A stretch of DNA of 64,000 bases from Murdochiella massiliensis (GTDB lineage: Bacteria > Bacillota > Clostridia > Tissierellales > Peptoniphilaceae), in assembly GCF_900059565.1 (NCBI RefSeq), contig NZ_FIZW01000002.1, forward strand, positions 310,001-374,000, written 5' to 3'. The notes below the pieces were generated by a model, which saw only the letters and a list, made by a program, of their open reading frames with translations, was not told the origin of the DNA and made no database searches. The position numbers and the translations under genes are program-made. Each line of letters begins with the position of its first letter. The stretch's first letter is position 1. Below are positions 1-64,000 of the stretch, in pieces.

Positions 1-400
1 CATCCAACGTATATTCCACGACGACATCCTCTGCGTTGGCTAAGTAGACCGGCATCTTCTTTGTGCAAAACTCACTCAATGCCTGTCGGCAGACACCACA
101 GGGCGTCGTAAACGACGCGGTGAGCATCTTCTCACCCTCCTGCCTTCCCACAATGGCGATGGCCTGAAACGACCGTGCTCCTTCGGAAACAGCCTTATAA
201 AGAGCCGTTCGTTCGGCACAGGTTCCCGGAGAGAACGCGGCGTTTTCAATATTGCAGCCGCTCCAAATCACGCCGTGGTCATCCAAGAGGGCTGCGCCCA
301 CCTGAAAGTGGGAATATGGAGAATACGCATTAGCCAATGCTTCCTCTGCGGCATCCACAAGCGTTTTTTGGGGACAATTTTGCCTGGTCCATTTCTTCAT
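1..400 (-). CDS. cdd: Cytidine deaminase, 3' end cut by window edge
   Basis: Zinc enzyme that deaminates cytidine and deoxycytidine to uridine and deoxyuridine in the cytosol for pyrimidine salvage. The 133 visible residues show the family core: YSPYSHFQVGAA near residues 26-37, the zinc/proton-relay motif CAE at 61-63, and PCGVC at 100-104, which supplies the other two zinc cysteines. The C-terminus lies outside the window. The ATG at 398-400 follows a TAAGGAG ribosome binding site. It begins 10 bp after the stop of the pyrimidine nucleoside phosphorylase gene, so the two are probably co-transcribed and act in one salvage route. Confidence 0.95.
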   Translation of the reverse strand, partial: MKKWTRQNCPQKTLVDAAEEALANAYSPYSHFQVGAALLDDHGVIWSGCNIENAAFSPGTCAERTALYKAVSEGARSFQAIAIVGRQEGEKMLTASFTTPCGVCRQALSEFCTKKMPVYLANAEDVVVEYTLD

Positions 401-410
401 CGTTTTCTCC

Positions 411-1751
411 TTATGCATTCGCCTCGGTAAGCGTCACGCCGTCTTTGCGTACCACGGCATACACCGGCGTATGCGCACGTTCAACCGGCTCCGTTGTGAG
501 AGTATAGGCCGATTGGGCAAGCGCTACGGCTTCGGCTCCTTTTGTCTCGTCATTCGCTTCGACGGTAAACAGAACCTCGCCTTTTTTGGCCGGATCACCC
601 ACTTTTTTGTACACATACAGACCTACCGCCGGATCAATCCGATCTTCTGTGCGCCGTCTGCCGGCACCTAAAAGGAGCGAGCTCTTTCCGATGGTTTCCG
701 CATTGATGGCGGAGACGATCCCGTCCTGTTCCGCTCGACCGGCAAGGGAATATTCAGCTTTGGGGAAGTGAGAAGGATCATCGATATAGGTCACATCGCC
801 GCCCTGATTCTTAACCATGGCTTTAAATTTGGAAAGCGCCTTTCCGGAGGTGATCGCTTCGTGAACAAGGCTTTCCGCTTCTTCTTGGCTCTTTGCGCAT
901 TCTCCGGCAATCAGCATCGCTTCCGCCAGCGCATAGCATTCCGCACGGAAATCCGCAGGTCCTTCTCCTCTAAGCGTATCCAGCGCTTCTTTGACTTCCA
1001 TGGCATTACCCACCGCGCAGCCTAAGGGCTGTGTCATATCCGTAACTAAAGCAATGGTTTTCTTGCCGTTATCTTCACCAATGCCGACCATGGCTTTTGC
1101 CAGGCGGATCGCCTCTTCAGGCGTCTTCATAAAAGCTCCGGATCCGTACTTCACATCCAGAACAATCGCATCCGAACCGTCGGCTAATTTTTTCGACATG
1201 ATGGATGCCGCAATGAGTGGAAGAGAATCCACCGTACCCGTCACATCGCGCAAGGCATAGAGAACCTTATCCACCGGCGCAATGTCGGCACTTTGGCCGA
1301 TAATCGCAATTCCGTCGCGAGCAACAAATTGCGTAAACTCCTCTTCGCTGATTTCTGTACGAAAACCGGGAATGCTTTCCAATTTATCAATGGTTCCGCC
1401 GGTAAAGCCCAATCCCCGTCCGGACAATTTGGCAATGGGCAAGCCGCAGGCCGCTACAACGGGTGCAATCACCAACGATGTTTTATCGCCGACACCACCG
1501 GAAGAATGTTTATCCACAATGGGATGACGAAGCTCCGGGAAAGAAAGACGATCCCCAGAACAGGCCATTTCCCGCGTCAGGCTGGCCACCTCTCGCCCAT
1601 CCATCCCGGAAAAGAAAATGGCCATGAGCAGAGCGGAAATCTGATAATCCGGAATCGTCTTCGTTTTTACGCCATCGACAAAATACTGAATTTCCTCATC
1701 TGTGAGAGCCTGTCCGTCACGCTTCTTAAGAATGATATCGACGATATTCAT
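411..1751 (-). CDS. pdp: Pyrimidine-nucleoside phosphorylase
   Basis: Splits uridine, deoxyuridine or thymidine with phosphate to give free base and (deoxy)ribose-1-phosphate. At 446 residues it has the length of the thymidine/pyrimidine phosphorylase family. The phosphate-binding motif KHSSGGVGDKT is at residues 81-91 and the glycine-rich SGRGLGFTGGTIDK stretch follows at about 110-123. An N-terminal helical domain, a central nucleotide-binding domain and a C-terminal domain are all present. It lies directly upstream of cdd. Whether it prefers thymidine (deoA) or all pyrimidine nucleosides (pdp) cannot be told from sequence alone; the clostridial context favours pdp. Confidence 0.93.
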   Translation of the reverse strand: MNIVDIILKKRDGQALTDEEIQYFVDGVKTKTIPDYQISALLMAIFFSGMDGREVASLTREMACSGDRLSFPELRHPIVDKHSSGGVGDKTSLVIAPVVAACGLPIAKLSGRGLGFTGGTIDKLESIPGFRTEISEEEFTQFVARDGIAIIGQSADIAPVDKVLYALRDVTGTVDSLPLIAASIMSKKLADGSDAIVLDVKYGSGAFMKTPEEAIRLAKAMVGIGEDNGKKTIALVTDMTQPLGCAVGNAMEVKEALDTLRGEGPADFRAECYALAEAMLIAGECAKSQEEAESLVHEAITSGKALSKFKAMVKNQGGDVTYIDDPSHFPKAEYSLAGRAEQDGIVSAINAETIGKSSLLLGAGRRRTEDRIDPAVGLYVYKKVGDPAKKGEVLFTVEANDETKGAEAVALAQSAYTLTTEPVERAHTPVYAVVRKDGVTLTEANA

Positions 1752-1764
1752 GGTTCCTCCTTGA

Positions 1765-2670
1765 TCAGTGAATGGACTGCGATGTCAACGTTACGACGAC
1801 CAGTTCCTGGTCGTTAAACAGGCGAAAGGGAAACCGGGGGCCACCCATACCGGTGGACACCACCATGCTCTGTTTGCCGCTTTGATAGACGCCTTTACTG
1901 TACGCCGGAAAAAAGCTGCGCTCAGGCGACAGCAGACCGCCGATGAACGGCAGACGAATGACGCCGCCATGGACATGGCCGGACAGGATCAGATCCGCGC
2001 CCCAATCCACATAGGTTTGGAAAGGCAACGGATTATGTGCCAACAGAACAGTGTAGCCGTCACCTTTTTCTCCCAACAATTCGTCCATCTTCGGGGGTGA
2101 AGAGTACTCATAGCAGCCCAGCGGCTCCATCAGCCCGACAAGGCGAATGGTCGCTTCACGATGCATCAGTGTAACTGTGCGATTTTCGAGCCGAATGACG
2201 CCAATCGCATCGAGGTCTTTATAGAACGCCTCTGCATTTTCCATACTTTGATCACGATAGAGTTCGTGGTTTCCGCGAATATAATAGGTCGGATACTTTT
2301 CCGCAATCGGTTTAAGTTCATCGATTACCGCATCCGTATTTTGCGTGCGTCGAGAAACAATATCCCCCGTGAGCACGACGATATTGGGTTCAGCTTCGTC
2401 AATCGCTTCCAGCAGTTTACTTCCGTCTTGTCCGAAAACATTGTCGTGCAAGTCCGATATCTGGGCAATGCGGTAATTGTTAAATGCATTCGGCAGGAAA
2501 GGACTTTCCACCGTGTATTCTGTCGTTTTGAATGTCATATTACTCCGATAAATGGAGAAAAGTACGCTGAACAGCAGGAGTGCACCGAGAACGAGCACAA
2601 TCACACGATGCCACTTCCCCATCAAATCACTCAGCGGCCTTTTCTTTTTTCGTTTTCTTGTCGAAGCCAT
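1765..2670 (-). CDS. Membrane-anchored metallophosphoesterase (YkuE/YaeI-like)
   Basis: Predicted calcineurin-like phosphoesterase of 301 residues. A very basic N-terminus (residues 1-22) is followed by one hydrophobic segment at about 23-40, so the catalytic domain probably sits outside the membrane. Metal-binding motifs are seen in order: SDLHD at 72-76, TGDIVSRR at 101-108, RGNHE at 132-136 and SGHVHGG near 230. Relatives act on lipid or sugar phosphates such as UDP-glucose or UDP-diacylglucosamine, but the substrate here is unknown. It lies 13 bp upstream of pdp and 18 bp downstream of the thioredoxin reductase-like gene, on the same strand. Confidence 0.85.
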   Translation of the reverse strand: MASTRKRKKKRPLSDLMGKWHRVIVLVLGALLLFSVLFSIYRSNMTFKTTEYTVESPFLPNAFNNYRIAQISDLHDNVFGQDGSKLLEAIDEAEPNIVVLTGDIVSRRTQNTDAVIDELKPIAEKYPTYYIRGNHELYRDQSMENAEAFYKDLDAIGVIRLENRTVTLMHREATIRLVGLMEPLGCYEYSSPPKMDELLGEKGDGYTVLLAHNPLPFQTYVDWGADLILSGHVHGGVIRLPFIGGLLSPERSFFPAYSKGVYQSGKQSMVVSTGMGGPRFPFRLFNDQELVVVTLTSQSIH

Positions 2671-2688
2671 GCTTGCTCCGTTCTCTTT

Positions 2689-3630
2689 CTACTGCTTCTG
2701 ATCCAAATAACGTCCCGCCTCAATCGCTGCCGTCGCACCGTCCGAAAGAGCGCCGACAATTTGACGCACAGTTTTTGTACGTACATCCCCCGCGGCAAAT
2801 ACGCCTTCCACATTGGTTTTTGTGTCCTCTCCGGCCACAATGTAACCTGCGTCATCCAGGGTAACCTGCCCCTGATAAAGCGAGGTGTTAGGGATCATAC
2901 CGATGTAAATAAACAGGCCAAAATCTCCTTCAACCGTCTCTTCTTTTCCCGTGACATTATTGCGCATGACAAACGAGCTCAGCATCGGATCACCGCCGAG
3001 TCGAACCACTTCCGTGTTCAAGACGACGTGAATTTTACCGGACGCCTGCGCCCGTTCCTGAAGCAATTTGGTTGCACGCGGCATATGCCCGCGATAAAGG
3101 ATCGTCACGTTATCGCTGAGCGTGGAAAGATAGAGGCCTTCATCAAATGCGGCATCACCGCCACCGACCACATAGATGGGAAGGCCGGCAAAAAACGGGC
3201 CGTCACAAGTAGCGCAATAGCCCAAACCCCGCCCGACATACGCGTCTTCTCCCGGCAAGCCGAGAGTACGCGGATTCGCGCCCGTAGCAAGAATGACTGC
3301 TCCCGCCTCCCAGACGTTCTCTTCGGTTTCTACGCGCTTCGGTGTCGAATCTAAGGCAACACTTGTCACCTCACCGCGCAAAAACTGCGCACCGAAATGT
3401 TCGGCCTGCTCTTTCATGCGATCGGCAAGCACACTCGGGTCGCTGTCCCCGCCGGGCATATTCTCAATGACCGCCGTAACCATCATTTGTCCGCCGATGG
3501 TCTCCTTTTCCAGCACGACGACTTTTTTTCCGCTTCGTGCCGCATAGAGTGCAGCAGAAAGTCCTGCCGGACCACCGCCAATGACGAGGATATCTACGCT
3601 TTTTCTATCTTTATTCAGTCCTTCGCTCAT
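2689..3630 (-). CDS. trxB: Thioredoxin-disulfide reductase-like flavoprotein
   Basis: FAD/NADPH-dependent pyridine nucleotide-disulfide oxidoreductase of 313 residues. The FAD motif GGGPAGLSAA is at 18-27, the redox-active CATC followed by DGPFF at 139-147, a second dinucleotide fold VVGGGDAA at about 154-161, and the C-terminal FAD contact GVFAAGDVR. The CxxC placement in the NADPH domain is that of low-molecular-weight thioredoxin reductases, which keep thioredoxin or a related CxxC protein reduced. No thioredoxin gene is adjacent, so the partner is unknown. The start overlaps the stop of the HAD phosphatase gene by 4 bp (ATGA), indicating translational coupling. Confidence 0.88.
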   Translation of the reverse strand: MSEGLNKDRKSVDILVIGGGPAGLSAALYAARSGKKVVVLEKETIGGQMMVTAVIENMPGGDSDPSVLADRMKEQAEHFGAQFLRGEVTSVALDSTPKRVETEENVWEAGAVILATGANPRTLGLPGEDAYVGRGLGYCATCDGPFFAGLPIYVVGGGDAAFDEGLYLSTLSDNVTILYRGHMPRATKLLQERAQASGKIHVVLNTEVVRLGGDPMLSSFVMRNNVTGKEETVEGDFGLFIYIGMIPNTSLYQGQVTLDDAGYIVAGEDTKTNVEGVFAAGDVRTKTVRQIVGALSDGATAAIEAGRYLDQKQ

Positions 3631-4454
3631 GACCAGAGTCCCTCTTCCTTCAGTTGCTCCAATGCCTGTGCAACACCGTATTCGGAATACGAAGACGTCA
3701 CACGATCCGCAATTTCCTTAACTTCAGGAAGCGCATTTCCCATGGCAATTCCCATCCCGGCCTCAGCAATCATGCGGCTGTCGTTAGCATAATCCCCCAT
3801 GGCACAAATCTCTTCGGAGGAAAGGTCGAGCTCTTGCGCAATCACCTGTATGCCGTTCCATTTGTCCACGCCCTCGGACATCACCTCCACAAGTCCCTTT
3901 CCGGACATGGTGATGGAAACGGACGACAATCCCCGCAATTCGCGAAGTAAAGCATTTTGCAGATCCACATCCTCCCCCGGAAAATACTGTATCTTCAGCA
4001 TTTCCTGAGAGCCCATTTCCAGATCGGCACGCTCCTGAATATGGATGTTGCATTGCATACGCATACCATAATCGGTCTTCGAAGCAATCAGATGATCAAA
4101 CCGTTCCGGCCAACAATAGGGCGAAAACAATGTCTCCTGCGAATAGAAATGAAAATAAATCCGGTGTCGAATCCCAATCTGAATGAGCTGAACAGCGACC
4201 GGAGTATCAATCGCCTCTTTGTAAAGCACTTTTCCGTCCGGAGTCGCGACTACCGCACCGTTTGAACCGATGCAATACGCGCGAAGGCCTGCCTGTGCAG
4301 CCAGAAATTGCGGCGAGCGCAAAACACGTCCCGTCACCAGCGCGACGGTCTTTCCCGCATTTTGCAAAGCGCGCAGGCTCTCCCGATTTCTTCCGTTGAT
4401 ACTTCCGTCAACCAATAGCGTATTATCGAGATCAAACGCGAAGAGCTTCAGCAT
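3627..4454 (-). CDS. Cof-type HAD-superfamily phosphatase
   Basis: Cytosolic sugar-phosphate or FMN-type phosphatase of 275 residues. The HAD nucleophile motif FDLDNT is at residues 7-12, motif II VTGR near 45 and motif [12 protein letters not shown] near the C-terminus, with the alpha/beta cap domain between them typical of Cof/YidA proteins. The frame is open further upstream, but that part only shadows the copper ATPase gene. The ATG at 4452-4454 is preceded by GAGGAGCAAGT and begins the conserved domain directly. It overlaps the end of the copper ATPase gene by 7 bp. Substrate unknown. Confidence 0.85.
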
Positions 4455-4666
4455 ACTTGCTCCTCGATGCCACTTACCGTATAGCCGGCATCCTCGACGG
4501 CCTGAATTAACTCCTCGTCCCGAATTTCTTTTGTCAACGTCACTTCGGCAATCGCCTTTTCTAAATCCACCTCGGCATGAACGCCTTCCAATGCGTTCAA
4601 CGCATCCTGCACGTGCTTTTGACAATGGGCGCACGACATCCCCTTGATGGTTAATTGTTTTTTCAC
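4448..4666 (-). CDS. copZ: Putative free CopZ copper chaperone from an internal start within copA
   Basis: Inside the copA frame, GAAAGGAG lies 6 bp upstream of an in-frame GTG at 4664-4666. Starting there gives a 72-residue protein: a short KKQLTIKG strand, the metal loop MSCAHC and the beta-alpha-beta fold of a full CopZ chaperone, ending at the shared stop. Length and start match stand-alone CopZ proteins, which hand Cu(I) to the ATPase. Seen: the Shine-Dalgarno, the spacing and the exact domain boundary. Inferred: that initiation happens here in the cell. Alternatively the motif is left over from an ancestral separate copZ gene that fused in frame with copA. Confidence 0.55.
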
Positions 4667-7174
4667 GATCTTCTCCTTTCCGACAAAACGCGCATCGGCA
4701 CTTCTTCCATTCATCATGTCTTCCGTCTCTTTTTCAGGCCGTACGACATTCCTCTTTCGATCAACGGTTTGCGCTGTACTGTTTTTATTGTACCCAATCG
4801 TCCTGTTGAAGGAACGAATGTTGATGGTTGATTCCTCACTTTTTGACGAAGAAACAACCGCGTCCTGTTTCACGCGAAAGCGCTGTAGCGTAAGAGCGTT
4901 GGCCATAACAAACACGGACGAAAGGCTCATCGCCGCGGCTGCAATCATGGGATTAAGCGTCAAACCGAAGGAAGGATAGAGCGCTCCGGCAGCGAGCGGT
5001 ATACACAGAACGTTATAGAAAAACGCCCAGAACAGATTCTGACGAATTTTGGTTGTCGTACGGGCCGAAAGATCAATGGCCGTCGCGACATCGCGCAGAT
5101 CAGAACGAATCAGAACCATATCCGCCGAATCCACAGCCACATCCGTTCCGGCGCCGATGGCGATGCCGACATCCGCTCGCACCAGCGCAGGCGCATCATT
5201 GATGCCGTCGCCCACCATGCCCAGAAAGCCGTCATGGGTTTCCTGCCAGGTACGCAGAACCTTTTCTTTGTCCTGTGGCAGAAGGCCGGCAACAAAGTTG
5301 TCCATGCCGAGATCCTTCGCAATCGCAGCAGCCGTGCGCGGATTATCCCCCGTCAACATCATCGGCGTGATGCCACGCGCCGAAATTTCCTGTATGGCCA
5401 CTCGACTGGTCGGTTTGATGACGTCCGCTATACCGAAAATAGCCGCCAGTTTGTCGTCCACTGCAAAATAGATGGGCGTCTTTCCCTCTTCGGCCAACGC
5501 CTCCGCGAAAGAAAGAAAATCTTCAATCGAAATACCTACCTCCTGCATCATACGTGCATTGCCGGCGACAAGCGAGAGCGTCGTTCCGTCTTGGATTAAC
5601 GAGGCACGAACTCCCATTCCGGGATAAGCCGAAAACGCCTCTACCGGCTGAAAAGAAACCGAATACGATTTTGCCGCCTCCACCACGGCAAGCGCAAGGG
5701 GCTGTTCCGATTGCGCCTCAAGCGAACCCGCAAGCGTAAGAAGTGTCTTGCTGTCCAGATCCTCACGAAGGAACAGGTCTGTCACCCGGGGGCGTCCTTC
5801 GGTGATTGTTCCCGTCTTGTCCAGAGCGAGCAGCTCCACTTCATGTAGACGTTCCAATGCTTCAGCCGATTTGATCAGCAACCCGTTTTCCGCCGCTTTT
5901 CCCGTGGCGACCATTACGACCACCGGCGTGGCCAGGCCGAGCGCACAGGGACAGGAAATAACCAATACCGAAATAGCAAGGCGTAGTGCAAAGGTAAACG
6001 GCTGCCCGACCACCAGCCAGACGAAAAAAGTCAAAAGCGAAATACCGATTACCGTCGGAACAAAAATCGCAGAAATTTTATCTGCCAGCGCCTGCATCGG
6101 CGCCTTTGTCGCCTGCGCCTCTTCCACGAGGGTGATAATCTTTGCGAGTGTGGTTTCTTCGCCCACCGCCGTCGCACGAAAGCGAAAAGCACCGACGGTA
6201 TTCATGGTGGCGCCGGTCACCCGATCCCCCACCTGTTTTTCCACCGGAATGCTCTCTCCCGTAATCGCCGATTCATCGACGCTGCTTTGCCCTTCAACCA
6301 CTACGCCATCCAAGGCAATACGCTCTCCCGGCCGTACACAAAGAATGTCTCCCTTTACCACGTCTTCTATGGGAACGATGACCTCTTCTCCATCACGCCA
6401 TACGCGCGCTGTCTTCGGCTGCAAAGCCATCAGCGAGCGAAGCGAATGCGTGGTTTTTTGTTTGCTTCGAACTTCCCCGTACTTGCCCAGCGTAATCAGT
6501 GTCAAAATGGTACCCGCCCCTTCAAAATAGAGGTCATGACGATAGTGCATTGCGCGTTCGGCATCATCGAATCCCAGCCCGTAGCTGATCTGAAAGAGCG
6601 CAAATATGCCATAAAAAACGGCTGCTGCCGCACCAACAGCAATTAACGAATCCATATTCGGCTGTCCCCGACGAAGACTCTTAAAACCGCTGATAAAATA
6701 GATGCGATTGACAAACACAATGGGTAACACGAGCAGAAACTGCGCCAAAGCAAAATTCATGCTTCCGTTCAGGCCGAGAAAAAATGCCGGAAGAGGCAAG
6801 CCGAACATCGGCCCCATGGCAATGGTAAGCAGCAACAATAGAAAGGGAACGGAGATTTTTAATCGCTTGCGCATATCTTTTGCCTGCTGGGCAAAAGGAT
6901 TTTCATCGTTCTCTCTGTGATCATCGGATCCGGTGTGCTTGACCGATGTGCTCTGTTTGCGATAGGCATGATAACCCGCTTTATCTACTGCCTCTTCGAT
7001 GGCCTGCGCACGGACCGGTTCATCGTCAAACTCGACTTCCATCGCATTGGTCATGAGACTCACTCGCACATCCGCTACGCCATCAATGGCGGAAACTGCC
7101 CGTTCCACCGCATGTTGACAGGCTGCACAGGTCATTCCCTCTACGACAAAATGCTCTTTCTTCCTTTTTTCCAT
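4448..7174 (-). CDS. copA: Copper-translocating P-type ATPase with fused C-terminal CopZ-like domain
   Basis: P1B-type ATPase of 908 residues that exports Cu(I). In order: an N-terminal heavy-metal domain with MTCAAC at 14-19, transmembrane helices from about 107, the actuator loop with TGES at 305-308, the intramembrane copper site CPC at 408-410, the phosphorylation motif DKTGT at 452-456, the ATP-binding domain with GDGINDAP, and the last helices. A polar linker of roughly 65 residues then leads to a second heavy-metal domain with MSCAHC. A C-terminal metal domain after such a linker is unusual, since CopZ is normally a separate gene. A ribosome binding site and GTG inside the frame suggest a free CopZ is also made. 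No CopY or CsoR regulator gene is adjacent. Confidence 0.93.
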
Positions 7175-7460
7175 TCTATGTTGCTCCTATTCTTCTCTCA
7201 CTTTTGTTGTTGGCAAAGGAGTCGAGACGGGAGAATGGTTATCCTTCCTCTTTTTCTCCTTCTCTATTCGCTTCTTTTACACTATGAATACCCTTAAGCC
7301 AGCAAAAAAATTTTACCGTAAACAGACACAGAAATACGATTTTCGGGTATAGTGGGATCAAGATACAAGGGTGAAAAACGGCAAGCCAATGATGCCGTTT
7401 TACAAGCAGAACACTGCGGAGATCTTTTTCCGCCACGGTTCTCATCAGAAAGGAGCTTTT
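7175..7460. other. Divergent intergenic region between copA and the DUF5684-like gene
   Basis: No convincing gene. On the plus strand TATAGT at 7348-7353 is a fair -10 for the gene starting at 7461, but no good -35 lies at the right distance. The copper ATPase promoter should be here on the minus strand; a copper-responsive operator could not be recognised by eye. A T-rich, CT-rich stretch fills 7190-7265. Confidence 0.4.
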
Positions 7461-8165
7461 ATGCCTAATGATTTCTACGGATCTTTCGGTGCTGCCTCTC
7501 CAACGGATGCTTTCCTTGAAGAAACGTCAGATTCCATCGCTGGATTCCTCGCCTTTTTCGGCGCATTTTATCTCATTTTTGTGCTTTTTTTCCTGGCCTT
7601 GGCGATTGTTTCGATTATCGCCCAGTGGAAGCTGTATCAGAAAGCTGGTGAATCCGGCTGGAAATGTTTGATTCCCTTCTATAACGAATGGGTTCGCATA
7701 CGTATTGCCCTGGGGCGAACCTCTGTCGGTTGGTTCATTCTTAGTCTTTTTCCCGGTTTGAACCTTATCGAGCGATATTATGTCGGTTTTTATTTCGCCA
7801 AGCGCTATTCGGGAAAAGACAGTATTGCATTGCTTTATCTGCTTCTCCCTCTTGTTACGGCCCTGCTGATGGCCTACAGCAACCGCTATCAGTATATTGC
7901 CAATCGCGATCGGGTAGACAGCGGACGTGGCGGCATTGATGGCGATTGGCCGCTATGGGCAAATGAAGAAGCCCCCTATCGGGCGGATGATCTCTTTTCC
8001 CGGCCGTCCGGTCCGGAAGAGAGAGTCGAAGAACAAGTGCGCTACGATTCGCGTTATGCAAGTCGTGATGAACAGGCACGCAAACCCTACTATACTTCAA
8101 ACGATACGGCAAATGACAGGGAGAATCCAGGCGCTTCCGAACAACAGGAAACAGGTGAGGAATAA
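7461..8165 (+). CDS. Small integral membrane protein, DUF5684-like
   Basis: Protein of 234 residues with several hydrophobic segments in the first 145 residues. The WKLYQKAGESGWKCLIPFYN stretch resembles the DUF5684 family (a signal-peptidase-adjacent or stand-alone membrane domain of unknown function). The C-terminal third, after about residue 150, is hydrophilic and rich in D, R, E and S, so probably disordered and cytosolic. The ATG at 7461 follows AAAGGAGC; an earlier in-frame GTG has no ribosome binding site. It converges on the AAA ATPase gene and shares its terminator region. Function unknown. Confidence 0.75.
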   Translation: MPNDFYGSFGAASPTDAFLEETSDSIAGFLAFFGAFYLIFVLFFLALAIVSIIAQWKLYQKAGESGWKCLIPFYNEWVRIRIALGRTSVGWFILSLFPGLNLIERYYVGFYFAKRYSGKDSIALLYLLLPLVTALLMAYSNRYQYIANRDRVDSGRGGIDGDWPLWANEEAPYRADDLFSRPSGPEERVEEQVRYDSRYASRDEQARKPYYTSNDTANDRENPGASEQQETGEE

Positions 8166-8190
8166 AAACTTCTGAAATGTAGAAAAAGTA

Positions 8191-8291
8191 AAAAAGGACA
8201 GGAAGAACACGCGTCTGATGTGACCCCAATCGTTAGATTTTGGTCTAACTTTTGGGGGTCGGTTCAGAACACGCGTCTCCCTGTCCCTTTT
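8191..8291. terminator. Convergent terminator apparently interrupted by a small palindromic insertion
   Basis: Outer arms AAAAAGGACAGG (8191-8202) and CCTGTCCCTTTT (8280-8291) pair and carry A/T tracts on both sides, as a bidirectional terminator would for the convergent genes flanking it. Between them the 13-bp sequence AGAACACGCGTCT occurs twice (8204-8216 and 8266-8278), bracketing a palindrome with arms TGACCCCAATCGTTAGA and TCTAACTTTTGGGGGTC around TTTTGG. Removing the palindrome and one repeat copy restores an ordinary terminator hairpin. The insertion reading is inference. Confidence 0.6.
8217..8265. repeat. Palindromic element (IS3-end-like), copy 1
   Basis: Imperfect inverted repeat of about 40 bp with GACCCC and GGGGGTC ends and a TTTTGG loop. 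It resembles the palindrome at 35601-35644 in arm ends, core (GTTRGA-TTTTGG-TCYAAC) and size. The GACCCC..AAAGTTGGA/AGTTAGA type of end is known from IS3-family (IS150 group) terminal repeats. It has no coding capacity, so it would be a remnant or a miniature element. It is flanked by a perfect 13-bp direct repeat. Confidence 0.5.
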
Positions 8292-8293
8292 CA

Positions 8294-9493
8294 TCAGTAC
8301 TCGCTATGCAATAAAAAATTAGCCAACGATACAATCCGGACGCCGTTAATATTCCCTTCGGCTAATTCGTCCATCGTCACCACATACTTTGGATAATGGT
8401 CTTTGATCTCAAGAAGATTTGCAATCTCCCGATCAGACTCCTCCGGAAGCATATAACACACCTGAACATAAATCCGCTCATCTCTCCGCACGGCGACAAA
8501 GTCGATTTCCTTTGTGGCATTCTTGCCAATGTACACGTGATACCCCTTACGACGAAGCTCAAAGTAGACTATGTTCTCCAATGTAGCCGCCACCGATTTG
8601 GGATTAAATCCCATCTTGCAGTACTTAAGAGAAACATCTGCAAGATAGAATTTCTCCTGCGTCTTAAGTACAGTCTTTCCCTGCATATCATAGCGTTGAC
8701 AGCGATAGACAACAAAAGCCTTTTCCAGCCAGTCCAAATAATTATAGACAGCTTCCACTGAAAGAGGTCGCTTCTCATTTTTCAAGAATTTTACGATCGC
8801 GTTTGCCGAAAAAGTTTTGCCGACATTCTCCACAATATAGTTCACCACACGATTAAATAAATCAAAATTAGTGATATTGTGCCGTTTGGTGATGTCGCTG
8901 GTAATAACCGTATTATAGATCCCCTCGACGATTTGATATGAAGATCGCTCATCGAAGCCACCTAATGCGACGATGGGAAAGCCTCCCATACGAATGTATT
9001 CATTCAACAGATCTTTCGTTGAACGTGTATCGTCTTTTGTAAACGCCATATACTCCTCAAATGAGAGAGGAAAAACGGGGATAGGGACGTAGCGCCCCGT
9101 CAAATAGGTGGAAATCTCACCGGACATGAGTTTGGAGTTGGAACCCGTTACATAAATGTCGGTGGAAAAATCCTCTAACAAGCTATTGACCGCTTTTTCC
9201 CAACCTTCCACTTCCTGTACTTCATCCAGCAAAAGATAATAGCGATCGCCATCGGTTATCTTCTCTTTTATATCTCTATACATCTTTTTAGCGGTCAAAC
9301 GATCATCCATCTCTTGTGAGGTATAGCGCAACTGGAGGACATGATCTTCCGGAATGCCGCTATTGATCAAGTCCTCTTTTAGCATAGCCAAAATGGTCGA
9401 TTTTCCGCAACGACGAATACCTGCAAGAATCTTTACCAGCGGAACATTTCGATAGGTTCGCAGCTGTTCCAAATAGTAGGGTCTGACAATCAT
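8294..9493 (-). CDS. AAA ATPase with C-terminal DUF4143 domain
   Basis: Protein of 399 residues of the large AAA_14/DUF4143 family common in anaerobes. An N-terminal P-loop GIRRCGKST at 25-33 and a Walker B-like LLLDEVQEV near 90 are followed by the winged-helix and nuclease-like DUF4143 part, with KEIDFVAVR near residue 325 recalling PD-(D/E)XK folds (E and D, then V-x-R in place of the usual lysine). The family is thought to act in DNA-related or stress processes but has no settled function. No partner gene is adjacent. Its 3' end lies against the palindrome-interrupted terminator. Confidence 0.8.
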   Translation of the reverse strand: MIVRPYYLEQLRTYRNVPLVKILAGIRRCGKSTILAMLKEDLINSGIPEDHVLQLRYTSQEMDDRLTAKKMYRDIKEKITDGDRYYLLLDEVQEVEGWEKAVNSLLEDFSTDIYVTGSNSKLMSGEISTYLTGRYVPIPVFPLSFEEYMAFTKDDTRSTKDLLNEYIRMGGFPIVALGGFDERSSYQIVEGIYNTVITSDITKRHNITNFDLFNRVVNYIVENVGKTFSANAIVKFLKNEKRPLSVEAVYNYLDWLEKAFVVYRCQRYDMQGKTVLKTQEKFYLADVSLKYCKMGFNPKSVAATLENIVYFELRRKGYHVYIGKNATKEIDFVAVRRDERIYVQVCYMLPEESDREIANLLEIKDHYPKYVVTMDELAEGNINGVRIVSLANFLLHSEY

Positions 9494-9780
9494 GGGAACA
9501 CCCCCTCTTTTTTATTAGAATAGATGAAAAGTAATGATAAATCAATAGTTTTTTCTTATATTCCGTAAAAACTAATATATTTTAGAACCTTTTTCTCATA
9601 CTTCCAGACATTTCACCATGATTCTATGTTGAAAGATTCTCTCTCCACAGACGTTTTCAAAATGGATTCAAGCAGCTATAGATACTTTCGGTATTTGGAG
9701 TTTCAGCCATATCACATCGACTTTTTCCTGTTTATGATAAATTCAATAAGATGTAAAGGAGCGCAAAAGAGCGCTCATGG
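9494..9780. other. AT-rich intergenic region
   Basis: No gene recognised. It holds the upstream region of the minus-strand AAA/DUF4143 gene and the downstream region of the minus-strand ClC gene. A short hairpin GAGCGC-aaaa-GAGCGCTC at about 9760-9776 could act as a weak terminator for the ClC operon. Confidence 0.4.
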
Positions 9781-11319
9781 CTATGTTTCAATCGTAAACA
9801 GCTCGTGCACGGTCTCTAAATCGTCCTCCGGACAAAGGACAAGAATCTCGTCCCCGCCCTTTAACGAGGTTTGTCCGTTCGGCGTAAAGGTGTGCCCATC
9901 TCGCGAAATGGAAGCAATGAGCATCGAAGGCGGAAGCGTCCAATCGGATAATGTACGCCCGATATAGGGCGCTTCATTGGGCACCAGGTAATATTGCATC
10001 GTCATATTTTCTTTCTTGCGATCGCTGGCCGCCTGGGACGGACGATCAAAACTCAGCGCAAATAAGGACTCATATACCGGATCGGTACGGCAAATTTTCG
10101 CCACAAGGAACGCTACAATGGCACAAGTTGTCATCGGTAACATGATATTGATCGAACCGCTCATTTCCATAACGAGCATAATGGACATCAACGGCGCCTG
10201 AACCACCGCAGTCAGGACGCCGACCATGCCGAGATAGAGAAAATTCGTATAATAGGCTGGCGCAAGACGTCCTGAAAATGCGGTGAAAAACAACGCGCCA
10301 ACGAGCGCACCAACCGCCAAAACCGGAAGAAAAATGCCTCCCTGCGCACCGCTGCCGTAGCTGAGCCAAACGAAGACCAACCGAAGACCGAAAAAGATGA
10401 CCAGCGGAAGCACATCCATGGTGTGTTGCGAAAGTTGCTCAATCAACGCATGACCGCCGCCCAAGAGCAGAGGTTGTACGCGCCCCACCAGAAGCAGTAA
10501 AGCCATAATGGCAAAAATGACAAGATAGCGCGGGATCGGTGCTTTTTTCATGGTCTTACAGGCATAGAGCAAACCGCGATTAAACAAGACACCGACCAGA
10601 CCGGCCAATACGCCGATGAGAAGCACAAAGAACAATGCCGTCACCGGAAGCGTTTCATGAATCTTAAAAGCAAAAGCCGTCTGCAATCCGAGCACCGAGA
10701 AGCTGAAATAATTCGCCACGAGACAAGCCGCAAGACACGGTAGCAGAAAGAGATGCGATAGGCTTTTATGAATTTCTTCCATCGCAAAAAGCGCGCCGGA
10801 AAGCGGCGCGTTAAAGGCCGCGGCAAGACCGGCCGCCGCGCCTGCGGTAATGAGATAGCGCTCTTCCATTTCCGATGCGTGAAAGGTCTTTGCAATCTGT
10901 TTCGCCCACATGCCGCCGAGCTGAATGGACGGACCCTCTCGTCCAAGCGTCAATCCGCCGGCATTTCCCAAAATGCCGCCAATAAACTTTGAAGTGACCG
11001 TCGGCGCAACCTCCATATGAATTTTTCCAAGAAGTTCCGCGCGAATTTGCGGAATGCCGCTGCCGCCACTATACGGCGCCCATAGGAGCAGTCGGTGCAT
11101 AAGGTACGCACAGACCAGAAAAAGCCCCAAAAAAAGCAGAACGCGGGAAAAGTCGGCACCGAAAATCCAAGCCGTGCGCAACTGATCGACTTTGGTGAGC
11201 AGAATGCGATAGCAAACCGCTACGACACCCGAAGCAAGTCCCACTAATAAGCCAAAAAGAGTTAAACGCCAGACCAGGCGTTTTTTTTCATAGGATTTTT
11301 TATTGTGGATTTCGGTCAT
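9781..11319 (-). CDS. ClC-family chloride/proton exchanger with C-terminal TrkA-C domain
   Basis: Integral membrane ClC protein of 512 residues. The selectivity motifs are visible in order: GSGIPQ in the first third, GREGPS (whose glutamate is the gating glutamate of exchangers), and GSGAQGGIFLP further on. The final 75 or so residues form a soluble TrkA-C/RCK-C-like domain (SMLIASISRDG... DEILVLCPEDDLE) that may bind a ligand and gate transport. Its ATG overlaps the TGA of yhaN by 4 bp, so it is translationally coupled to the yhaO-yhaN pair, though no functional link is known. It may serve acid or halide tolerance. Confidence 0.9.
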   Translation of the reverse strand: MTEIHNKKSYEKKRLVWRLTLFGLLVGLASGVVAVCYRILLTKVDQLRTAWIFGADFSRVLLFLGLFLVCAYLMHRLLLWAPYSGGSGIPQIRAELLGKIHMEVAPTVTSKFIGGILGNAGGLTLGREGPSIQLGGMWAKQIAKTFHASEMEERYLITAGAAAGLAAAFNAPLSGALFAMEEIHKSLSHLFLLPCLAACLVANYFSFSVLGLQTAFAFKIHETLPVTALFFVLLIGVLAGLVGVLFNRGLLYACKTMKKAPIPRYLVIFAIMALLLLVGRVQPLLLGGGHALIEQLSQHTMDVLPLVIFFGLRLVFVWLSYGSGAQGGIFLPVLAVGALVGALFFTAFSGRLAPAYYTNFLYLGMVGVLTAVVQAPLMSIMLVMEMSGSINIMLPMTTCAIVAFLVAKICRTDPVYESLFALSFDRPSQAASDRKKENMTMQYYLVPNEAPYIGRTLSDWTLPPSMLIASISRDGHTFTPNGQTSLKGGDEILVLCPEDDLETVHELFTIET

Positions 11320-13913
11320 TTCCGTCCTCCTTCGTTCGTGTTTTTCTTTTCGATCATCTCCGCTCTTCCCTCATGCAAAAGCAGACAGGAAATATCCTTC
11401 TCTTTTGCCCAGTGAACAAAGCGATGATGCGCAGTAAAAAGCAAGATCTGTTTCTGTTTTTCTTTGGCGTATCGAGCAAGAAAATCCATCGCTCGTTCGG
11501 CACGACAATCATCATAATAGGCAAAGGCGTCATCAAAGAAAAGAGGAAGATCTTGTTTTTCTGCCGCCACCTCCGCCAATGCAATACGCAGAGAGAAATA
11601 CACCTGATCAATCGTTCCGGTGGACAGTACGCGCCAATCCGAAAAGCCGGAAAAATCCGTTTCTTCCATGCGCACATCCATGTCCGTATCGACGCGCAAC
11701 GTCCCCTCTCTTCCGCTCACTTCCTGAAAAATTGCCGATGCGCGGCTATTCAATAAAGGACTGAACTGATGACGTGCTTTTTCCGTTGCTTCCTGCAACG
11801 CCTCTTGCGCCAACTGCACCGCCTGATATTCCTCTTTCATCTGCTTTTCTTTTTCTTCTTCCTGATGAAGCGTTTGAAGAAGGCTATCCGCCAGCGGTAC
11901 CGACTTGTATTTTTCCTTGGCTTTCGCCTGCTTTGCAGCCAAAGCGATGGCCATCGCTTCTCGTTTCTTTTGCTGATCGGCATACGAGCGCTGTGCTTCT
12001 TTTAAGCGATCGGCCAGAAGGGGATCCGCTTCCGTAGAGAGACCCTTTTCGGCAACCGCCGCCTCCAGATCGGCCATCGACCAATCCACCCACTGCGGAA
12101 AGGTTTCGGTAAATCGCTTTTCTTCACGCGATAGCGTCCACGACAATTGCTTATGGTCATTCAGGCGTTCTTGCCAGAGTGAAAGCTGAGAAGCTGCCGC
12201 ATCCGGATCGTCTGCACTACTTTCCAAAAGCGTCCTCAGCCTCTGTTGTTCCTTTACACAACGCGCCTTAAGCTCATCACGCTGCTTTTTGCGTTCTTCG
12301 CGCTTGGCCTCAAGCGCACGAAAGCGGGATTCGTCTTCCTCCAGCGCCTTTTTCTCGCGGATAAGTTCCTCTTCCTCACGCATCCATTTGGCTCTTTCGC
12401 TCGCCAGTTCTTCGTTTTGCCGTTGTTGAACATTTTCCTGCTCGCGAAAACGATCCGGTGACAACGCCGCTTCTTTTTCCATCAAGTCCGCCATTGCCTG
12501 TTTTCGATGTGACGATTTTTCTGCAAACAGCGCTTCCTTTTTCTGCTTTTCCCTTCTTTTCCGGGAAGTCAGAAAAAGCCAAGTGATGCCGAAAACACCC
12601 ACCATTGCTGCTGCAACGTAAAATAAGGAAGAGGCCGTATAGCCGAGCACAGCAAAAAGCACCGTGATAAAAAGCGGCAGAAAACGCATTACCCCGTCAC
12701 CATAGGAAGCTTCTGTCGAGAAATTCGCTTTTTCCTCCGCCTCCTCATGTTCCAGCCGAGCACGTTCGGCTCGGATTTGTATAAGTCGTTCTTCGGCCAG
12801 CAGGCGCTGCTGTTCCAAGGTGATCCGCTCGCGCTCGAATTGTTCTTTTTTCTGCTGTCCATCCGCTTTTTTTGCCTGCAACGTGTGTTCTTTGCGCGTG
12901 AGCGCATCACGGCGTAAGGTCAAGGCTTCTCGGTTTTCCGTTTCCGCTTCGTCCTCTTCGCCGTCTTTTTCTTGCAGCGATGCCGCTGCCTGCCAGGCGG
13001 AAAAGGCGGCATTCGCCTCTTCCCATCGCTCTTCAGTCATGGTTCCGTCCTGCAGTTGTAAGGCTTCTTCCGCGCGAAGAAGCGCTTCCTGCATTGACTG
13101 TTGTTTTTTGCGTTCCTGATAGGCGCGACGCAGATCGTCCGCTTCGAATTCCTGTTGTAACCGCGCAATGGTCTCGCGCTGTTCTTCCAGATGGCGATCA
13201 CAGGTCTCAAGGGTTTGCTTTTCCTCTTCCAACGCCTGACGTTCCCGGCGCATTTCTTCTTCCTGCAAAAGTGCGTTGTTTCGCTCATTTTGCAAGTTGC
13301 GAATGCGTTCTTCCTGCGCAAAAAGAAGGCCGCCCTTTCCCCGGCTCTTCACAAAAAGATGTTGGGCATCCTGCAGGCTCTTTGCGACAGCTGTAGCGGA
13401 GGTCGTCTCCTCTCCTGTTGTTTGCAGATTCAGCAGCCGATTCATCAGCTGATCACCGTTGTTTCCTGTAACGGGCGGTAACACCGTACCGGTGGAACCG
13501 ATGTACACGCTGCGCTTAAAGGCATCAGCATCCAGGCCGAAAAACAGCTCCCCCACGGTCTGTTTCCGTGGCAAGGCAATACTCTTTCCGGTATCCTCTT
13601 CCGCCAATTGAATGTCATCTTTTCCGTTGGTTGCACCGAAGCGCCGCGTAAGCCGATAGCGCTTCCCGTCCTGTTCAAAATGGAGCACCCCGACAGGTGA
13701 TCTGTCCTGTTCACCGACATAGCGCTTGCGGATATGTTCACGCGGATCGCTTCCCTGTTTGGATGTGCCATAAAAGACAAGCTGCAGAAAATCCATGATG
13801 GTGGATTTCCCCGCCTCATTTTCTCCGTACACTACGGTAAAGCCTTCCGGAAGCGCACAGGAGAAATGGTCAAAGCGCCCGAAACGCGTAAGATCAATCT
13901 GTAAAATGCGCAA
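11316..13913 (-). CDS. yhaN: YhaN-like SbcC/Rad50-type coiled-coil ATPase
   Basis: Large SMC/Rad50-like ATPase of 865 residues, partner of the nuclease encoded just upstream. The N-terminal P-loop GENEAGKST is at about 30-38. Long E/Q/R/K-rich coiled coils follow, interrupted mid-protein by a hydrophobic pair (FLPLFITVLFAVLGY and a following segment) seen in YhaN proteins and likely to insert in the membrane. The C-terminus has the ABC signature-like LSTGTIDQVYFSLRIALAE and Walker B LPLFFDDAF. The chosen start is TTG at 13911-13913, 7 bp after AAAGGAG and at the beginning of the conserved strand; the longer frame lacks such a site. It overlaps yhaO by 20 bp. Confidence 0.85.
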   Translation of the reverse strand: MRILQIDLTRFGRFDHFSCALPEGFTVVYGENEAGKSTIMDFLQLVFYGTSKQGSDPREHIRKRYVGEQDRSPVGVLHFEQDGKRYRLTRRFGATNGKDDIQLAEEDTGKSIALPRKQTVGELFFGLDADAFKRSVYIGSTGTVLPPVTGNNGDQLMNRLLNLQTTGEETTSATAVAKSLQDAQHLFVKSRGKGGLLFAQEERIRNLQNERNNALLQEEEMRRERQALEEEKQTLETCDRHLEEQRETIARLQQEFEADDLRRAYQERKKQQSMQEALLRAEEALQLQDGTMTEERWEEANAAFSAWQAAASLQEKDGEEDEAETENREALTLRRDALTRKEHTLQAKKADGQQKKEQFERERITLEQQRLLAEERLIQIRAERARLEHEEAEEKANFSTEASYGDGVMRFLPLFITVLFAVLGYTASSLFYVAAAMVGVFGITWLFLTSRKRREKQKKEALFAEKSSHRKQAMADLMEKEAALSPDRFREQENVQQRQNEELASERAKWMREEEELIREKKALEEDESRFRALEAKREERKKQRDELKARCVKEQQRLRTLLESSADDPDAAASQLSLWQERLNDHKQLSWTLSREEKRFTETFPQWVDWSMADLEAAVAEKGLSTEADPLLADRLKEAQRSYADQQKKREAMAIALAAKQAKAKEKYKSVPLADSLLQTLHQEEEKEKQMKEEYQAVQLAQEALQEATEKARHQFSPLLNSRASAIFQEVSGREGTLRVDTDMDVRMEETDFSGFSDWRVLSTGTIDQVYFSLRIALAEVAAEKQDLPLFFDDAFAYYDDCRAERAMDFLARYAKEKQKQILLFTAHHRFVHWAKEKDISCLLLHEGRAEMIEKKNTNEGGRK

Positions 13914-15045
13914 CGCAAAGCTCCTTTCTGTCAAAAGCATCCAGTCCCAGACGAAGTGCCCGATCAATTATGCGCTTTTCCTCCTCCGAAGCCTCTTTGC
14001 GGCGCGCATAAAGTGCTTCCACATAATAGCCCTTCAGACTTTCCTCTTTTCGTAACACGTCCCAGTTTACCGCCACCTGTCGTTCATCGCGGAGAGAGAG
14101 CACATACAATTGTTCACGCAACATTTCTTCCAAAAGTCCCACATCCACGGTATCCCGATCCGCCAATGCGCCCGTCAGGGTGAGTCGCAACGCGGTATCG
14201 GACGGAGCAAACCCTTGCGCCGTTTTGGTAAGCGTCTCCAAAATGTGTTTTTCCGCCTCGGAGGTTGTCACGATGCCGGTACAATCCACCTCAGCATGCC
14301 GAAAAAGTCGCGAGGAAAGCGGATAAAAGGACAAATCACACGAAAAAGGCGAAACTTCACCGAGATAAACGCCTTTAAGTCCAGTCTCATCGAACCCGGA
14401 CGCATCCGGACACCCGCTATAAGCGAGTGTCGTTTTTCCGAGCGTCATCAGCGGACTGCGCTTGTGCACATGCCCCATCGCAACATAGGTAAAAAAATCC
14501 GCTGGAAAATCTTCGGCGAGAAGAGGGTGATAAAGGCTCTTCGGTACATTCCAGTCGCCATGAATCACAAGTAGACGAAGACGATCGGCCGTTTCCAACC
14601 GTTCCTTTTCCCAATCGGCGCGAACAAGGGAAGTAGGTTGATAGGTTCCAGTAAAAGCGGCACCATAAACGGCCGTGTTCCACTGAGGAAAATCCAACCG
14701 TGTCATTTCTCCCGTAAAAATATGCATATTGGACGGCCACGTGAGCGCATACGGACTGTCCGGAGACAGATAATCGTGATTTCCCGGCGCAAGCACCACC
14801 TGAAGATCGGGCATCGAAGCGATACCGTCCATAACCGCCTGAACCTGTTCGGAAGTTATAGCAGAGAGCTCCAAAAAATCTCCGGCAAGTAACAGAAGTT
14901 GCGTTTTTTCCTGTTGACACAGCGCAAGCATCCGAAAAAACGTGTGCATAATCTCCGCACTGCGCGCGGTACTTTGGGCGCCGAGCCCGGTTATTTTCGC
15001 CCCGAGATGGAGGTCGGCGGCGTGCATGATACGTAGGGTTGACAT
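13894..15045 (-). CDS. yhaO: YhaO-like Mre11/SbcD-type DNA exonuclease
   Basis: Metallophosphoesterase nuclease of 383 residues. Metal motifs run HAADLHLG at 8-15, AGDFLE, GNHDY, IHGDWN and GHVHK, the Mre11/SbcD order, followed by a capping domain. In Bacillus subtilis yhaO, yhaN and yhaM are neighbours; here the first two form a similar pair, probably a DNA end-processing complex comparable to SbcCD. The start ATG at 15043-15045 begins the conserved beta strand; the upstream open frame is antisense to trmL and is discarded. The 3' end overlaps yhaN by 20 bp, so the subunits are likely made in step. Confidence 0.87.
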   Translation of the reverse strand: MSTLRIMHAADLHLGAKITGLGAQSTARSAEIMHTFFRMLALCQQEKTQLLLLAGDFLELSAITSEQVQAVMDGIASMPDLQVVLAPGNHDYLSPDSPYALTWPSNMHIFTGEMTRLDFPQWNTAVYGAAFTGTYQPTSLVRADWEKERLETADRLRLLVIHGDWNVPKSLYHPLLAEDFPADFFTYVAMGHVHKRSPLMTLGKTTLAYSGCPDASGFDETGLKGVYLGEVSPFSCDLSFYPLSSRLFRHAEVDCTGIVTTSEAEKHILETLTKTAQGFAPSDTALRLTLTGALADRDTVDVGLLEEMLREQLYVLSLRDERQVAVNWDVLRKEESLKGYYVEALYARRKEASEEEKRIIDRALRLGLDAFDRKELCVAHFTD

Positions 15046-15123
15046 CGTATTTTCCTTATCTTTCCTTTCCGGCGCTGGATAGCCGGAACAAAATGCGTTA
15101 CCATGACGAGCAGGGAGGATGTT

Positions 15124-15609
15124 ATGGCAAAAAATCATCTTGTGCTCATCGAGCCGGAAATTCCGTATAATACGGGAAATATTGCACGTACCTGTGTTGT
15201 CACGGGCAGTGCGCTTCACCTGGTACGGCCTTTCGGCTTTCGTCTGACCAGTCACCAAATCGAGCGATCCGGCATGGACTATTGGGACCACGTGGACTTG
15301 ACCATTTGGAACAGCTGGCAGGAATTTGCCGCTTTTGCGGACGAAAAAGAGCGAACCGGTACACAGGTTCTCTATGTAGAAACGCGCACACCCCGTTCTC
15401 TTGGCGATCTTGCCGCTATGGATGAAGTCATGATGGTCTTCGGCAGCGAATCGTCCGGCCTTCCCCATGCCATGATGGACGCTCATCCGGAACGCCTTCT
15501 GCGCATTCCCATGCTTCCCGGTCAACGCTCGCTAAATCTCTCCAACTCAGCCGCCATCGTACTCTACGAAGTATTGCGCCAGCAGGGCTATGCCGGTCTG
15601 ACGCAATAG
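15124..15609 (+). CDS. trmL: tRNA (cytidine/uridine-34 2'-O)-methyltransferase
   Basis: SPOUT methyltransferase of 161 residues that 2'-O-methylates the wobble nucleotide of certain leucine tRNAs. It begins with the diagnostic VLIEPEIPYNTGNIART and carries the knot motifs VFGSESSGLP and IPMLPGQRSLNLSNSAAIVLYE near the C-terminus. The length fits the minimal TrmL/YibK fold. The ATG at 15124 follows GGGAGGATGTT; an in-frame ATG seven codons earlier lacks a site. It is transcribed divergently from yhaO and faces the threonine operon tail-to-tail. Confidence 0.93.
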   Translation: MAKNHLVLIEPEIPYNTGNIARTCVVTGSALHLVRPFGFRLTSHQIERSGMDYWDHVDLTIWNSWQEFAAFADEKERTGTQVLYVETRTPRSLGDLAAMDEVMMVFGSESSGLPHAMMDAHPERLLRIPMLPGQRSLNLSNSAAIVLYEVLRQQGYAGLTQ

Positions 15610-15630
15610 TCTTTTTTCTATTGTAACGCA

Positions 15631-15662
15631 AGAGACGGGAGCATCAAAGGATGTTCCCGTCT
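15631..15662. terminator. Hairpin between convergent trmL and thrB
   Basis: Inverted repeat AGACGGGAGCATC / GATGTTCCCGTCT around AAAG, 13 base pairs with one G-U pair. It spans the thrB stop codon. No clear T-run follows on either strand, so it may end or stabilise both transcripts rather than be a classical rho-independent terminator. Confidence 0.45.
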
Positions 15663-16579
15663 TCGATATATGCCCCCATCTTGTCCATCGTTACGCGATG
15701 CGCTTCCCAACCCTGCGGTAGACTGTGCGCAAAAGCCGCATCCAAAGCCTCCGTCTGTTTTTCCTCGGCAAAACAGAGAAGGGTCGATCCGGCTCCGCTG
15801 ATCACCACACCGATCGCTCCGGCATGTCGAGCAATCCTTTCCAGTTCGGAAAAACCCGGAATCTGCACGCGTCGATACGGTTCATGCAGGCGATCCGTAA
15901 GCCCGGCACGTAAAACGCGAGCATCTCCCGTACGCAAGCCCGAAAGCAAAAAACCGAGCGACGCCAGATTCGCGACCGCATCTGCGCGAGAGACCTCTTC
16001 CGGCAACAGCGTGCGTGCTTTTTTTGTGCTGGATGAAAAATTAGGAATGAGTACATAAAACGCAAGGCGATCCGAAACGGGGCAGGAACAAGCGCGAACC
16101 GTTCGGCCTTCCGATTTGGAGATTTGCAGTCCGCCGTAAAGCGCCGGGGCAACGTTGTCGGGATGTCCTTCCACCGCTGTCGACACCTGCAAAATTGACG
16201 AATCACTGAACCCGCCGGCCTGCTCTTTTGGGGTAATCGCGCGCGCAATGAATCTTGCCGCTTCCGCCCCGGCAACGATACAGGCCGCAGACGAACCCAA
16301 CCCCCGCGTTGAGGGAATGTCCGATGAAATATACACGCCCACATCCGGCAAAGCTATCTTTAAGGCTTTGCCATAGGCCCAGTACGCATCCAGCACGAGA
16401 TTGGTGCCCGAAGCATAGCCCGCCTCTTGGCCGGAGTGATAACGCGGAAGAGAATCGAGATTTCCCTCCCCGCGCAAATGAAAAGTAAAGCGTGCATAGA
16501 TATTCCACGCGATGCCGAGGCAATCAAAACCCGGTCCGAGATTGGCGCTCGTTGCCGGTACCCGCACCGTTAACGACAT
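15644..16579 (-). CDS. thrB: Homoserine kinase
   Basis: GHMP-family kinase of 311 residues that phosphorylates homoserine to O-phosphohomoserine for threonine synthase. The ATP motif STRGLGSSAA is near residue 90; the N-terminal VPATSANLGPGFDCLGIA and the late GVVISGAGSTLLCF are typical of ThrB. The ATG at 16577-16579 is preceded by GAAAGGAG, inside the end of thrC, whose stop is 1 bp upstream. It is the last gene of lysC-asd-hom-thrC-thrB. Confidence 0.95.
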   Translation of the reverse strand: MSLTVRVPATSANLGPGFDCLGIAWNIYARFTFHLRGEGNLDSLPRYHSGQEAGYASGTNLVLDAYWAYGKALKIALPDVGVYISSDIPSTRGLGSSAACIVAGAEAARFIARAITPKEQAGGFSDSSILQVSTAVEGHPDNVAPALYGGLQISKSEGRTVRACSCPVSDRLAFYVLIPNFSSSTKKARTLLPEEVSRADAVANLASLGFLLSGLRTGDARVLRAGLTDRLHEPYRRVQIPGFSELERIARHAGAIGVVISGAGSTLLCFAEEKQTEALDAAFAHSLPQGWEAHRVTMDKMGAYIEDGNIL

Positions 16580-16580
16580 A

Positions 16581-18104
16581 TTAGACTCCTTTCGCAAAGG
16601 ACAACACAGCATCCGTCACTTCCTGCAGACTTATCCGTTTCGGTTGTCTCGCTTTTCTTTCCGCAAGGCGCAAAAACGGCGCAGGAACAGAGGTATCAGA
16701 AATGTGGGAAAGTGCCGTCCACTGTTCTTCCAATGTTTTCGGAACATCCCGATCGAGCGCGGAAAGCACAGTGTTTGTAAATTTATAGGGGCTTGCTGTG
16801 GAAAGAATGAGCCCGTAGGGTAAGGTGCCTTTTCCCTCGGTTTCGCTCCGATACATTTCATAAACGGCAACACCACAGGCCGTATGCGGATCGATCACAA
16901 TGTGGTCCCGTTTGGCCGTCTCGGCAATGGTATGCCGTACCGCATTTTCTTCCGCAAATGCCCAGTAGAGCCCCTCCATCGCTTCAAAAGACGAATCGTC
17001 CGTTCGCTTTTCCTGACCTTCCTTCTTCAATGGGAGCACAAATCGCCGTTCTTTTTGCAGTACATCCATCAAAGCCTTCACGGTCTCCGTGCTGCTCAAT
17101 TCATGATACAAAAAGCGTTCCAGATTGCTTGAAATCAAAATGTCCATAGACGGACTCGTGGTTAAAACGAGCGGCCGATTGCTGTCATAGACACCTGTTC
17201 GTCCGAAATCGCTCAGCACGTGATTACTGTTGGACGCAACGACGAGGGTGCCCAAAGGCAGCCCCATGCGTTTCACATAATAGCCGGCCAACAGATCACC
17301 GAAGTTTCCCGTCGGCACGGAAACATCGAGTTCATCCCCGTAGGCCAGCTCCCCCTTTTTGACCAGCGCATGATAAGCCGTAATGTAATAGACCATCTGC
17401 GGGACAAGCCGACCGATATTGATCGAATTGGCGGAAGAAAGACGAATACCATGGCTTTTCAGCGTTTTAGTAAGGGCGTCATCCTGAAACATCCTCTTCA
17501 CCGCACGCTGGCAATCGTCAAAGTCGCCTTCCACGGCATAGGCGAATACGTTGTCGTCCTCCGTCGTACACATCTGCCTTTCCTGCGCGTCACTAACGCC
17601 GTCCGCCGGATAAAAGACCAGTACACCGAAACCCGGGACACCACTGAAGCCTTCCATGGCAGCCTTGCCAGTATCGCCCGACGTAGCCGTTAAAATGAGC
17701 ACGCGCTCATGGTCACCGACCACTTCCTTTGCAGCGCGCATCAGATGCGGAAGAGCGGAAAGCGCCACATCCTTAAATGCCAGCGTCGGTCCGTGCCAAA
17801 GTTCCAATAGCGCACGACGATCCGACATGAGCCGAACAGGACAGACATCCGGGTCGCGAAATCGATCCTTATAGGCTTTTTTTACAATCTGTGCAATCCG
17901 TTCTTTTCCCAGCGAAGGAAAATACAGCGCAAAAATGCGTTCCGCTACGTCCGCAAACGAAAGCTCCATCCATGATGAAAAATCGCATGTCGGGATCGTT
18001 TCCGGTACAAATAAACCGCCATCCGGTGCAAGCCCCTGCAAAATCGCCTGCGCATCGCTTACGATAAGCGACTCGTCTCGTGTGGAGTGATAGTTCATGC
18101 CCAT
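16581..18104 (-). CDS. thrC: Threonine synthase
   Basis: PLP enzyme converting O-phosphohomoserine to threonine. The PLP lysine lies in TLAFKDVAL, and the phosphate-binding loop in LTATSGDTGKAA. About 507 residues, matching the long bacterial/fungal threonine synthase type with the N-terminal STRD..APDGGLFVPE segment. Two starts are possible: ATG at 18102-18104, 10 bp after AAGGA, or the second ATG at 18096-18098, which overlaps the hom stop as ATGA. They differ by two residues. Both overlap hom, so coupling is likely either way. Confidence 0.94.
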   Translation of the reverse strand: MGMNYHSTRDESLIVSDAQAILQGLAPDGGLFVPETIPTCDFSSWMELSFADVAERIFALYFPSLGKERIAQIVKKAYKDRFRDPDVCPVRLMSDRRALLELWHGPTLAFKDVALSALPHLMRAAKEVVGDHERVLILTATSGDTGKAAMEGFSGVPGFGVLVFYPADGVSDAQERQMCTTEDDNVFAYAVEGDFDDCQRAVKRMFQDDALTKTLKSHGIRLSSANSINIGRLVPQMVYYITAYHALVKKGELAYGDELDVSVPTGNFGDLLAGYYVKRMGLPLGTLVVASNSNHVLSDFGRTGVYDSNRPLVLTTSPSMDILISSNLERFLYHELSSTETVKALMDVLQKERRFVLPLKKEGQEKRTDDSSFEAMEGLYWAFAEENAVRHTIAETAKRDHIVIDPHTACGVAVYEMYRSETEGKGTLPYGLILSTASPYKFTNTVLSALDRDVPKTLEEQWTALSHISDTSVPAPFLRLAERKARQPKRISLQEVTDAVLSFAKGV

Positions 18105-19312
18105 CGCAACACCGTCCTTCCGGATTCTGCGAGCGTCACGGCACGTTGTTCCGTTAAGCGCGCCCACTGCGCTCCCTGAGGAAGAGCAAGAGCATCCTCG
18201 ATAGCATCGATTTCTTCCGGTAAAAGGCCCGTGTCCGATGAAGATCCCGCACGCACCAGGTATCGAGCGGATTCTTCCCGATCGGCTACCCCTTCTCCTG
18301 CCAAAGAAAGAGCAGGCGTCTCACGCGTAATGCGCAAGAGATCCGTCCATACCGCATTGGCGGTCGCTTCCTGTCCGCCACCCAATCCCGAAAAACGCAG
18401 CGTACCGCTGTGGTTTCCGTTCCATTCCGCCATATTGTAGATGCCGTCAACCTGTGCAAAGGGATCCTCAACAGAAATGGCTTCCGGCATGACGCGAAGC
18501 GCAGTCAACGCCGGTGTAGGCACCGAAGAGCGTTCTGAAGAGCTGGTCGCCACTTCCTCTTTTCCTCGTTCGCATACCGCCATCAGCTTAATCACTCGTC
18601 CCGCCTTTTTGGCCAGGGCAAAATCTTCCGCATCAAGCGAAAGCATGCCGATACAGGACACGTTTTTGGTGGTAACGCTCCGATGCAACAACATGCTCGC
18701 GACAATAGCGAGTTTTCGTTGTGCATCAATGCCTTCCAAATCATCCCGGGGATCTTCTTCCAGAACGCCCAGAGTCTGCGCTTCTCGTATCGCCTCCTCG
18801 CGCGTTTTTCCGTTCTGCATGGCCGTCAGGACATAGTTGGAACTGCCGTTAATAATGCCGCGAAATGCGACCACATCATTCACCGCCACCTGCAAGGTGA
18901 GCGGATCCAACAGCGGAATACCGCCGGCAACCGCCGCTTCAAAGCGCAAGCGTCCGCCACCTTTTTCCGCCGTGGAAAGAAGATCGGCAAGCGAATCCGC
19001 GAGCGCCGCTTTATTGGCCGTCACCACGCGTTTTCCTGCAGATAGTGCCGACGAAATGTATTGAATCGACTGTCGCGGGTCACTGGAGACCTCGACGATG
19101 GTATCAATGGACTCATCCTGTATCAGGCGCATGGCATCCGTGGTAAAAAGTTCTTCCGGTGCGGGAATCGTACGCGGACGAATCGAACGCACGGCAATGC
19201 CACCAAACGTGATCGGTTCACCCGCGAAACGTTCAAGTGCGCTTTGGCGTTCCGTATAGAGTGCATATACTCCCTGTCCGACCGTGCCGTAGCCGATCAA
19301 GCCGATACGCAT
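18095..19312 (-). CDS. hom: Homoserine dehydrogenase
   Basis: NAD(P)H-dependent reduction of aspartate semialdehyde to homoserine. 405 residues. Rossmann motif IGYGTVGQG is at residues 5-13, VTANKAALA near 105 and the homoserine-binding region GIINGSSNYVLT followed by DDLEGIDAQRKLAI in the middle. The last 60-70 residues (RYLVRAG...) may be a short regulatory ACT-like domain, but this is uncertain; classical Hom proteins with ACT are slightly longer. The start ATG at 19310-19312 follows AAGGAGG and sits 1 bp after the asd stop; the longer frame would be antisense to asd. Confidence 0.94.
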   Translation of the reverse strand: MRIGLIGYGTVGQGVYALYTERQSALERFAGEPITFGGIAVRSIRPRTIPAPEELFTTDAMRLIQDESIDTIVEVSSDPRQSIQYISSALSAGKRVVTANKAALADSLADLLSTAEKGGGRLRFEAAVAGGIPLLDPLTLQVAVNDVVAFRGIINGSSNYVLTAMQNGKTREEAIREAQTLGVLEEDPRDDLEGIDAQRKLAIVASMLLHRSVTTKNVSCIGMLSLDAEDFALAKKAGRVIKLMAVCERGKEEVATSSSERSSVPTPALTALRVMPEAISVEDPFAQVDGIYNMAEWNGNHSGTLRFSGLGGGQEATANAVWTDLLRITRETPALSLAGEGVADREESARYLVRAGSSSDTGLLPEEIDAIEDALALPQGAQWARLTEQRAVTLAESGRTVLRWA

Positions 19313-19313
19313 C

Positions 19314-20306
19314 TTAGGCCTCCTTGACGTTTCGAGAAAGCCATGCTTCCGCAATCTGCACCGTATTGGTCGCCGCACCTTTTCGAATATTATCTGCCAC
19401 ACACCAGAGATGAACCGTATTGGGTCGAGAAATGTCCCGACGAATACGCCCGACAAAGATGTCGTCGCGATGCTTGCAATCCAGCGGTGTCGGATACACG
19501 AGATTGGCAGGATCGTCCTTGACGACCATACCTTCAACCGATGCGATCGCCCGACGAATCTCCTCCACCGAAAAGTCCTTTTCCAGCTCCACGTCCATGG
19601 CCACACTGTGGCCGTAATCCACCGGCACACGCACACACGTCGCGGTCACGGGAAGGTCGGGAAGGGCTAAAATTTTTCGTGTTTCATGGATCATCTTCCA
19701 TTCCTCTTTGGTATAACCGTCCGGAAGGAAGACATCGATGCGGGGAATCACATTTTTGGGCAGGGGCACGTCAAACGTGGTCGTCGTTCCCTTTTCCAAA
19801 TCCTGCAAGCCCTTTACCCCCGCACCGGCAGCCGCCTGATACGTGGAGTAGACGACGCGCTTAAGTCCATAGGCGTCACGCAAAACGCGCAAAATGGCCA
19901 TACATTGAATGGTCGAACAGTTAGGGTTGGCAATAATCCCGTGGTAGCCGTCCAGCACCTCGGGATTGACTTCCGGAACGACCAGCGGAACGCCTTCGAC
20001 CTGTCGCCACCGTGAGCTGTTGTCGATGACAAGAACGCCTGCGTTTGCCGCGATGGGCGCAAAGGTTTCGCTCGTCGACGCGCCTGCGGAAAACAAAGCG
20101 AAGTCGATCGGCCGGGAAAACGACGATTCGGTCAGCTCTTCCACCACCCATTCCTTTCCCTGAAAAGGCAACTTCTTGCCGGCGGATTTTTTGGTTGCCA
20201 GGGGAAATAGCTCCTGCACAGGAAAATGGCGCTCTTCCAACACCTTGAGCATCGTCCGTCCCACTAAGCCCGTCGCACCGACCACCGCTACGTTATAGCG
20301 TTTCAT
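19314..20306 (-). CDS. asd: Aspartate-semialdehyde dehydrogenase
   Basis: Reduces aspartyl phosphate to aspartate semialdehyde with NADPH, the branch point to lysine and threonine. 330 residues. Dinucleotide motif VVGATGLVGRTML begins at about residue 8; the catalytic cysteine is in NPNCSTIQ near 125-135, and the substrate-binding region RVPVDYGHS follows in the second domain. Its ATG overlaps the lysC stop as ATGA. No lysine-branch genes (dapA, dapB) are adjacent, so this operon is committed mainly to threonine. Confidence 0.96.
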   Translation of the reverse strand: MKRYNVAVVGATGLVGRTMLKVLEERHFPVQELFPLATKKSAGKKLPFQGKEWVVEELTESSFSRPIDFALFSAGASTSETFAPIAANAGVLVIDNSSRWRQVEGVPLVVPEVNPEVLDGYHGIIANPNCSTIQCMAILRVLRDAYGLKRVVYSTYQAAAGAGVKGLQDLEKGTTTTFDVPLPKNVIPRIDVFLPDGYTKEEWKMIHETRKILALPDLPVTATCVRVPVDYGHSVAMDVELEKDFSVEEIRRAIASVEGMVVKDDPANLVYPTPLDCKHRDDIFVGRIRRDISRPNTVHLWCVADNIRKGAATNTVQIAEAWLSRNVKEA

Positions 20307-21613
20307 AGTTCCTCCTTGAAAAATTCGCGATACAAGGCCGTAATCGCCTTCGCAAAATCAGCTTTAGCCACACCGATGATGATGTTGAGTTCGCTTGCTC
20401 CCTGCAAAATCATACGTACGGAAATACCGGCCTTGCCGAGAGCGGTAAAGAGCCGAGCCGCAACACCCGCGCGCTTCGCCATACCTTCGCCTACCACCGC
20501 CAACAAGGTGATATCATCCTCCACAGCGATGGCATCGGGTTCGCAGAAAATCGAGATCTCTTCCAGTATCTTTTTCTGTTTGCTGCGGAAGGGATCTTCC
20601 CGAACGATGACGGACACCGTATCAATCGACGACGGCATATGTTCTACCGCACAGCCGTTGGCTTCAAAAACCGAAACCAGTCGACGCAAAAAGCCCGAAT
20701 CGCCGGCCGCATGGCGTTTTTCCACATGCACGAGCATAAAGCCGTTTTTCCCGGAAATACCGGTAACAATTCGCGGCGAATCCTCTTTTTTCGGCACGAT
20801 GCGCGTGCCCGGATCGTTCGGGGCATTGGTGTTTCGAATGTGAATGGGAACTCCGGCATGATGTGCCGGATAAACGGCATCTTCATGCAAAACCTGTGCC
20901 CCCATGTAACTTAACTCATGCAATTCTTCATACGTGATGACCTCGATGGGCTTAGGGTCGTTTACGATGCGCGGATCCGCAGCTAAAAAGCCGGAAACAT
21001 CCGTCCAGTTTTCATAAACGGGCGCATGCAAGGCAGCCGACAGAATCGATCCGGTAATGTCGGAGCCGCCACGCGAAAAGGTCACAATCTCGCCGTTTTC
21101 TTTCGCTCCGTAGAATCCCGGAACAACAAAATGGCCATCTTTTAATGCCTCCGCGCTCAACACCAGGCTTGTATGCAAATCCAAATTTCCGGAATCCTCG
21201 AAGCGAATGATTTCCGAGGCATCCACAAAACGAAAATTCAGCGCAGCGGCCAACAGCTTTGCGGAAAGATATTCGCCGCGGCTGGCGGCATAATCCGCCG
21301 AAGCGCCCGCAAAGATATGTCGCTTTACTTCTTCCAGGTCTCTTTCCAGTGGATAGGCCAGTTCCAGCGCATCGCGAATCGTTAAATAGCGTTCAGCTAT
21401 GGAGGAAAACACCTCATTTCCGCCCATATCAATGGTCGCCAGTTGATGCGTGAGATAGAGCATGTCGGTCACTTTATGACCGCTCGGTGTTCGTTTTCCC
21501 GGAGCCGAAACCACAATGACACTGCGCTCTGCATCCTCTTGGACAATCGCCATCACTTTTCTAAATTGCGTAATGTCCGCCAACGACGACCCGCCGAATT
21601 TTGCGACCTTCAT
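20303..21613 (-). CDS. lysC: Aspartate kinase
   Basis: First step of the aspartate family: ATP-dependent phosphorylation of aspartate. 436 residues. The N-terminal KFGGSSLAD is at 5-13, SAPGKRT near 36, FSRGGSDITG in the kinase domain, and two C-terminal ACT repeats (VVGEGMAKRAGVAARLF marks the second) that bind the feedback amino acid. In this operon the inhibitor is probably threonine, but sequence does not prove it. The ATG at 21611-21613 follows AAGGAGGAAAC. An earlier in-frame ATG behind GGAGAGG would add 23 residues that do not belong to the domain. First gene of the threonine operon. Confidence 0.94.
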   Translation of the reverse strand: MKVAKFGGSSLADITQFRKVMAIVQEDAERSVIVVSAPGKRTPSGHKVTDMLYLTHQLATIDMGGNEVFSSIAERYLTIRDALELAYPLERDLEEVKRHIFAGASADYAASRGEYLSAKLLAAALNFRFVDASEIIRFEDSGNLDLHTSLVLSAEALKDGHFVVPGFYGAKENGEIVTFSRGGSDITGSILSAALHAPVYENWTDVSGFLAADPRIVNDPKPIEVITYEELHELSYMGAQVLHEDAVYPAHHAGVPIHIRNTNAPNDPGTRIVPKKEDSPRIVTGISGKNGFMLVHVEKRHAAGDSGFLRRLVSVFEANGCAVEHMPSSIDTVSVIVREDPFRSKQKKILEEISIFCEPDAIAVEDDITLLAVVGEGMAKRAGVAARLFTALGKAGISVRMILQGASELNIIIGVAKADFAKAITALYREFFKEEL

Positions 21614-21730
21614 GTTTCCTCCTTTACTGCCGGCAAACGACGTTTCGCTTCGTCCGGCAACCAACCTGCTTATAATGGACATCCTCTCCGTGCGCAGGAA
21701 AGCGCCTCACGACAAGGACGATTTTCACTT
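21614..21730 (-). promoter_or_regulatory. Structured leader of the lysC-thrB operon
   Basis: About 116 nt of untranslated leader are predicted between the promoter and the lysC ATG. Two hairpins are evident on the minus strand: GGCGC-tttcct-GCGC near the 5' end, and one built from GCCGGACG / CGTCGTTTGCCGGC just before the ribosome binding site. No threonine-rich leader peptide, T-box core or lysine-riboswitch core could be recognised. Regulation by translation control is possible but unproven. Confidence 0.4.
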
Positions 21731-21735
21731 TTTAC

Positions 21736-21764
21736 AGTGTATCGGTTATTCATGGGGGCGTCAA
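21736..21764 (-). promoter_or_regulatory. Sigma-A promoter of the lysC operon
   Basis: Minus strand TTGACG (21759-21764), 17-bp spacer, TACACT (21736-21741). Both hexamers differ little from consensus and the spacing is ideal. Predicted start near 21729. Confidence 0.7.
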
Positions 21765-21942
21765 TGGATTTTCATTCGCTTTCCCCGATTTTTATTCTAT
21801 TTGTCCGCATTTTTAACCGAATGGTTCTTTTCCATTGGGCAAACCCGTTTTTTGCGATAGAATAACGGTACTTGCCGTAGAATAACGGCAGAATAACGCC
21901 GATCGTATAACAGAAAAGCGATGCATGTGCGGTACGCGATAT

Positions 21943-21970
21943 TTGTATCCGAAAATTTCCTGCGTACAAT
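21943..21970 (+). promoter_or_regulatory. Probable promoter of queH
   Basis: TTGTAT (21943-21948), 16-bp spacer, TACAAT (21965-21970), 38 bp before the queH ATG. Upstream, AGAATAACG occurs three times (21859, 21879, 21890) and might be a regulator site. Confidence 0.45.
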
Positions 21971-22008
21971 GCCGGCATCCAACCGTGTGCTCAAATAAGG
22001 AAAAATGA

Positions 22009-22638
22009 ATGGAAAAGGTGAATTATCAAAAAAAGCTGGAGAAAACACTGGAAGCTCTGGAACGCAACCACGAAGTTCCACGCCTCCTTTTGCACAGCTG
22101 TTGCGGACCGTGCAGCAGTTATGTGCTCGAGTACCTGTCCCGCTATTTTGAAATCACGGTGTATTATTTTAATCCGAATATCTATCCGCCGGAGGAGTAT
22201 GCGTTTCGCGAACAGGAACAAAAACGGTTGCTTTCGAATATGCCATCTCCCCATCCCCTTCATTTCCTGCCGGCTGCCTATCATCCGGAGGACTATTTCG
22301 CTGCTGTTAAAGGAATGGAAGATTTGCCGGAAAAAAGCGACCGCTGCCGTGTCTGCTTCACGTTGCGTTTGGAAGAAACGGCAAAGGTCGCCAAAGAACA
22401 AGGTTTCGATTATTTTACCACGACGCTTTCGCTCTCGCCGCATAAAAATGCAGAATTACTGAACGAAATCGGCGGCACATTAGCCGAACAATATGGGGTA
22501 TCGTATCTCTTTTCCGACTTCAAAAAGAAAAACGGCTTCAAGCGTTCTACGGAGCTGAGCGCGCAATATGGCATGTATCGCCAGGACTATTGCGGATGTC
22601 TCTTTTCCTACCGTGCAAGGCACGACGAAACCACGTAA
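22009..22638 (+). CDS. queH: Epoxyqueuosine reductase QueH
   Basis: Catalyses the last step of queuosine biosynthesis, reducing epoxyqueuosine at the wobble position of tRNA. 209 residues, formerly DUF208. The characteristic CCGPCSS near residue 29 and later cysteine pair RCRVCFTLRLEETA near 110, plus the QDYCGCLFS close to the C-terminus, are thought to carry an iron-sulfur cluster and metal site. QueH replaces the cobalamin-dependent QueG in many anaerobes. No other queuosine gene is nearby. ATG 22009 follows AAGGAAAA. Confidence 0.93.
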   Translation: MEKVNYQKKLEKTLEALERNHEVPRLLLHSCCGPCSSYVLEYLSRYFEITVYYFNPNIYPPEEYAFREQEQKRLLSNMPSPHPLHFLPAAYHPEDYFAAVKGMEDLPEKSDRCRVCFTLRLEETAKVAKEQGFDYFTTTLSLSPHKNAELLNEIGGTLAEQYGVSYLFSDFKKKNGFKRSTELSAQYGMYRQDYCGCLFSYRARHDETT

Positions 22639-22653
22639 ACAAACGCCCGATCA

Positions 22654-23247
22654 CTATTTTACGCGCCAAATCCCCTTTTCCGTCACGACAATGGGAAGCG
22701 GTACATCCCAGGGATCCATGGGCACGCTCTCAGAAAGCAATTGATGAAAGCAGACCAGTGCTGTATCGCCGGTGTAGTCCGCTAAAAAGCGATCATAAAA
22801 GCCGCCGCCGCGTCCCAGACGTGCGCCCGCAAGTGTTGCACTGAGACAAGGGACAACAGTAAAATCCACGTTTTCCGGCGATACCGTGGGGGTATCTTCC
22901 GCCGGTTCCGGAATACCGAAGCGGCTTTTCTTCAATGTATCCAACGAGGTGATGGGATGAAGCGCCATCTTCCCCATCGAGAGAACACGCGGTACGACGA
23001 GGGTTTTGCCATCCGCAAGAACGGCATTTAACAAGGTCGACGTATTCAACTCTCGTTCCATCGATACAAAGCAAAAAACGGTCTGTGCCTTTTGATATTC
23101 CGGCAGTGGTCGGATAGCGTCGCAAATGGTCTTACTGGCTTCTTGCAGATAGGTATCCTCCAAGGCCTTCCAGCGATTTTTGATTTCCTGACGAAAGGCC
23201 TTCTTTTCTTCTTTTGCCCGGGAAGGGGCGGAATGCATATCGTTCAT
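22654..23247 (-). CDS. 5-formyltetrahydrofolate cyclo-ligase
   Basis: ATP-dependent conversion of 5-formyl-THF (folinate) to 5,10-methenyl-THF, a folate repair/salvage step. 197 residues. The family signature LGRGGGFYDRFLADY lies near the C-terminus and the basic N-terminal KKAFRQEIKNRWKAL helix binds ATP. The chosen ATG at 23245-23247 is 6 bp from AAAGGAG; an ATG two codons earlier touches the Shine-Dalgarno. It converges on queH with a gap of 15 bp and is divergent from the dCMP deaminase gene. Confidence 0.92.
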   Translation of the reverse strand: MNDMHSAPSRAKEEKKAFRQEIKNRWKALEDTYLQEASKTICDAIRPLPEYQKAQTVFCFVSMERELNTSTLLNAVLADGKTLVVPRVLSMGKMALHPITSLDTLKKSRFGIPEPAEDTPTVSPENVDFTVVPCLSATLAGARLGRGGGFYDRFLADYTGDTALVCFHQLLSESVPMDPWDVPLPIVVTEKGIWRVK

Positions 23248-23281
23248 GCGCATCTCCTTTTCTCCGATATGGTAATTCTCA

Positions 23282-23290
23282 TGTTAAAAT
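23282..23290 (+). promoter_or_regulatory. Extended -10 promoter of the dCMP deaminase gene
   Basis: TGTTAAAAT (23282-23290) fits the extended -10 form TGnTAnnnT. No good -35 is seen. The gene starts 31 bp downstream with AAGGAGG. Confidence 0.4.
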
Positions 23291-23321
23291 GGTAGCACAG
23301 ACAAGCAATAAGGAGGAAGAT

Positions 23322-23777
23322 ATGGCACGCAAAAGCTGGAACCAATACTTTATGGAAATGGCACTCACAGTGGCGGAACGCGGCACCTGTGATCGCGCCT
23401 ATGTGGGCTGTGTGCTGGTAAACGAGGAGCATCGCATTGTATCCACCGGCTACAACGGCTCCGTTGCGGGCAATCCGCATTGTGATGAAATCGGTCATAC
23501 GATGCGCGACGGGCATTGCATCGCTACCATTCATGCCGAGATGAACGCCCTGCTCTATTGCGCCAAGTCGGGCATTTCGGTCAACGGCTGCACCTGCTAT
23601 GTCACCCATTTTCCGTGTCTAAATTGCACAAAATCACTGATTCAGGCAGGGATTCGAAAAATCTACTATCGGGAAGGCTATCGCATGGACGACTATGCCC
23701 TGGAACTTCTTGAGCGCAACCATATTCCGTATGAACAGCTGAAAGATGAAAACGACGAAGCGGCCGATCACCAATAG
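23322..23777 (+). CDS. Deoxycytidylate (dCMP) deaminase
   Basis: Zinc enzyme that converts dCMP to dUMP for thymidylate synthesis; the same fold is found in ComEB. 151 residues. Zinc ligands and catalytic glutamate appear in IHAEMNAL (about residues 71-78) and PCLNC (about 99-103). An additional His/Cys-rich insert, NPHCDEIGHTMRDGHC, is the second zinc site of this family. The ATG at 23322 follows AAGGAGGAAGAT; earlier in-frame codons overlap the divergent gene. A hairpin overlapping the stop ends the transcript. Confidence 0.93.
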   Translation: MARKSWNQYFMEMALTVAERGTCDRAYVGCVLVNEEHRIVSTGYNGSVAGNPHCDEIGHTMRDGHCIATIHAEMNALLYCAKSGISVNGCTCYVTHFPCLNCTKSLIQAGIRKIYYREGYRMDDYALELLERNHIPYEQLKDENDEAADHQ

Positions 23778-23800
23778 GTGTTCGACCGCTTTCCATTTTT
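23759..23800 (+). terminator. Terminator of the dCMP deaminase gene
   Basis: Hairpin arms AGCGGCCGATCACC and GGTGTTCGACCGCT (12 of 14 paired) around AATA, followed by TTCCATTTTT. It includes the stop codon. Confidence 0.65.
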
Positions 23801-23840
23801 GTATATTGCGCTTCCATCTCCGCGATGACCTCAATCATCC

Positions 23841-24209
23841 TTAAATCTCTGCAATAACCTCAATCTCGCAAAGAGCTCCTTTGGGAATATCCTTCACGGC
23901 GATGCAACTTCTGGCCGGTGTATTCGTGAAATAGTCCGCGTACACCGCATTAAAGGCGGCAAAATCGTTGATATCAGCAAGGAAGCAAAGGGTCTTCACC
24001 ACGTGCGTCAGATCCGTTCCCGCGGCTTCCAAAATTGCTTTTACGTTCTCGCAACTCTGTTTCGTCTGCTCTTCAATCGTCTTCGGCATCTCGCCGGTTT
24101 CCGGATTGACCGGAAGCTGTCCCGAAGTATACACCAGATTTCCCGTAATTTGTGCCTGTGCATAGGGGCCGATGGCTCCCGGTGCTTTTTTCGTGTCGAC
24201 GACTTTCAT
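23841..24209 (-). CDS. ridA: RidA-family enamine/imine deaminase
   Basis: Small trimeric cytosolic protein (122 residues) that hydrolyses reactive enamine/imine intermediates released by PLP enzymes such as threonine dehydratase. The N-terminal KAPGAIGPYAQA, the middle YTSGQLP and the C-terminal PARSCIAVKDIPKGALCEIEVIA contain the active-site arginine and glutamate. It fits a genome rich in amino-acid metabolism. ATG 24207-24209 follows AGAGGAGAGTGTG. It appears to be transcribed alone. Confidence 0.94.
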   Translation of the reverse strand: MKVVDTKKAPGAIGPYAQAQITGNLVYTSGQLPVNPETGEMPKTIEEQTKQSCENVKAILEAAGTDLTHVVKTLCFLADINDFAAFNAVYADYFTNTPARSCIAVKDIPKGALCEIEVIAEI

Positions 24210-24310
24210 CACACTCTCCTCTCTTCGCGTTTGCATATATTCTGTATTATACTGTTCAGCATAATGAGAAGAATGCCGAATGTAAAGGGTGTTTTCCGGA
24301 GCTTACAGAA

Positions 24311-24340
24311 AAAGGCGGTCGCATGAGCGACCGCCTTTTT
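24311..24340. terminator. Rho-independent terminator after metQ
   Basis: Perfect 9-bp stem GGCGGTCGC / GCGACCGCC around ATGA with A-tract on one side and TTTTT on the other, so usable in both directions. It ends the minus-strand met operon and separates it from ridA. Confidence 0.85.
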
Positions 24341-24363
24341 GTTTTGATATGAAATTGATTGCT

Positions 24364-25233
24364 CTAGAATGCCGGAACGATAGCACCCTGGTACTTGTCG
24401 TTGATGAACTTCTTCACGGTCTCGGACTGCAATTCTTCCATCAGAATCTTGAATTTCTCTTCGTTCTCTTCCCCTTCACGAACGGCAATAATATTGGCAT
24501 AGGGGCTGTCTTTGTCTTCGATCACCAGATTGTCTTTAATCGGATTGAGGTTTTCTTCCAGCGCATAATTGGAGTTGATCAACGCGAGATCCGCATCCTG
24601 ATAAGTGCGCGCCAGAGCGGCCGCTTCCATGGGAACGAAGGTCAACTTCTTGGGGTTTTCCGTGATATTGGCTTCGGTGACGTTGATGTTGGTCGGATCA
24701 TCCAATTTGATGAGATTGTGTTTTGCCAGCAACAGCAGCGCACGCGCACCGTTGGAAACATCGTTCGGGATGAGAACCTTGGCACCTTCCGGCAGTTCTT
24801 CCAACGTTTTGTATTTGGCGGAATACGCAGCCAGCGGTTCCAGATGGACAGCGCCGATGCTGACCAATTTCAGATTATTTTCTTTCTTGAAGGCATCCAG
24901 ATACGGCAGGTGTTGGAAGAAGTTGGCGTCGATCTCGCCGCTGGCAAGCGCCTGGTTAGGAATGACGTAGTCATCAAACGTGACGATTTCCAGGTTAATT
25001 CCGCGCTTAGCAAGATTATCTTTCACCGCTTCCACGATTTCCGCATGCGGAACCGGGCTGACGCCGATTTTAATCGTCTGTTGTTCCGTACCGGTCGAGG
25101 CTTCCTGCGTAGCTGAGGAATCCGGGGCAACATTCTGCGCTTCTTTTGATTCGTCATTGTTCGAAGCGGAATTTCCGCAAGCCGTAAAGATAAGCGTCAG
25201 TGCAAAAAGTAGGGCTAAAAGTGTTTTTTTCAT
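24364..25233 (-). CDS. metQ: Methionine ABC transporter substrate-binding lipoprotein
   Basis: 289-residue NLPA-family lipoprotein. A signal peptide with lipobox TLIFTAC places the mature N-terminal cysteine at about residue 21, followed by an Asn/Ser/Glu-rich linker. Mature-domain marks are IKIGVSPVPHAEIVE, SGEIDANFFQHLPYLD and VLIPNDVSNGARALLLL. It captures methionine outside the membrane and passes it to MetI. The ATG at 25231-25233 follows AAGGAGAACATC. It is the last gene of metN-metI-metQ, the order usual for this importer, and the T-box upstream supports methionine as substrate. Confidence 0.92.
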   Translation of the reverse strand: MKKTLLALLFALTLIFTACGNSASNNDESKEAQNVAPDSSATQEASTGTEQQTIKIGVSPVPHAEIVEAVKDNLAKRGINLEIVTFDDYVIPNQALASGEIDANFFQHLPYLDAFKKENNLKLVSIGAVHLEPLAAYSAKYKTLEELPEGAKVLIPNDVSNGARALLLLAKHNLIKLDDPTNINVTEANITENPKKLTFVPMEAAALARTYQDADLALINSNYALEENLNPIKDNLVIEDKDSPYANIIAVREGEENEEKFKILMEELQSETVKKFINDKYQGAIVPAF

Positions 25234-25323
25234 GATGTTCTCCTTTTTGTTCAGCACCCTTCCGGCAACCATACCGCCCGAGTGCTCTTTCGTTTCGTTC
25301 CGTTTTCGTTTGTTTCTTCTTCA

Positions 25324-25965
25324 TTACCGTTTATCTATGGATCGGGCAAGTGTATTGCCCGCAAGTTGAATAAGCTGCACGACCACGACGATGACGATGA
25401 CGGAAGCCCATAGCAGATCTTCCTGACGTCGGTAGTAGCCGTAACGTTGCGCCACCGCGCCCAGACCGCCGCCGCCGAGGGCGCCTGCCATGGCCGTATA
25501 ACCGATGAGGTTAATGATGGTGGTGGTCATGGCTTGGATGAGGCTCGGAAGCGCCTCCGGAAGAAGCACCTGAAAGATGATCTGGCGATTGGTGGATCCC
25601 ATCGCCTTCGCGGCTTCCAAAATTCCGCCATCCACCTCATTCAATGCGGTCTCTACCAGACGGGCAAAAAACGGTGCTGCCGAAGCGGCAAGAGAAAAAA
25701 TCGTCGCTGTCGATCCGATGGCCGTTCCGATGATCGCGCGCGTCACCGGGATGAGCAAAATCATCAAAATAACGTATGGGATGGATCGGGCAATATTAAC
25801 AATGGCGTCCACCACGCGATACAGAGCGGGCTTTTCCGACAGGCCTCCCTTTTGCGTCAGATAGAGCAGAATGCCGATCGGCGTGCCCAGGATAAAGGCA
25901 AAGGCGGCGCCGAAAAAGACCATGTACAATGTTTCGAGCGTGGCCTGCGTGAGAATTTCGGTCAT
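25324..25965 (-). CDS. metI: Methionine ABC transporter permease
   Basis: Membrane permease of 213 residues with about five transmembrane helices and the coupling loop EAAKAMGSTNRQIIFQVLLPEALPSLI, which contacts the ATPase MetN. The ATG at 25963-25965 overlaps the stop of metN as TAATG, so translation is coupled. A 90-bp gap separates it from metQ, holding the metQ ribosome binding site. Confidence 0.93.
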   Translation of the reverse strand: MTEILTQATLETLYMVFFGAAFAFILGTPIGILLYLTQKGGLSEKPALYRVVDAIVNIARSIPYVILMILLIPVTRAIIGTAIGSTATIFSLAASAAPFFARLVETALNEVDGGILEAAKAMGSTNRQIIFQVLLPEALPSLIQAMTTTIINLIGYTAMAGALGGGGLGAVAQRYGYYRRQEDLLWASVIVIVVVVQLIQLAGNTLARSIDKR

Positions 25966-26969
25966 TATTTCATCACCTCCACATCCACTTGTTTTCGAAA
26001 GGCATCCAAGGCGCACATTCGGTCGGCCTCCGAGCCCGTCAGTTCAATGATTGTATAGCCGATTTCGCCCTGACGGAACGTATCAATGTTCGCCGATAAA
26101 ATGGATATGCCTACCGGAATCTGTTTCAACACATCGGCAATCAGCGAGTGCTGAATGTTTTCCTTTCGATAAGTGAGCTTGACGACGTCTCCGGTAAACT
26201 CGCGATTGCGCAGAAAGTCGAATTCGTCGGCATCCTGCAACTTGGAAATAAACGACTTGGTTACGGGATGCTTCGGCTGAAAAAAGAGATCCCGTGTCGT
26301 GCCCATTTCGACGATCTCCCCGTCCGCCATCACGGCGATGCGATCACATATCTCCTTTGCGACTTCCATCTGGTGCGTAATCATGATGATGGTCGTCTTA
26401 TAAGTCTGTGCCAGATCACGAAGCAGTTCCAGAATGGAAGCCGTGTTTTTCGGATCGAGCGCCGAGGTTCCTTCATCGGATAGCAGGATCTTGGGCTGCA
26501 GAGCCATCGCCCGGGCAATCGCCACGCGCTGTTGTTGACCACCGGAGAGTTCGGACGGATAGGCGTTTGCACGATCGGCAAGGCCGATAAACTGCAGCAA
26601 CTCTTCCGTTCTGGCGTTCGTCTTTTCTTTACTCCAACCGGCAATCTGCATGGGATAGGCGATGTTCTTGCGTATGCTTTTCTGTCGGAAAAGATTGAAC
26701 GACTGAAAAATCATGCCGATGTCTTTTCGAGCCGTTAACAGTTCCTGCGGATTGAGATCGGTCACATTCACCCCGTCAATGATAATGCGGCCGGATGTCG
26801 GCTCCTCAAGACGGTTTAACAACCGAACCAGTGTGGATTTTCCGGCACCGCTTAAGCCGATAATTCCGAAAATTTCGCCTTCATTTACTTCAAAGGACAC
26901 ATCACGCACAGCGTGCAGTACACCGTTGTCGGCGGAAAATTGTTTACTGACGTGTTCTACACAAATCAT
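25965..26969 (-). CDS. metN: Methionine ABC transporter ATP-binding protein
   Basis: ATPase of 334 residues. Walker A GLSGAGKST is near residues 38-46, the signature LSGGQQQRVAIARA near 141-154 and Walker B ILLSDEGTSALD at about 162-173. The last 80 or so residues form the NIL regulatory domain, which binds methionine in MetN proteins and inhibits transport when the cell is replete. ATG 26967-26969 follows AAGGAGGAACGC. First gene behind the T-box leader. Confidence 0.94.
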   Translation of the reverse strand: MICVEHVSKQFSADNGVLHAVRDVSFEVNEGEIFGIIGLSGAGKSTLVRLLNRLEEPTSGRIIIDGVNVTDLNPQELLTARKDIGMIFQSFNLFRQKSIRKNIAYPMQIAGWSKEKTNARTEELLQFIGLADRANAYPSELSGGQQQRVAIARAMALQPKILLSDEGTSALDPKNTASILELLRDLAQTYKTTIIMITHQMEVAKEICDRIAVMADGEIVEMGTTRDLFFQPKHPVTKSFISKLQDADEFDFLRNREFTGDVVKLTYRKENIQHSLIADVLKQIPVGISILSANIDTFRQGEIGYTIIELTGSEADRMCALDAFRKQVDVEVMK

Positions 26970-27029
26970 GCGTTCCTCCTTTCTCTTTTCCGGCCTGCAC
27001 TTTACGACCGGTTCTTCTTTGCGGATGGC

Positions 27030-27290
27030 ATTAAAAAACGCCCCTTGTCAACGACAAAGGACGAAAAAATTTCCGCGGTACCACCTTACTTCGCATCCAA
27101 CGATGCGCACCTTCAAGCACAATCATGCTCTAACTCTATAACGGGAGTTCCCGTACAACCCTAAGATCGAATTGTCCCATCCGAGGCCATGTTCCTCTCG
27201 ACTCCCACGCGCCCTTCTCAGCTACCGGGCTTCTCTGTAACGCTTCTTTCGAAAGTACTCTTCTCTTCTGCTGGTTTGTTATGAAGTTGT
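27030..27290 (-). promoter_or_regulatory. T-box leader of metNIQ, apparent methionine specifier
   Basis: Minus-strand leader with the invariant T-box core AGGTGGTACCGCGG (about 27072-27085), followed by a rho-independent terminator made of CGTCCTTTGTC / GACAAGGGGCG and TTTTTT (27032-27063). Stem I occupies roughly 27180-27275. On its 3' side GAGGAAC-ATG-GCCTC presents AUG at the place expected for the specifier codon, fitting regulation by uncharged tRNA-Met. Uncharged tRNA would favour the antiterminator and switch on methionine import. Confidence 0.9.
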
Positions 27291-27294
27291 GGAT

Positions 27295-27323
27295 ACTATA
27301 CGCGAGGGAAAATCATTTGTCAA
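27295..27323 (-). promoter_or_regulatory. Promoter of the T-box-metNIQ transcript
   Basis: Minus strand TTGACA (27318-27323, perfect consensus), 17-bp spacer, TATAGT (27295-27300). Transcription would begin just before stem I of the T-box. Confidence 0.85.
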
Positions 27324-27457
27324 GCCTATCCTGCTTTTTTTCTCCTCTTTTTTTGGAGACATCCGAAAGCTTGTCCGGAACACGGATACAGCCCGAGATG
27401 GATGAAGCACGTCAAGAGATTGCCGCAAAAGCCCGTCCGGAACACGAATAATCCATT

Positions 27458-28999
27458 TTAACCGAGAAACAACGTATTCAGACAGCAGGCCCATGCGCTT
27501 GCAACAACTACCCCGATGAGCATGGCTAAAAAGCCGTAGCGCATCATCCGGCGCGCAGTGGTCCATCCGCTCGAACCCGCTATGGCAACGCACGGCATAG
27601 CCGGTGGAGTCGCAAAGGCGTAGGCGCTTAGCATGCCGATCATCGCGAGAAGAAGTTCGCCGGAAATGCCGGACAGTTTAGGCAACGCGCCGATCGCAGC
27701 CGCACTGACGACGGTTGCGGTGACCATATTGGAGGAAATATTGGTCTGTAAAGAGGCCCAGAGGGCAAAAAAGAAAAAGAGCAGTGCCGGGGAAAAGGAT
27801 GAAGCCAAAGGCGACAACTGTGCGGAAAGCCATTCGCTCCACCCGATGGATGGCTGTGTCAATGCCCAGCCCAGCGCGCCGGTTCCGGCACACATAAGAA
27901 TCGCCGGCCAGGCGATGCCTTCACGAAACGCTTTTTCCAGAGAAAGCAAGGGTTCGCCGTCGATGGAAAGCATGGCCAGCAACACGCAGCCGAGAAGCGG
28001 CGGAAATGCCGGACCGAGACGATGAAGAGCGGCAAAGAAGCGTTGTAAGCCTTCCATCGGCAAAACACGAACGAGAAGATCCGGAGCAATCCATAAAAAG
28101 AGCACAAAGAGAAAGATGCCGACGATCATGCGCGCACGACGCGTTTCGCCGGGGATTGACGCCGTGGACAAAGCACGTTCTCTCGATGCAGCCGTCACCG
28201 AAACATCCGCTGCGTTTTTTTCTGGGACAAGCTGTTCTTTTAAGTTTTTCGCACGGTCCGGATGAAAAGCATGCATGTCCGGGCGAAGAAGAAAACGAAA
28301 AACCAGAAGTATAGCAGCCGCCGTGACGAGACCGACGGGAATCGCAAGCAGAAGATAATGAACCACGTTCACCGGCACGCCGGCATATACTTCATAGGCA
28401 TTCATGGCAATGAGCGGGAATACATGGGCAATGGGCGTCATTCCGGAAGAGATGCCCGTCATGATCACGGTTCCCATCATGAGCATTGCTGCAGCGGAAT
28501 CGCCTTTCTTCCAGCCGAGTACCGCATAGATTTCTTCCAACATGGGCAGATACAAAAAGAAAAGCACCGTGGGCGAAATAAAACAACCGAGAAAGAGAAT
28601 GCCGGCAAAGTACAGTGTCACAAAATGCCATGGTCCTCGCCTTGCGGGTCGGCAAGTAATAAACGCGACGGCAATGCGACGAAGAATGCCGGTTTCCGCC
28701 AGCGCGTGCGTCAGAATAAAGGTAAAAAGCAAAAAGAGAACCGTCGGGCTACCGAAGGAGGCGGCAAAGACGTCCGCCGTCTTCCATTCCGGCACAGTCA
28801 TCAGGCCGGCAAGCAGAACCAGAGACGGCCAGTCAATGGCCACAAAAAGCCAGAGCAACAAGACACCGACAAATAGCCCCAATACCGTCATCGCACTTTC
28901 GGACATTCCCGGAAACGGGGGAAGAAAATGGAAAAAGAGCATAAGGAATAGGGACAAGCCGATCCATAGCTTTCGTCGTAATGAGGTATTTTTCATCAT
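27458..28999 (-). CDS. SLC13/DASS-type anion permease
   Basis: Integral membrane protein of 513 residues with about a dozen hydrophobic segments. It resembles the divalent anion/sodium symporter and ArsB/NhaD-type ion transporters: paired re-entrant regions (GTVIMTGISSGMTPIAHVFP in the first half, TNISSNMVTATVVSAAAIG in the second) separated by a hydrophilic loop rich in charged residues at about 240-280. Substrate could be a dicarboxylate, sulfate or another anion and cannot be assigned. The ATG at 28997-28999 follows AAAAAAGG. Single gene, divergent from the chorismate mutase gene. Confidence 0.75.
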   Translation of the reverse strand: MMKNTSLRRKLWIGLSLFLMLFFHFLPPFPGMSESAMTVLGLFVGVLLLWLFVAIDWPSLVLLAGLMTVPEWKTADVFAASFGSPTVLFLLFTFILTHALAETGILRRIAVAFITCRPARRGPWHFVTLYFAGILFLGCFISPTVLFFLYLPMLEEIYAVLGWKKGDSAAAMLMMGTVIMTGISSGMTPIAHVFPLIAMNAYEVYAGVPVNVVHYLLLAIPVGLVTAAAILLVFRFLLRPDMHAFHPDRAKNLKEQLVPEKNAADVSVTAASRERALSTASIPGETRRARMIVGIFLFVLFLWIAPDLLVRVLPMEGLQRFFAALHRLGPAFPPLLGCVLLAMLSIDGEPLLSLEKAFREGIAWPAILMCAGTGALGWALTQPSIGWSEWLSAQLSPLASSFSPALLFFFFALWASLQTNISSNMVTATVVSAAAIGALPKLSGISGELLLAMIGMLSAYAFATPPAMPCVAIAGSSGWTTARRMMRYGFLAMLIGVVVASAWACCLNTLFLG

Positions 29000-29055
29000 C
29001 CTTTTTTCCCTTCCCTCCTGTCGCGTTGTCGCGGTCTTCTCTATACCAACAATGC

Positions 29056-29061
29056 TATAAT
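29056..29061 (+). promoter_or_regulatory. -10 element before the chorismate mutase gene
   Basis: Perfect TATAAT at 29056-29061, 33 bp before the ATG. No good -35 is seen at 16-18 bp. Confidence 0.4.
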
Positions 29062-29094
29062 AAGCGAAAACCCATAAAGAAAAAAGGAGACGAC

Positions 29095-29466
29095 ATGGCG
29101 GAAAACACAGAGAACGCGAAGATGAACGAAAATAAAGCGGACACTATGGATTTGCCGTCTTCTCCCGAAACGCTGAATGCGATGCGTCGCCAAATCGATG
29201 CCATCGATCGGCAAATGGCACGTCTTTTTGAAGAACGTATGCAGATCTCACGAGCCATTGGCGAGTGGAAAAAGGCGACGGGCAAGCCCGTCCGCGATGA
29301 AAAACGGGAAGCGGAAATGTTGGACTCCCACAGTCAATGGTTGACGGATATCTCGTTAAGGGAAAGTTATCGTACGTTTTTACAGGGCATTCTGGAGCTG
29401 TCCCGTAACGTACAACACCATGATCTTGACGAAGCGCATCCGAACGACGAAGGAGAGTGCCCATGA
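29095..29466 (+). CDS. Chorismate mutase, AroQ class
   Basis: Rearranges chorismate to prephenate for phenylalanine and tyrosine. 123 residues, all-helical. The AroQ pattern is seen after a polar 25-residue N-terminal tail: RRQIDAIDRQMARLFEERM (active-site arginine and the helix 1 motif), IGEWKKATGKPVRDEKREAEML, and the C-terminal YRTFLQGILELSRNVQ. No prephenate dehydratase or dehydrogenase domain is fused and none is nearby. ATG 29095 follows AAAAGGAGACGAC. Its stop overlaps the start of the CstA gene (ATGA), an unexpected pairing. Confidence 0.85.
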   Translation: MAENTENAKMNENKADTMDLPSSPETLNAMRRQIDAIDRQMARLFEERMQISRAIGEWKKATGKPVRDEKREAEMLDSHSQWLTDISLRESYRTFLQGILELSRNVQHHDLDEAHPNDEGECP

Positions 29467-30950
29467 TCACCTTCCTTTGCGGCTTATTGATTCTTGTCCT
29501 CGGTGGTGCTGTGTATGCGCTTTTTATCGAACGTCTGTTTTCTCCGGATGATCGCCTCACGCCGGCGATTGCCCGTGCGGACGGCATTGATTTTACCGGT
29601 ATGCCGACGTGGAAAAATGCCCTCATCGAGCTGTTAAGCATCACCGGAACCGGGGTCATCCTCGGTTCCATTCAGGCCGTCCTGTTCGGCCCCATTGCCT
29701 TTTTGCTGATTCCTGTGGCCAATATCTTCGGCGGTGCCGTACACAATTATCTTAGCGGTATGATTGCTATGCGAAATCGTGGAATGCAAATGCCGCGCCT
29801 GATGGAGAAGTATCTTGGTCTGGGCATTGCACGCATCTTTCTCGTTTTGCTGATGGCTCTGCTGTTTTCGACCGGCGTGGTGCTGCTCTATACTACCGGC
29901 GATTACGTCGGCCAATCGTTTCCGGCTTCTCTGTCGCAAGGCGCCGGCATATATTTTCTGCTCTATGCAATGCTTCTGGTGTACTTCATCGTGACGACGC
30001 TATTCCCTATCGACCGCACTATCGGTCGCATTTATCCGCTCTTCAGCATCGTTTTCTTTGTGACCACTCTGGCGCTTTTTATCGGCATTTTACGGGATGG
30101 TCTCCGTACTCTTCCGGAAATCACCGAGAGGACGAATCTCGGTCTTCCTGAGCAGGGGCCCGTCCTTCCGATCCTTTTTATCACGCTTGCACACGCGATT
30201 CTTTCGGGTTTGCATGCGAGCCAAAGTACGCTGGTTGCCCGCACGGTTTGTAAGGAATCCGACGGCCGTGCCGTCTTTTTTTACACCATGTTGGCGGAAG
30301 GATTTCTATCCATGTGCTGGGCGGGCGGCGCGATGATTCTCTTCGTACGTCATCCGAACCTGGTAAACACGCTTGAGCCGGTAGCGCTCGTTCGTGCCGT
30401 TTCTCGTGAATTCTTGGGTGGATGGGGAAGTATTTTCGCCTTCCTCTGTCTTTTCATTTTGCCCATCACAACAGGCGACACCGTATTTCGTGCCATTCGT
30501 CTGATCCTTGGCGAAATTTTTCACGTGAATCAGCGGCGCCCGTGGAAGCGATTTGTGACGACTGTTTGCGTTTTTCTCCCCGCTCTTTTTCTTCTCGTTC
30601 TGGCCAAAACCAATGTCTACGGTTTTTCGCGGTTATGGCGCTATTACGGCTTTCTCAGTCAGGTGGTGGCGACGTTCGGTCTGGCCATGGCGAGTGTTTA
30701 CCTCCATGCACACTATAAAAACTATTGGGTGGCTTTTTTGCCCATGTTGGCAACCTGCTTTATCGCCACCTCCTATATTTTGCACGCGGAGGACGGACTG
30801 CAAATTGACGCATTGATCGGCAATCCGGAAAATTATCGCGCATCCTACGCGCTGGCTTTCCTCTTCACGCTCCTCATCGGCATACTGGTACGTCGGCATG
30901 CCGTGCAAAATGCTCATGCCATTCGCATACGCGAAGAGGAGCACGGATAA
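29463..30950 (+). CDS. cstA: CstA-family peptide/pyruvate transporter
   Basis: Integral membrane protein of 495 residues with over ten hydrophobic segments. The N-terminal DGIDFTGMPTWKNALIELL and FGPIAFLLIPVANIFGGAVHNYLSGM are hallmarks of the carbon-starvation CstA family, which imports peptides or pyruvate. It is shorter than E. coli CstA (about 700 residues), as in other clostridial short forms. ATG 29463 lies 6-8 bp after AAGGAG and overlaps the chorismate mutase stop by 4 bp, so it depends on that gene for translation. A GTG two codons earlier touches the ribosome binding site. Confidence 0.85.
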   Translation: MITFLCGLLILVLGGAVYALFIERLFSPDDRLTPAIARADGIDFTGMPTWKNALIELLSITGTGVILGSIQAVLFGPIAFLLIPVANIFGGAVHNYLSGMIAMRNRGMQMPRLMEKYLGLGIARIFLVLLMALLFSTGVVLLYTTGDYVGQSFPASLSQGAGIYFLLYAMLLVYFIVTTLFPIDRTIGRIYPLFSIVFFVTTLALFIGILRDGLRTLPEITERTNLGLPEQGPVLPILFITLAHAILSGLHASQSTLVARTVCKESDGRAVFFYTMLAEGFLSMCWAGGAMILFVRHPNLVNTLEPVALVRAVSREFLGGWGSIFAFLCLFILPITTGDTVFRAIRLILGEIFHVNQRRPWKRFVTTVCVFLPALFLLVLAKTNVYGFSRLWRYYGFLSQVVATFGLAMASVYLHAHYKNYWVAFLPMLATCFIATSYILHAEDGLQIDALIGNPENYRASYALAFLFTLLIGILVRRHAVQNAHAIRIREEEHG

Positions 30951-30994
30951 GCAATACAATGAACACAAAAAGAACACTACGCAAAGGAGAAACC

Positions 30995-31894
30995 ATGAAC
31001 ACAGAAAAGGAAACCATGATGAGTGAACAAAAAACATTGGACACGAAGCGCTATTTGGTCGAAGGAGACGCATTTTCCCTGGCCAAGCACGATCCCTGTG
31101 ATCGACAGGGATGGAAGAAAAAAGAAGGGCAAGCTGCATTGCATGCCAATCAGGAAGAAATGTTCATCTGGCAGCAAAAACTCTATGCTGAAAACAAGCA
31201 GGCGCTCATTCTGGTCTTTCAAGCCATGGATGCCGCCGGAAAAGACGGATGCATCAAACATGTCATGCGCGGGCTGAATCCTCAGGGTACGCATGTGGTG
31301 TCGTTTAAGCAGCCCTCCAGCGAAGAGTTGGATCGTGATTATCTTTGGCGTATCAACCGTGCTCTACCCCGCCGTGGCGAAATCGGCATATTCAACCGAT
31401 CACACTATGAAGAAGTGGTCGTAGCGCAGCTGCATAACCTGGTCGACAACCAGCAACTTCCCGACTTTGTATTGGAGAAGCCGATCTGGAAAGAACGCTA
31501 TCGGCAAATCGGCGATTGGGAACGCTATCTATACGAGCAGGGCTACCACATCGTAAAATTTTTCCTGCATATCTCCGAGGAAGAACAGCGTCAACGTCTT
31601 CTCGCACGCATTGAAGAAAAGGACAAAAACTGGAAGTTTTCTGCCGGCGATATTGCCGAACGGGAGCATTGGGACGAATATCAAAAGCTGTATGAGAGAG
31701 CACTGCTAAAAACATCCACCAAAACGTGTCCCTGGTATGTCATCCCTGCGGATCACAAGTGGTTCTCCCGTCTTCTCGTTTCACAAATCGTGCGGGAAAC
31801 CTTGGAGCAAATGAATCCGCAATATCCCCGCCTCTCTCCGGAAGAGGAAAGCCGACTTGGCGAGTGGCGCGAGATCTTGGAAGCGCAGGCGTAG
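30995..31894 (+). CDS. Polyphosphate kinase 2 family protein
   Basis: Cytosolic polyphosphate-dependent nucleotide phosphotransferase (PPK2), which uses polyphosphate to phosphorylate nucleotides. 299 residues. Walker A FQAMDAAGKDGCIKHVM near 82-98, Walker B/lid region GIFNRSHYEEVVVAQLH near 130-146, and the downstream KFFLHISEEEQRQRLLARIEE are typical of the AMP/ADP-phosphorylating PPK2 group. Substrate (AMP or ADP) is not resolved. ATG 30995 follows AAAGGAGAAACC; an earlier in-frame ATG at 30959 lacks a site. It follows cstA by 44 bp and converges on the pyridoxal kinase gene. Confidence 0.9.
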   Translation: MNTEKETMMSEQKTLDTKRYLVEGDAFSLAKHDPCDRQGWKKKEGQAALHANQEEMFIWQQKLYAENKQALILVFQAMDAAGKDGCIKHVMRGLNPQGTHVVSFKQPSSEELDRDYLWRINRALPRRGEIGIFNRSHYEEVVVAQLHNLVDNQQLPDFVLEKPIWKERYRQIGDWERYLYEQGYHIVKFFLHISEEEQRQRLLARIEEKDKNWKFSAGDIAEREHWDEYQKLYERALLKTSTKTCPWYVIPADHKWFSRLLVSQIVRETLEQMNPQYPRLSPEEESRLGEWREILEAQA

Positions 31895-31901
31895 TATTCG
31901 C

Positions 31902-32774
31902 CTACGATTCAAGCATCTGCACTAACCGCCCCAAAACGGGCTCAAAACGCGCACCGTACCAATGATCGGAATCCTCATGCGTTTCTTCCACGGCCAGAAG
32001 GGTAAAATCGGCAGCAATCTTTGCCGCTTCGCCGAGCGTTTTTCCGCGTAAAAATGCGCCGACGAATACCGAGGCAAAAATATCCCCTGTCCCGTGGGTT
32101 CCCGGTTCCAGATGGCGATGCGTATAGACCTCTTCTCCGGCTTCGCCCATGACCAGCACGCCGGTTTTTCCCGGTTCCGTGGTGACGCCGGTTAACACTA
32201 CATTTTTCGCACCCAAAGCAAGCAGCTTTTCAGCCAAGCTCTGCATCCATGCCGCATCCCCGTCTTCGCGATACGACGTATCGGTCAGTAAGCATGCTTC
32301 GGTGATATTGGGCAACAGCACGTCACTGACCGCAGGAAGAGTTTTCATAGCGTCCACGAAAGTCTGATCAAAGCCGACATACAGCTTTCCGTTATCGGCC
32401 ATAGCCGGATCAATGAACGTTTTTGCTCCTGCGTTAAGGACATTTTGTGCCAACGCCTTGACGAGCTCGATTTGCCGGATATTTCCGAGATAGCCCGTAT
32501 ACAGGGCATCGAAAAAAAGTCCCTGCTTTTGCCAATGCACCATCATGGACGGAATATCTTCCGTCAGATCGCGAAAGGTAAAATCGGGAAAGCCCGTGTG
32601 CGTGGAAAGAACTGCCGACGGCAACGGGCACGTTTCGATTCCACACACGGAAAGAATGGGCAAAGCCACGGTCAGGGAGCACTGCCCCACACTGGAAATA
32701 TCCTGCATAGTCAAAATACGCGGCGTGGGGCTGATCGTCCTTGTCGCCGTTTCTTTTATTGCATTTTCGTTCAT
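31902..32774 (-). CDS. Pyridoxal/pyridoxamine kinase
   Basis: Ribokinase-like kinase of 290 residues that phosphorylates pyridoxal, pyridoxine or pyridoxamine to build PLP. N-terminal ILTMQDISSVGQCSLTVALP contains the substrate-binding segment of PdxY/PdxK proteins; the anion-hole and catalytic aspartate lie in GTHGTGDIFASVFVGAF near residue 230. A 15-residue N-terminal tail precedes the domain. It may be co-transcribed with the uridine-kinase-like gene upstream; the 166 bp between them is filled with 16-bp tandem repeats. Confidence 0.88.
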   Translation of the reverse strand: MNENAIKETATRTISPTPRILTMQDISSVGQCSLTVALPILSVCGIETCPLPSAVLSTHTGFPDFTFRDLTEDIPSMMVHWQKQGLFFDALYTGYLGNIRQIELVKALAQNVLNAGAKTFIDPAMADNGKLYVGFDQTFVDAMKTLPAVSDVLLPNITEACLLTDTSYREDGDAAWMQSLAEKLLALGAKNVVLTGVTTEPGKTGVLVMGEAGEEVYTHRHLEPGTHGTGDIFASVFVGAFLRGKTLGEAAKIAADFTLLAVEETHEDSDHWYGARFEPVLGRLVQMLES

Positions 32775-32798
32775 GGTTTTCCTTTCTCAATTCCGACG

Positions 32799-32927
32799 GG
32801 CTCGTTTCTGGCGAGGCTCATCTTTGACGAGGCTCGTTTTTATTTTGTCTCGTTTCCGCCGGATCTCGTTTTTGACGAGGCTCGTTTCCATCGGTTCCCG
32901 TTTTTAACATGTCTTGTTTCCGCCGGA
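32799..32927. repeat. Degenerate 16-bp tandem repeats
   Basis: Eight head-to-tail units of 15-17 bp, e.g. GGCTCGTTTCTGGCGA, GGCTCATCTTTGACGA, TCTCGTTTCCGCCGGA. The shared core is CTCGTTT followed by a GACGA or GCCGGA tail. They fill the gap between the pyridoxal kinase and uridine-kinase-like genes. The unit is not a multiple of three, so they do not encode a repeat protein. Confidence 0.75.
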
Positions 32928-32940
32928 TAACAGAGCGTGA

Positions 32941-34614
32941 TTATACCAACTTGCTTCCTCCGATAAATTCGCGCAAGATCGACGTATTTACCACATCAGA
33001 AGTATCCGTTAACGGGAGAAAATACTGCAATAACGATAGAATACGCACGGCTTCAATGCGTTCAGGCTCCTCTTCGCCGATGCCCCGAAGATGTTGTTCC
33101 AAGATCGGCTTAAGTGCCGCAATTTCATAGACAAAGGAAGAGTTGAACATAACATCGGCCAACTCGGAATACGGAAAGATGTTGCGGTCCTCTCCGCGGC
33201 GCACATCCGGCCACGTGCGGATTGTTTCGCGCACGTCCCGCCCACGGAACTGCAAATCGCGCGCCATGCGCCGCATGAGACGCAGATCCGTCGTAGGAAT
33301 GCGATTGTGTGCGTCCAGATTGATCTGTGTAATGACGCTTAGCGCGATGCGGTATTTATATCGGTTGTCCACTTCCGCACTGAGCTTGGGGTTAAGCCCG
33401 TGGATGCCTTCCAGAAGAACCGGTTCATCCGCGCCGAGGCGAATCCGCTCATCGGTATGCACACGCTTGCCGGCCACAAAGTCAAAGCGGATGCGTTCAA
33501 TTTCCTCACCGGTGAGCAGAGCGCGCATATCCGCGTTAAAGGTTCGTAAGTCAATGGCTTCCAGCGCTTCAAAATCCGGCTCGCCATTTTCGTCCAAGGG
33601 CGTATTTTCCCGATCGACAAAATAGTCATCCAGCGAAATCGCCACCGGCCGTTTGCCCAACACGCGAAGCGATGTCATCAGCTTATAAGCGAAGCTGGTC
33701 TTCCCGGACGATGACGGTGCGGCAATGAGCACAATGCGTTTGTTTTTTAAGACAATGTCTTCCGCAATATGCATGATTTTATGATCCAGAAGGGCTTCAT
33801 TCATGCGACAGACGTCGCCGATGGTCCCGTTTTGGATGCTGCGATTGAGCTGTGCCACGGTATAGATGCCCTGCCGATCCGCCCAGTCTTCCGCTTCATT
33901 ATAGGTGTCGGAGAGCAAATAGGTCGGAATGAAATTGTTAACCCGTCCCTTATCGTGTCGATCCACGCCGAGAAGCACAAGGCCATGATCAAACAGTTCC
34001 AGGTCAAAGACGGAAACATATCCGCTGGAAGGTGCCATATAGCCGAAGAAGGAATCCACCGCATTACCCATGCGATACACCGCCACACGCTTGCCCTTCT
34101 GCTGTGCATAAAGGTCCACTTTATCCGCGCGTCCCAGTGTACGAAACAGCTGCTTTGCCTCTTCATAGGTCATGTTTTCGCGCACAATCGGGATGTCGGC
34201 CTCAATGATTTTGCGCATTTCCGCTTTCAGCTCGTCGCGCTGTCTCGTATCCATCATGAATACGTGTCCGTTGCGATGCAGCACGCAATACAGGCCGCCG
34301 GAAATGGAATGTTCAATCACTGTATGTGTATCCGGAAAAAGGCGATCAATGGCCTCCAAAAAAACGAAGGAAAGCGTGCGCATATACACCCGATAGCCGT
34401 CCGTATCCGTCGTATCCATCAACACGATCTCTTCCGCTTCCTCCGGAATCGGCTGCGTCAGCTCAAACAGATGATTTTCTACCCGCGCCAAAACAATGCG
34501 TCCAAGCGCTTTCTCTTCCATTTTTTCCGCGCACTGCGCAAAGGTCGTCTCTTTCGAAACCGCGACTTCTTTCCCCTCTTTCTCCGTATAGAGCCGCATC
34601 GTACACTTCCGCAC
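32941..34614 (-). CDS. Uridine-kinase-like nucleoside kinase with N-terminal TGS/ThrRS-like region
   Basis: Protein of 557 residues. The C-terminal half is a P-loop phosphoribulokinase/uridine kinase domain: Walker A IAAPSSSGKTSFA near residues 310-323, then ISLDDYFVDRENTP and LLEGIHGLNP. The N-terminal half (VENHLFELTQPIPEEAEEIVLMD, HSISGGLYC) resembles the TGS plus second additional domain of threonyl-tRNA synthetase, a known long family in clostridia and bacilli. The substrate is presumed to be a nucleoside. The start is GTG at 34612-34614, 5 bp after AAAGGAGG; the open frame beyond it has no such signal. Confidence 0.82.
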   Translation of the reverse strand: MRKCTMRLYTEKEGKEVAVSKETTFAQCAEKMEEKALGRIVLARVENHLFELTQPIPEEAEEIVLMDTTDTDGYRVYMRTLSFVFLEAIDRLFPDTHTVIEHSISGGLYCVLHRNGHVFMMDTRQRDELKAEMRKIIEADIPIVRENMTYEEAKQLFRTLGRADKVDLYAQQKGKRVAVYRMGNAVDSFFGYMAPSSGYVSVFDLELFDHGLVLLGVDRHDKGRVNNFIPTYLLSDTYNEAEDWADRQGIYTVAQLNRSIQNGTIGDVCRMNEALLDHKIMHIAEDIVLKNKRIVLIAAPSSSGKTSFAYKLMTSLRVLGKRPVAISLDDYFVDRENTPLDENGEPDFEALEAIDLRTFNADMRALLTGEEIERIRFDFVAGKRVHTDERIRLGADEPVLLEGIHGLNPKLSAEVDNRYKYRIALSVITQINLDAHNRIPTTDLRLMRRMARDLQFRGRDVRETIRTWPDVRRGEDRNIFPYSELADVMFNSSFVYEIAALKPILEQHLRGIGEEEPERIEAVRILSLLQYFLPLTDTSDVVNTSILREFIGGSKLV

Positions 34615-34839
34615 GGTGGCCTCCTTTCCTTTATACCGTATCTTGCTGTTCCCGTATCTTGCTGTTTTGTTTGTTGGTAAGCGATGGATGGCGTTTTGCC
34701 TGCCATCAGGTTCTTCGTCATCGGTTGTTGGTGTCATGGTTGGCTTTTGGTTGTTGGTTAGGAGCATGCTGTGACACCGTATGGCGTTATTTTAACATAG
34801 CCGGGCGATGGGTGGAGTTGGGGGTGTGGGCTACTGATG
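34615..34839. other. Non-coding upstream region of the uridine-kinase-like gene
   Basis: No gene is supported. The short sequence CGTATCTTGCTGTT occurs twice (about 34634-34665). The region should contain the minus-strand promoter of the kinase gene; none was identified with confidence. Beyond it come the repeat arrays. Confidence 0.4.
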
Positions 34840-34925
34840 GGCAGGGGTGGAGATGTTTGGCAGGGGTTGAAGATGTTGGGTAGAGGCCGAAGATGTTGGC
34901 GGGGGCTGAAGATGTTGGCAGGGAC
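34840..34925. repeat. G-rich tandem repeats, about 20 bp
   Basis: Four to five units of 19-20 bp on the pattern GGCAGGGGTTGAAGATGTTG, starting near 34840, 34859, 34879 and 34899, with differences between copies. They abut the 63-bp periodic array. All guanine-rich on the plus strand. Confidence 0.7.
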
Positions 34926-34932
34926 CGGGTTT

Positions 34933-35346
34933 TATGTCCCTTTTTTGCGATTTTGTATTTTCGGACACACCTCTGGCGGATGAATCCGGAAAAGTGTGTC
35001 CTTATTTTGGCTTTTCTTTATTTTCGGACACAGGAATACCGGTATTCGAGGCGATTTTGTGTCCTTTTTTCGAGAATTTGCATTTTTCGGACACGAAAAT
35101 GTCGGGCCAATGTCGGAAAAGTGTGTCCCTTTTTTGGCTTTTCTTTATTTTCGGACACAAAAACCGCCATTTCTCTGAATTATCTGTGTCCTTTTTTCTT
35201 CGTTTCCTCATTTTCGGATACAAATTACCATCCTACAATGCAAAATTGTAGCCTCTTTTTGTCGATTCCCGATTTTCGGACATAAAATTGTAATGATTTG
35301 ATACAAACCCGTGTTCCCTTTTTTGTGTTTTGTGAATTTAGGATAC
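34933..35346. repeat. Array of seven 36-bp elements at 63-bp period
   Basis: Seven degenerate 36-bp units, starting at 34933, 34996, 35059, 35123, 35186, 35248 and 35311; distances are 63, 63, 64, 63, 62, 63. Each opens with GTGTCC or a variant, continues with a T6 tract and a pyrimidine-rich middle, and ends TTTTCGGACAC, so the ends form a 6-bp inverted repeat. The 27-bp intervals differ from each other. The last two units are the most diverged. Open frames cross the array only because 63 is a multiple of three. It is unlike the I-E CRISPR repeat nearby and has no adjacent recombinase. Confidence 0.8.
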
Positions 35347-35600
35347 ATTCTCCTAAAAGTAATGTTTGTTCACTCTTGAGATATTTTTTCGATTCCTTTA
35401 GCCTGCAGTGATCCGGGATTTTCTTTTATTTCCTTTCAACCTCTCAAAATCCTTTCACCACGTCTCCGCTACTTCTCCAAGGTAAAAAGGACAAAAAGGA
35501 CTTTGTTTCGTTTTATCGTGTCCTAGTTAACGCAACAGAGATCCCTATTTTTTTACTTGCCATACTTCCTCCCCACTAAAAAAGCACCCTGTAATTGCAC
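35347..35600. other. AT-rich non-coding stretch
   Basis: No gene, RNA or clear repeat recognised. It lies between the periodic array and the palindrome. Confidence 0.4.
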
Positions 35601-35644
35601 TGACCCCCTAAAGTTGGACCAAAAAATCCAACTTTAGGGGGTCA
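35601..35644. repeat. Perfect palindrome (IS3-end-like), copy 2
   Basis: 18-bp arms TGACCCCCTAAAGTTGGA and TCCAACTTTAGGGGGTCA separated by CCAAAAAA. Arms match each other perfectly and start TG / end CA. They look like the terminal inverted repeats of IS3-family (IS150 group) elements brought face to face. Related to the palindrome at 8217-8265. No transposase is nearby. It could be a miniature element, an abutted-end remnant, or a terminator for the gene ending at 35688. Confidence 0.65.
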
Positions 35645-35687
35645 ATGCATAATCAGGACGCTTTCCGATCTCTTTTCTATTTACGTA

Positions 35688-36011
35688 TCAAAACAGATCT
35701 AAAAACGTTCGCTTCAAATTTCCCCTTAGACGCTTCTTTTTGGCTTTTACGCGCTTCTTTCTTGCCTTCATCTCTGCCCAGTAAAGTCTATCTGCAATTG
35801 CGCCTGCTTTAGCGCTGGCATAGACATACTCTGTTGCTGTTCTCGGGGTCGGTATTGTGCGACGTTGTTCTTCTAAACCAATCGTATGCCAATCCGGATA
35901 TGGGTCCTCTTTGTATTGATTGTACAGTGCCCATTCGTAATACGCCTTCTTAAAGGCTTCCCACCTTTCCTTGAAAGGTGCTTTTACAACGATTCTATTT
36001 TCTTTCATCAT
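35688..36011 (-). CDS. Small hypothetical protein beyond the CRISPR array
   Basis: 107 residues, family not recognised. The middle is aromatic and acidic (RWEAFKKAYYEWALYNQYKEDPYPDWHTIGL), followed by an Ala/Thr-rich helix and a strongly basic C-terminus (KARKKRVKAKKKRLRG), which suggests nucleic-acid or ribosome contact. The ATG pair at 36006-36011 follows GAGAGGTGCC. It lies downstream of the leader-distal end of the array, on the same strand as cas. No transmembrane segment. It may be cargo acquired with the locus. Confidence 0.5.
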   Translation of the reverse strand: MMKENRIVVKAPFKERWEAFKKAYYEWALYNQYKEDPYPDWHTIGLEEQRRTIPTPRTATEYVYASAKAGAIADRLYWAEMKARKKRVKAKKKRLRGNLKRTFLDLF

Positions 36012-36090
36012 GGCACCTCTCTTTCTTTGGTTTGATATATACCCGCATTCAAGCAAACTGCACGCGAGAAGGCTCGACATAAGAAAAACT

Positions 36091-36281
36091 TCATTTATTA
36101 TTTTTTTCTCTTTTCATTACGTCGCGTAAGGCCTCTTTATTAGCGCCCTGCTCGCTTTTTTGTTATCAAGGAAGGCAATAAAATCAGCGTTGTGATCAAA
36201 ACGTAGCCGAAAGCTGTAGGCTTTTGTCGCTTTTGCGCGCCACTTTGCTGTCGCTCTTTTTTGTGCTTCTGTAGTAGCGAT
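36091..36281 (-). pseudogene. Small CopG-like protein gene with frameshift and no normal start codon
   Basis: The frame reads ATTEAQKRATAKWRAKATKAY, SFRLRFDHNADFIAFLDNKK, like a widespread family of about 60-residue proteins beginning M-A-T-T-E-A-Q-K-R. A six-A tract (36156-36161) is followed in frame by an atypical tail; moving by -1 there gives SEQGANKEALRDVMKREKNNK and a stop at 36091-36093, which fits the family better. At the start, an excellent Shine-Dalgarno AAGGAGGTGAT is spaced for initiation at ATC (36279-36281) where relatives have ATG. Either it is a decaying gene or it uses AUC initiation and slippage. It touches the last CRISPR repeat. Confidence 0.5.
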
Positions 36282-36301
36282 GGAAATCACCTCCTTTTTT
36301 A

Positions 36302-37857
36302 GGATCACCCCCGCTCGCGCGGGAAGGACCCATCGGTAACGTCGGCAATCTGCACGACCTTGGGATCACCCCCGCTCGCGCGGGAAGGACTAATGTTGTA
36401 ACCGCTGGTTGCTTCCAAGGGACGGGATCACCCCCGCTCGCGCGGGAAGGACCACGATATTCCTTTGACCGGGTGTACTCACTTAGGATCACCCCCGCTC
36501 GCGCGGGAAGGACCGTCCGTCTGTTTCGGCGAACTACCCATGATTAGGATCACCCCCGCTCGCGCGGGAAGGACCGTCCGTCTGTTTCGGCGAACTACCC
36601 ATGATTAGGATCACCCCCGCTCGCGCGGGAAGGACCACGATATTCCTTTGACCGGGTGTACTCACTTAGGATCACCCCCGCTCGCGCGGGAAGGACCGGC
36701 CGTGTCAGATTAAATATGGAGACGGGATAGGATCACCCCCGCTCGCGCGGGAAGGACTCCGCCGTGCCGATACGGGCGGCTTTTGTTGTAGGATCACCCC
36801 CGCTCGCGCGGGAAGGACGACGCATCTTCTTTCACGACGAAACCAAGAGCAGGATCACCCCCGCTCGCGCGGGAAGGACGCAGAAATGGGAACGCCATAC
36901 GCCCCAATGATGGGATCACCCCCGCTCGCGCGGGAAGGACTCCATCATTTCACCAAGTCTCTTTATCGCCTCAGGATCACCCCCGCTCGCGCGGGAAGGA
37001 CGTCTACAAACTCACAAACGGCGGATGCGGATTCGGATCACCCCCGCTCGCGCGGGAAGGACTTGTCCGCGTTCTTTTCGGTGTAAATTGTTCCTGGGAT
37101 CACCCCCGCTCGCGCGGGAAGGACTATAACTTGCATAAAATTAGCCCATTTTGTATAGGATCACCCCCGCTCGCGCGGGAAGGACTTAACCCTTCGGATG
37201 GATTTGCTCCCGTCCGCAGGATCACCCCCGCTCGCGCGGGAAGGACCCAGGCTGACATAGACGATCTGTCGTTTTCCCAGGATCACCCCCGCTCGCGCGG
37301 GAAGGACATTGCCATAGCATTGCCATAAAAATCTGTAGCAGGATCACCCCCGCTCGCGCGGGAAGGACCAAATTACATCACGTATGACGATGTACAGGGC
37401 AGGATCACCCCCGCTCGCGCGGGAAGGACCGCCCCGTCAATGAAGATAAGAAAGCTGAAGCAGGATCACCCCCGCTCGCGCGGGAAGGACTTGATGGCTG
37501 CCAACACGATCTCTGACACGACAGGATCACCCCCGCTCGCGCGGGAAGGACCCTTTGTACTGGGAATAGAGGACGGAGTTTTCAGGATCACCCCCGCTCG
37601 CGCGGGAAGGACTCACACTGATGTTGGCTGTTTGTTTCTCCATCGGGATCACCCCCCGCTCGCGCGGGAAGGACTTCACGTCATCCAGATATACCGCAAT
37701 GGCCTTAGGATCACCCCCGCTCGCGCGGGAAGGACTCATTCCGGGATTTCTTTCCCACGTACTATACGGGATCACCCCCGCTCGCGCGGGAAGGACTGCT
37801 TATCTTAAAACCATTTATCGCATCGATGAGGATCACCCCCGCTCGCGCGGGAAGGAC
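36302..37857 (-). CRISPR. Type I-E CRISPR array, 26 repeats and 25 spacers
   Basis: 26 copies of a 28-bp repeat beginning GGATCACCCCCG, then CTCGCGCGGGAAGGAC, as written on the plus strand, first copy at 36302 and last at 37830. The period is 61 bp (three intervals of 62), so spacers are about 33 bp. In I-E crRNA sense the repeat lies on the minus strand, reading GTCCTTCCCGCG... ending GGTGATCC, with a CCCGC/GCGGG stem. The leader is therefore at the 37857 end, next to cas2. Repeats are near identical; the copy at 37646 has one extra C. Spacers 3 to 6 counted from 36302 follow the order A-B-B-A, each pair being identical. Confidence 0.98.
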
Positions 37858-37886
37858 AGTAAAAGATCCCCATAAAATAGCCAGTC
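37858..37886 (-). promoter_or_regulatory. CRISPR leader segment between cas2 and the first repeat
   Basis: Only 29 bp separate the cas2 stop from the leader-proximal repeat, so the leader must be short or extend into cas2. Across the junction the minus strand has AAAATAG-GACTGG-CTATTTT (37874-37893), a small hairpin using the last cas2 codon and stop. It then runs ATGGGGATCTTTTACT to the repeat. Confidence 0.5.
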
Positions 37887-40329
<2,443 letters not shown>

Positions 40330-40355
<26 letters not shown>

Positions 40356-41061
40356 CCTGCCCTCCCACTGCTTGAAATGCATCATGCTCCGTTACTATCT
40401 TCTCATATGGCAGAAAAATGGAAGTTGTTTTTTCTAAACGCGGTTTGTATTGACGCGATTTTTGAGACAACGAAACAATAGTGTCTTGACGAATGATTTC
40501 TGTACCATTATCCAGTAAAGATGCATCAGCATACAGGTCAAGACGCGGCGTATTTCTTCGTTGATACCAGGGTGTCGCCTGCCAAGGCAAGTGGTGAAGC
40601 GTTTCAATGACGCTTCCATTTACCACACCCAAGACAAAATCCGCCGGTACAGGAGCGGATCGTCTTCCCATGCTCAACGAAAAATAGGGATGCAAAAGGG
40701 CGTCGTGTATCGTCTCGATCCATGCGTCATCTTCGTGACCCAAAGCGACAACAAAAACGGCATCCTGCAAATAATAGCGCTGGGTCACATATGTCTTCGC
40801 AAAAGAAAAATCATTCTTATACGTATGTGCCGTATGATAATCATGCAGAAGAACGCCGGGCTGGTCGACACGCACAGCGAAATCTAAAGCCTGCAGCGCG
40901 CAAATTTCTTTGTCCTGATCTCTCCGAAATCCAAAGGCCGCCGCCACGAATCCCAACACGCCGCTTTTTGACGGATAGAGATCCGTTCGCCGTATATTAA
41001 AATGGGAATTTGTTCCCCAGGATTGCAACGGACCGGAGAATTTTAGCAATACCGTTTTCAT
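40330..41061 (-). CDS. cas5e: Cas5e (CasD), Cascade subunit
   Basis: 243 residues. RAMP-fold subunit that holds the 5' handle of the crRNA in the I-E Cascade complex. The N-terminus TVLLKFSGPLQSWGTNSHFNIRRTDLYPSKSGVLGFVAAAFG is diagnostic for Cas5e (quoted here only as key parts: LQSWG, and PSKSGVLG). The gene overlaps the start of cas6e by 26 bp and follows cas7e after 5 bp. Ribosome binding site weak, so coupling to cas7e is likely. Confidence 0.95.
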
Positions 41062-41066
41062 GATAG

Positions 41067-42179
41067 CTACTCATTCAATTTCAAAGCTGCATTTAACTCT
41101 TGACCCATTGTTTCCAGCATCACAGGGAGCGAATCCATCATTTGTATTTTCGGATTGTTTTCTATTTCCTCCTGTGTTGTAAGGAGCAACGACCAAATCG
41201 GCGGTGCTACAAATTTTTCAACGCGATCCTTTTCTTCCAACATTTTTTTAATGGAAAGAGAATCATACCCATTCTCAGAACGAACCGGCTGTTCAAAGGC
41301 ACTAACCAGGTTGACAGGACGATCTGAACGCAAAATAAGAAGTAAAGCTTGTGGCACGGTTTGATGGGCAAACGGATTCACCATTCCGATCGGAAGACTG
41401 TTTGAAAAGGCTTCAACGAAGATTTTAAGGACGTCGATGGTCTCCTTAGTGCTTTCCATTTGCTTTAAGAGTTCATGAACAGCAACATTGGCATAGCGAT
41501 AGTACGTCGCAGCATTAAATTCCACCGTGTCCAACATAGCCGCGCCCGCGTTTTGCTCCCGCGTTAAATCATCTATCGCCGCATAATAATCGAATTCCGT
41601 CTGCACAGCATGGGTGGAAATCGCATGAGCAACCTGAGCTGAAGCATCCTCTTTTAAGTAGTCTTTTCCCGCCAACATGCGACCAAATAATGCGATATCA
41701 ATCGACGGGTTTTCTTTCAGGATTTGTTTATAATCTTCCGCTTCCGCCGTTCCACTCAGTGCAGCTTGAGCTAAACGAGTCGCCTGTTGATTTCCCATAA
41801 AAAACAAAGCTTTCGCGATCTCCGACTTCCCTTTAGAAGTTTTGGCCTTCGATTTTCCAGTCGGAATCCCTACCGCTTTCACTACTTCAGCTGCTTTGTC
41901 CGATGCAATTGCTTCTTCTAAATCCGGTTTGAGCTCGCGCATTTTATTTGCTATGACATCGATAACCTGGAGTGTTCTCACACCTAACTTCTCTTTATCA
42001 ACATGTTCGAGAAAATATCGGCGCATCACACTCTTCCACGCCTGCGAACTGACGCGAGCACGGAGCACCCCACCGTATTGAGCCGTCTTCGGACTACCGG
42101 CATCATCTCGGTTGACATTTGATGGCGGAAGCGTCTGAATTGCATGAACATCCAAAAACCAGTGATCTGTATTACGCAT
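41067..42179 (-). CDS. cas7e: Cas7e (CasC/Cse4), Cascade backbone
   Basis: 370 residues. Six copies of this subunit form the I-E Cascade backbone along the crRNA spacer. The N-terminal LDVHAIQTLPPSNVNRDD and GVLRARVSSQAWKSVMRRYF are typical, as are FSNSLPIGMVNPFAHQTVPQ in the C-terminal half. ATG 42177-42179 follows AAAAAGGAG and overlaps the cse2 stop by 8 bp. Confidence 0.96.
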   Translation of the reverse strand: MRNTDHWFLDVHAIQTLPPSNVNRDDAGSPKTAQYGGVLRARVSSQAWKSVMRRYFLEHVDKEKLGVRTLQVIDVIANKMRELKPDLEEAIASDKAAEVVKAVGIPTGKSKAKTSKGKSEIAKALFFMGNQQATRLAQAALSGTAEAEDYKQILKENPSIDIALFGRMLAGKDYLKEDASAQVAHAISTHAVQTEFDYYAAIDDLTREQNAGAAMLDTVEFNAATYYRYANVAVHELLKQMESTKETIDVLKIFVEAFSNSLPIGMVNPFAHQTVPQALLLILRSDRPVNLVSAFEQPVRSENGYDSLSIKKMLEEKDRVEKFVAPPIWSLLLTTQEEIENNPKIQMMDSLPVMLETMGQELNAALKLNE

Positions 42180-42780
42180 TTTCTTCTCCTTTTTCTTCCT
42201 TCTTCCTTCGATAATAAGCTTCGGCCCATCGAAAACGCACGTCCTCCTGATGCCCTCGTAAAAACCAATAGAAATCACCAGCTAAGTTCGAAAAATCCAC
42301 GGGAGTACTTGATTTTGTTCGAGCTTTCAAAATTTGCATCATTTGTCGTGTACGATGCTCGAATTGGAAAAAATTGTTGGCCGTAATAAGAATACGGAAG
42401 CGCCGATCCATCGCTTCTCTTTCTTTTTCCGTACGTAAATCTGCTAATGATTCGCCAAAATTAGGACGAAATTGCTTTTCTTCTTTTATCAACACCGAAG
42501 CTTCGCACCCCTGCTGATAGAGAGCATAGTTTTGTAATGCATAGAGAATAGCCAGCTCTTCTTTCGTCGGTTCTCCATTTCGGCTCAGATAAAAATCTGG
42601 AAGATGTTCAAAGAGTAGCGGCCAAACTGCACTCGTTCGGCCAAGTTCCCGCCCAATTGAAGCACGCAAATTCGCCAACAAAGCCTTTCCACCTCCGGTG
42701 TTTCGAATTGCATCTACTTCGCATAATATTTTCGCTGTCACAATCGAAACGGGAGTTGGTTTTTTTTGTGTTGTATTCAT
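42172..42780 (-). CDS. cse2: Cse2 (CasB), Cascade small subunit
   Basis: 202 residues, largely helical. Two copies sit along the belly of Cascade and stabilise the R-loop. Basic residues are spread through the protein (GRELGR, RFRILITANN), with the closing FYWFLRGHQEDVRFRWAEAYY typical of Cse2. ATG at 42778-42780 follows AGAGGAGATT. The gene sits 11 bp after cse1. Confidence 0.93.
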   Translation of the reverse strand: MNTTQKKPTPVSIVTAKILCEVDAIRNTGGGKALLANLRASIGRELGRTSAVWPLLFEHLPDFYLSRNGEPTKEELAILYALQNYALYQQGCEASVLIKEEKQFRPNFGESLADLRTEKEREAMDRRFRILITANNFFQFEHRTRQMMQILKARTKSSTPVDFSNLAGDFYWFLRGHQEDVRFRWAEAYYRRKKEEKGEENA

Positions 42781-42791
42781 AATCTCCTCTT

Positions 42792-44486
42792 TTACAAGTA
42801 CTGTTTTAGGCGATAACGCAAATCACGATAGGCCGTAGCGATGTTGATGATTTTACCGTCTTCCTGAATTCCCCGATAGTCTCGAATGGTTGCGGTCTTC
42901 ATGACACTCTTCGCTTCATCCAGAATCAATTGTTGTGCCTGTTCCTTCCAATACGATACGTGTTCATCCTTGCTGTAATCCGGATAAATCGCGAGGAGCC
43001 ATTCACGAAACGGAGCATCTATATGTTGATAAGCCCGTTCAATATGTTTCGAGCGCCAAGCGGAAGAAGAGTCATTACGAATCTTTAAAATTTGTGATAA
43101 AAACCCGAAATAGGCGCGTTCCACCATTCGTCGCGTGTCCAGAACTGCGCCATTGATGCGAGGGATCCAGCCTTCTTCTTTAATGTCCGCCAGTACCATA
43201 TTATTAATACGCAGTTCGTCCACAATTTCATCAGTTGGTACCCATGAGAGCGCGTTGCCATCATCCTGCATACTGACCGCTACAATGGAAATATCGTTTT
43301 GCCGAAGATCTGGATGGATATAACTATACTGCATAAGTACGCCGGGCATATGATTCGGCGCCTTATCCCCTGTCAAATCTGCGGTTTCACCCGGAATCGT
43401 CAGGAGACCGAAAGATCGCCAAAGCGCTTGATTCTCTCTATGCTTTTTGGGCGTGAATACTACTTGCTTTTTCCGCTCTTTGTTCCAGCGCCACAAAGTC
43501 ATCGGTTCCAAAAAAGCATTCTCATTTTCAAATTTAGGCAATTTCACAACGCCAATAGCAATCGATTCATTCTCTTTTAATTTAGGATCAAGGTAAATCG
43601 CTCGACTCCAATTCGTGTAGAGTGAAGATAAATCGCGCGGCGCATTGTCCGAGGAGAGCAGTTTTTTCAATCGTTCCTTAGGAGTTTCTTCCCAACAAGG
43701 GTGCTGCATTGCACCCTGATACTGCATTTCAGGATGAAGAAGAAAAAGATTCAATAACAAACTCTCCCATATGGTTTCCCCTTGCAAATAAACGCCCCCC
43801 AAATCAAACAGCCATCCTTTGGAGGATTGATATTTTTCCCGACCAAACGTTACTTTATCGTAGAGACCCATGTAGCCCTGAAACATAACGAGCCAGCGCG
43901 ACAGCTCGGAGAAGGATAATTTTTCTTTATTTTCGTTAGATTCATATTTTGGTGAAAATATCGCAATTTTATTATCGCTTTCAGAAATAAGACGATTAAT
44001 ATTTTTACCGGAAACCTTGGTCGGCTTGGATTTATTCAACTTTTCAGCCGCCACATCTTCTTTTATCACCTGATAAAACGGATACTTCTCATCCAACAGA
44101 AAAAAGCGATCATGCCATTTTTCTAAATATTCCTCCACAATGAGCGGAAATTTTTCTCTTTCCCATAGTGCGTGCCACGTGGCATCCATTTCATCTAAAT
44201 AGATTTCCGTTTCGTCTTCATCCAGTTCATTCACGGGGCGATATCGCTCATCTAAGGAAAGTACCGAATAAGGCTCCCCGTCCGCATCAAAACGGGAAAA
44301 TACGGTTTGCAGCACGGCAAGCAACAGACGTAAGATAGCAAAATTTTGCGTTTCCATTTCGCCCGCCAAGCGCTTATATTCGTGCGCATGTGCAAACAAA
44401 GTACGAAGCGAAACTTCTTCCATCTCTCCGGTTTCTTGAACCAGAACGCGGATCCATGGTTCGTCCAATAAATTAAATCTCCCCAC
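42792..44486 (-). CDS. cse1: Cse1 (CasA), Cascade large subunit
   Basis: 564 residues. Large subunit of I-E Cascade that reads the PAM and recruits Cas3. The N-terminal FNLLDEPWIRVL is the family signature; conserved regions include YPFYQV near residue 130 and the four-helix bundle at the C-terminus. The start is GTG at 44484-44486, 7 bp after GGAG, and lies inside the 3' end of cas3 (14-bp overlap). Somewhat longer than E. coli CasA (502), within the family range. Confidence 0.94.
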   Translation of the reverse strand: MGRFNLLDEPWIRVLVQETGEMEEVSLRTLFAHAHEYKRLAGEMETQNFAILRLLLAVLQTVFSRFDADGEPYSVLSLDERYRPVNELDEDETEIYLDEMDATWHALWEREKFPLIVEEYLEKWHDRFFLLDEKYPFYQVIKEDVAAEKLNKSKPTKVSGKNINRLISESDNKIAIFSPKYESNENKEKLSFSELSRWLVMFQGYMGLYDKVTFGREKYQSSKGWLFDLGGVYLQGETIWESLLLNLFLLHPEMQYQGAMQHPCWEETPKERLKKLLSSDNAPRDLSSLYTNWSRAIYLDPKLKENESIAIGVVKLPKFENENAFLEPMTLWRWNKERKKQVVFTPKKHRENQALWRSFGLLTIPGETADLTGDKAPNHMPGVLMQYSYIHPDLRQNDISIVAVSMQDDGNALSWVPTDEIVDELRINNMVLADIKEEGWIPRINGAVLDTRRMVERAYFGFLSQILKIRNDSSSAWRSKHIERAYQHIDAPFREWLLAIYPDYSKDEHVSYWKEQAQQLILDEAKSVMKTATIRDYRGIQEDGKIINIATAYRDLRYRLKQYL

Positions 44487-47256
44487 CTTGCGACTCCTGT
44501 TCTTTTTCCACCGTCAGTCCGTATTTCCTATTGTAATGCAAACGATATCCGTTCACAACTGCATCTTGATTTTCGTCGAATAAGACCGCCAACATCCCCT
44601 TTAGATAAGGATTGTCTTTCCAGTGATAAAAAAACGTTCTTCTCTTTTCTTCCAATTCCTGAATTGTTCTACCGATAGACCATTCCTTGCATAATTTTGC
44701 AGGTAAACGTAACGTATGACGAAGAATTTCTTGTACGGTATTTGGATCATCCAGAGAGGTGGAGATGTCGTCATTGCAACCTAAAAAGCCGTAACCCTTT
44801 CCAATCTTCTTTAGCGCAACAACTTCAATGGTATCCTCTCCGTCGCGAACCTGTGCGTAGGCCTCCTCTTCTGTTTTGCCTTCGTACTCATCACCATGAA
44901 GCCAACCATCTAAAGTAGTCCCTTGATACATCCGCGCTCGATAGATCGGAGGCGCCAAGCGGAAGCATTTGGCTCTTTCTTCTCTTTTCCCTTGTCTCGC
45001 CTCATGTTCTTCTTTCAACTCTTCGTAACGCGCTTCAAGAGAAGGATCCGGTACACACTCCTCGGAGCCATACACCTTCTGCACCAGCGGTGAAATATCT
45101 TCCGGAAAATGCAAAACCTTCGGCAAAATGATCTGTGTCTTCGCCAACAGATAACCACCATAAATTGTCTCGGCGCCGGAATCAAACGTTAACGTTTCAT
45201 TCGTTTCCAACACATATACCGTTGGCTGTTTATGGGCATCCGGACGAGGACGGTTATGACGATGCAACCGCCCGATGCGCTGAATTAAAAGATCCATGGG
45301 AGCAAGATCCGTTAATAGGACGTCAAAATCGATATCCAACGACTGTTCCAGCACCTGTGTGCCAATAATAATTTTTGCCTGGGGACGTTGTCCGTTTTTC
45401 CCAATTGTTTGTAGGAGGGCTTCTTCCTTCTTTGCTCGTTGTGTGACCTCAAAAGCGGAATGCAATACCTCAACCATGGGTTCCGAAAACCTGCGCACAC
45501 ATTCTTCGGCGATGGTCTGCGCACGCTTAACGGTATTCACAATAATGCCGACAATACCGCCTTGCGCAAGAAGTTCCGCCACCTTTTCGTATAGATCATC
45601 GGAATAGGTTTCCACCCGAATTTCCTTTTGTGTCGATTCCAACGGAACGATACACTGCTTAATGGTCATGCCATCCGTGTAAGTAATCAAAGGGTATACC
45701 GCCGTGTTCAGCGAAATGGATTTTGCGTTGCTTTTTGACAACGGTTGACCGATTCCGCGAAGATAATTTTCGACGAGTTCTGCACGGCGGTCAGCCGGCA
45801 AGGTGGCCGAAAGCAGAATGACCGGCACATGATAGGCACCCAACCAGCGAATAGCCTGCAAGAGATATTCATTCATGTAGGCATCGTAAGCATGTACCTC
45901 ATCGATAATCACCACTTTATTGCTGAAGCCCAGATGTCGCAGCGTCAAATGCTTTTGGCGTAAAGCCATCAGCAGAAATTGATCCACTGTTCCGACAATA
46001 AATTCATCCAAACTTTTGGTTTTTCGTCCCGAAAACCATTCATTGACAATAATGCCGTTCTCTGTCCCCTCATCCATTTGCTTTGGCAATTCAGCAAACT
46101 GCGGATTCAGCATGGCTTTGCCATGAACCAGGCGGAGGGAAACCGCCTCGCCGAATTCTTCATCAACAGATTGCAGCCAGGAAAGAAGACGCGGAAAAAT
46201 TCCATTCGCTGTAGCCTGCGTGGGCAATCCGAAAAAGAGACCGCTCCTTCCGGTTTTATACGCCAACTGTTCCGCGCCGATGAGTGCGGCTTCCGTTTTA
46301 CCGACGCCCATGGGCGCTTCCAGAATAAAAAGGCCCGGTGCTTGGGTCTGTTGAATCGCATCAAAAAAGAGACGCTGCGCGCTGCGAACAGAAAAGCCCT
46401 GTTTCTGAAACGCAAAGCGTTGATCGTAATATTCATCGGCATCAGCTTTTCCGACAGCCGCCCAAGGCATTGTTTTAAACCACTTCATCCATCCAGCCTG
46501 AATGCGATAGCTGCTGTCAAATGCCGGATAGGAATCAACGGGTACAAGCGGAAAATACTGTTCATTGCTGGCGATCCAATCCGCCATAATGAGTAAGCCT
46601 GAAAGCAACACTAGACCTGGCTGCGTCACGGCAGGAAGCTCTCCAACCGTTGCAAAACCGTTGGATAACAGGGCTCGGTTAAAAATGCTTTCCTGAACGC
46701 ATTCCCACTTTTTATAGATCGAATCGGTCTTTTTTTCCGATTGATAATAATTGGCAAGGAAAGATCTCTGTACGCGAATCATGGCACTATTTTGAAGCGG
46801 CGTCCCGTGATGGGCACCGATGACGGAGGCGAGGTCCTCCTTCATGCCATATCGCATTGCAAGAGTCTGCCCTGCTAAGGGATGTGGAGAAGATCTTCGA
46901 GAAGGAAAATGCGTATCGCATATGCCAACAAATCCCGCCTGTTCCAACCGCTCCAGCAGAATCTCATCGCCTTCGGTATGTGTATAATTGCCTTCTTGGT
47001 GTTGAAATACCGGAGTTGCCTTTCCGAGATCATGAAGCGCGCCTAACAGTTGCAATGTGCGTTTGACAAGATCATCGGAAACACCGCCGAATGCCTTTTC
47101 GCACAAAAACCGGCGGACACCCGGTGAAAGCCAATGTTCCCACAAAAGCCCGCAAATCTGTCGTGTATCTTCCAAGTGTTGCGAAAGCGGCAACCAGTAA
47201 TATTGGCCATCCCGTTCTCCCTTTTTTGCCCAAAGCGCATCCCGGTTTGTCACCAT
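44473..47256 (-). CDS. cas3: Cas3 helicase-nuclease, type I-E
   Basis: 927 residues. Degrades target DNA after Cascade binding. The N-terminal HD nuclease has HLED at 27-30, the HD pair at 75-76 (GALHDLGK) and GAHHG near 148. Superfamily 2 helicase motifs follow: Walker A APMGVGKT at 314-321, DEVH at 452-455, the SATLP motif III, and QRIGRLHRHNR motif VI. Chosen start ATG 47254-47256; a GTG three codons earlier is possible. It is the first cas gene and lies 56 bp after the Fic gene. That gap is AT-rich, with no clear promoter. Confidence 0.96.
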   Translation of the reverse strand: MVTNRDALWAKKGERDGQYYWLPLSQHLEDTRQICGLLWEHWLSPGVRRFLCEKAFGGVSDDLVKRTLQLLGALHDLGKATPVFQHQEGNYTHTEGDEILLERLEQAGFVGICDTHFPSRRSSPHPLAGQTLAMRYGMKEDLASVIGAHHGTPLQNSAMIRVQRSFLANYYQSEKKTDSIYKKWECVQESIFNRALLSNGFATVGELPAVTQPGLVLLSGLLIMADWIASNEQYFPLVPVDSYPAFDSSYRIQAGWMKWFKTMPWAAVGKADADEYYDQRFAFQKQGFSVRSAQRLFFDAIQQTQAPGLFILEAPMGVGKTEAALIGAEQLAYKTGRSGLFFGLPTQATANGIFPRLLSWLQSVDEEFGEAVSLRLVHGKAMLNPQFAELPKQMDEGTENGIIVNEWFSGRKTKSLDEFIVGTVDQFLLMALRQKHLTLRHLGFSNKVVIIDEVHAYDAYMNEYLLQAIRWLGAYHVPVILLSATLPADRRAELVENYLRGIGQPLSKSNAKSISLNTAVYPLITYTDGMTIKQCIVPLESTQKEIRVETYSDDLYEKVAELLAQGGIVGIIVNTVKRAQTIAEECVRRFSEPMVEVLHSAFEVTQRAKKEEALLQTIGKNGQRPQAKIIIGTQVLEQSLDIDFDVLLTDLAPMDLLIQRIGRLHRHNRPRPDAHKQPTVYVLETNETLTFDSGAETIYGGYLLAKTQIILPKVLHFPEDISPLVQKVYGSEECVPDPSLEARYEELKEEHEARQGKREERAKCFRLAPPIYRARMYQGTTLDGWLHGDEYEGKTEEEAYAQVRDGEDTIEVVALKKIGKGYGFLGCNDDISTSLDDPNTVQEILRHTLRLPAKLCKEWSIGRTIQELEEKRRTFFYHWKDNPYLKGMLAVLFDENQDAVVNGYRLHYNRKYGLTVEKEQESQGGEI

Positions 47257-47312
47257 CCACCTCACCCTCTACGCAGTCCCATCAAAAGAAATTAAGGTTT
47301 TACCTTGCTTTA

Positions 47313-48203
47313 CTACTTTATTATTTTTAAATACGTATCGAGCCTTGTGTTGAGGTACCCTGCGAACAGGTCTTCCATGGCACAAAGATTGTGCTTCATA
47401 TGATATTCGTCAAAAGCGTTGTAATAGGCAAGTCTATCCGTGAATTTAATGTCGATCGGTGGGTATCCTGCCTTCATCAGCTCCAGATTCACAAGAAGTC
47501 TGCCGGTACGTCCGTTACCGTCGATAAAAGGATGGATGCTCTCAAACTGGATATGAAAGCGGGCAAGTTTGGTCACAATATGCTCTTGGTTTGCGGCATA
47601 ATCGAAAAGAAGCTGTTCCATCATCGGTTCGATCAGATAGGGCTGCACAGGTTCATGATGTGCTCCCAAAATGCGAACAGGAATTCGTCTGTACACGCCA
47701 CGGTCATCTTTCTTATCCCAAAGCACGAGAGAATGGATCCGCTTGATAACGCCTTCGGTGAGGGGTGATTTCGCTGTTACCAGCTCACAGACAAGGTCGA
47801 ACGCTTCCTTATGACCTACCGCTTCCATGTGATCCTTCAAAGGCTTTTTATCGATCGTCAACCCACGAAGAGCCAGCTCGGTTTCACGAAGTGTCAGCGT
47901 GTTTCCTTCAATGGCATTGGAATTATACGTGTATTCGACCGCAAACTCTTCGGTCAATCTCTCTAGTTCTCCTGCAGTCAGAGGCCGTTTTCTGTCCAAC
48001 TCCTGTTTCTTACGGTCAATCTGGGATAGGAGGCTCTCTTTTGACTTAAATCTACCATCCGTAGGCTTTTCGGCATCAATCGGTATCTTCCAACCGCGTC
48101 CTTTCTGATACGCACCCGGAATTTTCCCTTCCGCACACAATACTCTAACTCGTCTGTCGGAAATCCCCCATTTTTCTGCGGCTTCTTTTACGGTCATAAA
48201 CAT
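47313..48203 (-). CDS. Fic-domain protein with N-terminal helix-turn-helix
   Basis: 296 residues. The first 50 residues form an excisionase/MerR-like DNA-binding domain (TVKEAAEKWGISDRRVRVLCAEGKIPGA, here a helix-turn-helix with wing). The Fic core has the catalytic motif HPFIDGNGRTGR near residues 222-233, and the inhibitory-helix motif SNAIEGN near 94-100, so AMP transfer is probably self-restrained. Fic enzymes usually modify proteins with AMP. Upstream, three ATTCCGATA repeats lie at the likely promoter, suggesting autoregulation. Encoded between the cas operon and an AT-rich lipoprotein gene; whether it serves the CRISPR system is unknown. Confidence 0.88.
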   Translation of the reverse strand: MFMTVKEAAEKWGISDRRVRVLCAEGKIPGAYQKGRGWKIPIDAEKPTDGRFKSKESLLSQIDRKKQELDRKRPLTAGELERLTEEFAVEYTYNSNAIEGNTLTLRETELALRGLTIDKKPLKDHMEAVGHKEAFDLVCELVTAKSPLTEGVIKRIHSLVLWDKKDDRGVYRRIPVRILGAHHEPVQPYLIEPMMEQLLFDYAANQEHIVTKLARFHIQFESIHPFIDGNGRTGRLLVNLELMKAGYPPIDIKFTDRLAYYNAFDEYHMKHNLCAMEDLFAGYLNTRLDTYLKIIK

Positions 48204-48223
48204 ACGTTCTCACCTCCTCTCGC

Positions 48224-48295
48224 TATTTTTACTATATCACTTTATCGGAATAATATATTCTATCGGAATGATAGAATACTTTTTATCGGAATGAC
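48224..48295 (-). promoter_or_regulatory. Candidate operator and promoter of the fic gene
   Basis: On the plus strand TATCGGAAT occurs at 48243, 48261 and 48284 (ATTCCGATA in the fic sense). Near the copy closest to fic the minus strand reads GATATAGT, a fair -10 (TATAGT), with no good -35. Repeats overlapping the -35 region fit a repressor or activator site. Confidence 0.5.
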
Positions 48296-48480
48296 ATTTT
48301 TGATCGCTCTTACCCATGAGCATCATGTTTTCAACCTTTTCTATGAATCTAGGACAAATGACTGAAGAAAATGAACCGTTCAGGCCCGTGCAAGACCGAT
48401 ATCCATGAGAATTTAGCATAATCGCTTGTAGTTCTTTCTCGAATTTCTCATTTGAGAAAACACACTTAATAGTACAAAGA
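48237..48480 (-). other. Possible gene remnant upstream of fic
   Basis: The minus strand has a frame whose inner part (SNEKFEKELQAIMLNSHGY, ICPRFIEKVENMMLMGKSDQ) looks protein-like, but it has no credible start apart from the tail of the lipoprotein gene, and its end runs into the fic operator repeats. It could be a decayed coding fragment. Nothing else recognised here. Confidence 0.25.
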
Positions 48481-49062
48481 CTATTTAGAACGTATCTCGA
48501 TATGGCCAGGACTTCGTTCTGTGTCCGGACAAAAAAGTATTTCAAGTTGATTAAAAGCCTCTTCTGTTACCATATATTCATTACTAACAAGATGATCAAA
48601 ATAATTATTTATTTCCTCTATACCAGCATCTGGAATAATAGCTTGTATCGCATCATGAAATACTTCCTTCATTCCTTCCATTCCGAGATTTCTATTTTTA
48701 TCCGTCTTGTCAATAGTGACTACGATCTTATTCGTATCCGCCGCATTTATCATCTCAACCCAATAATCATGGGTTACTCCAAAATATTTTGTTCTAATAT
48801 TCCCCTTCTCAATGTGTTCAATAGGGCTGTCAGAAAAGGAATTGTAATTTTTTATAAACGTATCTACAACTTCATCTTCAGCGTATTTGCGCGATTCTTC
48901 TGAGCTTTCCATCTCTGATGTGCTATTAATCTCAATGGTCTCTGTTGTACTTGTGCTATTTTGAATAGATTTTTCTTCCCTAACTTTTGAATCTCCACAA
49001 GAGGCCATAAGAAGTGCAAAAACTAAAATCAAGATAACACGGACTGACTTGTTTTTTCTCAT
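48481..49062 (-). CDS. Hypothetical lipoprotein
   Basis: 193 residues. A signal peptide with lipobox LLMASC gives lipid-attached Cys at about 22, followed by a Ser/Thr/Glu-rich linker to residue 58. The remaining domain (VVDTFIKNYNSFSDSPIEHI... YFGVTHDYWVEMIN) is not recognised with confidence; it resembles uncharacterised lipoproteins of Gram-positive mobile regions. The gene is clearly more AT-rich than the flanking core genes, suggesting recent gain. ATG 49060-49062 after AAAAGAG. No operon partner. Confidence 0.6.
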   Translation of the reverse strand: MRKNKSVRVILILVFALLMASCGDSKVREEKSIQNSTSTTETIEINSTSEMESSEESRKYAEDEVVDTFIKNYNSFSDSPIEHIEKGNIRTKYFGVTHDYWVEMINAADTNKIVVTIDKTDKNRNLGMEGMKEVFHDAIQAIIPDAGIEEINNYFDHLVSNEYMVTEEAFNQLEILFCPDTERSPGHIEIRSK

Positions 49063-49230
49063 TTTTCATACTCTTTTCTATTGTTATTTTTTGGGTTAAA
49101 AAACAACTATTTTCCTGTTGTAAACCATCGCCTTTTTCATTCTAATTTATCTGAGTTGTGCTGCCTATCAGAAGGTATGGGCTCTCTTAACTTCTGGCTC
49201 AGAAGGTATTTGAACATACTCCGTTAATTA

Positions 49231-50685
49231 TTATTGGGACAAAAGCACCACCGTCTCAATCTCCGGCGTGTTGGGAAACATGTCCGCCACACAGAGGCAA
49301 TCAAGCATCCAGCCTTGTTGACGAAAATCGCGAAGGTCGCGGGCAAGGGTCTCGGGATAGCAGGAAATATAGACAAGTTCGCGAAGATCGGTAGAAAGAA
49401 GTGCACGGCGCACGCTTTCATCCAAGCCCTTGCGCGGGGGATCGACGAGAACGCAAAGGCGCTCCTTCACGAAGTCAGTTGTCAGGGATGGAAGAATTTC
49501 TTCGGCTTTGGCCGCGATAAAGGAAACATTGGTTAGACCGTTGCGTTCAGCATTCTGACGGGCATCCGCAACGGCTGCTTCAACCATTTCGACGCCGATA
49601 ACGCGCTTTGCCTGCTGCGAAAGAAGCAGCGAGGTAGTGCCGGTACCGCAGTAAAGGTCGAGAACGGTGGCGTCGGGTAAAGCGGAAAAGAAAGAAAGAG
49701 CCTTCGCATACAACGCGGGAGTGAGAAAGCGATTGACTTGAAAAAACGAGGGTGGAGAAACCGTAAAGGAGAGGCCGTTCAATGTCGTTTGCAGGGTTTT
49801 CTGCAGCGTGGCGTAAACGAGTGGCTCACGCAGACGCACGTCGCCCGGACGACGGTTCTGCCCTTGGCAGAGCACCGTAAACGACAGCGGTTGCAGAAGG
49901 ACAAAGAGATCCTTGCGTTGTGCCGAGGAAAGCGGATCGGTAATGAGAGCCGCCAGCGTCTCCCCCTTCTCGTTTGCACGCAAAATGACCATGCGCACGG
50001 CGGAGAAGGTCTTTGCCCAATTCGGCGTCTGCAAGGCCAGTGCATTCCACTGCTGTAGTTTTTGTTCCAAAACCGGCGCGGCAATAACATAGGAAGTAAG
50101 CGGACGCACCTTCCCGTCTCGCGCGGTATCGCCCAGACGTCCGTCCGGCGTCAGACGAAGATTGATCTTATTGCGGTAGTGCGTTTCCTCGGCGGCAATC
50201 CATCCAATTTCCGGCAAATCCGAAGCGGCAAAACCGCCGACACGAACCAGTGCCTCCCGCACGCGGTGCATCTTCCACGCCTTCTGTTCCGCCGGATCCC
50301 AGGCAAGAAGCGGAAAACCGTCATGCGGAGAAAGCAAATCGTCCTCGGACTTGTTACTCAAAAAAGAGGCGCCGTCATTTTGGACATAGGGATTGGACGA
50401 AATCGGGCGCCGATGTGGCGAAGGCGTAAGCAGTTCCACTGCCTCCGCCTCAAGGATATTCTTTTTCCGTTTGTGCACGCGAAGGCGCACGACATCCCCC
50501 GGTAAGGCACCGTAGACAAAGACGGTCCGTCCGATGTCTTCTTCAGGCAGAGGAACTGTGCCGTGTGGCGTAAAGATCACATCCTGCGCCGTCAGGTGCC
50601 CGATGCCGCGACCATCCACCGTAAGGTCGGTCATGGTCGCGGAATATTCTCGATCGGCAAATCGATTGTCCAACTTATTGTTCAT
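49231..50685 (-). CDS. TrmA/RlmD-family RNA (uracil-5-)-methyltransferase
   Basis: 484 residues. An N-terminal TRAM domain, central domain and C-terminal SAM-dependent methyltransferase fold: LDLYCGTGTTSLLL binds SAM, VDPPRKGLDE and YISCYPETLARDL hold the catalytic cysteine loop. Members methylate U in 23S rRNA (RlmD/RlmCD) or tRNA. Unlike the classical RumA proteins, the region after SPHRRPI has no CxxC..C cluster motif, so no iron-sulfur cluster is expected. The start overlaps the aminopeptidase stop by 11 bp; the ribosome binding site is poor, so translation is probably coupled. Confidence 0.88.
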   Translation of the reverse strand: MNNKLDNRFADREYSATMTDLTVDGRGIGHLTAQDVIFTPHGTVPLPEEDIGRTVFVYGALPGDVVRLRVHKRKKNILEAEAVELLTPSPHRRPISSNPYVQNDGASFLSNKSEDDLLSPHDGFPLLAWDPAEQKAWKMHRVREALVRVGGFAASDLPEIGWIAAEETHYRNKINLRLTPDGRLGDTARDGKVRPLTSYVIAAPVLEQKLQQWNALALQTPNWAKTFSAVRMVILRANEKGETLAALITDPLSSAQRKDLFVLLQPLSFTVLCQGQNRRPGDVRLREPLVYATLQKTLQTTLNGLSFTVSPPSFFQVNRFLTPALYAKALSFFSALPDATVLDLYCGTGTTSLLLSQQAKRVIGVEMVEAAVADARQNAERNGLTNVSFIAAKAEEILPSLTTDFVKERLCVLVDPPRKGLDESVRRALLSTDLRELVYISCYPETLARDLRDFRQQGWMLDCLCVADMFPNTPEIETVVLLSQ

Positions 50686-51979
50686 CGTTCAAAAAGGCGG
50701 TTAGGGTGCGAATCATGGCATCGTGGTCGGCCACACCGCCTAATTCGCGCACGGAATGCATGCCGAGGACGGGGTTTCCGACGTCGGCATTTAAGATGGT
50801 TGTCCATTGCTCATCCATCGCGCCGATCGTGGCACCTCCACGCTTATCGGAATGATTGTGGAACGTCTGGAAGGTCACACCGGCCTTTTCCGCGTAGAGG
50901 CGCACGCGTGCGCCGCCTTCCCCATCGGTAATATAGCTCTTGGAGGCCGCATATTTCAGCACCGGGCCGTGATTGAGAAGCGGACGATTGGTCGGGTCTG
51001 CGCAATCCGTATGATTGGGATGCACGGCATGCGCCATGTCACAGGAAACCGTGAAGCTCTTGGCTAAGGCAACCGCGAAATCTTCCTCGTCGCCGCCCAG
51101 ACTGCGGACGATGCGCGAAAGGACATCCCGAAGCGTCGCCGAATCCGCCCCTTTACGACTCATCGAGCCGATTTCTTCATGGTCGTGCAAAGCGATGACC
51201 TGATGCACGTTTGCCGTCTTCGCCTGCGTCAGCGCCGTGGTCGCGGCATGGCACATGGCCAGGTTGTCCAAACGTCCGACGGAAAGGAATTCTTCATTTT
51301 CTCCGAGGAACATTCCCTTTTGTACATCATAAAGGAACAGATCCGCATCCAAAATTGCTTCACGAGAAATACCGGCTTCCTGCGCAACAACCGCCAGAAA
51401 ATCGCCTTTCTTACCCGGTTCATCCGCCATACACCAAATCGGCGCCATGCCATTCTGCGGCCTGATTTCGCCATTTTTGTTCACCTCACGATCCATATGG
51501 ATGGCCAAGCTGGGGATGATCACCAGCGGTCGGGTGAGATGAATTTTCTTCACGGCATAGCCGCGCGGCGAGTCGTCTTTTACCAGCAAGCGACCGGCCA
51601 CGGAGAGCGGACGATCCAGCCAGGTGCGCAAAATCAATCCGCCGTAGGGCTCGACATTGAGCTGGCCGTATCCGCTTCGCGGCATATTCACGTTTTGTTT
51701 CAGCTGGAAACCCGGCGAGTCATTGTGCGCCCCGATGATGTGAAAACCGGCATCCGCCTGTTTTGCTGTACAAAAGGCGAAAATTGTGGCATCCGAAATT
51801 TCCACATAGTACGTTTTTTCGGGCTCCAGTTTCCAGCGGGAAGTCAGCGTAAGCTGCGTAAATCCTGCTTTGTTCAGAAGCGCTTTTTCCTGTTCCGTCG
51901 CCTGGTAGGCGGTCGGGGAACCGTCAATAAACTGCAACAGCTCTTTTGCGCGCTGACGCGCCTGTTTCGTGATTTTCAT
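50675..51979 (-). CDS. M18-family aspartyl aminopeptidase
   Basis: 434 residues. Zinc exopeptidase that removes N-terminal acidic or other residues from peptides in the cytosol. Metal-binding motifs are HNDSPGFQLK near residue 80, the central region AMCHAATTALTQ with HDHEEIGSMS near 255-264 (catalytic Glu and metal ligand), and the C-terminal THQTFHNHSD-like stretch. ATG 51977-51979 follows AAAAGGAGAAAGC. Upstream gene of a pair with the RNA methyltransferase. Confidence 0.92.
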   Translation of the reverse strand: MKITKQARQRAKELLQFIDGSPTAYQATEQEKALLNKAGFTQLTLTSRWKLEPEKTYYVEISDATIFAFCTAKQADAGFHIIGAHNDSPGFQLKQNVNMPRSGYGQLNVEPYGGLILRTWLDRPLSVAGRLLVKDDSPRGYAVKKIHLTRPLVIIPSLAIHMDREVNKNGEIRPQNGMAPIWCMADEPGKKGDFLAVVAQEAGISREAILDADLFLYDVQKGMFLGENEEFLSVGRLDNLAMCHAATTALTQAKTANVHQVIALHDHEEIGSMSRKGADSATLRDVLSRIVRSLGGDEEDFAVALAKSFTVSCDMAHAVHPNHTDCADPTNRPLLNHGPVLKYAASKSYITDGEGGARVRLYAEKAGVTFQTFHNHSDKRGGATIGAMDEQWTTILNADVGNPVLGMHSVRELGGVADHDAMIRTLTAFLNDEQ

Positions 51980-52045
51980 GCTTTCTCCTTTTATTTCCTA
52001 TGGCCTTTTGGAAGGCCTTGCGCCGTAATGCCTTGGATCGATTCA

Positions 52046-52606
52046 CTACACGCCCTGAATCCAGTGCGTAATGAATACGCGAATGCCGATGAACAACAAA
52101 ATCGCTCCGCCGACAAAGCCCGCCGGCTTTTGATAACGCTGTCCGAAATAGTGTCCGATATACACGCCGGCAAACGAGAACAGCCCTGTGCATACCGTGA
52201 TGAGCGGAATCGCCGTCCATAAATTCACTTCCATCATAGCAAAGGTAACGCCCACCGCAAAGGCATCAATGCTGGTCGCTACAGCAAGGGGAAACATGGT
52301 ACGCCAGGAAAAATCGCCCGTAGGACAGATTTCCGGATTCAACGCCTCGCGTATCATCTGCACGCCCAAATAGCCGAGAATAAAAAGGATCACCCAATGA
52401 TCGATGGCCTGCATGGACTGGGCAATCCATGAGCCCAATAAAAACCCGAAAATCGGCATCAACCCCTGAAAACCGCCGAAATACGCACCGACAAAAAGGC
52501 CATGATGCACCTTCAGTTCCTTTACCGCAAGTCCTTTACATATTGCTACCGAAAAAGCATCCAAAGAAACCCCCACAGCCAACAGCAGCAGTTCAAAAAA
52601 TGTCAT
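52046..52606 (-). CDS. mntP: Manganese efflux pump MntP
   Basis: 186 residues with six hydrophobic segments in two inverted repeats, each with the acidic LDAFSVA (residues 15-21) or IDAFAVG (about 113-119) motif for Mn(II). This is the DUF204/MntP family, which exports excess manganese. In many bacteria a yybP-ykoY manganese riboswitch precedes it; the 250 bp before this gene show no obvious one. Confidence 0.93.
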   Translation of the reverse strand: MTFFELLLLAVGVSLDAFSVAICKGLAVKELKVHHGLFVGAYFGGFQGLMPIFGFLLGSWIAQSMQAIDHWVILFILGYLGVQMIREALNPEICPTGDFSWRTMFPLAVATSIDAFAVGVTFAMMEVNLWTAIPLITVCTGLFSFAGVYIGHYFGQRYQKPAGFVGGAILLFIGIRVFITHWIQGV

Positions 52607-52853
52607 CCTCTTCCTTTCCGGATTTTACAAAAACACACTTTTATAAAATCCACCTTCATCTCCAAATTATGGTGCTTTTTTACCCCAAAAAGGGGAATCC
52701 TTCCGAAAAAACGGATGATTTTCAAAAAAATACCTCGATTTTTCCAAAAATTATTCTCCTCTTGTTGTTTATTTCCATTTTTGATAAACTATGACGGAAA
52801 TTGAAAGAAAGAGAGTATTTCTTTCATTTTCACTGAACAAACAGGAGGGAAAA

Positions 52854-53057
52854 ATGCTCAAAACGAAATACATTGTACAGTATCAAGGTCGCGAAGTCGA
52901 TATGGAAGACCTGGTCAAACAGGCAAAACAATACTGGAAGCAGGGCGGTCATAAATTGGGCGAAATGGAAACGCTGGATATTTATGTTAAGCCGGAAGAA
53001 TCTGCCGCCTATTACAGCATCAATGACGAAGAGCAGAAAGGGCGCATCGCCTTTTAA
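52854..53057 (+). CDS. Small DUF6465-like protein
   Basis: 67 residues. Its plan (KYIVQYQGREVDMEDLVKQAK, then LDIYVKPEESAAYYSIN and a final GRIAF) fits the small DUF6465 proteins common in clostridia, one alpha helix and a few strands, function unknown. ATG 52854 follows AGGAGGGAAAA. Followed by a strong terminator. Confidence 0.75.
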   Translation: MLKTKYIVQYQGREVDMEDLVKQAKQYWKQGGHKLGEMETLDIYVKPEESAAYYSINDEEQKGRIAF

Positions 53058-53120
53058 CCAAACGACTTTCCGCATATTTTCCAACGGAAAAATGTGCCAA
53101 CGACAACGTTACAAAAGCGA

Positions 53121-53160
53121 AGACGAGCCGCGCACGAACGCGCAGCTCGTCTTTTGTTTT
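53121..53160. terminator. Bidirectional terminator
   Basis: Stem AGACGAGC...GCTCGTCT with an inner GCGC/GCGC part and TTTTGTTTT. It serves the plus-strand DUF6465-like gene and the minus-strand desulfoferrodoxin gene. Confidence 0.8.
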
Positions 53161-53185
53161 TCTCTCGATAACCGAGAAAGAAGAT

Positions 53186-53557
53186 TTAGGCTTCGGCTTT
53201 CCAGAGGCCATGCTTATTGCAATGCTCATAGACCGTAGCGGGGCCGTCTTCTACCAGGAATTCCGCCTTCGGCTCTTCGCCCGGCTTTAATGCGACGCTT
53301 TGGAATTTGTCGCCCTGTACAACGGCGATCATGGTAATGAAATGATCTTCTTCCATCGGATGAACGGTTTCGCCCACGACAACCGAAATCTTGTTGCCCT
53401 CACGTTTAACAGCGGGAACGTGCTTCTCTACTGCTGCATCTTGGGTGTTGGCTTCCAGCTTTTTCGTCGGCTCGCCACAGCATACCGGCGTTACTTTACC
53501 CACCTGATTGGCTTTGATATACATCGCGCCACAATGTTCACAATAATAAAACTCCAT
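53186..53557 (-). CDS. dfx: Desulfoferrodoxin (superoxide reductase)
   Basis: 123 residues. Reduces superoxide without releasing oxygen, a defence used by strict anaerobes. The N-terminal rubredoxin-like iron site has cysteines 6, 9, 26 and 27 (CEHC and CC). The C-terminal superoxide reductase site has His in EKHVPA and EEDHFITM and the Cys-His pair CNKHGLW. ATG 53555-53557 follows AAGGAGGAGCT. Monocistronic. The sulfur and iron ligands appear complete. Confidence 0.96.
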   Translation of the reverse strand: MEFYYCEHCGAMYIKANQVGKVTPVCCGEPTKKLEANTQDAAVEKHVPAVKREGNKISVVVGETVHPMEEDHFITMIAVVQGDKFQSVALKPGEEPKAEFLVEDGPATVYEHCNKHGLWKAEA

Positions 53558-53668
53558 AGCTCCTCCTTCATGTGATAAACCATCCTGAACTTTCGGAAGG
53601 AATTTCCTAAACCGTAAGTCCTGACGAGCGTTTTCGCCCTTCGTTTCGTTTAATACCCTAAATCCGTC

Positions 53669-53697
53669 TTGTCACACGAGATTCTGCACGGTATAAT
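53669..53697 (+). promoter_or_regulatory. lexA promoter
   Basis: TTGTCA (53669-53674), 17-bp spacer, TATAAT (53692-53697). The LexA box follows at once. Confidence 0.8.
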
Positions 53698-53701
53698 AAA
53701 A

Positions 53702-53715
53702 GCGAAAATTTGTTC
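53702..53715 (+). promoter_or_regulatory. lexA: LexA box
   Basis: CGAAAATTTGTTCG, one base from the Gram-positive CGAACNNNNGTTCG consensus, sitting 4 bp after the -10 and over the expected start point. Autorepression of lexA is the usual arrangement. Confidence 0.8.
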
Positions 53716-53798
53716 GTTTTGATAAAACCGGTCGGAAAAAGTTGACGGCGAAAGACGTCCGGCTTTCCGGCATGGGCTGTTCGACAAAGGAGGCGACA

Positions 53799-54434
53799 AT
53801 GCAATCCCCGGTACAAAAAAGGCGTTCCGCGATGCTGCATTATATCTCTTCATATTGGACGGAGAACGGCATTGCGCCCACTGTTCGTGAAATTCAGGAA
53901 GCCTTGGGCATTCGTTCCACCTCGACCGTCTCAAAGGACCTCCATGCACTTATCGATGCCGAACAGATCACGATGACCAAAGGCTCATACCGCTCCATTC
54001 GCCCGGTGGAAGATCTTTCGGTGGCGGAAACAAAAGATACCCCCTATCGGGAAGATGTCTTTGATATTCCGGTCTACGGTGCCGTCGCGGCCGGACAACC
54101 TATCTATGCCGATGACTATACAGAAGAGTCCATCCCCCTGCCGACGGCGTTTTTTCATCCGGACGGAGGCGACTACTTTATTTTGAAGATTCACGGTGAA
54201 TCCATGATCGAAGCCGGTATCTTTGACGGTGACCACGTCATCGTCCGCCGCCAACAGACCGCCCGCAACGGACAACAGGTCGTCGCCCTGATCGAAGATT
54301 CGGCAACGGTAAAAACGTTCTTTCAGCGCGCGGGCTATGTCGAATTGCGCCCCGAAAACGCGGCGCTTGAACCGATTATTGTAAACGAATGTCGTATTTT
54401 AGGCGTTGTCTGCGGACTCTATCGCCTCTATTAA
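53799..54434 (+). CDS. lexA: LexA repressor
   Basis: 211 residues. Controls the SOS response: on DNA damage RecA promotes self-cleavage. The winged helix at 1-65 has the recognition region SVxxxSTVSKDLHALI. The cleavage bond is Ala98-Gly99 in PVYGAVAAGQP; the catalytic pair is Ser135 in HGESMIEAG and Lys172 in ATVKTFF. ATG 53799 follows AAAGGAGGCGACA; earlier in-frame codons lie in the operator region. Its own promoter carries a LexA box. Confidence 0.96.
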   Translation: MQSPVQKRRSAMLHYISSYWTENGIAPTVREIQEALGIRSTSTVSKDLHALIDAEQITMTKGSYRSIRPVEDLSVAETKDTPYREDVFDIPVYGAVAAGQPIYADDYTEESIPLPTAFFHPDGGDYFILKIHGESMIEAGIFDGDHVIVRRQQTARNGQQVVALIEDSATVKTFFQRAGYVELRPENAALEPIIVNECRILGVVCGLYRLY

Positions 54435-54451
54435 ACAGTAGCTCTTTTCAA

Positions 54452-54530
54452 AAAAGGAGGGGCTTTGCGCGGCTCCGTAACGTCGGATTTACGTTTCACG
54501 TTATGGAGGCTGCCTGCCCCTCCTTTTGCT
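54452..54530. terminator. Long bidirectional hairpin after lexA
   Basis: Arms AAAAAGGAGGGGC and GCCCCTCCTTTT enclose a second inverted repeat GGCTCCGTAACGT / ACGTTATGGAGGC. The tracts of A and T allow termination on both strands, for lexA and the convergent folC. At nearly 80 bp it is longer than most terminators. Confidence 0.75.
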
Positions 54531-54559
54531 TCTTTTTATTTCTCTTGTCCTCAATATGA

Positions 54560-55828
54560 CTATCTATTTTCTAGCCAACGGCTCGCACCATCCAGCAGAT
54601 AGAGAGATCCTGCCGCCACAAACATTGCATCCGGATGCGCAAGATAGGCTTCGTCCATCGCTTTTCCCATCGCGGTAATCACAGCGTCGTCCTCTTCGTC
54701 CTGCACGGGAATGCGATAGACGGCATCAAACGCCGAAAAAAACTCTTGTTGCTCTTCCCCGCTCAATTTGCCGTCATGCATGCCAAACAAAAGAATGCGT
54801 TCTTTCCCTTGTGCCGGAGGGCAAGCGCATAACGCATCCAGGTTTTCCACCAGCATTTCGGCCGCCTGATGATTGTGGGCACCGTCGATGAAAACGAGCG
54901 GATCAAAAGAAAGCATTTCCAGTCTTCCGGGAAGGTAGGCTTCCGCCACGGCGGCATGTACCGCATCAAAAATTTCTTCCGGACGCGGAAAATTCCCCGT
55001 CGGGAAAAGAGCCGCCGCTGTCGAGGAATCGGGCGCAAGCAATTCTTCCAGCGCCGTCAAGGCGGTGCCGAAATTCTGCAGCTGATGGCGCCCGATGAGC
55101 CGTGCCCGGTACTCTCCGCTCAATGGTCCGCGTGTAAAGGTGAACTGCAACGCCGGATGCTCCTTGGGCATCCAACGAAGCTTGTCGTTCGTCATCGTTG
55201 AAGGGGAAAAGAAAACCAATGATGCCCCCTTTTCTTCGGCAACCTTTCGCAGCACCGATTCCGCCTCCGGGCACTGATTCGCCGATACGGCAAGCGAGCC
55301 CGTTTGGAGTACCCCCGCTTTTGCACGGGCGATCTCTTCAATGGTGTTTCCAAGACGATCGCGATGATCAAAATCAATGGTCGTAAACACGGTCATGATC
55401 GTAGAAAGCAGATTCGTGCAATCATCCAGACCGCCTATGCCGGCTTCCATGATCAGCACGCGCGCCTCCTCCCGATAGGCAAGAAGGGCCTCCACCATAC
55501 TGCGTGCAAAATAGGGAATGTACGGCAAATTTTCCGCCTTGCCTTTTTTCTCCATTTCCTGTTGAATGGCCATGGAGCGTTCATGAGTAATCGGCTTCGA
55601 TTGCAGCATGATTCGCTCTTCATAGTGATGCACGTGCGGTGAGACGAAGTGGCCCACTTTTTCGGGCAACAGCTTTTCCAAAGCCAGAGCGATCGTTCGT
55701 CCCGTCGATCCTTTTCCGTTGGTGCCGATGAGATGAATAATGCATTTGTCTTTTTCGGGATGATCGAACGCTTCCAGCCAACGATAGGTGGCCTTTTGCA
55801 ACGCATTCCATTCCTGTTTCGGGCGCAT
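54560..55828 (-). CDS. folC: Folylpolyglutamate synthase/dihydrofolate synthase
   Basis: 422 residues. Adds glutamates to folates, possibly also makes dihydrofolate. P-loop LIGTNGKGSTGR is near residues 33-44; the Mur-ligase core continues with VLIMEAGIGGLDDCTN and FTTIDFDHRDRLG, then the C-terminal FIDGAHNHQAAEML. ATG 55826-55828 after CAGGAGGACACC. Gene context is otherwise unrelated. Confidence 0.92.
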   Translation of the reverse strand: MRPKQEWNALQKATYRWLEAFDHPEKDKCIIHLIGTNGKGSTGRTIALALEKLLPEKVGHFVSPHVHHYEERIMLQSKPITHERSMAIQQEMEKKGKAENLPYIPYFARSMVEALLAYREEARVLIMEAGIGGLDDCTNLLSTIMTVFTTIDFDHRDRLGNTIEEIARAKAGVLQTGSLAVSANQCPEAESVLRKVAEEKGASLVFFSPSTMTNDKLRWMPKEHPALQFTFTRGPLSGEYRARLIGRHQLQNFGTALTALEELLAPDSSTAAALFPTGNFPRPEEIFDAVHAAVAEAYLPGRLEMLSFDPLVFIDGAHNHQAAEMLVENLDALCACPPAQGKERILLFGMHDGKLSGEEQQEFFSAFDAVYRIPVQDEEDDAVITAMGKAMDEAYLAHPDAMFVAAGSLYLLDGASRWLENR

Positions 55829-55899
55829 GGTGTCCTCCTGTTATGGATCATCGGACTTTTTCGTTTAAGCCACGGCCGATGATCGCCTGAGCGCAGACG

Positions 55900-56952
55900 T
55901 TACGATTCATTTTGATTGGAGAAATCCTCCACTTCGGTCGCAGGCATGACCCAGCGATCCGACGCGATGGGCTCCCAACTGATATCCTCCTGATCGAGAG
56001 AGGCGACATCAATGCCGGCCGCCTCGCAAAGTATGGTCTCCCATTGCTCGGGAAAATCCAGAAAGCGCGGCAGAAAATACGGATGGAGGGCAAATGTTCG
56101 TCGAAAATGGACGATAATTTCCCGATTGCTCTGCGCGTCCATCACGTGCATGAGGGCCAACAGCATGACAAAAAAGCGGAAAGGATCCGGATGAAATTCC
56201 GGAGCTATACGCTCCATCGTGCGCCTGTCCGCTTTCAGAACCGCACAACCGTCCGTAAAGCGACGATTGGATAAACGACCATGGTGTGCACACGTATTAC
56301 GCAATTTGGCCAGGCAGCTGAAAAAGGAATATAAAACAATTTCGGATGCCACCCCGTAAAAGGCGGAAACCCGCTTTTGTTCCGGGCGGCGCATATTTTT
56401 AAAAATTTTCGTAAGGGTTCCGAGGGTAATCACTTCCATCGCGACATAGACGGGAACATCTCGTGTTTTCCCCTCTTCCGGACAAAAACGCCGTACAAAC
56501 GGCTCATTCGCTCTGGTCAACTCGTTTTCCAGATCGTTGATAAAATTTTTATGGTAGTCGTCCTGACGAAAATGGCCGGAATCCAAATAGCCGTACGCAC
56601 CGAAACTTTCAAGCAGTACGGTGCCGATGACATGTCGCAGTTGCACCTCATAATCCGAAAGATAGTCGAATAAAAAGTTTTTGATGCGACGGTCAGCAAG
56701 ATAGCTGTCAACCAGCATTTCAAACGTTGTTCCGTCCTGATATGTGCCGTCCGCCTTTTTCCAAGTCAGGCCGAAATTCTCCAGATGAAAAGGGCTGATA
56801 CGCTGAAAAACCTTCTTTGCATAATCCAGATCCCGGATGATGAGCTTGTCCTTGATCACCATGTCATAGAGTTTCGCATCCGAATGCATCAATTGTTGTG
56901 GAGTCACCACGCTCACCACCTTTGCAAAAAGTCCCGCCGTTTTGCACGTCAT
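55900..56952 (-). CDS. Abi-family (AbiD/F-like) HEPN protein
   Basis: 350 residues. The Abi_2 family includes lactococcal abortive-infection proteins AbiD and AbiF. The key HEPN RNase-like motif LRNTCAHHGRLSNR (R then HxxR) lies at about residues 217-230, following a long helical region (FLFDYLSDYEVQLRHVIGTVL). Hence a predicted RNA-targeting toxin or phage-defence effector. ATG 56952 has no ribosome binding site; a GTG at 56908-56910 behind AAAGGTGG may be the true start, shortening it by 14 residues. No antitoxin gene is adjacent. It stands far from the CRISPR locus. Confidence 0.8.
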   Translation of the reverse strand: MTCKTAGLFAKVVSVVTPQQLMHSDAKLYDMVIKDKLIIRDLDYAKKVFQRISPFHLENFGLTWKKADGTYQDGTTFEMLVDSYLADRRIKNFLFDYLSDYEVQLRHVIGTVLLESFGAYGYLDSGHFRQDDYHKNFINDLENELTRANEPFVRRFCPEEGKTRDVPVYVAMEVITLGTLTKIFKNMRRPEQKRVSAFYGVASEIVLYSFFSCLAKLRNTCAHHGRLSNRRFTDGCAVLKADRRTMERIAPEFHPDPFRFFVMLLALMHVMDAQSNREIIVHFRRTFALHPYFLPRFLDFPEQWETILCEAAGIDVASLDQEDISWEPIASDRWVMPATEVEDFSNQNES

Positions 56953-56980
56953 TGAGAGGTGTGGCGGGATCCGTAACTAC

Positions 56981-56989
56981 AGTATAGCA
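56981..56989 (-). promoter_or_regulatory. Extended -10 promoter of the Abi-family gene
   Basis: Minus strand TGCTATACT (56981-56989), an extended -10. A start near 56974 would leave a leader of about 22 nt before ATG or about 64 nt before the alternative GTG. Confidence 0.5.
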
Positions 56990-57030
56990 TAATTTATACG
57001 GGAACACGGAAAAACATGTCCCACATACAA

Positions 57031-57080
57031 AAGTCCCCTGTGATGAGCGATAACCGCTCATCACAGGGGGGCTTTTCTTA
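57031..57080. terminator. Terminator after the 5'-nucleotidase gene
   Basis: Stem CCCTGTGATGAGCG / CGCTCATCACAGGG around ATAAC, 14 bp perfect, with AAAAG on one side and CTTTTCTT on the other. On the minus strand it ends the nucleotidase transcript. Confidence 0.85.
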
Positions 57081-57103
57081 GGACTTTCTTTAGAAAGAAC
57101 CGT

Positions 57104-58984
57104 TTACTTTGTTTCTTTCTTTTTGGTCATCGTCAGAGCCATACCGGAGAGCAACAGCACCATCGGTGCAAAGGTCATCACATCACCGGTCTTCGGCGCG
57201 ACTTTGTTCGTACCGGCTACCTTGGTTGAAGGTTTCTCAGTTGCCGGCTTGTTTTCATTCGGTTTCGGCGTCGGTTTTTCTTCCGCCTTAGCTTCCTTCA
57301 CACGACCGTCCGTGGCATACGTGAAGGTTCCCTTTCCGTCTTTGGTCAATTCGGTCATATAGTCCTGAACAACCTGGGCAAGTGAGCCGTGTGTAGCCAG
57401 AAGCGTCTTTCCTTTGAACATTTCGTAGCCGTCGCCACCGACTGCCATAAAGTCATTGGTCGCCAGTTTGTACGTTTTGGTCGGTTCAATCGGTGCATTC
57501 CCCACCATGATGTTGGCAGCAGCCGCTTTTCCGTCTTTCTTGGCGATTTCAAAACGCATACCGGAAATGTGCGGGAATTTTCCTGCCGGATTGGGATATT
57601 CCGAAATCCCGTAATTGATCGCATCAATGATATCCTGGCCACTGACTTCGATAACCGTCATGGCGTTACCAAACGGCAAAACGGTAAAGACATGACCGAC
57701 GGTCACCTTCCCCGCGGCAATGGAGGCACGGATTCCACCGCCATTGGTGATAACGACGTCGGCGCCGGATTCTTTGCGCATGGCATCGGTAATGAGATCG
57801 CCCAATGCGGTTTCCCCTGCGCGCACGTGTTCGCGTTCTCCGTCGAGGGTTGCGGCTAATGTTCCGACTTCCTGTCCGAGCACTTTTTCGTTTTCTTTAT
57901 CGAATTCCGCAATCACGTCTTCGACTTCTTTATTTACCGGATACGTCTTGGCCTGCTCATAATTGATCAGTTCGGCTTTGGTCTCGGCTTTTCCTTCCTC
58001 ATCGAAAGTAACCTGAACGATACCGATGTTTTTCAAATATTCGCCGGTCGAGGCACCTACTGTACCGTTTTCAAAAACGTGCCCGTTCTGCCATTCGGTA
58101 TGGCTGTGTCCATCGACTACAAGGTCAAGGTTTTTCAGCTTCGGTACCACTTTAAGCGTATTGACCTCAGACTCTTCATCGCTTCCCAGATGGCTGAGCA
58201 GAACCGTATAGTTCGCGCCGCGGCTGAGCAGCTTGTCGATCTCGCGCTGAGCGATTCTGACGGTCTCGTCAACGGTGTCGGTGAAGGTCAGTCCTTCCGT
58301 ATTCAACGGATTCGCCTTGTACTTGGTTTCCGGTGTCGCCAAGCCGAAGACACCCACTTTGATTCCCTGTACATCCAGCACTTCTCCGCCATGGAAAAGA
58401 AGGTTGCCGTCTTTATCGAACACGTTTGAGGCAAACCACGGGAAATTGGCCAAACTTGCATTTTTCTTGGCCTGTTCCTGACTGTAATCAAACTCATGAT
58501 TGCCGGGAACCATAGCCTGTACGCCAATCTTGTTCGCCAAATTGATGATGGATTCCCCCTTGGAAAGCGTTACAAAATTGGTTCCTTGCGTCAGATCGCC
58601 GCCGTCTACAACCAGCGTAGGCCCTTCCGCCTTTTTCGCTTCAATGATTCCTGCATAGTTGGCGTAGCCGATATTGCCTTTTTTCCCATCTTTGCTGGAA
58701 TTCTCCACATGACCATGCACATCGTTCGTGTGAAGGATTGTCAATGTCTTTCCCGCTACATCTTCCTTCGTTAATACGGCTTCTTTTTCTTCCGTCTCTG
58801 TTGCTTCTTTCACAACATCGACCTTTTCCTGTTCTGTCTGCTCTTCTTCCATCACCTGTTCGACAACATCGTCAACGAAAAACGTGCCTTTCGCTTCCGG
58901 ATTGTCGGCTAACGCTGTATTCGGAAGAAATAACACTGCAGAGAGCAACATGGCTAAGACAAAACCAAACCGTTTCTTTTGCAT
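57104..58984 (-). CDS. Secreted, wall-anchored 5'-nucleotidase/UshA-like enzyme
   Basis: 626 residues. A signal peptide ends at about residue 27 (NTALADN), then an acidic coiled region to about 75. The metallophosphatase domain has ILHTNDVHGHVE, VVDGGDLTQG, GNHEFDYS and VDGHSHTE; the 5'-nucleotidase C-terminal domain has TNGGGIRASI and AVGGDGYEMFKG. A Lys/Pro/Glu-rich spacer leads to APKTGD, a hydrophobic helix and KKKETK, a sortase sorting signal of the xPxTG type. It releases nucleosides from extracellular nucleotides, feeding salvage enzymes such as pdp and cdd. ATG 58982-58984 after AAGGAGGATGT. Confidence 0.92.
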   Translation of the reverse strand: MQKKRFGFVLAMLLSAVLFLPNTALADNPEAKGTFFVDDVVEQVMEEEQTEQEKVDVVKEATETEEKEAVLTKEDVAGKTLTILHTNDVHGHVENSSKDGKKGNIGYANYAGIIEAKKAEGPTLVVDGGDLTQGTNFVTLSKGESIINLANKIGVQAMVPGNHEFDYSQEQAKKNASLANFPWFASNVFDKDGNLLFHGGEVLDVQGIKVGVFGLATPETKYKANPLNTEGLTFTDTVDETVRIAQREIDKLLSRGANYTVLLSHLGSDEESEVNTLKVVPKLKNLDLVVDGHSHTEWQNGHVFENGTVGASTGEYLKNIGIVQVTFDEEGKAETKAELINYEQAKTYPVNKEVEDVIAEFDKENEKVLGQEVGTLAATLDGEREHVRAGETALGDLITDAMRKESGADVVITNGGGIRASIAAGKVTVGHVFTVLPFGNAMTVIEVSGQDIIDAINYGISEYPNPAGKFPHISGMRFEIAKKDGKAAAANIMVGNAPIEPTKTYKLATNDFMAVGGDGYEMFKGKTLLATHGSLAQVVQDYMTELTKDGKGTFTYATDGRVKEAKAEEKPTPKPNENKPATEKPSTKVAGTNKVAPKTGDVMTFAPMVLLLSGMALTMTKKKETK

Positions 58985-59023
58985 ACATCCTCCTTTTCCT
59001 TTTGTGCACTCTCCATCGTTCCT

Positions 59024-59029
59024 ACTATA
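59024..59029 (-). promoter_or_regulatory. -10 element of the 5'-nucleotidase gene
   Basis: Minus strand TATAGT in the context CGGGTATAGTAGG. No clear -35 at 17 bp. About 40 bp upstream of the ATG. Confidence 0.4.
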
Positions 59030-59204
59030 CCCGAGTCTGTTCAACATACACGTAATACATAAAGATAAAAGTATGAAAAAAGTAAAGTCTTCATAAACAA
59101 AAGAGCTTTATCCGTACGTTTTCTCTTCATATTCCGAACATAAGGGCAGGATAGGATGGGAACATCTTAAGAATCGGCGAAAGCCTAAGGAATGAGGAGA
59201 AACG

Positions 59205-60164
59205 ATGAAAAAAAGCAACACGCTATGTCGACGCCTTGCTGCCGGAGCGATGACCTTGATCATTGCGCTGACGAGCCTTGCTCAACCGGCAAAAGCGGAT
59301 AATTTAAAACAGTCAGTTTATTCTTATGGACAGAGCCTTACTGCCGAACAAAAACAGGAAACTGCGCGTTTACTTGGCGTTTCCGATAAAGCCCTGGAAA
59401 TGCAGGTCAATATCGATGAGATGAACAGCCTGCTTCATGACGACTATGATTATTATCAGGTATACTCTTCCGTTTATCTTGAACCGGCTAAGAAGAATAC
59501 CGGAGTGCAGGTCGAAATTGTTACGCCCAAAACCATTACGGAAATTACCGCGACGCAATACGCTAACGCGGCCATCACGGCCGGTGCGACCAATATGACC
59601 ATTCGCGTAGCTTCTGTAAAAGCGGTCGACGGGTCAGGCGCCCTTGCCGGTGTTTACAAGGCCTTCAGCGGCACGACGGGTACGTTGCCGGAAGAAAACA
59701 TCAAGACGGCGCAGGAAGAACTGGAAGTAACTTCTAAGATTACAGCCGAAAATAGTGGAAAAGATGGCTACTCCGATGAGCTGATGAATGCCGCCCTTGC
59801 CGAGATCAAGGCGCAAATCGCCAAGCAAAAAGAAGAGAACGGCGGAAATATTTCTGTAGGTGACATCACCACCATTATCAATACGGTGGTGAACAACTAT
59901 CATCTGGACGGTGTGTTAAGCGAGGCGAATATCTCCTCGTTGCAGGACCTGATGGAACAGTTCTCCAAAATTGAACTGACGGATGAACAGCGGGCCAATT
60001 TACAGGAATTGGGACAAAAGCTGTTAAAAGAAGGCGGTAACCTGATGGAAAAAGTGCAGGCCGATTGGGCGCAACTTTCTCCGGACACCAAATCCGAACT
60101 TGGCGGATTTTTCGGCAATCTTTTTCAGGGGATTATCGACTTTTTTGCCAACTTGCTGAAATAA
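59205..60164 (+). CDS. Secreted DUF1002 protein
   Basis: 319 residues. A signal peptide (RRLAAGAMTLIIALTSLAQPAKA, ending near residue 31) is followed by a DUF1002 domain: QSLTAEQKQETARLLGV, and TPKTITEITATQYANAAITAGATNMTIRVAS, typical of these secreted clostridial and bacillar proteins. The last 100 residues are helical, closing with amphipathic GGFFGNLFQGIIDFFANLLK. Function unknown; the C-terminus may touch the membrane. ATG 59205 follows GAGGAGAAACG. Divergent from the nucleotidase gene. Confidence 0.88.
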   Translation: MKKSNTLCRRLAAGAMTLIIALTSLAQPAKADNLKQSVYSYGQSLTAEQKQETARLLGVSDKALEMQVNIDEMNSLLHDDYDYYQVYSSVYLEPAKKNTGVQVEIVTPKTITEITATQYANAAITAGATNMTIRVASVKAVDGSGALAGVYKAFSGTTGTLPEENIKTAQEELEVTSKITAENSGKDGYSDELMNAALAEIKAQIAKQKEENGGNISVGDITTIINTVVNNYHLDGVLSEANISSLQDLMEQFSKIELTDEQRANLQELGQKLLKEGGNLMEKVQADWAQLSPDTKSELGGFFGNLFQGIIDFFANLLK

Positions 60165-60242
60165 CCTTCTGCTCACCGATCGGTTGTCGATGGTTGTCGA
60201 CGAGCACAGCATCGAATGAGTCGAAAAACCGCACGCTAAGCG

Positions 60243-61049
60243 TCACTCCTCCATGAGGAAGTGGCGCTTATTTTCTTGCTCATCAAATACCTCTTGTGCG
60301 ATGTTCGCGGCAAACGTGCGGGAAAGTTGAAGAGCGCGGGCCATGGCGGGAAATTCTGCCGCATAATGGCCAAGATCAACCAGCGCCAAGCCGTTTTGTA
60401 ACGCAAATTGCGCCTCATGATATTTAATGTCCGCCGTGACAAAAACGTCACAACCCGTCCTAAGTGCATCCGAGGCAAAGTCCATGCCGGATCCGCCAAG
60501 AAGGCCGACACGCGAAACGGTCCATGAGGGATCGCCGTAGAAAACGACGGAAGATGTTCCAAAGGAAGCGGATAGCGACTGCGCAAAAGAAGCAAGCGTC
60601 ATGGTCTTCACTTCTCCGCAAAGGCCGAACCCGGATGAGTAGGCACAAAGCGGATCCCCTTCTTCCCGTTTGCGAAGCGGACGGCGATGGCGAAGGGCGA
60701 TACGATCCGCCATTTCGGTATTGACACCGCCGTCCACCCAATCCCACGGTGTGTGCGTCGCATATACCGCGATGTTCTGCTCGAGCGCCTGCATCACGAG
60801 ATCCTGTAGAGGAACGTCCTCGTGCAGAGCATGAATGCCCTCAAAAAGCACAGGATGATGCGTAACAATTAAATTCGCTCGGTTTTCTACAGCCTTATTA
60901 AGCGCACCTGCGGAAAAATCCAATGCAAAGAGAATGCCGCTAAGCGGTCGAGCGAAACGGCCAAACTGTTTTCCACTGTGATCCCACGGTTCCTGTAAAA
61001 CAAGCGGTACACGCTTTTCCCATTCGTTAACCCATGCCTGAATTTCCAT
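60243..61049 (-). CDS. Nif3-like dinuclear metal-centre protein
   Basis: 268 residues. Hexameric Nif3/YbgI/YqfO family with two metal ions; proposed roles include GTP cyclohydrolase-like activity, not settled. Motifs: ALDFSAGALNKAVENRANLIVTHHP in the first part (HH ligands in THHPVLFEGI), THTPWD, and the late TADIKYHEAQFAL and DLGHYAAEFP. ATG 61047-61049 follows AAAGGAAATCGG; the longer frame overlaps trmK. In Bacillota nif3 is commonly downstream of rpoD and trmK, as here. Confidence 0.9.
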   Translation of the reverse strand: MEIQAWVNEWEKRVPLVLQEPWDHSGKQFGRFARPLSGILFALDFSAGALNKAVENRANLIVTHHPVLFEGIHALHEDVPLQDLVMQALEQNIAVYATHTPWDWVDGGVNTEMADRIALRHRRPLRKREEGDPLCAYSSGFGLCGEVKTMTLASFAQSLSASFGTSSVVFYGDPSWTVSRVGLLGGSGMDFASDALRTGCDVFVTADIKYHEAQFALQNGLALVDLGHYAAEFPAMARALQLSRTFAANIAQEVFDEQENKRHFLMEE

Positions 61050-61116
61050 CCGATTTCCTTTCTCCCGCTTCCTCGGGACGTTTTCTTTCTTTTTTCTCCT
61101 CGTTTGCTCAAAGCCA

Positions 61117-61821
61117 TTATCCGAACAACAGGGTGTCCAGCATAGATAACGCTCTTTCGGCTTCCTGTCGGCGTTTCGCAGCCCCCGGCGTTGTTTTTCC
61201 TTCCAGATGAAGAAGGAGCTGATGCCAATGCGCCTGATCTCGTCGAAGCTGCTTTTCCACCAGAGGATGATGGCTTTGCAGCAGTTCAGGGCCATATTCC
61301 GCTTCCAACGCCGATAAAGGATGTGCATAACCGCTTCCTTCGGGACAGACCTCCCCCGGATAGACCAGAAAAAGCGGATAAAATTGTCCCTCTTCTTCGA
61401 CCAATTCTTCTTCAATTCGACAGGAGAGCGCTTGTAAAAAGTGCCGAAAGTCGGCAATTCCACTCTGCGGTGAGAGTATCCACGTCTTGGCGCTTCGGGC
61501 AAAGGAGAAGGATTCACATAAAATGCGCTTGATCAGTGGACCGCCCATACCGGCAATCAATATGGTATCGGCCGACGGCCAAGGCACATCGTGCAGACCA
61601 TCGGTCACCAGGAGCGTGATTTTCTGCTTCGTTACCGGATCTGCACTTTGCAGGGCTTCCTTCAGTTTGGCAAGAGAGGCCGAAGAAATGTCGGTTGCCA
61701 ATACGTATTGAATATCTTCGCGCTCGGCTAAGCCGAGCGAAACCAAGCCATGATCCGCTCCCACGTCAATCACACGGGAAGAAGACGGAACAAGCTGAAT
61801 AAGGGTTTGCAGACGATGCAT
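61117..61821 (-). CDS. trmK: tRNA (adenine(22)-N1)-methyltransferase
   Basis: 234 residues. SAM-dependent methylation of A22 in bacterial tRNAs. RVIDVGADHGLVSLGLAE holds the SAM motif, and VTDGLHDVPWPSADTILIAGMGG plus LSPQSGIADFRHFL mark this COG2384 family. C-terminal helical part is charged. ATG 61819-61821 follows CAGGAGGCAGT. It lies 119 bp after rpoD, from which it is separated by a terminator-like hairpin, and 67 bp before nif3. Confidence 0.93.
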   Translation of the reverse strand: MHRLQTLIQLVPSSSRVIDVGADHGLVSLGLAEREDIQYVLATDISSASLAKLKEALQSADPVTKQKITLLVTDGLHDVPWPSADTILIAGMGGPLIKRILCESFSFARSAKTWILSPQSGIADFRHFLQALSCRIEEELVEEEGQFYPLFLVYPGEVCPEGSGYAHPLSALEAEYGPELLQSHHPLVEKQLRRDQAHWHQLLLHLEGKTTPGAAKRRQEAERALSMLDTLLFG

Positions 61822-61875
61822 ACTGCCTCCTGTACCATGCGATCCTTTCCTATCGACAAGACGCGTGGCCTATAC

Positions 61876-61925
61876 AAAAAGCGCCTTCGCCGGACAATCT
61901 TGTTCTGCCGGGCAAAAGCGCTTCT
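61876..61925 (-). terminator. Terminator after rpoD
   Basis: Minus strand AAGCGC-tttt-GCCCGG ... CCGGC-gaag-GCGCTT followed by TTT. It may be partial so that trmK and nif3 are read at a lower level. Confidence 0.65.
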
Positions 61926-61940
61926 TTCATCTCTTGTTCG

Positions 61941-64000
61941 TTATTCGAGAAAATCGCGCACCTTTTGGCTTCGCGTCGGATGTTTGAGTTTGCGTATGGC
62001 CTTCGCTTCAATTTGACGAATGCGTTCGCGTGTGACGTTGAATTCCTTACCCACTTCTTCCAGTGTGCGCGGTGTACCATCGTTTAAGCCGAAGCGCAAC
62101 TCCAACACCTTGCGCTCTCTTGTAGAGAGCGTGCTGAGAATATTGGCGAGCTCCTCGCGGAGCATAATGAAGTTTGCGGCCTCATCCGGCGAGATGACCG
62201 TGTCGTCTTCAATAAAGTCGCCCAGATGCGAATCTTCTTCTTCGCCGATCGGGGTCTCCAGAGAGACGGGCTCCTGCGCAATCTTGCGAACAATGCGCAC
62301 TTTCTCCACATCAATGTTCATCTCCGCGGCAATTTCTTCATTGGTCGGATCGCGATTGAGTTCCTGCAACAGCTGGCGTTGTGCACGGGAGAGTTTGTTA
62401 ATGGTTTCCACCATGTGTACGGGGATACGGATGGTGCGCGCCTGATCGGCAATCGCGCGAGTGATGGCCTGACGAATCCACCAGGTGGCATAGGTGGAGA
62501 ACTTGAAGCCACGATGGTAGTCGAATTTTTCCACCGCCTTCATCAGACCGAGATTACCTTCCTGAATGAGATCCAAAAAGCTCATGCCGCGCCCGACATA
62601 GCGTTTGGCAATGGAAACCACCAGACGAAGGTTCGTCTCCGCCAAGCGCTGTTTCGCCATGGACCCCACGCGGATATCGTGCTTGAGTTGCTTCTCATTT
62701 TCCTCGGAGAGCGGCATCCCGACCAAAATACGGCCGGCCGGTTCCGTCTTAATCAAAAGCGCTTCCAACTTCTCACGCTCTGGTGCAAAATCATTTTTAT
62801 AATGTGCCATGCGCTTATTGATGGCTTGTAACGCTTCAAGCAGAATGGCGTAATTTTCGGCTTCCTTCTCGGTTAAGGCATCCTTGGGCTGGCGCTTTCG
62901 CAAGGTCATATTGAGCTTATCGACGATGGTGTTGCGCTCAAAAAGTTCACGCCGAAGTTCGCCCGGAATGGTCTCTTCCGTCGTAAAAGGTTTCATCTGA
63001 TATGCTTCAGCCAAGTCCAACAGCGTTTCCGACGATTCTTCGGTTTCATTGTTCTTTTTATAGAGTTGGTCGATGGCGTGCAGAATACGCTCTTCGTTCT
63101 CCAGCGCAATGGCCTTCCAATTTTTCTGCTTCACCGTCAAATCCTTCGGCGTCAAAACGGAGGCAACCAAAGCCTGCTGAATCTCAACGCAAAACGAAAG
63201 TTCACACGCTTCATCGCGAGTCAGGCGCATACGGCTCAAGCGACGGCGAATATAGCGTTCCACGTGTGCGGCAATCTTAACGGCATGATATTCCTCGTCT
63301 TCTTCCGTCACCATGACATTTTCCGGGGAAAGAACGATCGCCAATAAACGACGAAACGCACTGTACTCTCTGGCCTGAGCGGTCAAAAAACGCTTTTTCG
63401 CATCCTTGGTTGCCATTAAATCCAAAAGCATGGCCGCTTGCGTATTGTTAAGCGACTCTTTTGCAATCTCAATTTCTTCACGCAGAGTCGGCTTTTCTCC
63501 ACGCAGCACTTTTGCCGCTGTTTCCGCCGACTCCATACGACGGGCAAGAAGCACCTCTTCATCCGCCGTAAGAAGCGAAACACGTCCGATCTCTTTCAAA
63601 TACATTTTGACCGGATCATCCACCGCGATGTTCTGCAGCATTTCCTGATCGCTTAATTCCGCTTCCGGTTCTTCTTTCGTCTCCTCAAAATTCACACTGA
63701 GTTCGGAGAGAGCATCTAAATCGCTTAACGAGGATTCTTCCTCCTCATCATCAAGGAGTTCACCCTCATCTTCATCTTCTTCAATCCCCTCCGTGCGAAC
63801 CGTTTCCGCCATGGTAATGCCGTCATCGGCCAAAATCTGTAAGATATCACGGCGATCTTCATCGCTTAGCTGTTCCACATGCTCCAGATTTTCCCAATCG
63901 TCCCGGTGAAAGCGGTCATGCTGAGCGGAAGCGATTTTGCGCAACTCTTCCACGATATCCTGCTTTATCTCTTCGATGTCCAGACTGTCGTCCTTCGGTC
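61941..64000 (-). CDS. rpoD: Primary sigma factor RpoD (SigA), 5' end outside window, with large insert
   Basis: At least 686 residues visible; the frame stays open to the window edge, so the start lies outside. Residue numbers here count from the GTG at 63953. An acidic stretch at 55-107 precedes region 1.2 ([21 protein letters not shown] at about 113-133). Region 2 begins near 434 ([24 protein letters not shown], then [15 protein letters not shown] for -10 recognition). Regions 3 and 4 follow, ending [14 protein letters not shown]. Between 1.2 and 2.1 lie about 290 residues of helical, charged sequence. B. subtilis SigA (371 residues) has no such part; E. coli RpoD has a comparable non-conserved region. 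dnaG is expected just outside the window. Confidence 0.95.

Follow-up and report, generated by a model that had tools for sequence, protein, structure and literature searches.

Rows of regularly spaced inverted half-sites between Murdochiella genes as candidate helically phased protein-binding arrays

What is the row of evenly spaced inverted repeats that lies in an intergenic region of Murdochiella massiliensis, and is it read by anything in the cell? In the window, the whole 64,000-nucleotide stretch of DNA that was analysed, the initial annotation had described seven 36-bp elements at a period of about 63 bp. We found seven units of the form GTRTCC-N-GGAYAC, each 35-36 bp long, within positions 34934-35346. 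The regular spacing was borne out, with unit-to-unit periods of 62, 63, 64, 63, 62, and 63 bp and six matches in the window to a 36-bp consensus (three mismatches or fewer) versus 0.03 expected from 100 shuffles, and the terminal GTGTCC/GGACAC inverted repeats, T tract, and TTTTCGG block that had been described are present. The number of elements also stands, but not their uniform length, as unit 1 is 35 bp with an ATGTCC half-site; units 6 and 7 are degenerate. The features of the locus are:

34934-34968, plus strand: unit 1, 35 bp, left half-site ATGTCC
34996-35031, plus strand: unit 2, 36 bp, exact GTGTCC...GGACAC
35059-35094, plus strand: unit 3, 36 bp, both half-sites exact
35123-35158, plus strand: unit 4, 36 bp, both half-sites exact; near copy of unit 2
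35186-35221, plus strand: unit 5, right half-site GGATAC
35248-35283, plus strand: unit 6, degenerate, GTAGCC / GGACAT
35311-35346, plus strand: unit 7, degenerate, GTGTTC / GGATAC
34969-35310, no strand: span with the six intervals, each 26-28 bp
34969-34995, 35032-35058, and 35095-35122, no strand: intervals 1-3, between units 1-4
35159-35185, 35222-35247, and 35284-35310, no strand: intervals 4-6, between units 4-7
34768-35687, no strand: intergenic region holding the array, from the uridine-kinase-type gene to the short ORF
32941-34767, minus strand: uridine-kinase-type gene flanking the array, with a Pfam match
35688-36080, minus strand: short ORF flanking the array, without a Pfam match

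The intervals preceding units 2 and 4 have their last bases in common. Tandem Repeats Finder, run on the window at a score of 40, did not report the seven-unit array. The program found a 19-bp minisatellite (GGCAGGGGCTGAAGATGTT, 4.4 copies) at 34840-34923, immediately before the array, and CRISPR-type arrays from 36425 to about 37875; the ORFs at 37887-42278 we take to be Cas-like from reading their sequences. Short GACGAGG/CTCGTTTTT repeats occupy 32795-32928, an intergenic island between two minus-strand genes. A protein-coding origin of this and the other arrays described below was rejected because their periods of 62, 53, 55, 64, and 65 bp disrupt any reading frame, and ORFs overlying arrays are read as by-products.

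The genome-wide search that the initial annotation had proposed revealed four further arrays with the same spacing in the source genome (G000, 1.64 Mb), so that the five GTGTCC arrays lie at 345k, 732k, 834k, 1134k, and 1159k of contig C2. Orthologous arrays occur in two related Murdochiella species, G001 and G004; five were retrieved from G004 and three from G001, and one more was seen in each. The pattern GTGTCC-N-GGACAC-N-GTGTCC matched 3 of 130 Peptoniphilaceae genomes, all of them Murdochiella (control 0), with no match in the Murdochiella genomes G002 and G003. In unit statistics that cover 13 arrays and leave out those at G004 C11:89437 and G001 C1:813.7k, the 87 units measured 36 bp (n=54), 35 bp (n=29), or 37 bp (n=4), the spacers 26-28 bp, and the 74 steps 61 (n=1), 62 (n=31), 63 (n=36), or 64 bp (n=6). 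At 10.4 bp per turn, the mean period of 62.6 bp makes six turns. Longer units tend to go with shorter spacers (r = -0.35 with the spacer after and -0.44 with the spacer before, in rows that are not independent). The unit consensus reads GTRTCC, a T tract, a loop, and TTTCGG that continues directly into GGAYAC; the edges of the spacers are rich in A/T, and half-site positions T2, T4, C5, and C6 are nearly invariant across the 87 units.

Within the 13 arrays, unit cores were on average more similar to next-but-one than to adjacent neighbours (0.78 versus 0.73), as were the intervals (0.69 versus 0.59), and in the L033 and L060 arrays similarity peaked at three steps. Such peaks suggest that GTGTCC arrays grow by duplication of two- or three-unit blocks, and part of the spacing regularity would then be inherited. 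One unit, GTGTCCCTAATTTCAATAATTGAAATTAGGGACAC at L033 3414-3448, reads as a near-perfect palindrome over its 35 bp, as though one arm had been copied over the other. The proteins flanking the five arrays in G000, eight with a Pfam match and two without, comprise a uridine-kinase type, an E1-E2 ATPase, an ArsR regulator, a tRNA U5-methyltransferase type, a SpaA/Cna_B surface protein, a BrkB family member, a CWB2 cell-wall binding protein, and PrmC; no common function and no consistent orientation was found among these flanking genes. At the ATPase-ArsR locus, the intergenic region of G003 is short and the array is absent.

A survey of clustered inverted 7-mers in Murdochiella loci revealed arrays built on other half-sites, namely CCCTGGCT at 27/27 bp, AGGAGCC at 30/33 bp (63 bp in total, like GTGTCC), CACCATC with a period near 55 bp, and GGCACGGTC at 29/35 bp in G003, a genome that has no GTGTCC arrays. 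An unbiased scan that left the spacing free (periods of about 22-120 bp) and required six or more exact 6-mers in alternating inverted orientation detected 8 rows in 464 kb of G000 (the window and 20 spread stretches; shuffled control 0), 5 rows in 80 kb and 12 in 400 kb of G003, and 1 row in 120 kb and 4 in 160 kb of G001. This amounts to 30 rows in 1.224 Mb from three Murdochiella genomes, or 1.0% of the DNA. All but two of these rows had less than 20% of their length covered by ORFs of at least 200 aa (14% expected), the exceptions being L326 (0.42) and L310 (1.0, where the ORF lies over an array of the GGCACGGTC type). The scan returned no rows from 160 kb in each of the genera of G006 and G028, or from 20 stretches, 267 kb in all, drawn from G002 and 17 further genera; apart from patterns searched family-wide, absence from other genera refers to these small samples. 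With the targeted loci included, about thirteen half-site families occur in the genus, although they may not be independent. Each uses one inverted half-site in alternating orientation at fixed distances, with arms of 6-10 bp around loops of about 19-28 bp, and arrays of different families stand near each other to give a mosaic. Outside the arrays, half-site words were found near their Markov expectation, with deviations in both directions (GTGTCC, 63 versus 87 expected in G001; CCCATGT, 61 versus 44 expected in G003), and thus give no sign of single sites in use elsewhere.

In 22 arrays of the CCCTGGCT family, 258 of the 274 steps between neighbouring half-sites are 26 or 27 bp; of the remainder, 2 measure 24-25 bp, and 14 span a site that was missed and measure 52-54 bp. 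The pattern of this family matched 136 times in G000 (63 + 73) and 111 times in G004 (control 0), with no matches in G001, G002, or G003. A GC-rich word of the GCGCCGCC/GGCGGCGC type lies within 150 bp of 19 of the 22 arrays, versus 186 of 2000 random 300-bp windows. Words of the same GC-rich type were also seen as a 41-bp AGCGGC/GCCGCC repeat family at L277 13590-13755 and in the flanks of L351-L370.

Periods were compared across 51 rows from four genomes, unbiased and targeted, using same-orientation distances of 35-75 bp only; the set includes two overlapping L271 rows as well as orthologous arrays. Row means fell at 41.3-42.8 bp (5 rows), 52.8-55.9 bp (20 rows), and 61.2-65.0 bp (26 rows), with none between, so that the classes lie roughly 9-12 bp apart. 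In the unbiased sample alone, the scan periods were 41, 43, 53-55, and 63-65 bp, plus 86 bp for two L271 rows that resolve to about 43 bp with weaker intermediate sites. For 13 hand-defined families, which may share ancestry, concentration was 0.88 for a turn of 10.5 bp and at most 0.89, a value matched by 0 of 20,000 uniform draws; counting the three class means only, p was 0.02-0.10, depending on the choice of class mean and helical repeat. The best independent support for phasing comes from the CCGTAA family, in which the spacer is 20 bp in one form and 30 bp in another, a difference of about one helical turn. Arrays in G000, G001, and G003 have the form TTACGG-33/34-CCGTAA-20-TTACGG with a period of 53-54 bp, versus TTACGG-32/33-CCGTAA-30-TTACGG in G016, which belongs to another genus and in which five of six steps are 62-63 bp and one is 53 bp. 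The G016 chains are short (4-5 half-sites; 13 unit matches versus 1 in the control), and the 53-54 bp form was found in 5 of 129 genomes, four Murdochiella and G016 (control 0). The initial annotation had thus identified a real array while missing its membership in a class of about 13 families with three period classes.

Half-site identity within arrays was 0.96 versus 0.64, a comparison that is partly circular since detection used exact half-sites; as exact matching favours conserved half-sites, comparison of orthologues is the fairer test. For the GTGTCC pairs (L034/L055, L030/L057, L030/L061, L032/L059, L033/L060, and L031/L056, with L030 used twice), identity was 416/442 (94%) in half-sites versus 346/451 (77%) in spacer cores (Fisher p 7e-14), and elsewhere 411/466 in T tracts, 305/378 in loops, 292/361 in spacer edges, and 484/597 in 60-bp flanks. 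Gaps affected 3% of half-sites, 6-7% of other array parts, and 17% of flanks, with 61 of the 123 flank gaps coming from the weakly syntenic L031/L056. In four G000/G004 pairs of CCCTGGCT arrays, half-sites were identical at 410/425 positions versus 721/903 for the array remainder (p 3e-18). Identity in the 150-bp flanks was 1025/1156, such that array intervals diverge beyond the flanks (0.80 versus 0.89), and gaps were the reverse of the GTGTCC pairs, at 17% and 21% within arrays versus 4% in flanks, which indicates that copy number moves. Sites are therefore conserved above intervals in two families, as for protein-binding iteron-like arrays. The intervals had initially been called unrelated; they are indeed looser than the half-sites, but those of the GTGTCC arrays are similar to one another in the same array and, between species, inherited position by position.

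We propose, with a probability of roughly 45%, that each family is a helically phased row of sites for its own candidate DNA-binding protein. The array of the window would be a row of inverted 6-bp GTRTCC half-sites alternating at about 30 and 33 bp, with a 62.6-bp period of about six turns that makes all units face the same side of the helix. Each family would be read by its own sequence-specific symmetric protein, dimeric or oligomeric, which would bind phased rows cooperatively, and the bound rows would make a local intergenic nucleoprotein structure that might act as an anchor, bridge, or insulator. Phased binding sites were among the roles first suggested for the array, and they are supported here as a reading of the DNA from which we infer the binding protein itself, its cooperativity, and its role in the chromosome; the nucleoid or partition protein then suggested as the binder is one possible candidate. 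In favour of this proposal are the recurrence of the same GTGTCC half-site and spacing, with differing loops, at five unlinked loci of G000 and in two related species; the conservation of half-sites above intervals in GTGTCC and CCCTGGCT pairs; the period classes, the one-turn shift of CCGTAA, the compensation between unit and spacer, and the constant CCCTGGCT steps; and the position of 28 of the 30 rows mostly outside long ORFs. Counting against it are flanking genes without shared function or orientation, the block duplication, the excess of gaps within CCCTGGCT arrays over their flanks, half-site words near expectation outside arrays, and the bias of exact-match detection, together with the absence of the CCCTGGCT family from G001, which means that no family has a role of its own that every Murdochiella needs. 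Iterons and partition-site arrays are helically spaced rows of protein-binding sites; the Murdochiella rows differ from them in being many, unlinked, chromosomal, and of several half-site families, and the eight proteins with a Pfam match that flank the five GTGTCC arrays include no replication or partition protein.

A possible though doubtful alternative is that the rows are BIME-like non-autonomous mobile or satellite DNA, in which a putative transposase-type enzyme recognises the paired half-sites and spreads amplified modules through intergenic DNA; the half-sites would be kept because the enzyme needs them, and any host function would be secondary or absent. In layout, Neisseria NIME/dRS3, Streptococcus BOX, and MITEs resemble the Murdochiella arrays as mosaic intergenic repeats with short inverted ends; they are not known to have helical spacing classes. 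A similar layout is also that of BIMEs, described in part of PMC2817692 as regular, alternating, and extragenic, with several sequence families per genome, and the Murdochiella arrays share these properties as well as a mosaic arrangement and an amplified basic module. REPs, according to the same part of that source, are compact imperfect palindromes, usually with a GTAG-type head, whereas the Murdochiella arms of 6-10 bp stand some 20-35 bp apart, the arrays fall into three period classes about one turn apart, and their changes within arrays are mostly uncompensated, apart from a slight excess of compensated ones. A search for the Y1_Tnp family of RAYT proteins (PF01797) gave no match in the array-bearing genomes G000, G001, G003, and G004, while the control was positive in 5 of 14; G002 has one Y1_Tnp match with an internal TGA, and none of the three array patterns searched there matches. 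Assignment to REP/BIME was rejected on the missing RAYT in four genomes and the form of the unit, the agreement in layout notwithstanding, and we file the arrays as a probable variant of extragenic alternating-repeat arrays. Mobility is also favoured by the prmC locus, where a CCCTGGCT array with its surrounds, roughly 0.6 kb, is present in G000 and missing in G001, by the GC-rich word beside most CCCTGGCT arrays, by the proximity of different families, and by the gaps inside the array that distinguish CCCTGGCT pairs. However, half-sites are conserved despite diverged loops in arrays inherited by descent, and transposition does not need helical period classes.

We consider it unlikely that the row is instead transcribed and folds into repeated stem-loops, as RNA or as single-strand DNA hairpins. 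Seven arrays folded better than their dinucleotide shuffles (60 each) on both strands, with z from -2.6 to -10.1, but without strand preference and with no consistent orientation to genes, and inverted sites alone explain both the folding and the symmetry of the arms. In the GTGTCC arrays, half-site changes affected both sides 5 times within units (2 of them identical) versus 30 one-sided changes (about 4.2 expected), and 5 versus 21 across spacers (about 3.0 expected). Over 777 half-sites in the 51 rows, 9 core changes were compensated versus 103 one-sided, and 7 versus 122 for the other arm pair; shuffling gave expectations of 4.8 and 4.3, and the observed values were reached in 2 and 19 of 300 shuffles. 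This is a slight excess of compensated changes over a bulk that is uncompensated, and no excess was seen when two extra bases per side were considered (54 versus 50.1; 47 versus 52.5). Mostly one-sided changes do not support the RNA hairpins of the initial annotation as the selected feature, and we favour a putative trans-acting recognition of half-sites in phased rows. Of 30 CCGTAA units, 21-28 have complementary bases at positions 7-10 of the inner arm (11-14 expected), and both inner arms are altered together between subfamilies, which is a requirement of a hairpin and of a symmetric protein alike. An Rfam search of the window and five loci gave four matches above the gathering score, none of them over an array. 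Rfam places an abiF RNA at 56932-56968 of the window on the minus strand (41.1 bits; gathering 37) and a T-box leader at 27054-27279.

Neutral minisatellite drift, with rows recognised by nothing, is very unlikely in our view, as half-sites stay conserved amid divergence in two families, one half-site recurs at unlinked loci with different loops, and spacing is held within 1-2 bp through diverged loops, even though the two- and three-unit duplications and the higher gap frequency and interval divergence in CCCTGGCT arrays than in their flanks would suit it. A decayed CRISPR or other spacer array, as the initial annotation had also suggested from a geometry of about 36-bp repeats and 27-bp intervals and which the CRISPR-type array beginning 1.1 kb away might favour, is excluded for practical purposes by intervals that are homologous within the array and inherited between species. 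Also against it are degenerate units in which only short ends are conserved (the row was correctly judged not to be the I-E repeat), a BLAST search with the whole array, which matched no phage or plasmid record, the distance of at least 380 kb between the CRISPR locus and the other four GTGTCC arrays, and a set of eight Pfam-matched neighbours of the five arrays that includes no Cas protein.

Returning to helically phased rows of protein-binding sites, we tentatively extend this reading to a Peptoniphilaceae class of chromosomal nucleoprotein arrays, in which each half-site family would have its own fast-evolving binding protein and such pairs would arise and spread by lineage, although we think this wider scheme may well prove wrong. 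If true, the class would organise intergenic DNA and be comparable, among bacteria, to satellite DNA that has a box-binding protein of its own. The rows occupy about 1% of the Murdochiella DNA sampled and come in about a dozen sequence families that follow one design. If each row is read by a protein, nature would here provide a series of protein/site pairs with differing sequence and constant helical phase, and cooperative array binding and chromosome folding would become directly testable. If an enzyme spreads the rows instead, they would point to a transposase-like activity without RAYT. The literature searched, mainly titles and the starts of abstracts with parts of PMC2817692 and PMC12306157, contained no description of such arrays.

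Beyond Murdochiella, a GTGTCC scan of contigs (26 stretches) pointed to Pseudoduganella, Pseudooceanicola, Oceanicola, Algicola, Bifidobacterium, and a Thermodesulfobacteriota bin. The three-half-site pattern matched 2 of 7 such genomes, both Pseudoduganella, and across the order of Pseudoduganella 1 of 399 genomes, the query itself (reversed control 2 of 399); a universal GTGTCC system was dropped on these counts. A looser pattern yielded 116 viral stretches, about chance level by a hand estimate, and the array scan of these stretches (1.12 Mb) gave no rows at six sites and 2 at five. Two-unit GTGTCC elements are dispersed in the genomes of Pseudoduganella flava and lurida, with 20 and 25 pattern matches; most elements are counted on both strands. 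They share the half-site, a 35-bp unit, and an interval of about 27 bp with the Murdochiella arrays and differ in having two units only and a GGGGTCAACCCC core; the likeness is probably convergent. One such two-unit element lies at about 226-351 of L063. At six sites, the scan outside Murdochiella found one row, of CGTGTC sites with a 45-bp period, in Pseudooceanicola at L077, which was chosen because it matched the search pattern. Rows of GTRTCC-N6-GGAYAC sites were seen in Algicola, Oceanicola, and Pseudooceanicola (L065, L068, L077, and L082), where the adjoining genes may be of replication type; the row in L082 lies at about 1440-1620 on the minus strand.
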